A stretch of 64,000 nt of DNA, taken from contig LGRX02034716.1 in NCBI GenBank assembly GCA_001247695.2, forward strand, positions 1 through 64,000. The letters run 5' to 3'. Positions 1-64,000 of the stretch are shown one piece after another. Each line of letters begins with the position of its first letter. Within the stretch, counting starts at the first letter, position 1. This DNA is from Cymbomonas tetramitiformis (lineage: Eukaryota > Chlorophyta > Pyramimonadophyceae > Pyramimonadales > Pyramimonadaceae). Below the pieces are notes generated by a model, which saw only the letters and a list, made by a program, of their open reading frames with translations, made no database searches and was not told the origin of the DNA. A program made the translations under genes and the position numbers.

Positions 1-81
1 GGTCCGAGTAGACACAAATAGTAATTCGACTTGTCAGCGTCAGTCAATGCTAAGCGGTCCGAGTAGACACAAATGGTAATT
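1..81. repeat. Short tandem repeat, 55-bp period, cut by window start
   Basis: A 26-base segment at 1-26 recurs at 56-81 with one substitution. The window edge cuts the array, so its full size is unknown. No coding role is visible. Confidence 0.7.
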
Positions 82-1375
82 TTGCGGATCATTTTGGTTT
101 CTAGATTGACTGAGTAGGGTCACCACAACCCACAAGCTCAAACCGTAAAGAAACCTTGAGAAACCCTATGTTCAGGGCCTGCAACCCTACAGATCACATC
201 AGAACCGTGTAATAAAATACAACAGCAACGATAGAGATGCAGCGCAGCCATCGTGAAACTCTTATGACTGTGCTCATTCTCAAACTCTCGCGACGTTTCG
301 CTGCGTGTGAACTTGTATTGAGTTTTCAATGTTAAACCCTCAGTGCTTTTCGGGATATCCCCCCTGAGGAGTTCTAAAAGGTTATGGGTCCACTTCGGTT
401 GTGAGGTGTCTAAACACGTCTATCACGCGGAATTTCGCTGCGCGCGACGCTCTCAGTATGATCCCTGAGGGGGGGGTCAATGCCTTTTATCCACTCTTCA
501 CAGATGTGCAGGAGAGCGTGGCAGGCTGCAGGAGGCCCAATGCACTGGGGCAGTGGAGGCCCATCCCGATCCATATTGTGTCGGGTTGTTGTGAAATTAT
601 ACCGCATTGGATTTGCCCTCGGGGAAAGTGCATTTCCCTCCTAACAGCTATGCATGGCACCCCTTCTGAAGTGGCTGCCTATCTGACAGCCGGCAGACTT
701 TCAGAGGTTGAAACCCGGAGGAGCGCGCAAGCTTGCATCGGCAGCGTACCTTTGCTTGCAGAAGGGGCATGAGGTGCCTGATGCCGGCGTTCTAAGGCGC
801 TCAGGAGGGTACTCTTCCTCTTCCTTGCCCGATGCGCGGTCTGGAGCGAGGAGCATCCTGCATGCACACGCTCGCCGCAGCTCTACCCACCAACTCCGCC
901 TGCCAGGGTGATTATGGGAGTAGCCACATCAGAAAGCACTTGATACTGGTGGCACATTCCGGGACTCACCCGGGCTCAGGTGAAGGCCTCTGACCGCGGC
1001 GCCCTGGTACAGGCTGGTCACCCCCTGGGTAGGCGGCGCCAACTGCAGGGAGCAAGACCGCTGGTGCCGAGTTGATGACCCGTGTGCCATCTGCCCACAT
1101 AGCGTGATGCACTTCAAAAAGAGACGCCCGCTCAGCCTGCAACATGACCCTCAACTCAATCACTGAGCTGGCCGCAAGCTCTTGTCCTCCCCTCCGACGA
1201 CAGCCCCGCGCCAGGCTGGCAGAAATCCCTCGGTGTCTACGCCTAATCTGACCCCGATGCGAGCACGCTCTTGTCATACCCGTCATGCAGGCCCAGCCTG
1301 CTGTGAGTGTGCAGCAACCGCGGCAAGTGCGCAACTCACTTGAAACAGCATGCTTACCGGCAAGGGGTCTGGGCG
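82..1375. other. No supported gene
   Basis: Short ORFs exist on both strands, but they overlap one another, lack recognisable domains and show no convincing splice-linked continuation. I see no RNA gene or element boundary. Confidence 0.5.
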
Positions 1376-1808
1376 CTTGATGCAACCTCAACACGATTGG
1401 GGCATGCAAGGGGTCTATGAGCTTGATGCCAGCCCAACACGATCAGGGCATGCAAGAGGTGTGCGAGCGTGATGACACCTCAACACGATCAGGCAGATGT
1501 GTGGTCTAAGTAGCGTGATGCCATCCCAACACCAGATTGGGGCATAGTGGCAGGTCTGCGAGCTTGATGACACCAACACGATCAGCATAAGGGTCTGGGC
1601 GGATGGCCACCTCAACACGATCAGCATGCAAGAGGTGTGCGAGCGTGATGCTATCCCAACACGATCAGCATGCAAGGGGTCTGCGAGCGTGATGACACTC
1701 AACGCGATCAGGGGCATGCTGCAAGGGGTGTGCGAGCTTGATGCCACCTCAACACAATTGGGGCATGCAAGGGGTCTGCGAGCTTGGTGCCACCTCAACA
1801 CAAATATC
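1376..1808. repeat. Degenerate ~40-55-bp minisatellite
   Basis: About ten imperfect units share a core reading CTCAACACGAT, followed by a variable GGCATGCAAGGGGTCTGCGAG-like stretch. Spacing varies, so the array is old or changes by unequal exchange. ORFs across it on either strand are repeat artefacts, except that the last kinase exon appears to run into its upper end (about 1749-1808). Confidence 0.75.
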
Positions 1809-4634
1809 GCCGGTAAGCAAGGGCAAGACCTGTGCTTGGACTGCTGCCCGTAAATTGTTGACCTGCTCGTCCTCGCTGACGGGAGCAGGCAGATCGACGC
1901 CTTGGAGCGGGTCGTGCAACTTCTCCAACATCCTCATCGGCCACAAGCCTGCACCCATTTCGTTTTGACACGTTGCATATTGACAGCACATTCCATAATC
2001 TAAACTTTTATACCCAGTCACTGCGCTGCTGGGACTTTCACGGGAGGGAGGGGTTGGCGGGGCCCTCATGCAGGCCCAGGTCGTGCAGACCAGAGGGAGG
2101 GAGGGGTTGGCGGGGCCCTCATGCAGGCCCAGGTCGTGCAGACCAGAGGGAGGGAGGGGTTGGTTGGGCCTTCATGAGCTGTGTGAACCCCCCCCCTACT
2201 TACATTTTGACACTCCACTCACCTCTCTAATGCTAGTCAGGGAGATGGAGGGAGGTTGGTGGGGCCTTCATGTGCTGAGTGCACCTACAACCTACCTTTC
2301 GACACTCCATCACCTCACTATGAAGCTGGTGAGGGTGCGGCACAGCACCCTCCACTCACCTTGCCCTCGAGCCATGTGTCCGTCAACCCGGTTTCCGACG
2401 GATGATGACACCGGACGATTGCCGAGGCGCTCGGCGAGAGGTGCCGTGTCTGCCAACGTGCTCTTCAGCACTGCAGTACAGCGGGAGGCAAGTAGCGGGT
2501 GGCTGATCAGCTCAAGCGCGCTTGGTCTCCCGCGCACATCCTTGTTTAGCATACTACCCACAAGCGCCCTCAGCGCCGAGCTGTCAGCCAGCCCTCACCG
2601 CCCCGTCCAACCAGCCCTCATCCCTCAATCCATGTGTGGTCCAATTGAGCTTCGGCTGAGTAATGTGGCCCTCAAAGAGAGTTTGGAGGCTCAGGACCAG
2701 TCTGCTGACGCTGCCTCTTGAAAACCGTTGACCGCATGTCTACCCGGAGGCCCCTGAGCAGGCACTGCAGCTCCCGTGGACATCTAGTAGTGTATTGCCT
2801 GCTGCAGCTCCCGTGGACCCGCCACCGAAGCACGCGATGCCTTGCCACGGATGCATCGAGATGGACATCTAGTATATTGCCTGCTGCAGTATGCTTTTGG
2901 CATTGTGATGCTTTCAGCGGGCACTTTGGCATTCCACACAGAAGAGGCGGCAGGGGCTGCTTCCAGAATGTCACCCTGACGACTGGTATCCAGACAGCTC
3001 GTTGCGATGTGCACACCTGTAGTTGTTGGAAAGCGGAGGGAGCGGGGTGTGCTTCACGCGCTGCGAGAGCTCCTTCAAATCTTTCGCCTCGAAGGGCGGA
3101 TGCAGTGCACAGATCTCATACAGCACGCAGCCGAGGGCCCACACGTCACTTTTATGGTTGTATGGCCGATTGCGGAAGATCTCCGGAGACATGGAGTACG
3201 GGGTGCCGCAGATGGTCTCTGCCATGGCCTGCAGATACAACCGTCCTTGGTAAGACGGAGATCACTGATCCACGGCTTCCGAAACCTCGCAGGCAACAAC
3301 TTGAACAGCCTTGACTGGATACTCCCTGGACGTCCGCGCAGTTGCCCGCCGCGGCTTCCATGTGCCGCGGACCAGGACGCTCAGGGTTTTCAATCTCGAA
3401 CAACTGTGAGTGTGCAAGCACAATTAGGAAGGAAACGCCTTGTGCCGTGCGAGTGGCGACTCACATCTGTGTACTCCATTATGCGGGAGAGCCCGAAGTC
3501 GCCGAACTGCACCGACATAGGGGTGGCGCAGCCCAGGGTGGTGGTGTTGGTGATGAAAACGTTGTCGGGCTTAATGTCGCGGTGGAGCACTTTCCTGTAA
3601 TGCAAGTACTCGAGGCCGAGAAGCAGCTGCGCGAACCAGTCCAGCACCATACCTTCCTGCACGCTGCGGCGAGCGAGAAGGCGGCGCGAGGCCTCAGCAC
3701 GCAGCACGAGACAGTGGACGTCCCGAGGATAGAAGCTCTCGTTCTCAACGGGGAACTCGGAGCCGGTCTCACACAGCTGACTACAGGACATCCAAATCTG
3801 AGAACTTGGCTCCGATGAGAAAACGACGAAGGTGACGCAGGTGGCGGTGCGCATTCGGGCTCACTGTCGGGTCGCTCGTACAAGTCGCAGTGCAACTTTG
3901 CTGCAGTTTTTCAAGCGGCAACCGGTAGGCAACGCAAATTAAGCAGTTATAGGGAAATCGTGTGCACGACGTTGCGGACGCGAACCGGAGGGCTATCCTC
4001 GTGTTGCGTTCTGAGGGAGGGAGGTTTAGAAGAACTGCGAGAAGTGCAAATGCTCCTCGGGTTAGCAGACATACCGCATGCCCTTTTCTCGATGTTTACG
4101 CAGAAGCACATCCATCGAACCACAATTACAAAAGGGCAGCACGATATAAAGATTGACGCCGCCACCCACAACCTCCACGAAGCTTTCTTTGTATCCGTTC
4201 AAAGCAGGGTGGAATATCCCATCGAGAACACGCACTTCCCTGCCCCAGTTGACGTCGTGGGTCAGAGGAACAAACTTGACAATGCGGCTCAGGAGCATGC
4301 ATGTGAAATAATATCAGAAAACGTTCAGCCAGAGCAGAATTAGAAAAGATGCTTTCCGAAATGTTGGGAGTGCCTTCGCGAACTACCTGAGGCAGCGCTC
4401 TTGAGCTTCTTTTTTTGATGGGAGGCGGATCTCTTTGATTACCTGCAATAATAGCATGCGTTTCGGAGTTAAAGAGAGGGGCACGCAATTTTCAAAGCGT
4501 ACAGAGGCAAGGTATATTAGACTGACCCAGTACTGCTTTTTGGGCTTGCCCTTCTCACGCGCCAAGAAGACTTTGCCGAAGGAACCCTTTCCAATTTGGT
4601 GCAATATGTCGTACTTGTCCAACTGCCACGCCAC
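1749..4634 (-). CDS. NEK-type serine/threonine protein kinase, seven exons
   Basis: Proposed exons, 5' to 3' on the minus strand: 4634-4527, 4442-4387, 4239-4075, 3663-3465, 3228-3017, 2580-2360 and 1948-1749. All introns are GT-AG and phases match at every junction, giving 386 residues. Visible kinase motifs are the glycine loop GKGSFG (15-20), beta-3 lysine in VIKEIRL (K39), catalytic loop HRDIKPDN (137-144), DFG (165-167) and the GTPYSMSPE activation segment end (184-192). Subdomain XI is RGRPSALELISHPLL. The order, the CGTPY.MSPE motif and an N-terminal catalytic domain fit the NIMA-related kinases, which act in cell-cycle, microtubule and ciliary control; that role is family knowledge. 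The tail after the kinase domain is short. The last exon ends in a minisatellite, so the stop at 1749 is the weakest part. Subfamily unresolved. Confidence 0.88.
2049..2165. repeat. 54-bp tandem repeat inside the last kinase intron
   Basis: Just over two near-identical units, with period 54, lie in the proposed intron 1949-2359 of the kinase gene. Plus-strand ORFs across it are repeat artefacts. Confidence 0.75.
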
Positions 4635-5733
4635 AACGTAAATCCAACTGCAAAATCAGGCGCAAGCCGTCTCGCGAAAAACTGATACAATGTTCGTGTG
4701 GACCTTTCAGTCTCAGGTTAAGCGCGCTGAAACCAGTGGCTGAAAATATACATTTTTCCGACCCTATCTCCACGTGACAAAACCGAAAGAAAAGGTCTCA
4801 CCATGATCTCACGTCATACGCGTTCTAAAACGAATTTTCCCGAAGCTTTAAACTCCAAAAAAAAACTATTGCAGGTATAGTGCCCTTCCAAAAGGCGGAG
4901 GTGATGGCGAACTTTGCACCAAAACAAAACGTGCCCTTGCAAAGCGCGAGCGATACCTTTGAGCCCGCCATATGAATCTTTCCGTCGTTATTCATGCCTT
5001 TTCGAAACTTGACTCGGTGTGTCAAAAAAATATATAGGGCTGCGCGGAATTGTATTTCGACGACATTCGTACCCCAGTTCCATTCAGAAGATGAGTAGAA
5101 GATAACACATCATGGGCTGATGAAATCCTCTTTGCGCCGGATAACAAGCATGCATTGCTCGATTCAATTGGATGTCTCTTAAAGGCAGTTGCCGAAACGC
5201 TTTTCTCCTCCTAACACATGTCGACGTGGACTCCTTCGCGCAACGAAGGGTTATGTAACGAGGGATGCCACTTGGTGAGAGGTTCTACTGTGGTCTAAAA
5301 TCAAACCAAATTTCAAAAACTGAGGTTCAAAGACCTGTTGAAAACTAAATACTCCTCTGGATGAATATGTCATCTTACCACACAACAGAATGCGTATTTT
5401 GTGAGGAAACGCGAAACGAAACCCCGCCCCGTCTTTGGTCTTAGATCATTCACGTCAGCACAGACGAGAGCACTCACGTCAGGCGAGCAGAGCAGAGAGC
5501 TATCGTATGAGCTTACGCTCGATTTTGGATTTACCTCTAGAGCAAGAGCTCTAGTTACTCGATACTGTACTGCATACTGATACTCATACTCGATAGTGGA
5601 TACAGTACTGTGACACTCGATACTCAACTGTAGTCTCAAGTCTCTACAGTAGCCTGTACAGTAGTCTGTGACGGTCCAGTTTTTTTTTAAGCGCTTGCGA
5701 CCCACGTGCGCGTTTCAAGACCAGAACCCTAAG
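4635..5733. other. Kinase upstream region, no gene
   Basis: This should hold the promoter of the minus-strand kinase gene. No clear TATA box was identified. From about 5560 to 5665 there is low-complexity sequence built from ATACTC/ACTGTA words. No ORF here shows a domain. Confidence 0.5.
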
Positions 5734-5927
5734 CTGGGTTGCCTATCACCTCGAGCAACCTCGGTTTATATAACCCCGCGCCGGTTATAACCGAATCTGG
5801 ACTTCGCGGTTATAACCTGCGGTTATATTTTGGGCCATTTTGCCCTAAATCGCAAGAATATAACCGAGGTTATAACCTAATTTGACCCCCCAAGGTTATA
5901 ACCGGTTACGGGTGATAGGCAACCCAG
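5734..5927. mobile_element. 194-bp foldback miniature element
   Basis: The ends are perfect 17-bp inverted repeats (CTGGGTTGCCTATCACC at 5734-5750 and its complement at 5911-5927). The interior holds several GGTTATAACC-type palindromes, so the whole unit can fold back. No convincing target-site duplication was found, so the superfamily is open. Confidence 0.7.
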
Positions 5928-6507
5928 ATCGGCTACTGCCCGGAAGTCCTTATGGTAGCGACCATAAACGCGCAGTCCTATGGCAAGGACCACTGTTTCA
6001 CGATTGTTTGGGGGCCGCCGTCAGGTGTCCTCTAGAGGTCGTATCCCATGAGCTCATGACTATTTGGCACCTGTATAGTGGTTTTGGGTTGACGCTACGA
6101 CTAGTTCGTACAGTCTAGTGTCATTCCTGTATGTCATCTTCGGTGGTCAGCCTGTGTCACTCATCTCGGGTATATATCGTTTGTATATCCGAGTTTAGTG
6201 ATCCGTTGTTTCACCGTCGGCAGCGGGTCCCCACTGCCTGTTCAGCTGCTTCTAGCAGGTTATGGTCCCTCTCACGTTCGCGTGAACTGAATTTTAGCGT
6301 AGAATTTTATTTTATTTCCGCCCTATCTTTCGGTTGAGCGTCTCCACGCCTTGTGGGACGCTTTAGAGCGAATTCTTCAGATTTTCTGGAAACGACTGCT
6401 TTCGGCTTTGGGAGGTTACGACGGGGTGGACTCCTACGATTTTTGTTACGTTATTTCATTGTTAGATCTCGTTTTCGCTTTGATGGATTCACAGCAGATT
6501 TCTTCGA

Positions 6508-7407
6508 GTGAGGAGCTTATGGCTCTTTTGGCGACTGTTGATGCTAGTATGGAGAGAGTCTCGACTCTCAAACCGTTCTCAGCTATTATCATTGTGCAGC
6601 TCTATGGCACGCTCCCTTTCGCATTTTCGTTGCGCGGATTCTTCGGCTATTTCATCGGAGCCCATTCAGCCGATTTCTTTACACATTGTTGTTTCAAAGA
6701 CTTGCGCACAGGTTGGTGGTGCCCAGTGCGTTGGGCAATCAACCGTAGAATCCGAGAGTTTTCGTGCTGCGCTTTGTGAGACAGGAGTTGGCGACGGCAT
6801 GGCTGTTCTGAGTTCGCGAACAGTTTCATCTCAAGTTACCACCACTCGACCCTTCCCTAGTGTCACTAGGGCAAGAGACACTGCCCAACAGGCCCCTCCT
6901 GTTAGGACAGAAGTTCATTATGTCCATGCCCCTCCAGTTGCACCTTCCTATATGGGCTTTGGGTTGAGCCGCGATTTCGAGGAGTATTTATCTAGTGAAG
7001 AAGAAGATGAATCGGAGTACCCTGTTGGGTATTTCGACGAGTCTGATGACAGTTGTGAGGAAGTAGAGGAGGAGCAAGATGGCCACTTGGCCGCTCCGCA
7101 TTTTTCGTCCGATCGATTGGAACAAGATTATTCTCTGGACACAGGTTTTCAGGGAGGATCTTATGGCGGAGTTTTGGAGCCCCCACTTGGGGAGGAATTT
7201 TTACCGCAGAGCGAGTTTCATGTGGGCACGGTTTCTTTTGAGGGTGAGCCTACTATGGACGATGAGGATGTCTACACCGCAGAGGAGTGGGCTGCCTGGG
7301 AGGCAGGAGCCCACGATTCCGACGACATTGGTGGTGCAGAATTTCATGATGAAGATTCTTATTGTGAGGAAGATGCTGGTTACGATTCCGGTGGTGCTTA
7401 CTATTGA
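6508..7407 (+). CDS. Acidic ORF of unknown function within the 172-bp repeat unit
   Basis: A 299-codon open frame. I do not recognise the protein. The C-terminal half (from about residue 150) is very rich in Asp, Glu, Ser, Tyr and Gly and includes clusters such as SSEEEDESEY. That is unlikely in random sequence and suggests real coding. The first ~90 residues look less protein-like. A competing frame starting at 6483 (MDSQQISSSEELMALL) looks like a better N-terminus, so the true product may join the two frames by an unseen intron or frameshift. A gag-like or accessory product of the surrounding repeat unit is possible but unproven. Confidence 0.4.
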   Translation: MRSLWLFWRLLMLVWRESRLSNRSQLLSLCSSMARSLSHFRCADSSAISSEPIQPISLHIVVSKTCAQVGGAQCVGQSTVESESFRAALCETGVGDGMAVLSSRTVSSQVTTTRPFPSVTRARDTAQQAPPVRTEVHYVHAPPVAPSYMGFGLSRDFEEYLSSEEEDESEYPVGYFDESDDSCEEVEEEQDGHLAAPHFSSDRLEQDYSLDTGFQGGSYGGVLEPPLGEEFLPQSEFHVGTVSFEGEPTMDDEDVYTAEEWAAWEAGAHDSDDIGGAEFHDEDSYCEEDAGYDSGGAYY

Positions 7408-7760
7408 TTTCTTTAAACAGACAGGCGGTGCTCCCACTTGCATTCTCCACCACTTGCTGTAGTTTTGGGTTGAAGGATGTTGTTTTATGTCTCACCACTT
7501 GCGGGCAGCTTTTCACAATTAAGACGAACAACTTACAGGCAAGAGACCTTTTCAGTTCGCAGCAGAGCTAAAAGCTAAACCGACAAGCAGACTTATTTTT
7601 ACATTCTCCATCACATGCAGACAAGTGAGGATTGTGGGTTCACCCACCACTAGCTGGCAAAGTATTAATTTTAGCAAACCAAAATGGTACTAGCAATCTC
7701 CGAGGCTTAGCAGTATCATTTTGCTAGCCTGTACATTCATCTTGCCACCTGTGACTTTGA

Positions 7761-7814
7761 CTAGCTTCCTAGAGTTTAACATCTTGACATTTATCTGTAA
7801 ACTCTAGTAGCTAG
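7761..7814. repeat. Hairpin-forming inverted repeat
   Basis: The left arm at 7761-7778 pairs with 7798-7814 around a short AT-rich loop. It lies just upstream of the right 172-bp repeat and may be a terminator or structural signal of that unit. Confidence 0.5.
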
Positions 7815-8387
7815 GGTGGTGAGTGTCACTAGCTGGTCCACCTCAGATGAGGTGGTGTGCTGGAATTGACACTACGACTAGTTCGTACAGTCTAGTGCCA
7901 TTCCTGTATGTCATCTTCGGTGGTCAGCCTGTGTCACTCATCTCGGGTATATATCGTTTGTATATCCGAGTTTAGTGATCCGTTGTTTCACCGTCGGCAG
8001 CGGGTCCCCACTGCCTGTTCAGCTGTTTCTAGCAGGTCTTAAGTCAAAAATCGCTATATATATCGCGTTTGAATGCAACAAAGTCAGGCGCCCGATGAAA
8101 ATCTTGGTTGCTTATTTTCACATATTCTAAAAGGTGCTTAAAATGGCACCCTTGCTTCATGAATTTTTACCAATAGCATTTAGAATAAGAGTCACCTAGG
8201 CCGCATTCTTATCGCAACTATAACTCCATACTAATGATAATTGGCACTATCTCTCAAAGAAAGAGTTTCCGTCATCGCTCTCACGATATGCCGCACATGC
8301 ACACGACATTTGTTGGATATACCCCTAGGACCCGGGATATATTCACTCAGTGATCGGTTTTCTCAGAATGTAATCAAGTTGATAAGC

Positions 8388-8678
8388 TGTCACGGATCGA
8401 AAGATGACAGACGCCCGCAGTCGCGATGTTGGTACGTCGTCGTCGATGTCACACGCATAGTCGATCATCGATCTGTAACAGTCCGATCTGTACGAGTACC
8501 ACTGAAATGCGCGAGAGGATCATCATCCTCCGCGTAGCTCAGTTGGTTAGAGCGTCGCACTAGAGAAGCGAACGTCACGGGTTCAAATCCCGTCGTGGAG
8601 CATTTTCGCCCCATGACGATATATGATTTGACCCGGCTCGTACAGTGAAAATCCCCGCACCGATTTCAAACCCTAACA
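8388..8678 (+). repeat. Left LTR of the TRIM
   Basis: 291 bp, TGTCACGG...CCCTAACA. It matches the right LTR except for C versus T in the anticodon stem of the embedded tRNA-like gene. Confidence 0.93.
8528..8601 (+). tRNA. tRNA-like gene, anticodon AGA, inside left LTR
   Basis: 74 nt folding as a class I tRNA. Acceptor CTCCGCG pairs with CGTGGAG (one G-T), the D-arm GCTC/GAGC has loop AGTTGGTTA, the anticodon arm TCGCA/AGCGA has loop CTAGAGA, the variable loop is 5 nt, and the T-arm ACGGG/CCCGT has loop TTCAAAT. The A-box TAGCTCAGTTGG (8535-8546), B-box GGTTCAAATCC (8580-8590) and a TTTT terminator (8603-8606) are intact. The anticodon would read a Ser codon, yet serine tRNAs normally have a long variable arm, and the last anticodon-stem pair is A-A. 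It is therefore more likely a tRNA-derived polymerase III promoter than a decoding tRNA. Confidence 0.8.
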
Positions 8679-8679
8679 T

Positions 8680-8691
8680 TGGTATCGAAGC
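8680..8691 (+). promoter_or_regulatory. Primer-binding site of the TRIM
   Basis: TGGTATCGAAGC starts one base after the left LTR. It shares TGGTATC and the terminal GC with the initiator-Met site typical of plant LTR elements, TGGTATCAGAGC. Confidence 0.8.
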
Positions 8692-8707
8692 GACGGTTCG
8701 GAAACCG

Positions 8708-8943
8708 CCTCAGATGTAACGGCATAAGGCACACGATGTGACCTACGCTAAGATCGCGTATGCTCGGGCACGGCGATGTGACCTGCGCTACGATCGCGCA
8801 TGCATGGGCACGATGTGACCCGCGCTGATGACGTGGATTCGGGCTGCATCCCAAGAACTGCGATGCACCTTCGGTGCGATGGGCTGCATCCCAAGAACTG
8901 CTACCCAGCTTCATCGCAGGCTGCCACGTCATCACATCTGAGG
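8708..8943 (+). other. Structured non-coding interior of the TRIM
   Basis: Two 10-bp stems (8708-8717 with 8934-8943; 8827-8836 with 8924-8933) have adjacent right arms and would form a branched fold. Inside, a 20-base segment is directly repeated (8841-8860, 8881-8900) around a small TTCG-containing hairpin. This suggests a packaging or dimerisation signal; that role is inference. Confidence 0.55.
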
Positions 8944-8995
8944 TCGGACCTCTGAGAAGTAACTCGACACGAATGTCGTGAGGTCACGACACTTT

Positions 8996-9007
8996 AAAGA
9001 GGGGAGA
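8996..9007 (+). promoter_or_regulatory. Polypurine tract of the TRIM
   Basis: AAAGAGGGGAGA lies two bases before the right LTR, the usual place for plus-strand priming. Confidence 0.75.
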
Positions 9008-9009
9008 TA

Positions 9010-9300
9010 TGTCACGGATCGAAAGATGACAGACGCCCGCAGTCGCGATGTTGGTACGTCGTCGTCGATGTCACACGCATAGTCGATCATCGATCTGTAA
9101 CAGTCCGATCTGTACGAGTACCACTGAAATGCGCGAGAGGATCATCATCCTCCGCGTAGCTCAGTTGGTTAGAGCGTCGCACTAGAGAAGTGAACGTCAC
9201 GGGTTCAAATCCCGTCGTGGAGCATTTTCGCCCCATGACGATATATGATTTGACCCGGCTCGTACAGTGAAAATCCCCGCACCGATTTCAAACCCTAACA
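9010..9300 (+). repeat. Right LTR of the TRIM
   Basis: 291 bp, followed directly by the target duplication TAAGC. One base differs from the left LTR. Confidence 0.93.
9150..9223 (+). tRNA. tRNA-like gene, anticodon AGA, inside right LTR
   Basis: Same fold as the copy in the left LTR. The single LTR difference changes an anticodon-stem G-C pair to G-T, so the stem is kept. A-box, B-box and TTTT terminator are intact. Confidence 0.8.
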
Positions 9301-9563
9301 TAAGCGGTTAACCCGTTATATGGGCATAAACAGTTAGGGTTCTGGTTCGGGTGACAGTCATAAACACTACTACGGGAAGAGTCACAAAAGTAAGCGGTGT
9401 GACAATTCCAGCACACCACCTAGTGTGGTGACCGGCCAGCCGAAGTGGAAACCTGTGAACAAACACCATCTACAGCGGTGGAAATTGAGCTCTAAGGGAA
9501 GGCCTCCCTTTCTCGGCGTGGTTGTTCCCAATAAGAGTCGCATGTGGCCCCGGGGGGGGCCGC

Positions 9564-11629
9564 TGATTGGTCGAGGTGACTAATCTGGCCGCATAGGCCG
9601 AATCACTTCGATTCAAGCGGCGTGTAAAGCATCCCAAGATGCTAGAGGGTTGCCGAAATAAAGTATTTGGGGTGGTTGTTGGGAGAGAGGGGGGGCAAGG
9701 TGAGAGCTTAAATTCGAGGGCACATCTGAGGGCCTCGGTGTCACGCGTGAATGGTACCAAGGCAGCCAAAAACCCGAACGTCATAGAGATATCAGCTCCG
9801 GATTGAAAGTGGGCACCCTGGCGGCATGAGCATTACAAATGATGTAAAACATGTCCCAAAGGTTCACTCGACCCCTGGGGGGGCTTGGAGCCCCGTGGAT
9901 CCGCCATATTTGGGGGAGGGGCTGGGGTACGATATCTCTATGACGGTTAGTCCCCACACGGGTGTGGGCAGGTCGGTACCACCGAGTTCACTGCTTGTGG
10001 CGGGCTCTAGCGCGACGTAGATGGCAAGGGGCAGGTGCCCACTTGCGAAGGACATAAGGTGAGAGGCGTGGAGTGAATTTGGGAGCAAGGGCTTGCCCTG
10101 TACCGCCCTAGTTTTAGTGCAAAATGGTGTTATATAAGGTTGTCGAAAGTGGCCCTGTAGGGGGGGGGCTGGGGCTGATTGGTCGAGGTGACTAATCTGG
10201 CCGCATAGGCCGAATCACTTCGATTCAAGCGGCGTGTAAAGTGTCCCAAGATGCTAGAGGGTTGCCGAAATAAAGTATTTGGGGTGGTTGTTGGGGGGGG
10301 GGGGGCAAGGTGAGATCTTAAATTCGAGGGCACATCTGAGGGCCTCGGTGTCACGCGTGAATGGTACCAAGGCTGCCAAAAACCCGAACGTCATAGAGAT
10401 ATCAGCTCCGGATTGAAAGTGGGCATCCTGGCGGCATGTGCATCACAAATGATGTAAAACATGTCCCAAAGGTTCACTCGACCCCTGGGGGGGCTTGGAA
10501 CCCCGTGGATCCGCCATATTTGGGGGAGGGGCTGGGGAACGATATCTCTATGACGGTTAGCCCCCACACGCACGGGTGTGGGCAGGTCGGTACCACCGAG
10601 TTCACTGCTTGTGGCGGGCTCTAGCGCGACGTAGATGGCAAGGGGCAGGTGCCCACTTGCGAAGGACATAAGGTGGGAGGTGTGGAGTGAATTTGGGAGC
10701 AAGGGCTTGCCCTGTACCGCCCTAGTTTTAGTGCAAAATGGTGTTATATAAGGTTGTCGAAAGTGGCCCTGTAGGGGGGGGGGCTGGGGCTGATTGGTCG
10801 AGGTGACTAATCTGGCCGCATAGGCCGAATCACTTCGATTCAAGCGGCGTGTAAAGTGTCCCAAGATGCTAGAGGGTTGCCGAAATAAAGTATTTGGGGT
10901 GGTTGTTGGGGGGGGGCAAGGTGATATCTTAAATTCGAGTGCACATCTGAGGGCCTCGGTGTCACGCGTGAATGGTACCAAGGCTGCCAAAAACCCGAAC
11001 GTCATAGAGATATCAGCTCCGGATTGAAAGTGGGCATCCTGGCGGCGTGTGCATCACAAATGATGTAAAACATGTCCCAAAGGTTCACTCGACCCCTGGG
11101 GGGGCTTGGAACCCCGTGGATCCGCCATATTTGGGGGAGGGGCCGGGGTACGACGATATCTCTATGACGGTTAGCCCCCACACGGGTGTGGGCAGGTCGG
11201 TACCACCGAGTTCACTGCTTGTGGCGGGCTCTAGCGCGACGTAGATGGCAAGGGGTAGGTGCCCACTTGCGAAGGACATAAGGTGGGAGGTGTGGAGTGA
11301 ATTTGGGAGCAAGGGCTTGCCCTGTGCCGCCCTAGTTTTAGTGCAAAATGGTGTTATATAAGGTTGTCGAAAGTGGCCCTGTAGTAGGGAGGGCTGGGGC
11401 TGATTGGTTGAGGTGACTAATCTGGCCGCATAGGCCGAATCACTTCGATTCAAGCGGCGTGTAAAGTGTCCCAAGATGCTAGAGGGTTGCCGAAATAAAG
11501 TATTTGGGGTGGTTGTTGGGGGAGGGGGGGGCCAAGGTGAGAGCTTAAATTCGAGGGCACATCTGAGGGCCTCGGTGTCACGCGTGAATGGTACCAAGGC
11601 TGCCAAAAGCCCGAACGTCATAGAGTTAA
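9564..11629. repeat. ~613-bp tandem repeat, about 3.4 copies
   Basis: Units start at 9564, 10177, 10791 and 11401; the last is cut at about 11629 and the region before the first is diverged. Units are highly similar and differ mainly in the length of G runs (about 6-12). Minus-strand ORFs of 178 and 204 codons cross the units, but unit length is not a constant multiple of three and G-run indels shift their frames, so I do not call them genes. Confidence 0.9.
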
Positions 11630-11849
11630 AGTGTATTCCGCGCGAGGCATTCGATTATCGATATCCACGCTTTCATCGAGAGTTCGAGACCCAGACGCCT
11701 CTCTGGCCCAAAGAAACATGTGCATCTGATCAAAATGTTCTCGCGTCTCCTGTACTTTGTGTACAGTAACAGTTGAACTTCATCGGTAGAGACAATAGAC
11801 GTGTAAAGCATCGAAAGTAGAACCTTTTATTCGATACAAAATCCCAACG

Positions 11850-13443
11850 ATGTCTGTTGTGCTTCGTTCAGTCTCCAATGCCTTGCGCTGCAATGCCCTT
11901 GCGCGTGCACAGGTGAAATTTCCCCCTTGCGAGAGCTTCAAGACATCCCCTTAAGTAATCCAAAGTCTACGCTCTGCATTCCCTCCTGTTGTCTGGCTGT
12001 GAGTTTGTTTGCAGCCCTTTCATGAGCGTGAGTTCTCTGGAAATTTATTCTTTACGCGGTGTACCGCTTTATGGTATATGATTTGATATGACTTGCCACC
12101 GGAACTTGTTTGCAAAACGTGAGATATTGTGCTTTCGGAAAGCAGGTGGCTGGTGCCAGGCAGTTTGGCTCCACCGCTGCTGCCCGTGGTGGGGGCGTTG
12201 GACCTCTTGACTATGAACCTGCTCCGTCATCGGAGGTGTGTTGCCCTGAGTCCTGTTTGAGATATTTCTAGGCAAGGGTTTTGCTAGCTTTGGTTTCGTC
12301 CTTTGAACCTCAGCATTTGCTGAAATTCTTGACGTTCGATTTCAGCTTCCCGAGGAGGCTGAGCTCACTTGGGACAACGGTGGCCTCAACAAGGAGGGTT
12401 GCTTGGATGACATGGCCCCACATATTCCCAAAGTAAACACCCCTGTGGAACTCCTGTTTCATCTCACGACCCTTTTGGGCTATGGTCGGGCTGTTGCGCT
12501 ATGCCAACCAAAATAACACGTTCGACGTATGAAGCTGCTACTTGTTCTACCGAGTCGCGTGTGTTTGAGTTGTTTCCTATCTTTTCTCGCTTTATCTGTT
12601 AGGGTTGTTTAGACTTTCTTCGTGAATAGGTCCAGGAAATCCAAGAGTCCCGTTCAAGCGAAAAGAGGAAGTGCTCCACCTTTTACTTTGTAGCGTGTAC
12701 AATTTCGAATTGATTTCGGCAACTTCCATGTGATAGTTTGCACTCCTCTTATTCAACCGTTACTTCCTACAGTATCAAGCACTAGCTATGCTCTCCGGTG
12801 CTATTGGCGGTCTTTGTGGAATCTACCAGTTGGCCAAGTATAACGACAAGGCGTCTACAGTTCCTTTTGTAAGCGCCCTGATCCTCTGAACTTAGCGTGT
12901 CGTGTTTATCTTGCCTCGAAGACGTTCCGAGAAGTCACCACCTCTAACTTGTCGGGGTGTGAGAGAAGAAACACAATGTAACGAAGGTGCTTGACTAGGT
13001 ATTTTGGCAGTATTTTCAAAAACAAAGGCACTACACACACTACTCTTGTTTTCCAGAGCACCGGCGAGTTTGTACTCAAGTGCTGTAAATCGAAAGGAAA
13101 CCAGCAGCTCTTTGCCATTTTTGCTGGCTCCTTGCCGTCGTAGTCGTGACCCGCCGCCTCTTTCACGACTCGAACAGCTTTGATGAATCACTGTGTGCTT
13201 GCTTCTTTGGGTTCCCGAGCTGCTTCGTTGGCGAATTCACCCTGGCGAACTTGTGCTAAACTGTCGTCCTGGCTTCATTTCGATCTGGCAGTTACTTGGC
13301 GGATATGTGAGCAAGCCAGTTGATCTTCCGGGTTGAAGGTGTGTAGGATGCGGTGTGTGTTTTTACTTTCCGAGAATGGTTCTATGTTGCAGGCTGCACG
13401 GGATTACCCTTTCGATAACCTGAAGGCTGAGCTTGGAAAGTGA
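11850..13443 (+). CDS. NDUFB8: Mitochondrial complex I subunit NDUFB8/ASHI type, five exons
   Basis: Exons 11850-11912, 12146-12235, 12346-12432, 12773-12868 and 13393-13443, all phase 0 with GT-AG introns, give 128 residues. The first ~50 residues are Arg/Ala/Ser-rich with few acids early on, like a mitochondrial presequence. The core ELTWDNG, a hydrophobic segment YQALAMLSGAIGGLCGIYQ (about 81-99, one membrane span), NDKASTVPF and the C-terminal DYPFDNLKAELGK match plant NDUFB8 in order and spacing. The family is an accessory subunit of the NADH:ubiquinone oxidoreductase membrane arm. The 613-bp tandem array ends about 220 bp upstream, leaving a short promoter region. The gene looks intact and complete. 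Confidence 0.92.
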
Positions 13444-16139
13444 GCAAACCGTTTCGGTAAATCTTCAGTCTGATCGCCGACTCACAGTCATCTAGACAGG
13501 GACCTGGCTCTTATCATCCCAAGCCCCGGTAAACCGCGCATCGTATGCGAGAACACACTGTAAGCCAGTTGTGTGTAGGTCAGTTGTGAGGTCCTGTGCA
13601 ATCTGTAACTTGCACTTGGGATCCTGCGGTGCTGAATACCTTTTTTGCCCTGGTATTTTATTGTAAGACGTATTGCAATAAGCTTTATGCACACGCATAT
13701 GGAAGACTATCTCTTTTGTGAAGGGCTCGTGCTTACAACCCATTATTAAGATTGGAAATCGTTTTACGAAGTGGTCTGTGAAAGTTTTTGGCTTTTTTGT
13801 TCCTAAAGAACTGCCGTTGCACGTTTTATCACGTTGTTCCAACGTGCATTTTTATGAGTGCCCGATTTTTGACTTCTTGAGTTGGACTTCGTTTTGCCTG
13901 CAAATCCGTGGCTACTATTCAGTGAATGGAACAGGGCTGCAGTAATAAGGTGGACATTTGCTTGTTTGTTTTGTTTGTTGGGTTCGGTTGAAATGGCCTC
14001 CCGTCCACAGCTTAAAGTTTGGGTTGACAGTTTGATCAGGAACAGGAAGTGTAAACTCTTTGTCAGGCTACAATTCAATCCTCTGACACACTCCAGGGGC
14101 TGTTCCACATTTCAGCCTATGAAAGTTAAATTGGCTGTTGGACATCTGGGTTTAAAATGCCCGGTGTGATTACTGAGTCCTCAGAGTTGTTGCTCAACCA
14201 ACTAGTCATAGACGGGCTTGCTGAACTCTACCAAGGGTGTTTGTTCAGTCATGGTTTCGAGGTGGTGCGCTGTACTTGGTACGTGGATTGACTTATGTTT
14301 GGGGCACGTGTTTAAATATATTATTGAGAACTCTTTATATTATTGAGAACTCTTTATATTATTGAGAACTCTTTCTTTAAGGAGGGAAAGGTTATGAAAA
14401 AAAAATCATATTGGTGTTTGCATGTTTGTAAAATGATATAAGTTGTAAGTGTAGCACCCCATTTCACTGATTGATGTATTGACCTCGTCCTGGCATTCCC
14501 ATCATGGTAGGAGATTGGATTAGAGAATATGGGATTGGGACTAGGTGAGGAGTGCTCCCGCAAAGCTCCCCCCTCTCCATACATGAATATTTTGTTCAAA
14601 GCAATTTTGCATTCGACCAATGCCCATCCTTGCTGGCGCCGTAGGCCCAACGCTTTCCCCCACCCCCATTTTAATTCGGCCTTCCCCCCCTCTTTCCAAA
14701 CGATTTCCAAGCGAGACTTTTTGGAATTCAACCTCCTACACGATGCCAATTCGTGACTTGAAGAGGCTTTTCAAGGCATGTTGTAACCTTTTTATTTCCG
14801 GGCAGCTCGATCCGAGTCTCAGATCAGCGACCCCTAGGCATGATTCCAAGTCTGTAAATAAGTGCGTATGACCGAGTGATTGTCCCGAGTACAATCCATA
14901 TTCCGTAGAGCTTCATGGTTTACCGTGTCGTGATTATTGATTTTACCGTGTCTACTTTATTGATTTTTAGATTAAATAATTATCAGTCCAAAGATCGTGG
15001 AGTTGAAACTAAACAAAGTTAAATATTAAATAAGTCTCACCTCGTAGGCGTCCAAAAACAAACGAAGATGATAAAGTAAATAATGTGCCACGCACGTCAT
15101 TACAACAAACTCAAACCACAAAGTGTTGATTAGATAATTCCTGCCATTCCCCTGTGCTTGAAAACAAACAAAGTAAAAAAATACTCGAAACCGCAAACTC
15201 AACACTCTCACACTTGGCGGCGGAGATGGATGACTGTGACTCTCGAGACGAGGGAATGCCGTTACTCTGTATCATCTGCAAATTAAAGTGGACGGGGTTT
15301 GATGAAACGCGATACGGTAGTGCACTTGTGGGACATCGAGTCTCCCGCTGAGGAAAACGGCATCCCCTCAGAGATGCTTACTACAGTGGTGTGAAAGGTA
15401 AAAGGAAATATGGCTTCGCGTGAGGGTGCCGGTGCCCGCGCTAGTGCTCCTAGTGGAAGTGAGTTGGCAACGACTTACTGCACAATAGCGTGAACAGTGC
15501 AATACCGTGCAACAGGTGAGTACAATATGGTAGCGTGCAACGTATCAAGTGTGCAACGGTTTAAGTGCGCAACAGTTTAAGTGTGCAAGAAAGTATTCAG
15601 CGCTTGTCGTGTGCGTGCATGTGTTCCTTGTGAAGTGTGGGTGGCAGTCATAGCGAGGACACCCCTCAGATGGAATCTCTCGTTGCCTTAATTGGTCGAA
15701 GGACGAATGCCACAACACTGTGCCTCGGTATGTACAAACGCCAGGCGACAGGTGGACGCAAACCTGTGTAAATATATTCACACGTACTGTGCGTAGGTGA
15801 TGGATAGAGAGCGGGAAGGCAGACCCCTTGGCTTACGGCAATTTGGACTCTAGAACTAGCTCACTGCACTGTGCCTCGGAAGTGTATTTGTGAATCCGGG
15901 CAACAGGGGGTGGATCCTGTGAATCCACGGGGTTGGCGGTCCAGTTACTGTCGAGGGTGGCTCCCTTATAGCCAGCGCAGCAGCCGTGTACATATACCTA
16001 TGGGCTCTTAGCGAGGACGTAACCTTCCCGGGGTTGTGCTAGGAGCACAAGGCAGATGCGATAGCTAGCAGAAATGGCTATGTAAAAAACTGTAGAGTAC
16101 TCAGTACAATAATGCAGTAGAACTGAACTGACTGATGAC
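13444..16139. other. Intergenic region without supported gene
   Basis: No ORF here has a recognisable domain or linked splice pattern. It contains the 19-bp array at 14318-14374 and loose GTGCAACRGTTTAAGTG-like words near 15500-15590. The NDUFB8 3' UTR must lie at the start; no clear poly(A) signal was assigned. Confidence 0.5.
14318..14374. repeat. 19-bp tandem repeat, three copies
   Basis: ATATTATTGAGAACTCTTT is repeated three times without interruption. Confidence 0.9.
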
Positions 16140-17165
16140 TTCAGAACTAATTACTTTAAGACTAAATCTTATCCGAAATTTGTCAGCAATGATTGTCGAT
16201 TGAATGATACTTTAACTTAGAGAAGGGCGTGGTGAACGTTATTATTTCCAAAACCGTTCCGTTTTCCCATAATTGATGACAGTGAGTCTCATAGTTTATG
16301 ACATTTTTTTTGCCCTCCTTTATTTATTTTATTGGTCCGTTTCCTGTCGGCATCTTCATATTAGAAGGTATATCTGGACCGTGAGGGCAAAGCTCCTTTT
16401 AATATTGGGCACATTTTGTGGCACTCAGTACGCAAATTCCTCGGAGTTTTGTAAGCGTACATTCAGGATCCCAAGTTCTGAGCAGATATACATTTACTTA
16501 CTTTGGCATGTAGCTTGGACAACTCTGTAGCATGATGTCGTAATTTTCTTTTTTGGTATATTTTGGCAGTATTTCTTTTACATTTTCTAGTTTTCATTAT
16601 CATCTGTTTTTTTTTTAAATCTCTTTTGTCTCTTTCCTTTTCTTTTCACTTTATATATATATTCCCCTTTTCTCAGTTTTTTCTTTCTTTCTTTCTTTAC
16701 GGCATGATGCAACATCTTTTGTCCGCTACCGTTGTTCAGCTAACTTTGATGGGTATAATTTGTGAGTGTGATTTGAGGATACTTTGAAGTGTGCCCATGT
16801 GTCATGCTTTTGAGACTGGCTTTTGGTCACATTTGTGGAAATGGAGCGTACCATCAGTGTCCCAAGTGCGGGTCAGTGTGCATGCTTTAATATATGATAT
16901 AATATTGGATTAAGCTTATCAACTACTACTTGTTCTACGTCAAGATTCGAGCGCATGACATAATAAGGTTTGAGGTGTGCCCACTTTTCACTTATCTTGA
17001 GATTGTCAGAGACATAATCAATCCTGCATCTGATCGGAATATTTTATAGTTTTCTTCCCTTCGCGGTGGTTGATACCGTTCTGAAGTCTTCCAGGGCCTG
17101 CTGTTTTAGCGGGTGCCTCTGTATTACACATTGTGATCTCTTACACACGGTGTGGCAGAGAGTAT
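16140..17165 (+). repeat. Diverged dispersed repeat, copy 1
   Basis: Shares collinear blocks with 22440-23090: GTCAGCAATGATTGT, CCCAAGTT.TGAGCAGAT, GGTGTGCCCACTT.TCAC and GCGGTGGTTGATACCGT.CT followed by a tract near AGTATA. Same orientation, strongly diverged, so an old duplication or transposon end. A CTTT microsatellite lies near 16680. Confidence 0.5.
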
Positions 17166-17332
17166 ACAAAAAATCAATATATGATAAAAGCATTTATCAT
17201 CGAGTGCAACTATAAGTGCCCATATAAAACTAAAGTTCCGCCCTCACGGTTCAAACATGCTCTCAATCGTACTAAAGACGATGGTAAGAAGGATATGAGG
17301 ATTAGTCAAGTCACGAATCAAGAGACTCATAA

Positions 17333-19009
17333 TCATTTAAAAGACTTAACCCTTGCCTTAACAATTCTAAATTTGCGCAATGCCCTTTTACGAGCTCGTT
17401 TATGCTCACGTTCACATTGTTGCTGTTGAGCATATGATAAAGTATTCAATCTATTGGCAGTATTCTGTTCCAAAGACAGCCATCTCATATTGCAAATAGT
17501 GTAATGTAAAGTAGTGTCAAAACGATCAATGCACCATGCTGAATTGTCCTCAGTATATCCCGGTTTAAATCCAAGAAGTACTATAAGTGTATATGTGTAA
17601 GAAAAGAATGCGAATGGGTCATACGCATGTTCATCAAATACATCGGGAGCATATAACCCCATAAATGCAGGGTCAATCGAAATGTCTGCAGCATAATCAT
17701 CTAAATGATGAACTCTCTGAATCATATTCACAAAATTACTTCGATATGGATGTTCAGTATTGATGGCTAAGTGATTAGCAACACCCCGTCCAACTCCTTT
17801 AAAAAGTAAAGGAGGACGGTTAATCCATGGTGTGACATGTGACAATAAGAATTTAAGTTCCGGTCGCTGTTTTAGCCAAGCTAAAAGTTGTGAGATTAAA
17901 GAAACACCATTATTAATATAAAATGCAGTATCTTCTGAGAAGGTATTCACTAATTGTTGAATGATCTGCAATCTCTTATTTGATGAGATGTGAAACGCCA
18001 ACAACGCATTATTACAATGTTTATGAAGATTGAGCGTAGGGTTGTGCTGATCCATAGATGCGCGTCATAGTATACGACCATCAGATATATGAAGAGGTCG
18101 ATTATCTCCGAAATCATTATTCTCAAATGGTCTTCCCAAGTCCATCGGTGGTGGCTGTTGTCCCACAACAGAAAGTAAAAAACTGTTCGAAACCAAGAAT
18201 GAGAAATAGTATTCTAAAAGAAATGCATGAGTGGGAAATGTTGTACAGTCAATTTGTGACATGATTGGGAAGGAACCACATTTTTTATCAAAGCGTGCAA
18301 TATGTAAAGGCATATCCTTGAAAAGTTCAATTAAATAAGCATGCTCCAAAGAACTGGGAGGCACAAAGAGTTGCAGTATCGCCAAATGTAAGTTTGACAT
18401 AGTGGGAGGTTGAATGGACAGGTGCAAACAAAGTGTGCAGATATCATTCAAGTGATTCCGAATTGGAGACGGCATACCCGCAGAAGCCGAAGTGGTTGAC
18501 AAATCTGGGACCGTAATCACACGAGGCGAATGTGAATTCGAACTCCGAGAAGGAGGAGGCAGCATTGTATGGTCATCCGTATTTTGTGGAATCATATCGT
18601 CAGATGATGAAATTGTCCATACGTCCATAGGAGTATGAGATGACGCTCCATTGAGTAAAGTCTGAGATGTATTACTAGAAATATGCGATGGTACATGTAA
18701 GTATTGTTGTAGAGATGGTTTGGGCCAACCCCATGTTGCGGCAACATCATCGAAAGTAGGTTGCCATGGGAAACGATGCAAGGCAGCATAGCTTAAAAAA
18801 ACTTGATTAGATTGCAAACATGGTATATCAATATATTCGGCACAAAAACCAATAATATGATATATCAAAATAGCAAATCTGTTCAGAACTTGGGACTCTG
18901 AAAGTGCGCTTACGGAACGTCTTCGAGAGCAAGAATGAACAGTCTCCACACACCCAAAGTATTTGTACAAGTGTATTGTTGGATAACAAATCATTTGTGT
19001 TTTAATCAT
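17333..19009 (-). pseudogene. Unknown 559-codon frame with one internal TGA
   Basis: Open frames at 19009-18065 and 18055-17333 are in the same frame and separated only by a TGA and three codons, so they read as one ~558-residue protein with a premature stop at 18067-18065. I do not recognise the family. The C-terminal part has PGYTEDNSAWCIDR followed by CNMRWLSLEQNTANR, whose N..W....N..NR layout resembles the end of HNH nuclease domains; that is weak. The last 35 residues are very basic. A second, more damaged copy of the C-terminal part lies at 19614-20275, and both share the 3' flank GTTCCGCCCTCAC.GTTCA. It may be a transposon-encoded protein or a tandem host family. Whether the TGA abolishes function is unknown. 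Confidence 0.55.
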
Positions 19010-19388
19010 AGCTGACTCATTATGGATAAGATTTCATCATAAGGTCAATAGTCATGAAGCTGAATATAGTGTCATCTATATATGACAAACATGACAAATG
19101 TTATTAATGTATAATTCAACTTTTCCCAAAGTGTAGACTAAAAGTATTGTCCATAATTTAGACATTAGGTTCAGCCCAAAATTTAGATAATGGGCATTGG
19201 CATAATTCAAAAACGAATTTTATTCTGTCTACATATTAGATAGTGGGACCCATCCATAACTCAGGCAATGGGAATAGATTACCTTAATCAGAAATCAAAG
19301 TCAAATTATGTCAACTAATAATAAACAATTCAAAATTAAACTATACATAAAAGCATAGTAATGTATTATATTATATAAAAACCCAAAA

Positions 19389-19436
19389 CCCACCCACCCA
19401 CATAAAAAATATCATCTTTGGGTGGGTGGTAGGTAT
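19389..19436. repeat. C-rich/G-rich hairpin repeat
   Basis: CCCACCCACCCACA and TTGGGTGGGTGG are inverted around an AT-rich loop, between the two paralogous frames. Confidence 0.6.
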
Positions 19437-19613
19437 CATAAAAGAATATGTGTGTGTATGTGTGTGAACGACTAAAACTCGGGGACACAGTGAAATCAAA
19501 GGTGTATAATATATAAATGAGTTCCGCCCTCACAGTTCAGAAATGCATATGATTATAAATGAAACAATAAAATAGGATGAACCCATTATCATCAAATATG
19601 GAAAACATCATCC

Positions 19614-20275
19614 TTATCTGAAAGACTTAAATTGTTTGAATCGTGCTTTCATTACTCTAAAGCGTTTTGCTCTTTCCCGAGCTCGAGCATGTTCTCTTTG
19701 GAGCAATTCTCGATCAGTATCAGTAAAATGAAATCTATTAGCGGTATTGTCTTCTAAAGACAACCAGCGTATGTTACATAATGTATAATGTAACCATGTT
19801 TTCTCTCTATCAATACACCATGGTGAATGATAGCCTGTGTATCCAGGTTTGAAGCCATGCAATAAAGGTAAGACATATGAATAAGAGAAGAATGAAAAGG
19901 ATCAAGCGCATGTTCATCGAATAATACAGGTGAATATAGCCCAAGAAATGCAGGGTCACGTGCAATATCATTTGCATAACCTTCCGAATGATGAATTCTT
20001 TGAAGCATATTTGTAAAATTATTTCTCATCGGATGTTCAATATTTATTGCAATGTGATTTAAATCACTGCGACCAACGCCTTTGCATACTAAAGGAGGTT
20101 TATTAATCAAAGGAGTAATGTATTCTAAAAGTATTTTCAATTCAGGTCTTTGTTTCAACCAAGCCATCAACTGAGAAAGTAAGGAAACATGTTTAATTTG
20201 TATAATATATACTAATAATATGTAGTAATTTATAACAATGCAAAATAATGATGCACTGAATGAGCTAATATCCAT
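19614..20275 (-). pseudogene. Truncated, frameshifted paralogue of the 17333-19009 frame
   Basis: Frames at 20275-19754 and 19862-19614 match the C-terminal half of the neighbouring unknown protein in order: WLKQRPELK, KGVGR, AIN.EHP.R.NF.NM.QR.HH, DPAF.GLY.P..FDEHA.DPF, then PGYT...WCIDR, LHYT.CN.RWLSLE.NTANR and a basic tail. Reading shifts between frames near 19850. The N-terminal ~315 residues of the neighbour are absent. This is a partial duplicate that has decayed faster. Conservation of many scattered residues shows the ancestor was translated. Confidence 0.65.
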
Positions 20276-20561
20276 ATTTTGATCACAGGATGGATGAATG
20301 TTTATCCATGTTTTAATGTCGTGTGTGTGTGTGTGTTATGTGTAAGTCTGAGCCACAGCCAAGTGAATCGGGTGATGGTTTTTACCATGTGTCCGCGAAT
20401 GGGTGAGAAGGTATGTTACATGAGGGGCTATTTCCAGCGCAATGATGGGTGGCAACCGCATACAGCTGACGTATGGCACTTCAAAGTGCTACTTGAGCGC
20501 ATCAAGTATGAGCATTTCAAATCAAGCTACATGAGCAATTCAAATCAAGTACTGTAGTACA

Positions 20562-21062
20562 TCAAAGTGCTAATTTCGTGATCTCTGACCACGAAAGTTG
20601 CATCCTTTCTGATTCTATCAGGAACCTAAGATAGAATTCCTTTCTGAGTCTTGTCTCTAGGTTGTTCAAAAACCTGCCTTTGACCAAGGATTCCTCCAGA
20701 CTGACTGCAGCCAATGAGACTAGAGATGCGAATGTCCTCAGATAGTCCGAGAATGCTGAGTTCCCCTGTTCCAGCTCCATCATATGCTTCTTAGCAACTG
20801 GCTGTTTATGGGGGTTTTCATACTGACGTAGAAATTCCAGTCTGAGCTGTGCATAAGTGAAGCTTTCATCTTGTGCTAGAGTCTGGAAGTAATGTCTACT
20901 GTTGACATGCATATGTGTTATAAATACTGTGATCAGGTCCATATCTGAGACATCCGGTTAGGTGAACTGAAAGTAACGGTCCACTGTCTCAATCCACACT
21001 TCGGCATCTTGTCCCTCCTTGAATTCCTTGGGAGAGTTCATCTTAACCTTGGGAACAAGACT
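20562..21062 (-). pseudogene. Gag fragment of a Ty3/gypsy-type retrotransposon
   Basis: The minus-strand frame reads a retrotransposon gag core: a W-containing E.WI..V..YF segment near 20990, a frame stop (TAA at 20958-20960), then LRLEFLRQY, a Q-rich turn, and SDYLRTFASL followed by RFLNNLETRLRKEF. The order and spacing fit the Retrotrans_gag domain, which packages element RNA. No zinc knuckle or pol region follows in this orientation. The fragment is broken and truncated. Confidence 0.7.
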
Positions 21063-21793
21063 GGAACGATCTGCAACTACCGGTTCTTGCTCATCTGGAT
21101 TGCCTGAATAAGGCGGTGAGTTTTCCTGTGTGTATGGATTATCCTCATCAAATTCCGGATCGATTTCAGAATCACGGAACCGCTATTCATGTCAGGTCTG
21201 AGCCTGCTAATCTGGTCAAAATATTCGTGTTCATCGAATCTCATTTGTTCTGCTACCGCATTCTTCGAGTGTGGAACTTGGAATCGACTGTATTTATCGC
21301 AGGTGCCATATTTATCGTAATACCAGAATTTTGGATCAGCACCGACGGTCGAGAATGTTGCATATGACATCTATACCACAACTAGAACCAACACAATACC
21401 TTCAATTCTAGTTTTTGCGTGTTTGTGTACGAAATTATGCAACTATATATATATATCTCAATTGTGCGGATATATATGTATCAGGTGTTATTTTTCAGCT
21501 TCATGGATGTATATATTTCAGCATTCCACCTTCCCCCCTCAAGGAAGAGTCAAGTACCAGGCAGTTGTCAAGTGCCTGAAAACATTCCATGTAGTACTAA
21601 CGTTGTAGTGATTATATAATAGACGAACCTGGAAATACCACTGAAGTAAGTGGCAGGATTGAGTGCATCTCAGAGGAAATTCTCTCCAGTTTGACACTAC
21701 AGTTTCAGCAAATGGAAGCTCCCTCAGACAATATTACACAGATGCAGTCTCAGACAGCACAGCTGAAATCTCAAAAGAAGTTGTTGTATAAGG

Positions 21794-21949
21794 GAAGAAT
21801 ATATGGACAGACCACCAACATACGTGTGGTGGTCGGTCGCATCTGTCGCATCTGTCACATCCGCGCATCACGGATGTGACAGCCATTCGCGCATTACGGA
21901 TGGAGGTCTAAACCAGCCCGAAGAATATATGGACAGACCACCAACATAC
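21794..21949 (+). repeat. 30-bp direct repeat flanking a 96-bp insert
   Basis: Thirty identical bases occur at 21794-21823 and 21920-21949. The insert between them is rich in CGCATCTGTCACATCCG-like words. It looks like a local duplication around or after an insertion in the protease region. Confidence 0.7.
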
Positions 21950-22140
21950 TTGTGGACCCAGGAGCGACGTCATCTTTCATTGATAGACAGTTTGCTTCAC
22001 AGCTTGGAATAACAGCTACAGATTCTTCTTCATTCTCAGTGGGATTGGCGGGAGGAAACCAATTATTACCCTGCACATCCTATCTTCCCAATGCGTCATT
22101 TACGCTGGGTAAGTATAACCGTTGCGGTATTGTAAAATTT
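21919..22140 (+). pseudogene. Retrotransposon aspartic protease fragment
   Basis: The plus-strand frame carries ILVDPGATSSFID, the active-site stretch of Ty3/gypsy aspartic proteases with DPGAT in place of the usual D-S/T-G-A, followed by QFASQLGI. The Pro next to the catalytic Asp and the absence of the rest of pol suggest an inactive remnant. It lies on the opposite strand to the gag fragment 1 kb away, so the two are not one simple element. Confidence 0.7.
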
Positions 22141-22439
22141 TGAAATTTTGTCTGTGTGTGATTGCCTGTTGTGACTGGCTGAGCCAGCTTGTCTACACTC
22201 CCCCCATTAAGTATACACCGATGACTATAATTCCCCATTAATTATACATTCATTTATATTATCTTAAATATAAATGATGTTTTGGGGTTTTTTATTATTG
22301 ATTACAACTATTTGTTTTTTTTGCATTTTTAATCTTGAATTTATTTAGTCGATATTGATTAATTTCGACTTTTTTCATTGCTTCATAATTTATTTCACTA
22401 GTGTCATCAGATTTGTTTTATTTTCATTTTCAAGGTCGA

Positions 22440-23090
22440 TTTTTTATATGACATAATGTGATATGACATATCATAATGTTCCCTATACTTTACAATTGTT
22501 GATTTCTGATTAGGACAACTCGCTGTCTAAGTTGGACACTTTGTCACATTTGTCACTAACTTTTAATTAGTCATATATTTGACAACTTAAACTTTATTAT
22601 TGATGACTCATCTTTGACTAGATATTTTTGAAAGTTAGTCAGCAATGATTGTTAACTGATTGATAATTAAGATTACACAAGATCTTTCAAGATGTGCACA
22701 ACATTCTTTGTTAAAAAGCTTTGGGGGGTTGTGGTTAGCTCATTCTTGTCGTCTAAGAGTTCGTTCCATAAGCGTACTCTCAAAGTCCCAAGTTTTGAGC
22801 AGATTTGTATTTTATATTGGATATATTTTATAACGTTTTTGTAAGGACAAGGAGGTGTACTTTACGGACTTCCTCAAAAGTGTAACTCCAAGGCTCTAAG
22901 GTGTGCCCACTTATCACATTTGTGGAATTAATCGGGGCACTGTCTTGCTCAGTATATTGAGTTGACACAATCCCCCCGCGGTGGTTGATACCGTCCTAAG
23001 GTTTTCCAGGGCCCTTTACAGTGGGTGCCCCTGTTTCAGCGTTGTGTACCCGTGCGCGGCGCGACAGGGAGTATAAGAAATTTATATTAT
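22440..23090 (+). repeat. Diverged dispersed repeat, copy 2
   Basis: Collinear with 16140-17165 (see shared blocks there). Both copies flank the region holding the unknown paralogues and gypsy fragments. The first part is AT-rich. Confidence 0.5.
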
Positions 23091-24650
23091 CTTAAAATTG
23101 CCTCTTATTTCACTAATTAAATATTTTGACTACCGATCCCGAAAAAATGACTACAGCCCCCCATATAACCAGACGCTCCAGGAGTATGGCCATATTTTAT
23201 TTGAAAAGTTGAAGGTGAGAGTTTATCTATCTGCTCATAAACTCGTTGCCATGCACGTTTGCATGCAATATTCCTGGAAAAGGTCAAGCTAACAGATTGA
23301 AATAAAGGCTTGAATCTGTAGTCCCATCAGCTGCAGATCAACAGATCCTGCTGGAGCACCTAACCACCAATCAAAGGCTATAAGTTGACACATATGGACA
23401 TGCATTTGTTTATTCGTTAGACTAGTGTCGACACTTGGCAGATATTTTTTTAACGAGGGTGACATAAATACTTATCTCTGGGTTTCATTTAAACACTTGC
23501 TGTGTGTCAACATCTACAAACTCAGCGATGGACATCTGTTATGATAACCCAGGGCATGGAGAGAAACCTGGCATCAATGACGTCTCTATCTATGGAGTGA
23601 TTGAACCATTTTCCAAGGTAGATGCAGAATGCGCGGGTGTCTTAATAAGATGTGCATTTGATTGGTGGCACGCTCGGATGGTGAAGATTGTGTCAAGCAT
23701 TTGGTGAATGAGAGGAGTGTGCTTTTGGGTGGAAGCTCTTTTTCCATGACCGCTTGGTGCATCCCATATGTCAAACACGGGGAAAGATGTCGGGTGAAAA
23801 TGCGTGTTTATTTCCTGGTCTACGGATATCTTTATCACAGCGCAGCCAGAGCTGGCAGTGTGTCACCCGTGCCCCTAAGGAACGGCGCGTGGTTTGCTGC
23901 CGCCACACCACCAGATCCAGCACTACCCAACCTGAGGATGCATTATAGTCAGAGACAGAGGATCTGCTGGTAAGGCGGATACTGATGAGCAAGCATCTGG
24001 TGGTACCGGTGAGTTGTCCCATACAACATCGGCACCACCAGGTAGGTACGGGAACACCTCCAGCATCGCCTGTGTGAGGGCAGTCGAGGTGGTACATATC
24101 GGCTGCATAAATGCAGATGTCCACACGACACATGACCAGTTCCGACACGCAGTCGCGGATGTGAACGGGCCCCCATAATAGATGCCGCAGTGATAACACT
24201 CGCAGAAGCGGCACACTGCAATTTGTAGCAGATTGAAGCCACTGCCAGGCTTACTTATGCCTTCTATGCCCAAGCCATACAGCACAAACCCGCCGAGCGC
24301 CCTTCGGGGCAGAGTCCTCGTTTTAGTCATCGATGGTGTAGCCAGTGTCTTCCTCGATGTCGCATGCAAGGAGGACACACAACGAGCGGGGGCAATACCA
24401 AAATCAAGGTATGGCAAACGCGAGGTCAAAAAGTGCTCGGAAAACGCAAAACTGTTTTATTTGATATTTCGGTTTTAAATGCATTCATTTTGGCCCTCAA
24501 AACTTTTGAGAGTCATCGGACATCATTTTAACCCTTATAAATCGCAATAATCAAGCGTAACACGTTACATGTAACGCATTACAATGTGTTACACAAACCC
24601 CTAATGTCATTTTGGGTGTCTAAACGTGCCCCCGCAAGGCAAGTACGTCG
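23091..24650. other. No confidently supported gene; one candidate minus ORF
   Basis: A minus-strand frame (23923-24429, 168 codons) is rich in Cys and Trp around CRFCECYHCG and could be part of a cysteine-rich protein. No family was recognised and no splice links were confirmed. Otherwise nothing supported. Confidence 0.3.
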
Positions 24651-24651
24651 C

Positions 24652-25365
24652 TAACCATTTTCGGCTATGCCGAATCCGATGGCGACGTCCGTTTTCACCG
24701 GTTAGAGCCGTATAGGGCGCCACACCATGCTCGAGGTGGGCCGAGACAAATCAGCCTGGCACTGCTTCGTGCGCACGCTCTAGCCAGGCACGCGTGTTTC
24801 GCTATCCCGCGCTATAAGGTGTGATGCACCGACCGGGTCCCAACAAGGTGAATATGTTTCTAACCATTTTTTACCATGCCGAATCCGATGGTGACATCCG
24901 TTTTCACCGGTTAGAGCCATATAGGGCCCCACACCATGCTCCACGGTGGGCCCAGGCAAATCTTCCTGAGAACAGACACACCTTCACTTCGGCGGTGCTT
25001 AGAAAATAGCTCCGGATTATTTTGCACATCACGAACCCTTTCACCTCCCTCCATATGCATCCAATAACACGTGTGCAACGTGCCGGGCGTGTACACTCGC
25101 TAGATTCCGAATGGTCACGCACGGACGTGCCGCACGCGACACTGCTCTGTGAGCAGGCTCTGGCCAGGCACGCGCGTTTCGCTATCCCGCGCTATAAGGT
25201 GTGATGCACCGACCGGGTTCCCACAAGGTGAATATGTTTCTAACCATTTTCGACCATGCCGAAAACGATGGTGACATCCGTTTTCACCGGTTAGAGCCAT
25301 ATAGGGCCCCACACCGTGCTCCAGGGTGGGCCCAAGCAAATCTGCCTGAGAACAGACACACCTTC
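24652..25365. repeat. Complex tandem repeat, ~110-bp core in three copies
   Basis: A core beginning CTAACCATTTT and running through TCACCGGTTAGAGCC recurs at about 24652, 24862 and 25242. The last two copies also share an upstream ~80-bp block with TTTCGCTATCCCGCGCTATA, giving a ~380-bp higher-order period. Confidence 0.75.
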
Positions 25366-25669
25366 CACACCATCTATTGCTAAATCATTAAGTAATTTGT
25401 AAATCACTAACAGGAAGCACTCCATACCCCAAATTGTATTAATCAAGTCATGACTACTCAACAACTCGCATTCATCAAATCTACTAATCTACCATTATAT
25501 TCACCGATGAACGAAGAGCCCTGAATTAATACATACAAACATGCAAACAATCATAATATTTGTGCAACGTTGCATGCACTTGAAAAATATTATTATTTAG
25601 ATACAGAACTGGTGGTGGCACATTTTGTATACGGTGCACCGATCTTTTTTTTCCGGTCATTAGCTAGAT

Positions 25670-26682
25670 TCAGGCACCTAGCACACGGGCCCTCCTATCA
25701 GCAAGCGGTGCTTCGTCGCTACTGCTTGACTCGTCATCCTCACCATCTTGGCCACGTTCCTCCTGCTCAGATTCACTTTCGGAAACTGGAGGGGTTGCAT
25801 CCTCCTCCTCGACTCGGCAGTTGGTTACCCCTTCGATATACGGGGGATACAGAGCGCGCTTCGCTGGATCTGGCAGAAACTTGCTCAAGATGTGTAAATC
25901 TACCACCTTGGCTTGAGGCAAGGGCAGTGGCCCATCATACAGAGTGAAGCATGGATCACTAACCGGGACAACCTGCGTTGAGAGGGGCGTTAGGTCATGA
26001 GTGCGCACTCCACTTCCCCACAAGCGACGGTCTGGTGCGTTCCTGCGGAGATCGACGATGATCCAACATTCAGGGAAGATATCTTCCTGGGATTGGCCGG
26101 CCCGGGGCCGTGTCACGGAGGCCCGGGCCGAAGGAAAAGTTGCGGATGGGCCAAGTCGCATTGATGGGCAAATCGATAAATTTCCAAAATTTTATCGATT
26201 TTTGACAAATTGCCATACTTAAAATTAAAATTTTGCGCCTGCGGCGGGCAATTTTGGGTAAGGGCCGAGACGGGCCGAAATGTGGCCGAAGTAAATTCCC
26301 AATGCGGGCCGAGTCACCTCCGCAGAAGATATCTACCCTGCCAACATTCCTTCGGGTCCAAACTCCGACGCAGCCAAACTTCACCTGGATGGTATGCCAT
26401 CTTCGGCCGGCCGTTTGCATTCATCACCGGCCCATTCGGGCCGACCAGCTCACCATACCCATAATTAAACCAGTGAAACTCTGACATGTTCATCTTCACT
26501 CCCTGTTCATCTGCGCGGGTGCTCTGCACATACCGCTGTGCAAGATATTCTCCCCATTTCTGATGTTCAGCTTGAGGAAACTCGACACACTCAAACAGGT
26601 GCTTCCGATTAGCAGCTTTCGCGATAGTGATCCAATCTGTCATATCAGAGATAACGGACCACTTTTTGGCTTCTCGTTGAGT
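25670..26682 (-). pseudogene. Unknown gene exon(s) interrupted by a hAT miniature element
   Basis: A minus-strand frame enters at 26682 after a strong acceptor (T-rich tract then TATAG), runs to 26341, is cut by the 270-bp element at 26071-26340, and continues to a stop at 25670. Ignoring the insert and one copy of its target duplication, the frame stays open across the joint (PKECW then IIVDLRR), so the insertion hit a coding exon. The protein is not recognised. It has an N-terminal aromatic-rich part (EFHWFNYGYGELVGPNG) and an acidic C-terminus (SESESEQEERG, DDESSSSDEA). The 5' part is missing, possibly lost to the R1 repeat next door. Confidence 0.6.
26071..26340. mobile_element. hAT-type miniature element, 270 bp
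   Basis: Ends CAGGGAAGATATCTTC and CAGGGTAGATATCTTC (inverted). Flanked by an exact 8-bp duplication, CCAACATT (26063-26070, 26341-26348). CAGGG-type ends with 8-bp duplications are typical of hAT. A relative lies at 40161-40346. Confidence 0.85.
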
Positions 26683-26748
26683 CTATACAAACGAAAAAAA
26701 AGAAACTTAAAAAAAATGGAGTGTCCGGTTACGAATGATAGCAGCGGT

Positions 26749-27475
26749 GTTTAAATTTTGCTAATCTGAACAGCGTTCTGATTGATCACAAAGCAGAGAT
26801 CTCCGTAACGCTAGCTCACATCAATTCATACTCGTGAAAAGTAATTTTTAACGTGCTACCAACCACAAATCGTGGCACAGATCAATACTAGCTAACTATG
26901 ATCCTCCTGCGTGCCTGCCACCTCAGTCGCGCTGTGTCAATCGTTCGTGCTTCCACAAATCCCGGTTCGTCCTCCTTGAATACTGCCAGCTTCATAGCAT
27001 TCTCAGTTGAGCCTTAAGAAATTCCAGAAAAACGTAGCATACTTACTTCATTTGGCGGACTCCAATTCCTTCGTCCCCTCACCGTAGCGCATCGCGTTGA
27101 CGCCGGCCGTCACGTCAAGGGAAGCCGAGAGTTGCCAGCGGTGAAGCGGAATAAATACAAGACCAACAAAATCACAAGTAGGTAAAAACGCCACGAATTA
27201 ATTACCTGCAGTGGAACAACAACACTTCAGTAATTTCAGGAGTACACCGTGCTTCACCACCGGCATGCTCCCGAGACTGCAGAAGTGGACAGCGTTCGTG
27301 CTCTTGACGTCCTCGACGCACCAGTCCATACCACCAGATCCAGTCGTACACCCCAGGTCTCCCAAGCACCAGCGCCGTCGTCGTCCCACCAGCTGCAGTA
27401 AAAATGCGTCGCGTTCGCTACGTCGTCTAGAGAGTCGAAAGAACGAACGCGCGACACTGCGCACCAAAACATGCA
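26749..27475 (-). repeat. R1 dispersed repeat, copy A (partial)
   Basis: About 725 bp matching the R1 copies at 44935, 45976 and 34514/38796. It ends at the GCGCACCAAAA point, beyond which the others continue. Somewhat more diverged than the other copies. Confidence 0.85.
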
Positions 27476-30061
27476 GACAAGAAGGGCACGCACCGCACCG
27501 AACCCAGTGTCGTTTGGCAAATACGTGTGCCCAGTGGGTGGGACCTTCACATCCATGCGCTCGTACATGTACAGCTCTGGAATATCTGGGGCTGTCACAC
27601 TGCAGTTGTAGCGAAGCATGGTGCCGTTGTTGCATTGGCTGAAAGTTCCGTCGTACCATTTGTTCAGGTGTACAACACCAGAAGGGTACAGTAGTTTTAA
27701 TGGTGATAGGGCTCTACAGGAACACAGTTGTCGGCTCCCTTTTTCGCGATACGTTAATTCCAAAAGTATAAAACGGCATGCAACGATGCGCAGCAGAGAA
27801 AATGCTATACATGAACGTCGCTAAAATTCGGAGATAGAATGCCTCGCCAACGGTCAACTTCGGTGTGCGTAAGTTGCCCCCAAAGTCTTGAGTCTGAGTC
27901 TCCGATCCTTTGATGCTATTGTACCCTGGCTTCTGCACTGGCTTAATTTGTAGAGGATCGCTGAATGCAAGTTCAGCTGTCTGAATATCAAAGTTACGCG
28001 AATCGTAGCTTTCGTCGGCAATACGCTTGTGGTCGCTAAATGCTTTGGAGATTTGTTCCTCTAGGGGAGACCCAGGCTCCGCACTACTCATCTGGTGCTT
28101 AAAGTTATCGCATTTATCGCAAGTGTCCACTTTCACCTGACCAAAGCTCAAGTCGTAGATACGAAGAGCTTTACGATAAGCCGAATATGTGTATGGGGGC
28201 TTTAAGCGGTTGTCCTCTTGTAGTGCAAGCGGGGACTTTTCCGATCGCTGTCAAGTGATTCCCACCACCCTATAGCGTCTGCCTGCTGTGCAAACTCCGA
28301 GGATTATTGATGATAGTAAAGTTGTCATATCTTCGCAAGGTACAGGTCTGGGTTCAAGAAGTACCGAGCCTTTCCAGCGTTCATGTTGTCGGAGTAATGG
28401 CTGCGTTCCCTGCGCATCCATGGTTGAAAAATAACATAATAATCATTTCCGTATATGCGTGTGCGTGTGATAAGAACGCGATAAGATAAAATGTAATACG
28501 AAGTTACGTGCGTATATCGATGAGTGTACCCCACGCACACTCAAAAAATTCGTTACACACCTTGGGGAAGACTTGATGTGTTCCTTGATGCTAGTTCGAC
28601 ACAACGCGCCTTTACTTTTCATCTTCACTGCGCCTTGATTTGCAGCATATGTGGGCAACACAACCACAGAACGGTCTCAACAAAATATACTAGACAACAT
28701 TTTGTCGCACTTCCCAAGCCCAAACGTATTTCGGAAAAACGGTTTGCATACAACGCGAGGTGGCTCATTTACACTTTCACTTGGTAATGTGAACTTAGCC
28801 TTCTTCAAGGAAGAGGGAGACGTCGATTTAATTTGCTCGATAATAGTCTTAAAATATTCTTGTCCCTCTGCAAAGTTAGGGCAACCTTGCGAGACACCGC
28901 GGCACACGACCTCTTCGGCAAATCTGTGGTTGCGAAGTCCACCCTGAAGGTCAACAGCTCCAATATTCAGACGGCAGTACACACATAGCATGTCCGGGTT
29001 ATAGAGCGCACGATGTTGGCGGCGTTCGAGGAATCCGGTCTTGACAGTGAGGGCGTTCCTACTCTTAATAAAGCCATTCAAAAACGTCCTACTCGCTTGC
29101 ATTCCTCCCCCCACGACTTGGGAATATGTACTTGAAAGTTGCGAGCGCAGGTTTTCACGATGCGCAAGGGAAACCTCCTTACAATCAAGGGCGCACTTGC
29201 TATTACACACTTCAAGGTATGTCTTACGCGAGGTTGACTTTACACAAAACTTCTGATTTTCTAGATCGTGAGATATAAGCGATTTAAGTTTCCGCTTATG
29301 TATGGGTAAGTATGGGAGATAACTGAGCGGTATCGACCATAACTTTTCAATGCCTGGGACAATTGCATACCCGGAGTACGCAATATGTTTAGATTGCTTT
29401 GAGCGACATGTTTATCGAATAAAAATATTTTCGGAAGTTTTGTGTAAAGTCGACCTTGCGTAAGACATAGCTTGACTTGGTCGTGTGCTTTTAAAGCGGA
29501 CGAGAAAATGAAACCAGCTGCATGTTTGACCATTTGCTTTGTGTTACCTATATTCGCCACCTTGCGTTTCTGAGGAGTCGTGTGTACTGCGATACTCTGA
29601 GTTTGTTCACGACTGGGAGGAAGCACATGGGATAGAGCTGCTTCTTTCGTTGGAGCGAGGTCACTAGCAATCTGGTGACGAATTTGATGTTCACCCTCAG
29701 TGTTACTAGCTAGGCCCACGCCGTGCACTCTACTTCCTCCACTGATACTCATCTCACCGATCTGTCGACTGTGCCTTCGCTTCCGGCGGTCAATCAAGAT
29801 CTCCTCACGCATTTCGCCCTCAAGAAGCTCTAAGCGCGACCCTATCCAAGAAAAGTCATTGTAGCACGGTGTGGAACCAGGTGCCAATTCAACCCACTTA
29901 AAAGGTTGTGCATCACCCTTTTTGTACCCTACAATTTTGGCAGGCCAATATCCCTCAGGTGGCAATGAATCGCTGAAGTCGGGGTAGTCTACAGTAGTCA
30001 GTCGTAGCCTGCGCCCAACAAGATGGCTCATGGTTCCGTCAAAAACAGCGCGCTCACACAA
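27476..30061 (-). pseudogene. Decayed DDE-type transposase gene with insertions
   Basis: Pieces of one protein lie in order on the minus strand. They are an N-terminal SH3/Tudor-like segment (GYWPAKIVGYKKG, W.ELAPG), then CNSKCALDCKEV, VVCKPFFRNTFGL, VDTCDKCDNF, PKLTVGEAFYLR, FYTFGI, KWYDGTFSQCNNGTM and finally GHTYLPNDTGFG. This order matches a widespread uncharacterised eukaryotic DDE-like transposase family, from recall of family motifs and not a search. The frame is cut by a 262-bp miniature element (29213-29474) and several frameshifts or introns, and the 3' end is lost at the R1 copy. Not expected to be active. Confidence 0.6.
29213..29474. mobile_element. 262-bp miniature element with 4-bp target duplication
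   Basis: Inverted ends CAAGGTATGTCTTACGC and CAAGCTATGTCTTACGC. Flanked by ACTT on both sides (29209-29212, 29475-29478). Leaving out the element and one ACTT restores an open frame across the transposase fragment. Same family as the 44857-46922 element. Confidence 0.8.
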
Positions 30062-31894
30062 ATATGAAACTACTTATTACTGTGCCGTAATTCATTTCCG
30101 CGTTTGGGAATAATACAGTATTCACTTGCCGTACGGTACTTCATTTTTGCGTTTGCTCCGCTGGAGCATTTGGAGCATTTGGAGCGTTTGCTCCATGATC
30201 ACGAGGTCGACACTATTGGCTCCCTACCGCGGAGTCACCGTCAACGGCATCGCGACCCTACCCGATCCGGGAACAACATCGCCATTTCCAGGCGATCTAG
30301 AGTTTGGTTTTACCGAGCACTTTTTTACCTCGCGTTTGCCATACCTTGAAATCCTCTGGTGGCGGGTCGTATAGAATGGGCTCTCCGCCGCCCAAGGCAG
30401 AGCGGACCGACCGGCAGCTCGGCGCAGTATTTGTGATAACTCCCTAGCACATTATTTTTCCAAATCCAAGCTCAACGGGTATTCACCAAGTGAACATATT
30501 TATCACCCACTCACCCATTATATGTGGTTGATGGGCGGTGAGCACTTTTGAATGCACTCAAGCTACTGCTGTACATGCAAACATTTACAAATTATAATTA
30601 TATAATCAGACGTTATACAAACTCGTTATCATAAACGAATTATGATTGTATAAGTGTGTGTCCATGCATGAATAACAATCATATATCCAGCTAATCCAAG
30701 TTATATGGATGTACATGTGATGTGTTATCGTGAAGCAGCCACCCGCAACAATCGAACACTGCTGCTTGTTTGCAATTGTAACAGGATAAATGTGATATAC
30801 AAGAGACCAGGTGACTTGTTGGCTCGCAGTATCGAACTAGAGCACATCGGTTTGCGCATGCACATAATAAACATATGTATGGCAGTATTGGTTCGCCTTG
30901 TTTGAGAATCGTCATGGGTTCTGGTGACTGCTTGAACTTTGAGGGTCTTGCTGTGACACTTGCTTCTTGTTCGGATTTTGTAGCCGTATTTTCCTCTGCA
31001 TCATCATCACACACGATCAGCACAATCTTAAGGCGGCATGCATCTACTGAACATGCGTTGGTCGGCACATACAAGTGCGTTATAGTGAGCTGCAGTTGTT
31101 ATCTAAAATGATGATGACACAGCACAATACTCACTCCTTTGTTACCGAAAAACACTACATTATGAATGGAGGTCCTGAAAGTCCGCTAGTTAAAATCGTA
31201 ACTGACACGGTGCCTGACGTTCTATTCAATTTTTAATGCACGCCCCAAAATTTAAATTCCTGCCACGACGGAAAAATATTCATCGTGGACACCGAGGAGT
31301 TGCGTTCCCTCGACGCATGACACTGCGCGGAGGCGAATCCGATATGACTCTTCCAATTCCGCCGAGGACCCGATTCGACTCTCGTCTGCATGACACTGAC
31401 CAATCCAGAGAGATCCAGACGAGAGACATAGACATGATACGATTGTCAAGACAGGGAAGGCCTGACAACTATTACGAACTGCCTGTTGTTGCTTTCAACA
31501 ATTTCCATGCTCAATTGTAATTTGTTAAATGCGGAACGCTTTCTACCCCGCAGCGTGCCCATATCCAGCGAAGTCAAAAATTCTAAGATGATGTATTAAT
31601 TTAAGTTGCCTGCTGCTATATGATATTATCACACATTCATGCTGAGTATGTGGGTACCCGGTTCGCGCAGAATTATAACCTATGTCGCAACTATTGGAAG
31701 TTTCAAAAACCTCAAATTCAGCCCGCTATACCTACTTGAACGCGTCAGCCCACAGCGAGATGTGTGGCTGACCGTTCACTCTGTACAATTTATTTTGGAA
31801 CGATGAAACATATGAAAACTATTTTTGCTCACGCCTCCCTCACCCGATGCGCACGCTCGCTTGCAAGCGAGTGCGCGGTTGAGGGAAGAAACCC
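30062..31894. other. No supported gene
   Basis: AT-rich intergenic DNA. A short region near 30160-30195 repeats GGAGCATTTGGAGC. Plus ORF 31236-31520 (94 codons) is Arg-rich without a recognisable domain and is not called. Confidence 0.5.
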
Positions 31895-32236
31895 TAGCGG
31901 AAACGTGGACGCGGTTGACACCCGCGTTTCCGCTAGAGGTGAGAATGCACTGTCAGATGCTCAGAATGTTTGTCTTATGCGAATATGATATGCGTGATAT
32001 GTTCATGCTGTGCAATATGCGCCCCTGCTGGACGTGAGTCGAGATGGCTGGCTCGAATCACGTGGCAGAAACGTGGACGCGGTTGACACCCACGTTTCCG
32101 CTAGAGGTGAGAATGCACTGTCAGATGCTCAGTATGTTTGTCTTATGCGTATATGATATGCGTGATATGTTCATGCTGTGCAATATGCGTCCCTGCTGGA
32201 CGTGAGTCGTGACGGCTGGCTTGAATCACGCCCATT
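31895..32236. repeat. 168-bp tandem repeat, two copies
   Basis: Units starting at 31901 and 32069 are near-identical over ~165 bp. Each contains a short foldback around ACGTGGACGCGGTTGACACC and the GAAACG/CGTTTC words. Confidence 0.85.
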
Positions 32237-34120
32237 TACCCCCCTCACAATAACCGTCCAGCATCCTAATTGCTGGACGGATTTTACGCGCGCAAAAGTA
32301 TGTTGTTCCTAACACCATTTATAAAGTATATGCAAACGTATGTCGTGTTTGGTATACGGTAGTATACCCAACAAAACACCACTGAACAGTGACTTACGGG
32401 CCGCTATCCAGCAGTCAAGCAGGGAAGTGAGCGCGATAGAAGGTCAGCCTGCTTTTTTGACGTCTATCGTCTAAATGGATTGGTGTCTTCACTTTTTCAG
32501 ATGAAATATTCATGCTAACGTAATCAGAAGTTCGATGAATGATGTCCAATCGCAACAACGCCATCGCCACCACGCAACATGCCTCAACCTGCTTTCGCAT
32601 TTCAAGAGACTGTTCGTTTCAGTTCATTGTGGCAATTAGCCCAATCAGCATTCATCATGTTGTCAGACCGACATGGCCGCTCATTTCTGCCCTATAATCC
32701 ACCGTAAAAAAACAGAAATCTGTCGGTAGATATCGTCGCGATCAAAATGGCCGCTCACTTCCGCCCCGAACTAGCGGACTTGCATGACCCCCATTCAGAA
32801 TGTAGTGATATATATAGACATATACCCTCATTCGTGGCATGCATATAAATGCCGATTTGGTTAAACATGGAATAGCGCATGCACAATATATATACTATTC
32901 CGTGATAAGAGGTGCTGTACCATTGAAGGCTTCTCGGCAATAAGGTATGATAAGCCATATCCAGTGGAATGACCAGCCTCAGACCGCGTCTTTATCAAAT
33001 GCGCAGGACGAAATTCCAGCATGCACTTCTTCAGCACCTATGAACACACACACACACACACAGTGGATGCGAATCGTGATAGACCGTATATTGAGTCCAC
33101 AATAACGTACGTGTTAAGGCATTCATATTGCATACTATGTAGTATGATCAGCTATTGTATTACCAGCATTCACATTAGCATTAGCATTAGCATTAGTGGT
33201 ACATATGCGCCGTAGTGTGTCTGTAGTTGTGAAGCATTAATGCATGCATGTTGATAGGAAGACAGTGTTGCAACTCGATCCTTCTGTCCTTTTAACACAG
33301 TATTCTGATCCACACTTAAGAGTTGAGGGTACTACGCCGTGGAAAAAGTTGGCCACTTGCTGAAATCCCCTTGACAGACGCTACGATTAACAATATCTGA
33401 CGATCCAGAAAAAGTCGGACAAATGAAGTGGCGACATCTAAAACGTCCGATTTTCACAAGAGACGGTCCTCAGGTCAAGGAACCGTTATCCTGCTTTCAA
33501 GAAAACTTCGAGAACGCTCGTTTCCTGAATTTAGACAGTGCTGGAATTTGCTGGATCGGGTGCATATCACGTCATGAAAGAGAACTCTATTATGTCATGC
33601 TGGCGAAAATGAATACGATCGCGTCACGAAAATCTCTTCCAACTGCCGTAGATCGATTATTCAGATTATCCCAGTCCGCCTATATTTTTACATCGTTCCG
33701 ATGAAAATTACGTACCATATTTCCCATTCACATATCATTAATATGATGACGTGTCCGACCTCACTGTCGAATGTGCGGCCAACCAGATATTCATACGAGG
33801 AAAACAGAATCCGCTTGCATTCTTTCGCATTCACCTCACTGCGAAGACCACTGAACTGAGCGCCCCGTAAGTCACTCTTCAGCGGCCGTTGTGTTTGGTA
33901 TAATCCCGTATACCAAACACAACGTAGCTTTGCATATGCATTCTAAAGTATGTTCGGAACCTCATATTTCTTGCGCGCGCAAGATCCGTTCAGATTCTAG
34001 GAGTCTGGACGCGGCGCGTTAGAGGGGATGTATGATTTTGTCATTCGTCGAGTCCGCTGACTCGACTCACGCGCAGCAGCGGAGGAAACGTTGCGTGTTA
34101 TTCTTAAAATTGCATATTTA
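32140..34120. repeat. Diverged long inverted repeat, ~2 kb apart
   Basis: Blocks at about 32260-32420 and 33850-34000 match in inverted orientation: GTGACTTACGG.CGCT, TTTGGTATACGG, GCATATGCAAA-like and GCGCGCAA. The arms are diverged, so this may be an old inverted-repeat transposon. The centre has only a 93-codon ORF (33423-33704) with no recognised domain. Confidence 0.5.
33046..33061. repeat. CA microsatellite
   Basis: (CA)8 or so. A second simple repeat of ATTAGC hexamers lies at about 33173-33200. Confidence 0.9.
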
Positions 34121-35071
34121 ACAAATGACATTTGAACATTGCAAAATGCGCCCCTTGCAAAACGCGACAGACATAGACAGTCTCGTCGACCGTGAATCCG
34201 TGATACGTGAAGAGTCAATAATTGAAACGATAGCGACAGCAAATCTTTGACAATGACCTACCGTATTGCATATGCCACCGCAGGATCAAATCTAAATATT
34301 ATAATATTTAGATAGAGACTTAGAGAGCAACTTACAGTTTAATATAAATGTCCCCAAGTTGGTGAACACCCGTGAAGTATAAATATGCGCCAACTTTGAA
34401 TACTATAAATAGGACAGTAAACAGGACACGTACTTCGATTCCTTTCACGTGCTGACGTGTCAGTAATTTCTTAGTGACTGAATCGTGAACAACTCGAATT
34501 AAAGTTGAAGATCAACGCGCCACTATTGCGAGGTGGTCGACGCGGGGCTGAGTATTGAGGAGAAGGGGCTCGAAAGAGGTACCTCTCATGTTGCTGTGAT
34601 TGAAGGAAGAGGCTTGAAGCACTTTTGGAGATTACAGTTGTGGGTTGGCATATTGAAGGGAGCGTGGCACGCCGGGCGAACCAGCAGAATATTTACGCAC
34701 AGAGGAATTTTTATCAGCTTTCAAAACTGACGAGGTTACGAGGTTACGAGGACCCGAGTTTTTCAAAACTATACGTAGTTTAATATTGCCACCACTGTGA
34801 AGGACCCATGAATACAATCAGTTAAAACGGCCTTAAATTTTGCATGATTTTATTGTATACGTTTCTCGAAAAATGTATTTTGTGACACACCCTTGATATT
34901 TTTTTCAGTTTGAGTATTTTATGACTTTCCTAGGTGAAAGGTACCACTTGTTTAAGGCAAACCGATGCCTGCACCATCAAGACTCTTAGTTACAACATAC
35001 TAACAATGAACAAACCAAGTTTGGTAATTTCTGCACCTCAATACTAACGCAGCAAAGCTGCCCCTTTGGTA

Positions 35072-35745
35072 GTGAGTTTCAGGTAGAAAAATTTGTTTAT
35101 GAAATAGTGAGTAAAAATCATGTAGTAATAATTGTTCATAAAATAGGGAGTAAAAATTAGGCAGAAATAATTGTTTACAAAACAGTGAGTAAAAAAGTTG
35201 CTCTTCTTTCCGCTCTACAAATCGTTGAGAGACTTAGAAAAAATAGCGAGTTTGAAGAGCGAAAAAAAGAGCAACCTTTTTACTCGCTATTTTATAAACA
35301 AATATATCTGCATGAATCGGGGAGAAATAATTGTTTATAAATGGTGAGTTTCAGGTAGGAATATTTGTTTATAAAGTAGTGAGTAAAAATCATGTAGTAA
35401 TAATTGTTCATAAAATAGGGAGTAAAAATTAGGTAGAAATAATTGTTTACAAAACAGTGAGTAAAAAAGTTGCTCTTCTTTCCGCTCTACAAATCGTTGA
35501 GAGACTTAGAAAAAATAGCGAGTTTGAAGAGCGAAAAAAAGAGCAACCTTTTTACTCGCTATTTTATAAACAAATATATCTACATGAATCGGGGAGAAAT
35601 AATTGTTTATAAATGGTGAGTTTCAGGTAGGAATATTTGTTTATAAAATAGTGAGTAAAAATCATGTAGTAATAATTGTTCATAAAATAGGAGTAAAAAT
35701 TAGGTAGAAATAATTGTTTACAAAACAGTGAGTAAAAAAGTTGCT
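35072..35745. repeat. 272-bp tandem repeat inside the Mutator-like element
   Basis: Units begin at 35072, 35344 and 35616; period 272, ~2.5 copies. Each has GAGTAAAAA words and an inverted pair around AAAGTTGCTCTTC and GAGCAACCTTT. Confidence 0.9.
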
Positions 35746-35814
35746 CTTCTTAAGTCTCTCAACTGCAAAGGCAAAGAAGTGCTTATTCTCGAGGAAAGCA
35801 CGCATACTTTTTTG

Positions 35815-36600
35815 TGTCTGGCATTAATGTCAAAACTCAGCAAAAGCAGCGATCATTCTAGGAAAAAGAGTTGATCCCGCCTGTTTTGACATTAATGTCA
35901 AAACTCAGCAAAAGCAGCAATAATGCTAGGAAAAAGAGTTGATCCGGCCTGTTTTGACATTAATGTCAAAACTCAGCAAAAGCAGCAATAATGCTAGGAA
36001 AAAGAGTTGATCCGGCCCGTTTTGACATTAATGTCAAAACTCAGCAAAAGCAGCAATAATGCTAGGAAAAAGAGTTGATCCGGCCCGTTTTGACATTAAT
36101 GTCAAAACTCAGCAAAAGCAGCAATAATGCTAGGAAAAAGAGTTGATCCCGCCTGTTTTGACATTAATGTCAAACCTCCGACGCAGAATCAGCAAAAATG
36201 CTAGGAAAAAGAGTTGATCCCGCCTGTTTTGACATTAATGTCATATGTCAAAACTCAGCAAAAGCAGCAATAATGCTAGGAAAAAGAGTTGATCCGGCCT
36301 GTTTTGACATTAATGTCAAAACTTAGCAAAAGCAGCAATAATGCTAGGAAAAAGAGTTGATCCGGCCCGTTTTGACATTAATGTCAAAACTCAGCAAAAG
36401 CAGCAATAATGCTAGGAAAAAGAGTTGATCCCGCCTGTTTTGACATTAATGTCAAAACTCAGCAAAAACAGCAATAATAAGAGGAAAAGGAGTTGATCCC
36501 GCCTGTTTTGACATTAATGTCAAAACTCAGCAAAAGCAGCAATAATGCTAGGAAAAAGAGATGATCCCGCCTGTTTTGACATTAATGTCAAAACTCAGAC
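35815..36600. repeat. ~68-bp palindromic satellite, about 12 copies
   Basis: Each unit centres on the perfect palindrome TTTTGACATTAATGTCAAAA, followed by CTCAGCAAAAGCAGC and a TAGGAAAAAGAGTTGATCC tail. Copies differ by few bases, implying recent amplification. Confidence 0.92.
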
Positions 36601-36604
36601 TTCT

Positions 36605-37580
36605 GACATTAATGTTAAAACATTCGCTCCAAAGATCTTTGCGAAAGCTTTGTCTTCTTTTCAATGCTTTCAGAGTTTGCATTTACGCAAAGATCTCTGC
36701 TTCAAAGATCTTCGCGCAAGCTCAACCCCTCTTTAATTTGTAAAGAAATATTTGCGCAAAGTCGAGTTAGCTCCAAAGATCTTTGCGCAAGCATGTCTGC
36801 TTTTCAACGTTTGAGTTGGCAAATTTGCGCAAAGATCTTTGCTTCAGAGATCTTAGCGCAAGCTCGAACACTCTTTAATTTGTAAAGAAATATTTGCGCA
36901 AAGTCGAGTTAGCTCCAAAGATCTTTGCGCAAGCTTCGTCTGCTTTTCAACGTTTGAGTTAGCAAATTTGCGCAAAGATCTTTGCTTCAAAGATCTTAGC
37001 GCAAGCTCTGAGAACCACTCTTTAATTTGTAAAGAAAACTTTGCGCAAGCTCCGTGTACTCATTAATTGCTAAAGTAAACTTTGCGCAAAGTCGAGTTAG
37101 CTTCAAGATCTTTGCGCCAGCTTCAAATGCTTTTTAATAATGTTTAAGGTAATATTTGCGCAAAGATCTTTGCTTCAAAGATCTTTGCGCAAGCTCGAAC
37201 TACTCTTTAATTTGTAAAGAAAACTTTGCGTAAGCTCCGTGTACTCATTAATTGCTAAAGTAAACTTTGCGCAAAGTCGAGTTAGCTTCAAGATCTTTGC
37301 GCCAGCTTCAAATGCTTTTTAATAATGTTTAAGGTAATATTTGCGCAAAGATCTTTGCTTCAAAGATCTTAGCGCAAGCTCGAACTACTCTTTAAGATGT
37401 AAAGAAATCTTTGCGTAAGCTCCGTGTACCCATTAATTGCTAAAGTAAACTTTGCGCAAAGTCGAGTTACTAGCTTCAAGATCTTTGCGCCAGCTTCAAA
37501 TGCTTTTTAATGTTTAAGGTTATATTTGCGCAAAGATCTTTGGACCAAGATCTGTGCTTCAAAGATCTTTACGTAAAAAC
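36605..37580. repeat. Palindrome-rich satellite based on GCGCAAAGATCTTTGC
   Basis: Repeated AAAGATCTTTGCGCAAGCT words alternate with short TTTAATTTGTAAAG spacers, with a partial higher-order period of ~190 bp in the second half. Many overlapping foldbacks. Confidence 0.85.
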
Positions 37581-37888
37581 ATCATACGAAAAAATACCGT
37601 TGTATTTTACCGACACTCAAACTCTCAAAGCGCATGTTTTTAACGCGTGTTTTTTAAGCAAGAGAAATCGCACACTTAAAACACCATAATTCAAACATAC
37701 ATAACTTACCCACTAAAACTACCACATTTAAGACGTCGGCACTTGGTTTGGCTATGAAGCCTTGGCGACGTGTACCGTGTCCGCTTTTTTTGATTTCAAA
37801 TCTAGATAATTATTTGACCAAGCAGCGAAGGTCAGTGGACACGCGTCAGCAAGTCTCCCTTTCTGCTAGTGGACACGGAGTACGGTGA

Positions 37889-37935
37889 CAAAAATTATTA
37901 GTATTATTACTATTATTACTATTATTACTATTAAA
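37889..37935. repeat. ATT trinucleotide microsatellite
   Basis: Imperfect (ATT/ACT) repeat run within the Mutator-like element. Confidence 0.8.
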
Positions 37936-38179
37936 AAAATTAAAAAAAAGATTAATAGTAGTGTTAGTATTGTTATCATAACATACAACATATTATAATA
38001 TATACGATATATCATTATTATTATATCTTGACATTATTATTATATTATTATGATATTTAAAAGTTTTGCGCGAGTCGAGGAAGGGGCGACTCTAGACGTC
38101 TCGAGCCTGAGTACAGTACAAACAAGTTTTTGCTGTAGCACTAATTTCCCGGTAGCGGTTTTTGAATGGTGTGAATATG

Positions 38180-38430
38180 GAACTCGTTAGGAAAGTCTTA
38201 CGAGTCGAGAAGGGCAATTTTGACGCGTTCAAGTATTGAGGTGTAATAATCGCCTTAGGGCAGCTATGTCGCGTTAGCATTGCGGCGTAAGAATCGCCTT
38301 AGGAAAGTTTTGCGCGAGTCGAAAAGGGGCAACTCTGTTACGTTAGTATTGAGGTGTAGGAATACCCTTAGGAAAGTGTTGCGTGAGTCGAGAAGGGGCA
38401 GCTTTGCTGCTTTAGTATTGGGGTGCAGAA
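38180..38430. repeat. Degenerate ~70-75-bp tandem repeat
   Basis: About three to four units share TTAGGAAAGT.TTGCG.GAGTCG.AAGGG followed by TTAGTATTGAGGTG, near the right end of the Mutator-like element. Confidence 0.75.
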
Positions 38431-39635
38431 ATTGCCGAGCTGGGTTGGTCCATTGTAATTATGTTGTAAGCCGGCTATTTTCCTTGACCACTTGTACCAA
38501 CAGTCTCGGTTGAAGCCTAAAGCATAAATAAACCGCAATTTTTATGTGTTGTTTATTAAAAAAACTGAATGTACGGCTTGTATTAAAACGCAACAAACTG
38601 AGCACAAAATTTTGCTCTATTTTATGAATTCCTGACATCTACCCTTCCACAAAAAAGCATGAATACAAAGGACAATTTCCCTCGTGAAACTGGACAAATC
38701 AACACGATATCAAGGAGTCGTTTTGACGGGTTCGTAGGGAAAAACGACGAAATTCCGAAAATTTTACCTCGTAACCTCGTCAGATGTGTAAAATGAATTT
38801 TTATGTACATACTACCTTGCGACACGGTTGGCGATGCTTGTCGATGTTTATTCTGTTTGGTGGTGCTTTGAGGCCGCGCAGGCCCTTGTTTGCCGGGGAT
38901 AGTTAGGGTTGCCATTTTGGTGCGCGGTGTCGCGTGTTCGTTCTTTCGACTCTCTAGACAACGTAGCGAACGCGACGCATTTTTTACTGCAGCTGGTGGG
39001 ACGACGACGGCGCTGGTGCTTGGGAGACCTGGGGTGTACGACTGGATCTGGTGGTATGGACTGGTGCGTCGAGGACGTCAAGAGCACGAACGCTGTCCAC
39101 TTCGGCAGTCTCGGGAGCATGCCGGTGGTGAAGCACGGTGTACTCCTGAAATTACTGAAGTGTTGTTGTTCCACTGCAGGTAATTAATTTGTGGCGTTTT
39201 TACCTACTTGTGATTTTGTTGGTCTTTTATTTTTCCGCTTCACCGCCGGCAATTCTCGGCTTCCCTTGACGTGACGGCTGGCGTCAACGCGATGCGCTAC
39301 GGTGAGGTGACGAAGGAATTGGAGTCCGCCAAATGAAGTAAGTATGCTACGTTTTCCTGGAATTTCTTGAGGCTCAACTGAGAATGCTATGAAGCTGGCA
39401 GTATTCAAGGAGGACGAGCCGGGATTTGTGGAAGCACGAACGATCGACAGCGCGACTGAGGTGGCAGGCACACAGGAGGATCATAGTTAGCTAGTATGAT
39501 CTGTGCCACGATTTGTGGTTGGTAGCACGTAAAAAATTACTTTTCACGAGTATGAATTGAAGTGAGCTAGAGTTACGGAGATCTCTGCTTTGTGATCAAT
39601 CAGAACGTTGTTCAGATGTACAAAATTTAAACATA

Positions 39636-42059
39636 GCAGAAATAAATCAGATCGACTGTCACAGTAAATCGTCTCTGGAGTATAAATCGAAATAGTGTTG
39701 CGCTTCTTAAGTGTGTATCAGAATACCGTGATACTATTATAGATGAGTGACATTAAGCATTTTTCAATTGTGTATTTGGTTGGATCATTGATATGAGTTG
39801 AAATTCATTTTTACTGTCTCGCAAACCGTTGGGGGGGAGGGGAGGTGGGATTTTCATTGGTCTTCTACAGATCAGCAGTTAGGGTGGGGGCTTTTGAAAA
39901 GGGGGGTAAAGGTAATCAATTTGTCAAGGAATTATGATTAGTCGGGTTATGTAATAGGATACACGCCCATCAAATTCATTGTAAGTTGAGGCAAAATAAT
40001 TTGAATTGATTGTGATGATTACTTGTGCACTTCGGAAATTCACCGGTGTAAGGGGGGGGGATTAGATAATCGGGCCGATTTCAAAATGAAAGTAATCACA
40101 CCGGTTACAAGAATGAACAAATCACAATCACCACCCTTGCTCCAAAGATGCACACTGCGTCAGGGCATATATCCTCGCAGAATGGCTCTCGGCCAAAATC
40201 AACAAAAAAATACGTGTTTTTACTGTTTTCCAAATGTTTTCCATACTTAAGGATTAAGATTTTATCGGCCTGCTTTCGGCCCGGAGCTCTTGTTGGGCGC
40301 TGCTCTCTGCCCTGGGCCGGCCAATCCCCATAAGATATGTGCCCTGCACTATGTATTACCGAGAATTAATCAGATTTGAGTTTCCAGTGTACATTCCGAA
40401 GCTGGTCTAGGAAGCAAACCTAGACAGAAATGCCGCATAACTGGGTTTTGAAACTGTTTCGAAAGCAAGGACCTTCCAAAACCCGAACAAAGGTCCCGCG
40501 TATTAAAGCACATAGTTATTAAGGCAGCAACACTACATAGCTACGATTGGATGTGCATGTGTGTGTGGCAATCGAGCAACTATGACAAGGTACGTATATG
40601 CATGCATGTACTCATAAAGCATTAGCAGCTTTACCCATGGATGATACATAGGAGTCAACTGTTTATTGTGCCCACCCTTGATCGAAGTAACTTACGGAAT
40701 CCAACGGCTCGGGCCAGGTTTTGAAATGCAGCGCATCAGTGATGGCGAGCCACAGTCGACGCATGATCATCGTGCCAGGAGTCCTGCATGCATGACGGGA
40801 ATGCAATCAGCCGCATCCTCCCTCTGTACGGCATGTGGCGAAGTGGCCATGCAATGATTATCATGAGCAGTAGTATGACAGCTTCGATATAGCTGCCACA
40901 GGAAGTATCATGATAAAAGAATATTGTATGACACTTATTATACACTACTTCTGAAGGATGTGCATGCATGCCACTATCTTTATGTGTATTGCGACAATAA
41001 ATGGAGAAGCTCTGTGTGAGGGACTATCAGTCTACTCGTCTCACCACCAAGGCTTTTCCCTTACCGCCATTGTAGACGGCATAAACAGTTTTAGGATGCT
41101 ATTATTCGAAGCTGATTTGTAGCAAAAGCGAGCAGTAGCAAGCAGAAGACGCAGAAGAAGCAACCAGCACCAACACTAGCACCCACACTGACGGCAGCGG
41201 TAGTGGCAGCGACGCCCAACGGCAAGCAGCAAAGAGAAGCAGCAACGGGAAGTGATGCAAGCCACAATCGTCAGCACATATACAGCTGCAGCACGCAACA
41301 CACAGACAGTGCTTACACAGTGCTACAATCAGGCACCTGCACACACATACACAACATGACATGCCACGAAATGTATAGATATACCCCGATGGTATAACTT
41401 ACTTCAATGCATCATTCAGCGGCGCGTCAATGATTGGTTGGTCATCAATGCGCATCACAATCGGATCGTCGTGCAGCACTCCAACGCGACCTTCTGTATC
41501 TTGATACAATATCTGCACCTCCTCTCAAAACTACATCAACAAAGATTTCCAGAACCAGGCATCAAAATACTGTATTTGTAATGCGATGAGTGAATATCTT
41601 GTCAACGCACGATATTTGACGTGCGGTATAATAATTTGCCTTCAGCAGTGATAAGGAAAATGTTAGGATTCTGCTTGATAACTGGCATAGCAATTCACTG
41701 CCCGTTGGTAGTGATCAACAAAGAAATAATCGGCGAGTGTGGGGAGGCAGAGCCTCCGCCCCGCACTCGGGGGGATGCAGCAATGGCAAAGCCCCTCAGC
41801 CAAGGTTGTGGACAAAACTTTTGAATTAACTTCAGGACTTGTGAACCAATTTGGTGGGGGCGCCACACTAAAGTGCTTATTCGAGAAAGTGGAGAATGCG
41901 CGCGCGTGGATCACCAAAGCGCACACTTACTCACCAGTGAGATGGACGCGGTTGACTGCGGATCATTCGGGAAGTGGAGAAGAATCACTAAATATATTGT
42001 ACGGTTGTACGCTGTTGTGAACGTGTCTAATTCGCTTGGGATATAGTGTTTTTAGTTAG
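39636..42059. other. Intergenic region with one miniature element, no gene
   Basis: AT-rich DNA. The only clear feature is the hAT-type element at 40161-40346. The ORF at 41102-41362 is Cys/Leu-rich low-complexity sequence and not credible. Confidence 0.5.
40161..40346. mobile_element. hAT-type miniature element, 186 bp
   Basis: Ends CAGGGCATATATC and CAGGGCACATATC (inverted), with a subterminal GGCCGGCCAATCCC block shared with the element at 26071-26340. Flanks CACTGCGT and CACTATGT match at six of eight positions, consistent with an old 8-bp duplication. Confidence 0.7.
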
Positions 42060-42360
42060 AGTGTCGGCCGGGCATCACTCTCGTTCACTCATTTCTCAAC
42101 TGTCTAAAGGACGTGGGATATGTGTCGCATTTCTACAGTGGTTGCTGGGACGAGGGCAACGTACAGGTGTTCCATTGGCTTGGGAGAATATCATTGGTCG
42201 GCAACTGAGTTCAGTGGTGCAAATTGGGGCATCGAGCGCGTCAAGGCGCACAAGCATGCATGCCATTTTCTTCTGCCCGGAATCAACCATGCCGGTGGTG
42301 AAGCATGCAGTGTTCATGATATTACTGAATTGCCGTTGTGGCTTTGGAAGGTAACTTGCA
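42060..42360 (+). repeat. Diverged relative of R1
   Basis: The plus strand matches the R1 antisense direction at both DNA and protein level: SMPVVKHGVL in R1 against TMPVVKHAVF here, and DVANATHFY against DVGYVSHFY. Similarity in translated frames beyond the DNA level hints that R1 derives from a coding sequence. Confidence 0.5.
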
Positions 42361-43020
42361 CTGTGTTTGCTTGTTAACTGATGACCGTCATCCATTGGGT
42401 TGTTTCTGCTTTGCCATTTGCAATCCATCATCGCTTCTTTTGATACCATTATAGTCACAGAGTGAGACAATGAAGATGCCAGTCGTCAACCCTCAACGAA
42501 ATGAGGTGTATGTGTGCGTGTGCGTGCTATGTCATTTTTTCTGGATGCATCTGGGATTTTTGTTTATAAGAATTTCGTGGCGCTGATTTTGACGAAGATC
42601 TTTGATGTGTTGTAGTGACACTGGTAGAGAAATGCACACGTGGCAGTAAATGGCTGCAACAGCGGGCACGTATCAATAAAGGGCAATCACAATTATGACG
42701 TTTGTTAATTGTGTCATTTTGGTAGTTGTCCGTTTGTTTGATGTTTGAAGTTTTTGAGCGGCATAGATGATGAATTTCACACTTTGGCATTCACAGTTAC
42801 AAAGTAAACATTGCTTCTCGGATGACATACACCCTACATTGATATGAATATTGCAACACCCATGTTAGTGTCTATGCTTTCTAAAAAATATGTATGGTAC
42901 AACAAGCAAGTCTTGATATCTGAACAGACGGATGTATTGTGACAGTATAGGCACCCATCACCCTACGTACGAGCAAGTGGCACCGAACCCCCTCGTCCTT
43001 ACATTTTTTGCCATGCATAC

Positions 43021-43209
43021 CTTGCGGTCCCAGTGACCCAATATAGTTAACACATCGTGACTCCCATCATCACGTGGATGAGCACCACCGTCACCGCCGC
43101 CAGCACTACTTTGCTCTACATGATGTTCCGTCTTCTTCTTGATCGATAAGCTTTTCCTCATAAATTTAGGCAACAAGCTCTTCTTCTTCTTCTTTTTTGC
43201 AGCTTCCAT
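43021..43209 (-). CDS. Possible first exon of an unknown protein
   Basis: A minus-strand frame starting ATG at 43209 gives a very Lys-rich N-terminus (MEAAKKKKKKSLLPKFMRKS), a Gly/Asp/His-rich linker, then HDVLTILGHWDRK. It ends at a good donor (CGCAAG|GTATGC) at 43021. No downstream exon was recognised within 1 kb. The start looks like a nuclear or nucleolar basic tail, but no domain is identifiable. It may be a gene fragment. Confidence 0.3.
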
Positions 43210-43658
43210 AAGTGCCTGTCAGACCCCTACACACAAATGAGCAATATTGACACTTAAAAGACGATTAACGTTTAGCAGTGCGTAAAGGTGCACTGAAACA
43301 ACTATAACTCGCGATTTACTTTGCCGAATGCATTTTTTTCTTTTTGAACGTTGGAGAGTATCAACAACGCTTTCATATATGTCCGATACATATATCACAT
43401 CGCCAATAAATGTTTGTTCACAGTGCATGTTAAAATGAGCAGTAACCAGAGAAGTTCCAGAGGTTTGGGGGCATGTCATCAGCGATATTTCGTGATCCGA
43501 GGTGCGTGCAACATTGGAATGGGTCGGGGGATGTGGCTAGATGATGGGGATATGGCATTTGTCGCACACAATACGTGCCGCAAGTGAGAGTAATGTACAA
43601 AAACGTGATGGTTATGCAAAAAAAACTGATTAAAATACTGAATGAACCAATTCGCTTT

Positions 43659-44209
43659 TTAACCCCTAAGAAGCGGATGGAATCTTTAAGGTTTGAGAAT
43701 CCGCACATATTTCGCGATAACTCAAGCATCGGATAACCAAATTTACTTTTGAACACAACTACGGAAACGTCTACTCATGGCGGATTGTATAAGCGTGTCT
43801 AAAATGCCGTTCCTAGAATATTCGTCAAATTGAATTTGATAGACTTGATAGCAAAATTTACTCTTTAACCTAGAAAAAAACCCTGATGCCGACCCTAGTA
43901 TACCTAGTGTGCATCATGCCTAATGCTCAATATCAATAATGTGTTATACATCCGTGTTAGGGCGCATGTAACGCTCGTTACATATGTGCCCTATGATTGC
44001 CATACTCATGATATGCAAAATTTTAGGTTTAAACCACAACCCTCGAAAGAGTATGTCTGATTTGACTATCTCCAAATACACAGTTGCATGCAGCTTGCCG
44101 AAAGGTTTTCAGAACTGTCTTCAAAAGTGAATTTGACATTCTTACGGCTTCACAATGCAGAATTGAGTGATCCGTCCGTATACGGTACAAACCGCTCCTT
44201 AGGGGTTAA
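43659..44209. mobile_element. piggyBac-type miniature element 1, 551 bp
   Basis: Bounded by TTAA on both sides, with inverted ends CCCCTAAGAAGCGG and CCCCTAAGGAGCGG. No transposase. The right end carries a subterminal CCGTATACGG palindrome also present near the left end of the autonomous element at 48248. Confidence 0.88.
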
Positions 44210-44934
44210 GTGTTAATAAAAGTACCAACTTGGGGATGGGTGTTCACATTTCTTAACTGAGTGACAGGAATCACTCAGTTACAAGAATTTTGCGCAAAAA
44301 ACACGACATCGTTGATCTTGAATAAAAGTGCCCAAAGCAAATTTATTTTTATGACACGTGGATAATATGATTCTTACATCATCGACAGAGCTAAAACAGT
44401 TGGCTTTATGAATATCCGATCAAGAAGTTTTGTCGGTAAGAGGCGTAAATGTTTGCAAACAATACTCTGACAACAAATATAAGTATATTGATATTGTGTG
44501 GGGTCTACGGTATTATTGCATCCAGATCCGAGTTACGCGACCACCTCCGGATTAACCCCACATCACGACTATCGTTTATTACGCGTCAAGGTGGTTTTCA
44601 CATATGACAACGACAAGCACAAATACGGGCCATTCCTTTATTTAGGAACATCTAGTCGGCGACACGCCCGAGGAAAGTGATGCCCAATCTGACGAAAGTA
44701 CAGAGCCTACAATGCTTTGGGATGTTATGTTTAGATATATGCGCGTAATACATACCGTGGCTTATATACAAAGTTTTATACCGTGTTGCTTATGGGGTAT
44801 GAGTGAAAGGTGATATACCCAAACCCTAACATTTTAGTGTTGGTATGCACATATTTCAAGGTAACATTTGCGCGAAGGCCTTTTTTGCAAAAACTTTTCA
44901 GAAATGATGCTAAACCTCGAGATACGAGCTATGT

Positions 44935-45975
44935 TTAAATTTTGTACATCTGAACAACGTTCTGATTGATCACAAAGCAGAGATCTCCGTAACTCTAGCT
45001 CACTTCAATTCATACTCGTGAAAAGTAATTTTTTACGTGCTACCAACCACAAATCGTGGCACAGATCATACTAGCTAACTATGATCCTCCTGTGTGCCTG
45101 CCACCTCAGTCGCGCTGTGTCGATCGTTCGTGCTTCCACAAATCCCGGCTCGTCCTCCTTGAATACTGCCAGCTTCATAGCATTCTCAGTTGAGCCTCAA
45201 GAAATTCCAGGAAAACGTAGCATACTTACTTCATTTGGCGGACTCCAATTCCTTCGTCACCTCACCGCAGCGCATCGCGTTGACGCCAGCCGTCACGTCA
45301 AGGGAAGCCGAGAATTGCCGGCGGTGAAGCGGAAAAATAAAAGACCAACAAAATCACAAGTAGGTAAAAACGCCACGAATTAATTACCTGCAGTGGAACA
45401 ACAACACTTCAGTAATTTCAGGAGTACACCGTGCTTCACCACCGGCATGCTCCCGAGACTGCCGAAGTGGACAGCGTTCGTGCTCTTGACGTCCTCGACG
45501 CACCAGTCCATACCACCAGATCCAGTCGTACACCCCAGGTCTCCCAAGCACCAGCGCCGTCGTCGTCCCACCAGCTGCAGTAAAAAATGCGTCGCGTTCG
45601 CTACGTTGTCTAGAGAGTCGAAAGAACGAACGCGCGACACCGCGCACCAAAATGGCAACCCTAACTATCCCCGGCAAACAAGGGCCTGCGCGGCCTCAAA
45701 GCACCACCAAACAGAATAAACATCGACAAGCATCGCCAACCGTGTCGCAAGGTAGTATGTACATAAAAATTCCTCTGTGCGTAAATATTCTGCTGGTTCG
45801 CCCGGCGTGCCACGCTCCCTTCAATATGCCAACCCACAACTGTAATCTCCAAAAGTGCTTCAAGCCTCTTCCTTCAATCACAGCAACATGAGAGGTACCT
45901 CTTTCGAGCCCCTTCTCCTCAATACTCAGCCCCGCGTCGACCACCTCGCAATAGTGGCGCGTTGATGACTGGCAA
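44935..45975 (-). repeat. R1 dispersed repeat, copy C (full length)
   Basis: About 1.04 kb, nearly identical to copies B and D. The strand shown is the orientation with plausible coding: exon-like frames with donors (CTGCAG|GTAATT) and a final open segment AMKLAVFKEDEPGFVEART ending in TAG. The family is unrecognised; it may be a captured gene fragment spread as a repeat. Confidence 0.85.
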
Positions 45976-46741
45976 ACAAAGCTATGTTTAAATTTTGTAC
46001 ATCTGAACAACGTTCTGATTGATCACAAAGCAGAGATCTCCGTAACTCTAGCTCACTTCAATTCATACTCGTGAAAAGTAATTTTTTACGTGCTACCAAC
46101 CACAAATCGTCGCACAGATCATACTAGCTAACTATGATCCTCCTGTGTGCCTGCCACCTCAGTCGCGCTGTCGATCGTTCGTGCTTCCACAAATCCCGGC
46201 TCGTCCTCCTTGAATACTGCCAGCTTCACAGCATTCTCAGTTGAGCCTCAAGAAATTCCAGGAAAACGTAGCATACTTACTTCATTTGGCGGACTCCAAT
46301 TCCTTCGTCACCTCACCGCAGCGCATCGCGTTGACGCCAGCCGTCACGTCAAGGGAAGCCGAGAATTGCCGGCGGTGAAGCGGAAAAATAAAAGACCAAC
46401 AAAATCACAAGTAGGTAAAAACGCCACGAATTAATTACCTGCAGTGGAACAACAACACTTCAGTAATTTCAGGAGTACACCGTGCTTCACCACCGGCATG
46501 CTCCCGAGACTGCAGAAGTGGACAGCGTTCGTGCTCTTGACGTCCTCGACGCACCAGTCCATACCACCAGATCCAGTCGTACACCCCAGGTCTCCCAAGC
46601 ACCAGCGCCGTCGTCGTCCCACCAGCTGCAGTAAAAAATGCGTCGCGTTCGCTACGTTGTCTAGAGAGTCGAAAGAACGAACGCGCGACACCGCGCACCA
46701 AAATGGCAACCCTAACTATCCCCGGCAAACAAGGGCCTGCG
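45976..46741 (-). repeat. R1 dispersed repeat, copy D (partial)
   Basis: Head-to-tail with copy C and differing at few sites, ending where the miniature-element sequence resumes. The tandem arrangement suggests unequal exchange after a single insertion. Confidence 0.85.
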
Positions 46742-47473
46742 CGAAGTATGTGCTTAAGTATGGGAGAAGATCAAGCGGTATCGGCCTTAACTTTTCCATA
46801 CCGTGGCCACTTTGATCCCTAAAGTGTGCAATATGTTTAATTTGCTTTGGGAGACCTATTTATCAAATAAACATATTTTCAAAAGTTTTTGCAGAAAAGG
46901 CCTTCGCGCAAACGTTACCTTGATTTGGTGAATTCACGCGTGCTACACTGGGATACGAGCTGGCACTACCTGAAATTATGAGCCCAGCCAGCCAAGTACA
47001 ATATTTTATTCCCAACTATCATATTAACTTATAGCAATTGTGATACACCACTTTGGTGGCAATGCGTGATACTCCTTGCAACCCAAAAATTGGGTTTATG
47101 GTTAAGTAAGCTTTTGGAACCTACTTTCACTTCACCCCTCGCATTCATAACTCCATAACAAAATCAATTCTAGATACATACTCGGGTTGTGCGATGCGTA
47201 ACCTTAGATGGACCATTCATGTGTATGGTGGCCACTTGGTTTGACATAAAACACCCACTGGTTGGTCTATTTGAAACAAATTAAATTAACGCCTAAGCTG
47301 CTATGTGTTGTGATATCGCAACAAATCTTCAATTACGATTTCTGAAGTCATTCTGAAGTATGACCTCTACTTTTATACTTTTCAAATACAGTTTTGAAAA
47401 CGTCTCGCTCAGGCGCATCCTTTGACATGTCTACAAACTGCTAGTTTACATTGATTATCAAATGAATCAGGAT

Positions 47474-48251
47474 TAAAAGTGCAAAAGTGTCCTTAAACGT
47501 GTCAAAGTATCCTTAAAAGTGTCAAGTGTCCTTAAAAGTGCCAAAGTGTCCTTAAAAGTGTCAAAAGTGTCCTTAAAAGTGCCAAAGTGTCCTTAAAAGT
47601 GTCAAATGTGTCCTTAAAAGTGCCAAAGGTGTCCTTGCTTAAAAGTGTCAAAGGTGTCCTTAAAAGTGCCAAAGTGGCCTTAACCCCTAAGAAGCGGTTT
47701 GTACCGTATACGAACGGATCGCTTAATCCTACATTGTGAAGCCGTAACAATCTCAAATTCACTTTTGTAGACAGTTCTGAAAACGTCTTGGCAAGCCGCA
47801 TGCAACTATTTACTCAGAAATAGTCAAATCGGGCATGTGCTTTAGAGAGATGCAGTTGAAAGCTTAACTTTCGCATATTATTAGTAGGGCACGTCTAGGG
47901 CACATATATAATGATTGTTACATGTGCCCTAATCCGGACACATAACCCCTATCCGATATTGGACATCGGGCATGATGCATACAGGATGCACTAGGGTCGG
48001 TATCAGGGATTTTTCGTAGGTCAAAGTGTCAAATTTGGTATTAAGTCTGTCGAACTTTCGTTTATGAAACTTATATGAACAACATTTTCACGACGCCTAT
48101 AACATCCGCGTTAAGTAGACGTTTCCATAGCTATGTTCAGAAGTAAATTTGAATATCGGATGCTCGAATTATTGCAAAATATGTGCGGATTCCTTAACCT
48201 TAAAAAGTCCATCCGCTACTTAGGGGTTAAAAGTGCCAAAGGTGTCCTTAA
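47474..48251. repeat. 18-20-bp minisatellite containing TTAA, split by an insertion
   Basis: Units of the type GTGTCCTTAAAAGTGCCAAA run from 47474 to 47690 and resume at 48231 after the piggyBac-type miniature element. Every unit offers a TTAA, the piggyBac target. Confidence 0.9.
47690..48230. mobile_element. piggyBac-type miniature element 2, 541 bp
   Basis: TTAA-bounded, with inverted CCCCTAAGAAGCGG and CCCCTAAGTAGCGG ends, in reverse orientation relative to the first. It sits in a unit of the minisatellite, and the array sequence matches on both sides. Confidence 0.9.
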
Positions 48252-48292
48252 CCCCTACTAAGCGGTGTGTTCCGTATACGGACACATTGGCC
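48248..48292 (+). repeat. Left terminal repeat of the autonomous piggyBac-like element
   Basis: TTAA followed by CCCCTACTAAGCGG and the subterminal CCGTATACGG palindrome, as in the two miniature elements. It lies 256 bp before the transposase ATG. The matching right end was not found before 51400 nor between 61258 and the window end. Confidence 0.85.
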
Positions 48293-48507
48293 GTTCAGAT
48301 TTAGGGTTACGTGCTATGAAATGGTTGTATATCGTTGGATATACGGCGATCCAATCACAATAGTGCCGGGTATACACTTCTACTATAGTCCCTATGGAGT
48401 ATATGTGCTCGCCGTTGACAATATATCCCCAAACCTGATGTATTATTGAGTGCACAAGTCAAGAAACATTAGGGTAATATCTTGAAAACATACTGTTTTT
48501 TTCAGTT

Positions 48508-50732
48508 ATGGCACCACCAGTTCAGCCCCTTACTGCAGCTGGTATAATCAAGCGGCGTATAAAGACCCCAGGAGAAGTTTTCGGTGAGGCTGTTAAGCAC
48601 AAAACATACATAGGCACTATAGTAAAGCGCAACAAACCACGAGGAGACCCCCCCGCTGAGTGTGTCACTGTTCGTTATGACGATGGGCAAAAGTGTTGGT
48701 TCCCTGTTACAACAGTGTCGCGCTGGCTTCTGCCCGTAGGTTCCCCTGAAAGCGCCGACGGTGCCGAGTCCGAAGACTTGAGTGATTCCTCAGACCCCGA
48801 CGAAGACTCCGACTCGGATAGCGAGGCTGGGCAAAAAGTTGTTCCAGTGCGTCCAGCGAAAGCGAAAGCAGTTGAAAGCGCAGAGGAGAAACGCGCTAGA
48901 CTTGACTTTGAAGAGCACAAAAAATCAGTCACTCAGGCCATCCACTCTCGTTTCGTGGAGAAAAAGCGTACCCCAACCCCCGACATCGAATTCAAACCGT
49001 CGAAGGGGAAACCGTCAAGCCTTTTCCACGACCCACCTTGCGATAACAAACCAGGCTTATTGAAAACATTCGTGTCCGAGAAACCTAGGAACATTGAGGA
49101 GGGCATGTTTTATGTGTTTGGGAAGTTGTTGCCCAAGTCTTACTGGATCAAACTGAGCAACAACAGCGTCAAATACGCCGTCTTCAAGAAAGCCGGCGAG
49201 GACTCGAACGCCGACAAGGACCCGGATGATCGCTTTCAAATGTATAAGGGTAAGGGGAAGCAGCGCCCTTGGGACCCTAAGTGGGTAAGCCCTAACGGTT
49301 TGCTCTTGTTCCATCAGTCGTTGCTGCTCATGACGATGAATAAGCGGAACGCCGCGATGGACCACTTCTCCCTTGACAACTTGCTGAGGTCTATCTTGGC
49401 TGAGCAATATACGCGAGACTCTTGGGCCCAGTCCTTCAGGTTTTTTTGCCCATATGATGTCGACGAGTACAAGGCGCAAAAAGCGGGGACTGCTGAGTAC
49501 AACCCCTACCTCAAGTACGGACTGATTCAGGATACGTTGTATGATGGCATACACTCGATCTTACTGCCTCCAAAAGTCGGTTCCTACGACGAGGGCGGTA
49601 AGCCATGGACTGGCAAGGGCGGGGAGGGAATCACCGTTCACTACAACCCGCAGAAGCCGAATAAGCGCATGAGCATGTGCTACATGTTCGCTGCGTTCGG
49701 AATTCCGTTCGCTTGGGAATTTTACACAGGGCAGCGGTCTAACACCTACAACGAGAATAAGCATAATACACCTGAGGAGCGCGCGTATGGGAAGACTATC
49801 TCCCGCATGTTGCGCCTTTTTCGCCGAGCTTTTGGTGACAGCAAGGGCATGGAGATCTACATGGACAACTTGTTCTCCTCCGTATTCCTGTTCTACTTGA
49901 TGCGCACGTTCTTTGAGGCATTGTGCGTAGGCACACACCGAAAAAACGACGGCTTTCCTGAGCTTTCGTGGGAAGCAAAATACAAGCGAGGTGAGTACAG
50001 TGTTTGTTGCTAGCCTGCACCTGTGTGATGTGCGTGAGTGCGGTGGTCTTGAATGTGTGTGTATGTTACGTAGGGGACATTCAATGGGCAACCGCCAAGT
50101 ACGAAGACGTGCCCTTCGTTTATGTCGAGTATGGCGACAACAAAGTTGTCCGGTTCCTCTCTACCAAGCACGGCTCCCCTCACACCAACCCCGGTCGTAC
50201 GCAGGAACGATGGGATTCGGACACGCGTACTTACCAGGATATTTTTTTGCCGCAGATCAAATTGGACTATGACGCAGGAATGATGTGGGTAGACTTCGCT
50301 GATTTTCTTGAGTCTTTTGTGCGCATACAATACAACTTTCGCAGGCCGTATCTGGTGAACTACTTCTGGTGCTTTGAAACCGCAGTTACTGTTTCGCATC
50401 AAGTGTGCAAGCTACTGTGGCCGGATTCTTTCAGGAAAGGTGGCCGTAGCTTTTACGATGATTTGCGTGCTTTGTGTCGGAGCATCGTCCTGCAAACAGG
50501 AACTATTCGCCGGGTGGAGCAGAAGGCGAATAAGCGGTCCCGCCGCGCGGGACACGTTCTCGCTTTCAATCACCCACCCACAAACCAGTTGCCTAAGGGT
50601 CGTTGTGAGCAGTGCAAAAAGCGAAGCATGAAAAAAAGGCTGACTACCCACCCGATTCATCGAGGGTGTCAAGAGTGTGGAGTTCCTTTATGTGGTGCAA
50701 CCTGCTGGATAGCTTGGCACAGGGAACTTTGA
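48508..50732 (+). CDS. piggyBac-like transposase, two exons, apparently intact
   Basis: Exons 48508-49990 and 50074-50732, with an 83-bp GT-AG intron and matching phase, give 713 residues. Such enzymes cut and paste DNA at TTAA. The RNase H-fold triad can be placed: D361 in SYDEGGKPWTGKGG, D453 in EIYMDNLFSS and D568 in MMWVDFADF, spaced as in the family. A C-terminal cysteine-rich domain (CEQCKK...CQECGVPLCGATC...H) matches the DNA-binding CRD of piggyBac. The N-terminus has an SH3-like segment (TYIGTIVKR, VRYDDGQKCWF) and a long acidic Ser/Asp/Glu linker, making it longer than the ~594-residue moth enzyme. A T-rich tract and CAG just before the ATG suggest a 5' UTR intron. It could mobilise the two miniature elements nearby, which share its termini. 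Confidence 0.92.
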
Positions 50733-51400
50733 GCCCGAGACAAGCAAAAGATGTGGTTCGCGAAGAATGCTCATCGTCACCAGTAGTTGAGCGACTGTGC
50801 GCGCATCACATGAATGTGTAGGGAATCTTTTAATGTCCCTTGTTTGGTAAAGGGCCACTTCTCAAGTAGGTTACTAGATAGTAAAGGCACTTATTGTTGA
50901 CCCCACAACCCTTTATTATTGTTTCGCATGACCACCAACACTGTCCGATGTGGAAGATGTGCTTGGCAGGAACTCTCCTGGCAGATGTAAGCATCATTTC
51001 GTGTAAATCTTTCCGATGTAAGTGAAAGCACAACACACATAGCTCCTATAGCACCTATGTGCCACCGCTTTGAAGTGCACGCTGTTGGGGTGGACTTACA
51101 GTGAAGTTCTGACCGAACCCAAACCCTGACGCGTGAGGCCCACACGCACTCAAATTGTAGCTTTCATAGTCAAAGAAACAAGCCATGTAAAAGTGCTTCA
51201 CACGGCTAATGATTGCAGTGTAAGTTTAGCACTTTTACTATAACATCATAGTAAACTTGCAAATCGAATATCTCGTCAAGATAAGTAGTTATGTGCCTGC
51301 AACATTCACAAATGATATTGTTTCTTGAAATTTGTATGGCATTTTTTGAACTTTACACTCATTAGGGTAACCATTTCTCCGTGATCCGGGGACGGACATA
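50733..51400. other. Downstream of piggyBac-like gene, no feature
   Basis: No gene and no recognisable right terminal repeat. A small inverted pair, AAAGTGCT and AGCACTTT, lies near 51190-51237. Confidence 0.5.
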
Positions 51401-51422
51401 GGCATGTGGCACGCGTGGGTGG
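51401..51422 (+). repeat. Left terminal inverted repeat of the 9.86-kb element
   Basis: 22 bp, complementary without mismatch to 61237-61258. Preceded by ATA. Confidence 0.85.
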
Positions 51423-51441
51423 ACGGGGGTTACATACTTAA

Positions 51442-52325
51442 GTGCATAATTTCGGTAAATGTTATTATACGGCTTGATATTTTTGGAGAAGTTTGGAGAA
51501 GGTTTGGACAAACTCAAAAATATAAAATTTTGACATTTAGGGTTTAGGAGTAGTCGTGCGGGGCCATTTTGGTCACTGCAAACCGCAGGAAATCGTGTTT
51601 TGCACTTGGCATGCATGCGCGTCACATGAATGTGTTGATAAAAGGTCATCGCCGAGTTTGGGAAGGTGCACCAAGTTAGTTGAAGGCACTAGAAAGTTGC
51701 ATAGCCAAGATTTTAGGGTTTTAGGGTTGCTGGCGGGTGAAATATTGGCTGTGAGAGCAGGGGTTTCGCATATGCGGGGTCCGCTATAAAGTGCATAATT
51801 TCGGTAAATGTTATTATACGGCTTGATATTTTTGGAGAAGTTTGGAGAAGGTTTGGACAAACTCAAAAATATAAATTTTTGACATTTAGGGTTTAGGAGT
51901 AGTCGTGCGGGGCCATTTTGGTCACTGCAAACCGCAGGAAATCAAGTTTTGCACTTGGCATGCATGCGCGTCACATGAATGTGTTGATAAAAGGTCATCG
52001 CCGAGTTTGGGAAGGTGCACCAAGTTAGTTGAAGGCACTAGAAAGTGGCATAGCCAAGATTTTAGGGTTTTAGGGTTGCTGGCGGGTGAAATATTGGTTG
52101 TGAGAGCAGGGGTTTCGCATATGCGGGGTCCGCTATAAAGTGCATAATTTCGGTAAATGTTATCATACGGCTTGATATTTTTGGAGAAGTTTGGAGAAGG
52201 TTTAGACAAACTCAAAAATGTTATTTTTTGACATTTAGGGTTTTGGAGTAGTCGTGCGGGGCCATTTTGGTCACTGCAAACCGCAGGAAATCAAGTTTTG
52301 CACTTGGCATGCATGCGCGTCACAT
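51442..52325 (+). repeat. 349-bp subterminal tandem repeat, left side
   Basis: Units start at 51442, 51791 and 52140, exactly 349 bp apart, ~2.5 copies, almost identical. The plant-telomere-like TTTAGGGTTTTAGGGTT occurs once per full unit. Short ORFs on both strands recur with the units and are artefacts. Confidence 0.92.
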
Positions 52326-52438
52326 CAAAATTGTGATACCCCAAGTTTGTTCAAATGCTTGAGCATAAATATGCAAAAAATGTTATCATTATTGCATTGT
52401 GAATGCCAAATCACATACTATATATTAGAATGCCAAAA

Positions 52439-55400
52439 TTACAACAGTGATAACACGCGCTCATGCTCGGCGACAGGCATCTTGTACACATCCCCTCTTT
52501 TAACTAGGCGCACATCGGTTGCACGCACGGCTTCACAAGAGATCAAGCACTTTTTACTTGTGTCTAGTATGTAGTCATCTCTCACATCGGCATCTTCCCA
52601 TTCAAAGTACCTCCCCGAAACCACAAATTCTCCCGGGGCAAAATATTGCCCATAGTCATCTCGGCGCCCCCTAGGTCCAACCTCCGTCACGGCGGATAAC
52701 GCCTTCACCAAGTAGTAGGCGTGTGTGCGGTCCGCCGGGTCTCGGTGGACCGCGATGATGCATCCGCGCCGCACCGCTACACTCACATCACTCGCATACT
52801 CCTCCACCAACTCCCGCACCCTTGCCGCGTCCGCACCCGTTGCGGGCGTCAATTCCACCTCCCTCCACAAATCCACATGCGAGCTCTCCAAACAGTTCTC
52901 GGACGTCGGCATGGACGACACACATTCCGCATAGCATGACACGCAATATCATGTCCTGTCGCGCACCAGCAACTTCCCCTCCACGCCCGGTCGCACCGAA
53001 TGCGGTTGCAAAGTGCGCTCCAAAGATTTGTATGCGATGCGCGCCGTGTGATCAACCGCCGACAAACCTCCCGCCATTTCTTTCGTCGCGTCCTCGGGAA
53101 CTAGATAAAAAAATCGTTGATTGAATGCGGCCCTCGACTTCGTGTGGCTGGTGTCCGCGAGTGTGCGCAACCTCTCCACACAAAAAGCATAGAGATCGGC
53201 CGCACACAAGATCTTCCCATACCATTTGTCACCCTCCGAAATTACTGCCACCGCCGCTGCATGCTTCATGTGTGCCCCTGCTCCGTCCTGCTCCCCTTTA
53301 GCATGCGCCGTCTCAAAGAAGTTCCGCTGACAAGAAATCCCCAACGACCATTCCATTTTGCTGTTTCCCACGTCCGCGAATCCCGCAGCGCACTTGTTCT
53401 GCCCCGCACAGCCATCCGCCCATTCGTGAATAAATATTGGCTTCGGAATCCCCCTTTTCTCAAAGTACTCCTTGATGATCACCTCGCGCATGTACTGAAT
53501 GAATCTGTGATCACTGATAAAGTACACATAGTCCTTTATCACAACCGGGTTCTCCGCCGTGGACTCTACCCCATCGACTTCCTTGCACGCGTGCCGCCAT
53601 AATACACACACCAACACAATAGCCTGCTTCACCACCCAGTGCAAACTCTGAACTTCCCTCGGGATGTTCAACGAATGGTTCTCGGAGAAGTCGAAACACC
53701 ACGCCGTATCCCCAACGGCAAATCCGTGATACACGTCTTAAATTGACGGTGCTGGTGCAAGGCCATGAATGTATGGTAAGCATAGGGACGCAAAAACGGG
53801 CAGTCCCCGACGCCATTTAGCCTCCGCCACTTCCACGATTCCGACGCCGCGTCCTCGCACAGAAAGCGTCCATTGCACCGACAGTTTGGCGACTTCCCCG
53901 GTTCGTGCCCCAGCAACAACGTTTGCAGCTTAGATATCAACGCCCCCAATTTCGTCTTCTTCTGCAAAAACTGCAACCTCCTAACCTCTTTCCCTTCGTC
54001 GTCGTACTTGCCCGTACTAAGAGTCTCATAGCACGACCACCTCACCTCCTCCGCATATCGCACCTCCTTCTCGCACACTTTAAAGTTCGTCAAACCTCCG
54101 CACTGTTTGCAGGTTTGCAACAAGCACTCTATGCGGTGCGTATCCCCTTCACGCGGGCACAACAGACTCTCCGCGAACGTGGAGGTAGACTTCCCCGCCT
54201 TCACGATGCCACATACTTGCCCCGTCGGCGCACCCACCGCGTTCTCCCTCTTTTCCTCCGCCGTCCGTGGCACTCGGGGGCAACACTTCTTATCCTTGCA
54301 CGGGCACTTCTTGTGCACCGCCTCCCGTGCTTCGTCGAACCCTTTAAGGACCATGCGCATGTCCTCGTGATACCTACAACAACAAGAGAACTATGTTGTC
54401 CCTTCTTCTCAACCGTACCACATTGTGCGGTTTACAAACTCCCGCCTTCTCAAACGACCTTTGCCCCACCTTCACGCTTGGATATTTCGCCACAAATCTC
54501 CGGTACACCACTAGTTGCGAAGCCTCAAGCCAATGCTTGCTAACGTACTCACGGGGCGTCTTAAGCTTCCCCGTGTGTGGATCTCTTGCCAACACCACGT
54601 CCTTCTTACAAGGACTCACGCGCGTGTTGTCCGGGTGCAACCAAAAGTCGCGGATGAGTGCACAAGTGGCTTCCGCCATGCACCCTGAACGACGCCCACG
54701 TCGCTTGGGGCGCGTCACACCCACGTGCAAGCTCCTTCGTGCACGCTCGGCATTGCCAACCCTCGCACCCGCCAGCATGTTTTTATGCCCCGTGATGCCC
54801 GCATATCCTACACGCTTATGCACGCCTAACATTGTTGTCGTTGCGGTTAAGACGTGCCCCTCTTGCATGTTCTCGCCAAACACTGCGGCCGCCACTGCAA
54901 GCTTGTGTTCCTCGTTCAAGTTAGAATTCCTACTCGACAGCGCCCCAAAGACCGCAACCAGGTTTTCTAGAATGCAGTCCATAGCTTTGGTCTTCGCCAT
55001 TTCTGTATCACCGAACAACGTTGCGCGACAGCGTTGCAGCACACCTACTGCCACTTCCTTTGGCAGCGTTTCAATGTACCCCCTCACCGCTGAAGCGATG
55101 CGGTTTGGGGACCTACTAAAAATCTCGCTCATCTTCCCTATCCAGTGGTTCCTGTTTCCTTGCTTCATTGGCGTGTATTCATGTGGTCTGTCAACTTCGT
55201 GACGTGTGTGCGACCGCCGCAAACCATCTTCTTGCCCCTCTATCCCTCCTTTGGACACTTCGCGCGAAGTGTCCAGTTCGTCTGGAGAAGAACATTCCTC
55301 TTTGTCTGAGCTGTCAGGAATCTGACAATTGCGCAAGGGCGTGGAAGTCGCCTCAGCTCGTGCAGATGCCCAAATATCGCACACCGAATCCAACTTGGTA

Positions 55401-55741
55401 ACCAAGTGTCCAAGCGTCGGCATAGCTTCTTGCGGTAGGGGCCACACTCCAAGAGGTATGGTGCGTGCGGAGTCGCCTACTTCTACTAGAAGAGGTAGCA
55501 AGTCCATAAGAATTGGCGGGATATCCCAGTCTGGTCCAGGATTGTAGCTCGCGTCTGAGCCGCACAAAGCTAAAAAGACGCTCATAGCTAGAATGACATG
55601 CATGATTCCACATAACTGCCCTAGTAGCCAACGTCGATCATCCCGAACCACGGTGAACTTCACGTGGCCTTCCACGATGTGCACCCCTGCTACAAAAAGG
55701 TATGCGCACTCCTCAACAGTCGTTCTCACGCATTTTGTCAC
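52439..55741 (-). pseudogene. Transposase-like DDE protein of the 9.86-kb element, broken
   Basis: Three aligned frames make one protein. N-terminal part (55741-54374): DFWLHPDNTRVSPCKKDVVL, then KHWLEASQLVVYRRFVAKYP. Middle (54360-53668): YHEDMRMVLKGF, CLLQTCKQCGG, VRWSCYETL, LQTLLLG, then HTFMALHQHRQFK. Catalytic part (53734-52439): WCFDFSENH, YFISDHRFIQYM, HEWADGCAGQNK and FFETAHAKGEQDGAGAHMK. The motif order matches an uncharacterised eukaryotic transposase-like family with an RNase H-type core (family recall, not searched). Defects: a one-base shift near 54385, a one-base loss in a G run near 53730, and a TGA at 52949-52951. Two shifts and a stop make it inactive unless they are assembly errors. 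Confidence 0.75.
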
Positions 55742-55990
55742 AGATCATAATAGTTCATAATAGCTTCGGGCTCTTTACAAATAAAGTACAACCGCACCGT
55801 TGAAGCTTGTCGGATTGGGGCGCCGCTTCGTCCCACCCATATCGTTGTCGTTTCTACCACGCTAACCACATATCAAATATACATGAAATATATTCGTGCG
55901 AGGGCATGAGCTTCCTCGCACTTCCATCACCGGTCACATTCTTGAAGAATACGAACGCGTTTCACTTCGAAATGGCGTGAAGTGCTTCAT

Positions 55991-56505
55991 GATGTGGCGC
56001 TTTGGAGTTCACCAAATCTGTCAGCGCTCCACATCATAATTTATATCCGGTGACATAATGTTATGTGCATCGTGATGTGGCGCTTTGGAGTTCGATCAAG
56101 TTTTATCGACGGACTCCAAATCTGTCAGCGTTCCACATCATAATTCATATCCGGGACATAATGCTATGTGCATCGTGATGTGGCGCTTTGGAGTTCGATC
56201 AAGTTTTATCGACGGACTCCAAATCTGTCAGCGTTCCACATCATAATTTATATCCGTGACATAATGTTATGTGCATCTTGATGTGGCGCTTTGGAGTTCG
56301 ATCAAGTTTTATCGACGGACTCCAAATCTGTCAGCGCTCCACATCATAATTTATATCCGTGACATAATGTTGTGTGCATCGTGATGTGGCGCTTTGGAGT
56401 ACGATCAAGTTTTATCGACGGACTCCAAATCTGTTAGGGTTCCACAGCCAAATATTTTTGCGTGGGATATTTGTATGTGCATCGTGATGTGGCGCTTTGG
56501 AGTTC
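55991..56505. repeat. 103-bp foldback tandem array between divergent genes
   Basis: GATGTGGCGCTTTGGAGT recurs at 55991, 56074, 56177, 56280, 56383 and 56486, with spacing 83 then 103 four times. Within each unit, GGAGTTCGATC... pairs with ...GACGGACTCC, and GATGTGG.CGC with GCG.TCCACATC, so units form hairpins. It sits between the two 5' ends, a natural place for shared promoter elements. Confidence 0.9.
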
Positions 56506-56603
56506 TGGACGGACTTGAAGGCCCAAGACTCCGCCTTTACTTAATTGACTTATGCTCCTGAAACCTAAGAGTAAGTAGCACGTTAACACCTTGCCCCAGA
56601 AAC

Positions 56604-58636
56604 ATGGGGGCGAACCGTGGAGCAAAGGCTGTCAGCAAAGCTCTTTTGAAGAAGAAAGAAGAGAATGTAGTGAAATGTGTGGTCCGCGATTGTGCGGTCC
56701 CGAAAACTATTGCACCGAAGATCCAATGCAAGACGTGCCAGGGCTACTTTCATTTCGCGTGTTCTAGCGATCAGGAGGTTGGAGTAAAATGCAAGCAGTG
56801 TGGTCCTCGGCCTGGGAAGTGCGTTTATTGCAAGAAAAGCGCGACCATTATGACTTGTAGTGTTTGTGAAGGTGGTTTCCATCCTTCATGTCAGCGAAAA
56901 TTCGGGACTGCCGATTGTGGTATGCTCACAATGCAAAAGAACTGTGGGCGCAAGGAGTGCGAGCAGCAATCAGAGTGTACTGCTGCTGAAGTGGAGGAAG
57001 ATGCCACCGAGGCCACCGTTGCAACGCTGGCCTCAATTCACGCTCCCCGCGCGTTGCGGGGCTTCGCCAAGGAAGCGCAGAGTTCTCGAAGAAAGTCCTT
57101 GGACTGGCCTACTAGCGCGCTGAAGACCGGCGCCGCTGGTGAGCACATTTTTCAAAGTGGTCCAATAATTGACCTTGTAATGAGTTTTTAGTTCTATTTA
57201 TGTTTCTCGTCCTACTTGTGTAAACGTGCTTGGTTTTGGTGTTGTATGAATTAGGTGGGCTCGCCACGCCTCCGCCCTCACCCCCACCGCCAGCACCTGA
57301 AGAGTGCTGCTTCATCTGCGAAAAGGATGATGGACGTGGAGTGCACAGGTGCTCGCACTGCGGTGCGAGCTACCACAACGTGTGCCTTTTAGGCAAAGGC
57401 ATTGAAGAGGTGAGCAACTGTGGTAGGCCGGAGTGCATGGCGAAGCGCACGGTCTACCCAACCTCGCAAGCGGAGAAAGACGCTCTGGCAAAAAAAGGTG
57501 CCCTGCTGCTGGAAGGCGCGTTCGAGCAGAGTTTACCGTTGCTTGCGGTGCCGTCGGCGTCGGCTCCCCCGCCCCTTGTTGAAGCGGCCACACCCGAGGG
57601 CGTTCGGGGGGGTGTAGAGGAGCCGTCGGGAGGGGCGGAGCAACCCGCGCATGCTCCCGCCCCCACCAGCACGGAGGTGCCCGCACCCGACACCGCAGGG
57701 CTGGTAGTGAACGCGCCGTCGGGAGAGACGGCTCAACCCGCGGATGCTCCCGCCCCCACGAGCACGGAGGTGCCCGCACCCAAGACCGCGGGGGTGGTAC
57801 CGGACGCGCCGTCGGGATCGGCGGAGGAACCCGCGGACACTCCGGCACCTCCCTTGTCCATGCTCTCGGAGTTCTCGGCATCGGCTCCCCCACCCCTTGA
57901 AGCGGCCACACTCGAGGTCGTTGAGGGGGGTGTAGACGCGCCGTCGGGAGGGACGGCTCAACCCGCGGATGCTCCCGCCCCCACGAGCACGGAGGTGCCC
58001 GCACCCGAGACCGCGGGGGTGGTACCGGACGCGCCGTTGGGATCGGCGGAGGAACCCGCGGACACTCCGGCACCACCGGCCTTGCCCTCGGTTGCGGAGC
58101 CGTCGGCATCGGCGGCCCCGCCCCTTGTTGAAGCGGGAGCGGCGGAGCAACCCACGAACACTCCCGCACAGGCATTGCCCGTAGGTGGCCCGGGTAAGCG
58201 GAAGCCCAGTCTGTGGAAGGACCTGGATCTGCCGCAACGTGTTCACGAGTACAACAAGTACATTAACTATAGGCCGCGGTATGTGTATGGCGACGGCTTT
58301 GGTGAGAAGGAGGGATACGCCGAGAAATCGAACGGGAAATTCTCGTACGGCGGAGTGGTGTTTCACCAGGGTCACTCGGGGGGGTATGTGGTAGGCTCAA
58401 TCCTGCACATAAAGAATAAAGGGTGGTTTGTCCATTGCGGGGGGCCAATCGATGGGCCGAACGCCGACCCGGAGATGTTTCACACCTTCCGCATGAACAA
58501 GCTGAACGTGGGCGTAACGGACAAAGCCCGAGGGGAGGCTTACTTCCGTGACAATGAGAAGATCGACCAAGTGTTCCAGGTCCTCAGGAAGTTTGTGCCA
58601 CAACAGATTGCGGTGGAAAAAGCGAAGGGCTTGTAG
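56604..58636 (+). CDS. PHD-finger/Pro-rich protein of the 9.86-kb element
   Basis: Exons 56604-57138 and 57255-58636 (GT-AG, phase matched), 638 residues to the first TAG. Exon 1 has two cysteine-histidine clusters of PHD type (CKTCQGYFHFAC; CSVCEGGFHPSC). Exon 2 opens with a third (CCFICEKDD...CSHCGASYHNVC). Next come Pro/Ala-rich tandem repeats built on PADAPAPTSTEVPAPETAG (about 310-480). A conserved-looking globular end follows, with RPRYVYGDGFGEKEGYAEK and HSGGYVVGSILHIKNKGWF. PHD fingers usually bind histone tails, so a chromatin-targeting accessory protein for transposition is plausible but inferred. The frame stays open past the TAG into the next entry, so this stop may not be the true end. 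Confidence 0.72.
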
Positions 58637-58642
58637 GAGGGC

Positions 58643-60256
58643 GTGTCGGTGACGGCCCCGTTGAGGCAGGTGAATAGTGCGGACCGGGTGGAGTTAGGAG
58701 CGAGCGTTACCCGTGACGACTACCTCTTCGTGGACAAGGACGCGGCATCGGTTGCCCCTAGCCGTGGGGGCGCGGGTTCCGAGGGGGATACGGTCACGGA
58801 GGATGCACCGCATGAGACAATTGCGTCTAAAGGGGCCTCAGGAAGGAAGCGCATGAGGTCGGATTTGGCTGACGGCTACACCTTGCAGAAGCGGGTTGCC
58901 GCGCCTGCGCACCTGGCCGTTCCACACCGAAGGGAGAGCCAAGCACCGAGCGACGTGTCGGGTAGGGCACTTGATGCTGGCACGGGGAAAGGCACGGGGA
59001 AAGCTGGAGGTGGTCGTTCTCGAGGCCGGAGGTCAAGTGTCGGCAGTGGGGTGCTGTCACTGTCACAGGCGGCGCAGGTGGAGGTAGAGGAAGGAAGAAG
59101 TGGACCTGTGCAGGTGGGCGTGACGAGTGAACAGTTGGAGGAGCTGTTGAGGAAGCAGGGAGAGGAGTTTGGTCGGAGTTTGGAAGCGTTGGAGCAGAGA
59201 CAGCAGAGCGCACTGGACCGGCGCTTAGAGCTGGAGCGCGCTAGTTTGGAGACGCTCGTGCCGCAAGTGCCGGCCTCCGAGGAACCGCAACCGGCACCTA
59301 CGGCGTCGGCGACGCCCACGGCGGAGCAAGGGACGGAGGGTGAGATCTCAAGTCCGGAAGCAGTTCGTCAGGGCGTCCCGCAGGCCCAGCAGCAGGAGGA
59401 ACTCCTCCTGGCCCAGCAACTGCAGCAACTCCCACAGTCCCAGTCTCAGGTTCATCAGGTGCTGCAGCCCCAGCAGTTTCAGCAGGTGCTGCCGCCTCAG
59501 CAGCTTCAACAGGCGTAGGAGCCCTTGCAGCTGCAGCAACTCCCGCAGCCCCTGTCTCAGCTTCAACAGGTGCTGCCGCCTCAGCAGCTTCAACAGCCGC
59601 AGCAGCCCTTGCAGCTGCAGCAACTCCCGCAGCCCCCGTCTCAGCTTCAACAGGTGCTGCCGCCTCAGCAGTTTCAACAGCCGCAGCAGCCCTTGCAGCT
59701 GCAGCAACTCCCGCAGCCCCAGTCTCAGCTTCAACAGGTGCTGCCGCCCCAGCAGCTTCAACAGCCGCAGCAGCCCCTGCAGCTGCAGCAACTCCCGCAG
59801 CCCTTGTCTCCGCTTCAACAGGTGCAGCTACCCCAGCAGCTTCAACCGATGCAGCATCTCCAACAGCTTCAACCGGTGCTGCAGCCCCAGCAGCTTCAAC
59901 CGGTGCAGCAGCCTCAGCAGCTTCAACAGCTGCAACAACTCCAGCAATCAGCAATCCAACTCCAGCAGCAGCTCTCGCAGCTTCAGCAATCCTACCAGCT
60001 GCAACCACAATTGCTCGCGCAACCCCAGCTATTCGCGCAACCCCAGCTATTCGCGCAACCACCGCAACTCCTCGCGCAACCCCAGCTGCTCGCGCAACCC
60101 CAGCTGCTCGCGCAACCGCAGTTGCTCGCCCAACCACAGCAGCTCGCCCAACCAGCACAGCAGCTTTTCACCCTGACCGCGGATCAATTGCAGGACCTTG
60201 CTCGTGGGGCTTCACGCTCACGTGTTTCCTTGGAAGAGCTGTTCGACAGGCGCTAG
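58643..60256 (+). CDS. Gln-rich continuation frame with an internal TAG
   Basis: The same frame as the PHD-protein gene, continuing two codons after its TAG (58634-58636), interrupted only by a second TAG at 59516-59518 and ended by TAG at 60254-60256. The first third is mixed, with Gly/Arg-rich GGGRSRGRRS and a coiled-coil-like stretch (EQLEELLRKQGEEFGRSLEALEQRQQ). The rest is Gln/Pro/Leu repeats on an 84-bp period. In that array the second TAG stands exactly where sister units have CAG. There is no ATG at the 5' end (frame opens at GTG), supporting a fusion with the upstream gene. Point mutation, readthrough or UAG decoding as Gln would all fit. Confidence 0.5.
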
Positions 60257-60479
60257 CTTAGAAATCGTTTGCCTAACTAAAAGTGCTATTGAGCTGTCCC
60301 GAGAGCCGCATCTTGGTGCTTCGTGCTACAGTAAGCTGCAATTTTTGCATAACTCTAATAATCTGACACTACGGTCATCATGTCACTTGCAAGTATTCAT
60401 ACATTAGATTGTGTATGAACATTGGAATATAAGCATGGAAATGCACTTGCATATTGAATTGCTCTTTATTTTCAAAACA

Positions 60480-61236
60480 TCGCCCGTGTGCATGACACGG
60501 CAACCATCCTAATATTTGCAGTGAACAAATTGGTCCCGCGCGGCTCCTGCAAAACCCAAAATATCAAAATATTGCATTATTTTGTTTCTACGAACCTTCT
60601 CCAATGTTCTCCAAAAATATTAAATCATATAATATCATTTCCCGCTTGTTATTGGCCTTGTAGCAACACACTCATATGCCGCGCATGCATGCCAAGTGCA
60701 AAATTCGATTTCCTGCTGTTTGCAGTGACCAAAATGGCCCCGCACGACTACTCCAAAACCCTAAACGTCAAAATTTTATATTTTTGAGTTTGTCCAAACC
60801 TTCTCCAAACTTGTCCAAAAATATCAAACCGTGTAATATCATCATTTCCCGAAATTGTGCACTTTATAGCGGACCCCGCATACGCCGAACCCCCTCTCAC
60901 AACTAATATTTCACCCACACCACCCCGCCAGCAACCCTAAAACCCTAAAATATTGGATATGCAACTTTTTACTGCCTTCTACTATCATGTTGCACCTTCC
61001 CAAACCTTGTAATGGCCTTTTATAAACTCATTAATGTGTCGCGCAAGCATTCCATGTGCACAACTTGATTCCCTGGTATTTGCAGTAAACGAAATGGCCC
61101 CGCACGGCTACTCCAAAACCCGAAATGTCAAAATTTTACATTTTTGAGTTTGTCCAAACCTTCTCCAAACTTCTCCAACCTTCTAACACTTCTAAATGTC
61201 ATTTTTCGAAAAATCGTCAAATTATGCATAAACGTA
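60480..61236 (-). repeat. Subterminal repeats, right side, inverted relative to the left
   Basis: Two to three diverged ~350-bp units match the complement of 51442-52325 (GGCCCCGCACGACTACTCC, TTTGAGTTTGTCCAAACC, AACCCTAAAACCCTAAAA). More diverged from one another than the left units. Confidence 0.85.
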
Positions 61237-61258
61237 CCACCCACGCGTGCCACATGCC
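61237..61258 (-). repeat. Right terminal inverted repeat of the 9.86-kb element
   Basis: Perfect complement of the left end, followed by ATA. Confidence 0.85.
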
Positions 61259-61966
61259 ATAAGTAAGACAGGGTTTAAGCATATTTAACAGTTCAGGAAG
61301 GCGCAAATCGCGCTGCAAAAAACAGCGCGCTTTTACCTTCCCTTTTATCTTCCTCCAGCTTCGAAAAACCTTCAGAAAATATTATATCATATATTATTTT
61401 TTTGAATAACATTTTCAGGTTCGCCTCAGAGGGCGAACGTTTTTTTTAACCAGTACCAGTGTTAACGTACGGAGGGACGGTACGCTCGAAACGAGTACAT
61501 TTTAGAAGCAGAGTGTTGATTGGCTGATACAGAAATGAATGCAACCGTCGGATTTCATAGTATTTCGATCAGATGTTTGGAGTTTTTAGATTTTAAGGTC
61601 AATGCACCTTCCAAATCAGCGAAATTTTTACCCTCAGTGCTCACAAGAGGTAAAACTCGCTCGCTATCGTAAAGATTAAGATACAACCTACAAGATAATC
61701 GTTTCTCCGTCCAACCCGATGTATATGTTTTACCTCGTGCATGTATTTAAATGGAGCCAGGAGTGCTTATAATACTTTGGCCTTATTTGATTTGCTAAGC
61801 ATAGTGCTCAAGCCAACGGTAGATCATACGAATCAGGTGTGAGCCAAAGGATCGTTACTGCACACTGCGCACAAATACGAAATACTCCCACGAATATTTG
61901 TCGCGACTTCACTTTTTAAACGAATATTTGCTTGAACACGCCTCTTCTCTGTCGTCATGCTCTAGA
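61259..61966. other. No supported gene
   Basis: Intergenic DNA with one clear hairpin, GTTCGCCTCAGAGGGCGAAC, near 61420-61440. No ORF with a recognisable domain. Confidence 0.5.
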
Positions 61967-61974
61967 CTCTGGAA

Positions 61975-63246
61975 CAAGGTTGTCAATCAGATAATAATCA
62001 GACTGATAATCAGACTGATAATCAGACTGATCGGTCTGATCTGATCTGATACCTCTGATACCTCTTATTCGTCTGATCGTGGGAGGCACGGGAACACATG
62101 GGTGCCTGAAGGGACCGTTTTGGGAACATTTTGGACAAATTTTACCCATATTGAAACGTCACATCGGATATTTTACATCGGCATATAGTCAATATTATTT
62201 CTCGGCCTGACGTTTGCATCGATTTGTCATGAGAAAAAAAACAAACCCTAGGGCCAACACCGCGCGCAATCCGCATATCCTGTTATCATATCAAGGGGGT
62301 TATGACTTACGAGGCTCTATTGGAGCCACATATATGGTATATCGCACGATTCTTCGCTCTCTACAATTCGGCGCATGGTAACTACCCAATTCATCGATGA
62401 AATATTGGCGATTGTCGATAAATTATCGACGATTATCGATGAAAATCGCATAATGTCGATACTTATCATTAAAACATGAAGGTATCGACACACATCAATA
62501 AATTATCGACGATTGTGGGCTGCAAGTACACACTCGAAAGCATGTTCGCGAAAAGCAGTAAGAATCGTGTCGATATTTCATTGACACTTGTCGATGATTT
62601 ATCGATATATGTCGACTCATAAAAACGTTTATCGGTAAACATCGATATCTTATCGACAAACTACGAAATTTTATCGACACATGTCAATATTTATCGACAA
62701 CATCGTTGTGTTATCGATCGACATCGATAATTTATCGAAGTAGTCCCCGTGCCAACGAATGCGTATTCCATTTCGTTACGGTATTACTCGACATATGATC
62801 GATTAGTGCACGTATCAAACCGGGAAATGGTGTCGAAGGAAGAACCGACGGTCTGACTACAACGATTACGGTATCGCCTATATGATTTTCATATGAATAT
62901 GATCTTAATCCGATTTTGGGCAGTTTATGTCTGCCCTTATTTACCGCGTGTTCCTCGTAGGGTTGAAGTGATGCATCTAAGCATCCATATTCGAGTGACG
63001 AGCTCATCCATTCCCCGCTCAAACTTGGGACACCCCCCCTCCCCCCCCTCCCGCGGCTTCATAAACGGAAATGGTGGTGTATATCGTTTGATGGCCGAGA
63101 ACGGCATAACATACACACACATATGTATGTGTATTTTAATATAGATTTCGTTACTACCCGTCTGATTTTCGTCTGATTCTGATCCGATTCTGATCTGATC
63201 TTATCTGATCTTATCTGACTCTGATTATGTCTGATTGACAACCTTG
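61975..63246. mobile_element. hAT-type non-autonomous element, 1272 bp
   Basis: Inverted ends CAAGGTTGTCAATCAGA (perfect 17 bp, then imperfect TAATCAGA-type extension) and an exact 8-bp duplication CTCTGGAA (61967-61974, 63247-63254). Inner edges are built of TCTGAT words (61985-62065 and 63155-63240). No transposase ORF. Confidence 0.9.
62385..62745. repeat. Degenerate TATCGAC/ATCGAT-word array inside the hAT-type element
   Basis: Over ~350 bp the motif TATCGA occurs many times in varied forms (AATTATCGACGATT, TTATCGACA, ATCGATA), on both strands because it is near-palindromic. Subterminal or internal repeat motifs in hAT elements are often transposase-binding sites; that is inference here. 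Confidence 0.7.
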
Positions 63247-63254
63247 CTCTGGAA

Positions 63255-64000
63255 TTTTCAATAGCTCTGCCTGCTTGCAGCAAGCGGGTGCCCCGTTTTT
63301 GTCTCTTGTTCGCTGAGGTGGCGGCAGCCGGCATGTCTCGTCGCTTGTGCAACGAGAAACCGCATCTCCCGGCGGTTTCCTCGAGCTTATTCTCGCATAG
63401 AAGTGCTTCATAGTGGCTACTGCCCATGAAATTCAAATTCCTCCCACAAGGACTAGTCACTAGTGCGTAATGGTGGCATTGGTCACAAAATCGACTATTT
63501 CAAGCATATACGACAACCAAGCATCATATTTATGAGTTAAATGAATTTATTTTCCTATTTGGACAACCCATAGGTGGCCATAGTTGTATTTTTGGATGGC
63601 ACGCTTCGAGGGTATGCTTTTGCAAAAGTTGTCGTAAAACCGGTGGTCCTTCCACAAGGACCACCACCTTATAGCATTTTGGATGCCGCATGGGGGCCTC
63701 TTGGTGGTGCTCATGGTGATACATCTTGAGTTTATGACCAAATATGAAAGCCTAGTGGGATAGTTCGGTATATATCTAGACGCCTTTTCCGCTCCATTGC
63801 AACATGGCGCATGCTGAACCCCAAGCAAATTCCCAAATATTCGAATTTCACACCTCAGAAATTGTTGCTTGGCCATCTTAGACCATCAATTCCCGTCGCA
63901 TGATTCGATGTTTGGATTGTGTAAAGCTTCCAGAAATTCACAATGTGTATATAGTTGAAGTTGTAATGTGGCACATACACCAAGGGCGTCAGTTATGCTT
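63255..64000. other. No supported gene; one strong hairpin
   Basis: GGTGGTCCTTCCACAAGGACCACC (about 63640-63664) is a near-perfect hairpin. Minus ORF 63547-63876 spans it and has no recognisable domain. The window ends without a clear feature. Confidence 0.45.

Follow-up and report, generated by a model that had tools for sequence, protein, structure and literature searches.

The 64,000-nt window analysed here, from contig LGRX02034716.1 of Cymbomonas tetramitiformis, a chlorophyte of the class Pyramimonadophyceae, contains a 913-bp TRIM at positions 8388-9300, which comprises two LTRs and an interior. An earlier note on this DNA had described a complete element with 291-bp LTRs that differ once, a TAAGC duplication and a purine tract, and repeat and flank comparison confirmed this description. 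The parts of the element are as follows.

8383..8387, no strand: target-site duplication TAAGC, 5' copy, 5 bp (flank comparison)
8388..8678, + strand: 5' LTR, 291 bp (repeat alignment)
8679..9009, + strand: internal region, 331 bp (between the LTRs)
8680..8691, + strand: primer-binding site TGGTATCGAAGC, 1 base downstream of the 5' LTR
8996..9007, + strand: polypurine tract AAAGAGGGGAGA, ending 2 bases before the 3' LTR
9010..9300, + strand: 3' LTR, 291 bp, with a single difference from the 5' LTR (repeat alignment)
9301..9305, no strand: target-site duplication TAAGC, 3' copy (flank comparison)

The LTRs begin with TGTCA and end with TAACA. Their sole difference lies at LTR position 182 (C at 8569, T at 9191), within the anticodon stem of the tRNA part described below, where it turns a G-C pair into G.U. 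The primer-binding site, TGGTATCGAAGC, has 10 of 12 bases in common with the Cassandra site as quoted, TGGTATCAGAGC, and it is through this likeness that the site is called Met-like, in line with the Met-type primer site named earlier; a single pattern for the host initiator tRNA had no match in the viral contig collection. The longest stop-to-stop frame inside the TRIM, 105 aa on the minus strand, resides in the internal region, and a protein database returned no relatives for the two frames searched of 24, the 105-aa frame among them. Near-repeats spaced 40 bp apart occur in the interior (8679-9009), and its fold is more stable than that of 99 of 100 shuffles (z -2.55); the folded interior is a possible packaging structure.

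Several features lie around the element. A 34-nt inverted repeat (7850-7883 and 9388-9421, 82% complementary) flanks the TRIM on both sides, so the TRIM may sit within an older inverted-repeat element. Shortly downstream, a tandem repeat of ~610 bp occupies 9562-11628, and at 20565-20957 on the minus strand a frame matches a retrotransposon gag domain (E 2.5e-9). Further along is a piggyBac-type transposase frame, 48508-50010, which is 99% identical to CYMTET_52204; 12 of its 14 matching proteins carry the name Cymbomonas tetramitiformis. No relatives of the piggyBac protein were found in viral contigs, a collection from which the host's own records may be absent.

Each LTR carries a tRNA-like sequence with both internal promoter boxes, followed by a short T run.

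8528..8601, + strand: tRNA-like sequence of the 5' LTR, 74 nt, anticodon AGA, class I (ARAGORN, RF00005)
8535..8546, + strand: box A TAGCTCAGTTGG, 5' LTR (motif)
8580..8590, + strand: box B GGTTCAAATCC, 5' LTR (motif)
8603..8606, + strand: TTTT, possible Pol III terminator, 5' LTR (motif)
9150..9223, + strand: tRNA-like sequence of the 3' LTR, 74 nt (ARAGORN, RF00005)
9157..9168, + strand: box A, 3' LTR (motif)
9202..9212, + strand: box B, 3' LTR (motif)
9225..9228, + strand: TTTT downstream of the tRNA, 3' LTR (motif)

Both sequences are called Ser(AGA) by ARAGORN and score 58.4 bits (5' LTR) and 53.7 bits (3' LTR) against RF00005. No other tRNA is called in the window, and 50 dinucleotide-shuffled windows gave no ARAGORN call. 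The cloverleaf pairs at 7/7 positions of the acceptor stem (one G.U), 4/4 of the D stem, 4/5 of the anticodon stem (one A-A) and 5/5 of the T stem. The 74-nt class I fold with A-box, B-box and TTTT that had been claimed for each LTR is thus upheld by the tRNA calls, the cloverleaf and the motifs. Elsewhere in the window, neither the box A nor the box B word occurs. Folding energy alone does not set the two sequences apart (z -1.58 and -1.59): of 200 shuffles, 17 and 12 respectively were as stable or more so. No further T run lies in the 618 bases that separate the two terminators, which is equally ordinary, since 874 of 1000 shuffles also lack one. The tRNA-like sequence is complementary to the first 32 bases of the interior over at most 6 nt, which argues that it is not the primer of reverse transcription.

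In eukaryotes, a long variable arm is characteristic of serine tRNAs. The variable loop of the tRNA-like sequence is 5 nt, and the serine anticodon sits on a class I body, a disagreement of isotype read from the fold. A working serine tRNA is unlikely for these reasons, and the tRNA part is probably a promoter. The suggestion that the element could be spreading tRNA genes therefore stands for tRNA-like sequences, and probably not for functional tRNAs.

The host genome searched comprises 851.7 Mb in 25,745 contigs; a published nanopore-Illumina assembly of Cymbomonas is given, in the part of its report consulted, as 914.3 Mb in 35,945 scaffolds, of which interspersed repeats make up 68% (PMC10675990), so the genome searched may be a different assembly. 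A search with the 5' LTR gave 1053 first-look candidates, and the best 40 of these 1053, which were scored, all match it at 99-100% identity along its entire length. At up to two mismatches, the 22-base sequence CCCTAACATTGGTATCGAAGCG, in which the LTR end joins the primer-binding site, occurs 349 times in the genome, against none for the reversed control. We fetched 46 loci, which take in all 40 scored LTR matches and hold 30 distinct LTR-internal-LTR units. Sixteen units have identical 5-bp flanks, and all 16 words are different; the flanks of another 11 place them in tandem arrays, an array unit having a second primer-binding site after it or a second purine tract before it. The remaining three show neither duplication nor array, and two of these have the same flanks. 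At seven loci (L008, L012, L014, L018, L020, L025 and L029) the second LTR is truncated, split or missing; these gave no unit, and their complete LTR is counted among the 51 distinct sequences discussed below. In a subset of 19 units the same primer-binding site was present in all 19 and the same polypurine tract in 18. LTR pairs flanked by target-site duplications are 0 to 5 substitutions apart (gaps ignored), so many of the insertions are young.

One fetched locus, L038 on contig C6873, is a tandem array in which eight TRIM LTRs lie in a row with interiors and seven tRNA calls are made. Outside the host genome no copies were found with three exact patterns in viral contigs or with one exact pattern in a genome contig collection, in both of which the host's own records may be absent. 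A genome-wide tRNA family search, in which the best 63 of 30467 candidates were scored, all at 59.2 bits or more, gives no family count because both tRNAs of the window TRIM score below that value. Among the matches scored, contigs C21113, C4825 and C23810 hold a strong tRNA match (mostly 70.8 bits) repeated in tandem every 233 bp. The family also matters for annotation: should the copies at the 349 junctions resemble the examined ones in carrying the tRNA, transposon ends would account for hundreds of tRNA-Ser(AGA) calls in this genome.

The earlier note had raised three ways in which its reading might fail: no other copies with the tRNA in both LTRs, a tRNA position that drifts among copies, or a tRNA that arrived as a one-off insertion. 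Other copies with the tRNA in both LTRs were present among those fetched, no drift was seen, and the other copies rule out a one-off event. A tRNA-Ser(AGA) call was made in 50 of the 51 distinct LTR sequences, always with the anticodon AGA. The single window copy is all that speaks for a host tRNA gene inserted by chance in one copy, with the LTRs then equalised by gene conversion; this explanation is refuted by the presence of the tRNA in nearly all distinct LTRs, at many sites with different target-site duplications, and we give it practically no weight. Against it also stands the lack of a SINE-like direct repeat of at least 6 bp around the tRNA within the LTR (49 bases before compared with 76 after).

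To describe variation along the LTR, we used matches spanning LTR position 3 or earlier to 289 or later (1 to 291 in the smaller set). Variable sites number 51 of 140 in U3, before the tRNA, 9 of 74 in the tRNA and 22 of 77 in U5, after it. Per position, the tRNA thus has about one third as many of them as the other parts of the LTR (73 of 217; Fisher p 0.0003, a value that, like those that follow, overstates independence because the best-scoring copies, 40 of 1053, were sampled and the copies have common ancestry; nor are the sites independent of one another). In an earlier subset of 35 sequences, 5 of 74 tRNA sites varied against 42 of 217 (p 0.010). Box A is intact in 50 of the 51 LTRs, as is box B, and with the boxes taken out the tRNA still has only 8 variable sites of 51, against the same 73 of 217 in the rest of the LTR (p 0.011). 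This lower variation over the whole tRNA and not the boxes alone, in a sample of best-scoring copies, is the interesting part of the case. Six stem positions vary, of which 3, 42 and 50 keep a G.U pair and 25, 26 and 54 break the pair; the fold being kept by compensatory changes, which had been put forward as a check, therefore finds no sign here, among copies that are too alike.

Two readings of this pattern go beyond a promoter. TRIMs with tRNA-derived LTR sequences were named Helenus by Kojima (2024), who proposed the term TRIMp3 for Pol III TRIMs (PMC10886601). That the Cymbomonas TRIM spreads functional tRNA genes would fit both the near-universal AGA call and the reduced variation outside the Pol III boxes. 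It is at odds with the serine anticodon on a class I body, the 5-nt variable loop and the A-A mismatch in the anticodon stem, and the same kind of disagreement between anticodon and body occurs in many Helenus families, where Kojima read it as non-functional (PMC10886601); we find this explanation very improbable. The other reading is that the whole tRNA fold, and not only the boxes, is under selection as the R region, as a structured RNA end that would serve start, stop and strand transfer, or processing by tRNA enzymes. We offer it tentatively and as an unlikely one; if true, there would be a chlorophyte TRIMp3 lineage whose tRNA body does a job in retrotransposition. The young and numerous copies make this family a good case for asking whether the tRNA is a promoter only.

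From the anatomy of the element and its copies, we think it likely that this is a Helenus-type TRIM (TRIMp3) that is moved in trans and whose tRNA-like sequence acts as an internal Pol III promoter. As no coding capacity was found in the TRIM, it should need an autonomous LTR retrotransposon in order to move; the enzymes would be those of such an element of the alga, and no autonomous partner was found. The tRNA-like part would supply box A and box B, and Pol III may begin transcription in the 5' LTR close to the 5' end of the tRNA. The polymerase would at times pass the short T run, or meet none, copy the interior and terminate at the tRNA of the 3' LTR or beyond it. Such an RNA would have the tRNA at either end as its terminally redundant R region, the repeat needed for strand transfer, an arrangement already described for Cassandra and its 5S part, and reverse transcription would be primed by an initiator-Met-like tRNA. 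By the account consulted, transcription of Cassandra begins within the 5S of the 5' LTR, and the RNA ends within that of the 3' LTR (PMC10886601). The same Pol III proposal was made for Helenus by Kojima (PMC10886601).

The weak point of this mechanism is the terminator, as TTTT in the 5' LTR, where present, should stop most full-length Pol III transcripts. TTTT follows the tRNA in 36 of the 51 distinct LTRs and is missing in 15; among 12 elements examined with flanking target-site duplications, a run of four Ts comes after the tRNA in nine 5' LTRs and nine 3' LTRs (in the 5' LTR of L023 it lies at position 215), and one of the 12, L003, has no such run at all. These T-run lengths can be in error should the assembly, like the published one, rest on nanopore reads. 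A strict terminator is not required, because so many LTRs lack TTTT and one element has no T4 run anywhere. The ordinary folding energy of the tRNAs and the equal split of stem changes between those that keep and those that break a pair also count against the promoter reading.

The main rival takes the genomic RNA to be made by Pol II from other LTR sequences, while the tRNA yields at most a short Pol III transcript of its own and is kept for some other benefit, such as open chromatin or RNA folding. An early end of Pol III transcription would follow from the TTTT that stands 2 bases past the tRNA in the window copy and shortly past it in the 36 LTRs that have one. TGTAA, which is a poly(A) signal in some green algae, is present in both LTRs (8474 and 9096) and once in the interior (8715), and TATAT occurs in both LTRs (8620 and 9242). 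A crude motif test found no TATA[AT]A, CAAT or AATAAA in the element; moreover, TTTT is not universal, so Pol III read-through is possible in many copies. On this balance we hold Pol II origin to be fairly unlikely, and the tRNA-like sequence as internal Pol III promoter remains our preferred reading.

A much larger relative was found in the same genome. Loci L031, L032 and L039 belong to one large LTR element on contig C18373, at about 42396-55298, whose ~12.9 kb include a TRIM copy (L013, with duplication GAGGC) inserted in it and an insert of ~1.5 kb in its 5' LTR. Its LTRs, of ~600 bp, start with TGTCAGGG and end with CCCTAACA. Like the TRIM, it has LTR ends of the form TGTCA[C/G]GG...CCCTAACA and a primer-binding region with TGGTAT; its 34-bp purine-tract end is 88% like that of the TRIM, and two blocks of its interior are 83% and 87% like the TRIM interior, with a shorter block at 92%. 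The LTRs of the two elements show no similarity by BLAST at E 1e-3. Between the LTRs of the large element there is no open frame of at least 200 aa, which makes this copy a non-coding relative and not the mover, and both elements may depend on the same coding element.

Among known systems, Helenus is the closest in anatomy. Like the Cymbomonas element, Helenus elements are TRIMs (311-1263 bp) with a tRNA-derived sequence in both LTRs and boxes A and B kept, and they have a primer-binding site, a polypurine tract and, in fungi and plants, 5-bp duplications (PMC10886601). Also described for Helenus are anticodons often at odds with the tRNA body, solo LTRs, tandem arrays in one family and a tRNA-like sequence that is not complementary to the primer-binding site, in agreement with the complement of at most 6 nt seen here (PMC10886601). 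Every defining Helenus feature tested is found in the Cymbomonas TRIM, namely a short non-coding element with two LTRs, an LTR tRNA with its boxes, a primer-binding site and polypurine tract, and a 5-bp duplication (4 or 5 bp by definition); it is assigned by this anatomy, with the named families compared by description only.

The likeness to Cassandra, a plant TRIM with 5S rRNA sequence, is one of organisation: in the source as consulted, Cassandra too has a Pol III gene in each LTR, a Met-type primer-binding site (TGGTATCAGAGC) and tandem arrays, and is non-coding. Cassandra carries 5S, whereas the Cymbomonas TRIM carries a tRNA instead, and at the Rfam gathering score the window has no 5S rRNA, only tRNA. 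The idea of a Cassandra-like strategy with a tRNA thus holds in so far as this is a TRIM with Pol III promoter boxes in each LTR, but the strategy is not new, as Helenus had been described (PMC10886601). Chlamydomonas and Volvox TRIMs are also green-algal (Gao 2016, PMC4717578), and the word 'tRNA' occurs 0 times in the main text, with no tRNA-bearing LTR in the part consulted. A 2026 meeting report, in the part consulted, refers to Helenus in one sentence and in its references (PMC12859917). Among the titles and abstract openings listed, with subscription literature mostly outside that scope, none describes a green-algal TRIM that carries a tRNA, and the published descriptions of the Cymbomonas genome, in the portions consulted, mention none.

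The Cymbomonas TRIM differs from the listed Helenus elements by its chlorophyte host. The hosts in Table 1 of Kojima are fungi, animals and the lycophyte Selaginella; that table has no chlorophyte, and the main text no word starting with 'Chlorophyt' (PMC10886601). Kojima infers multiple origins of Helenus (PMC10886601), and the occurrence of tRNA-bearing TRIMs in a chlorophyte alga as well fits either many independent births or a wider spread than reported. The kind of element is already known from Helenus; what this case adds is a new host lineage, a large young family and the degree to which the tRNA is retained.
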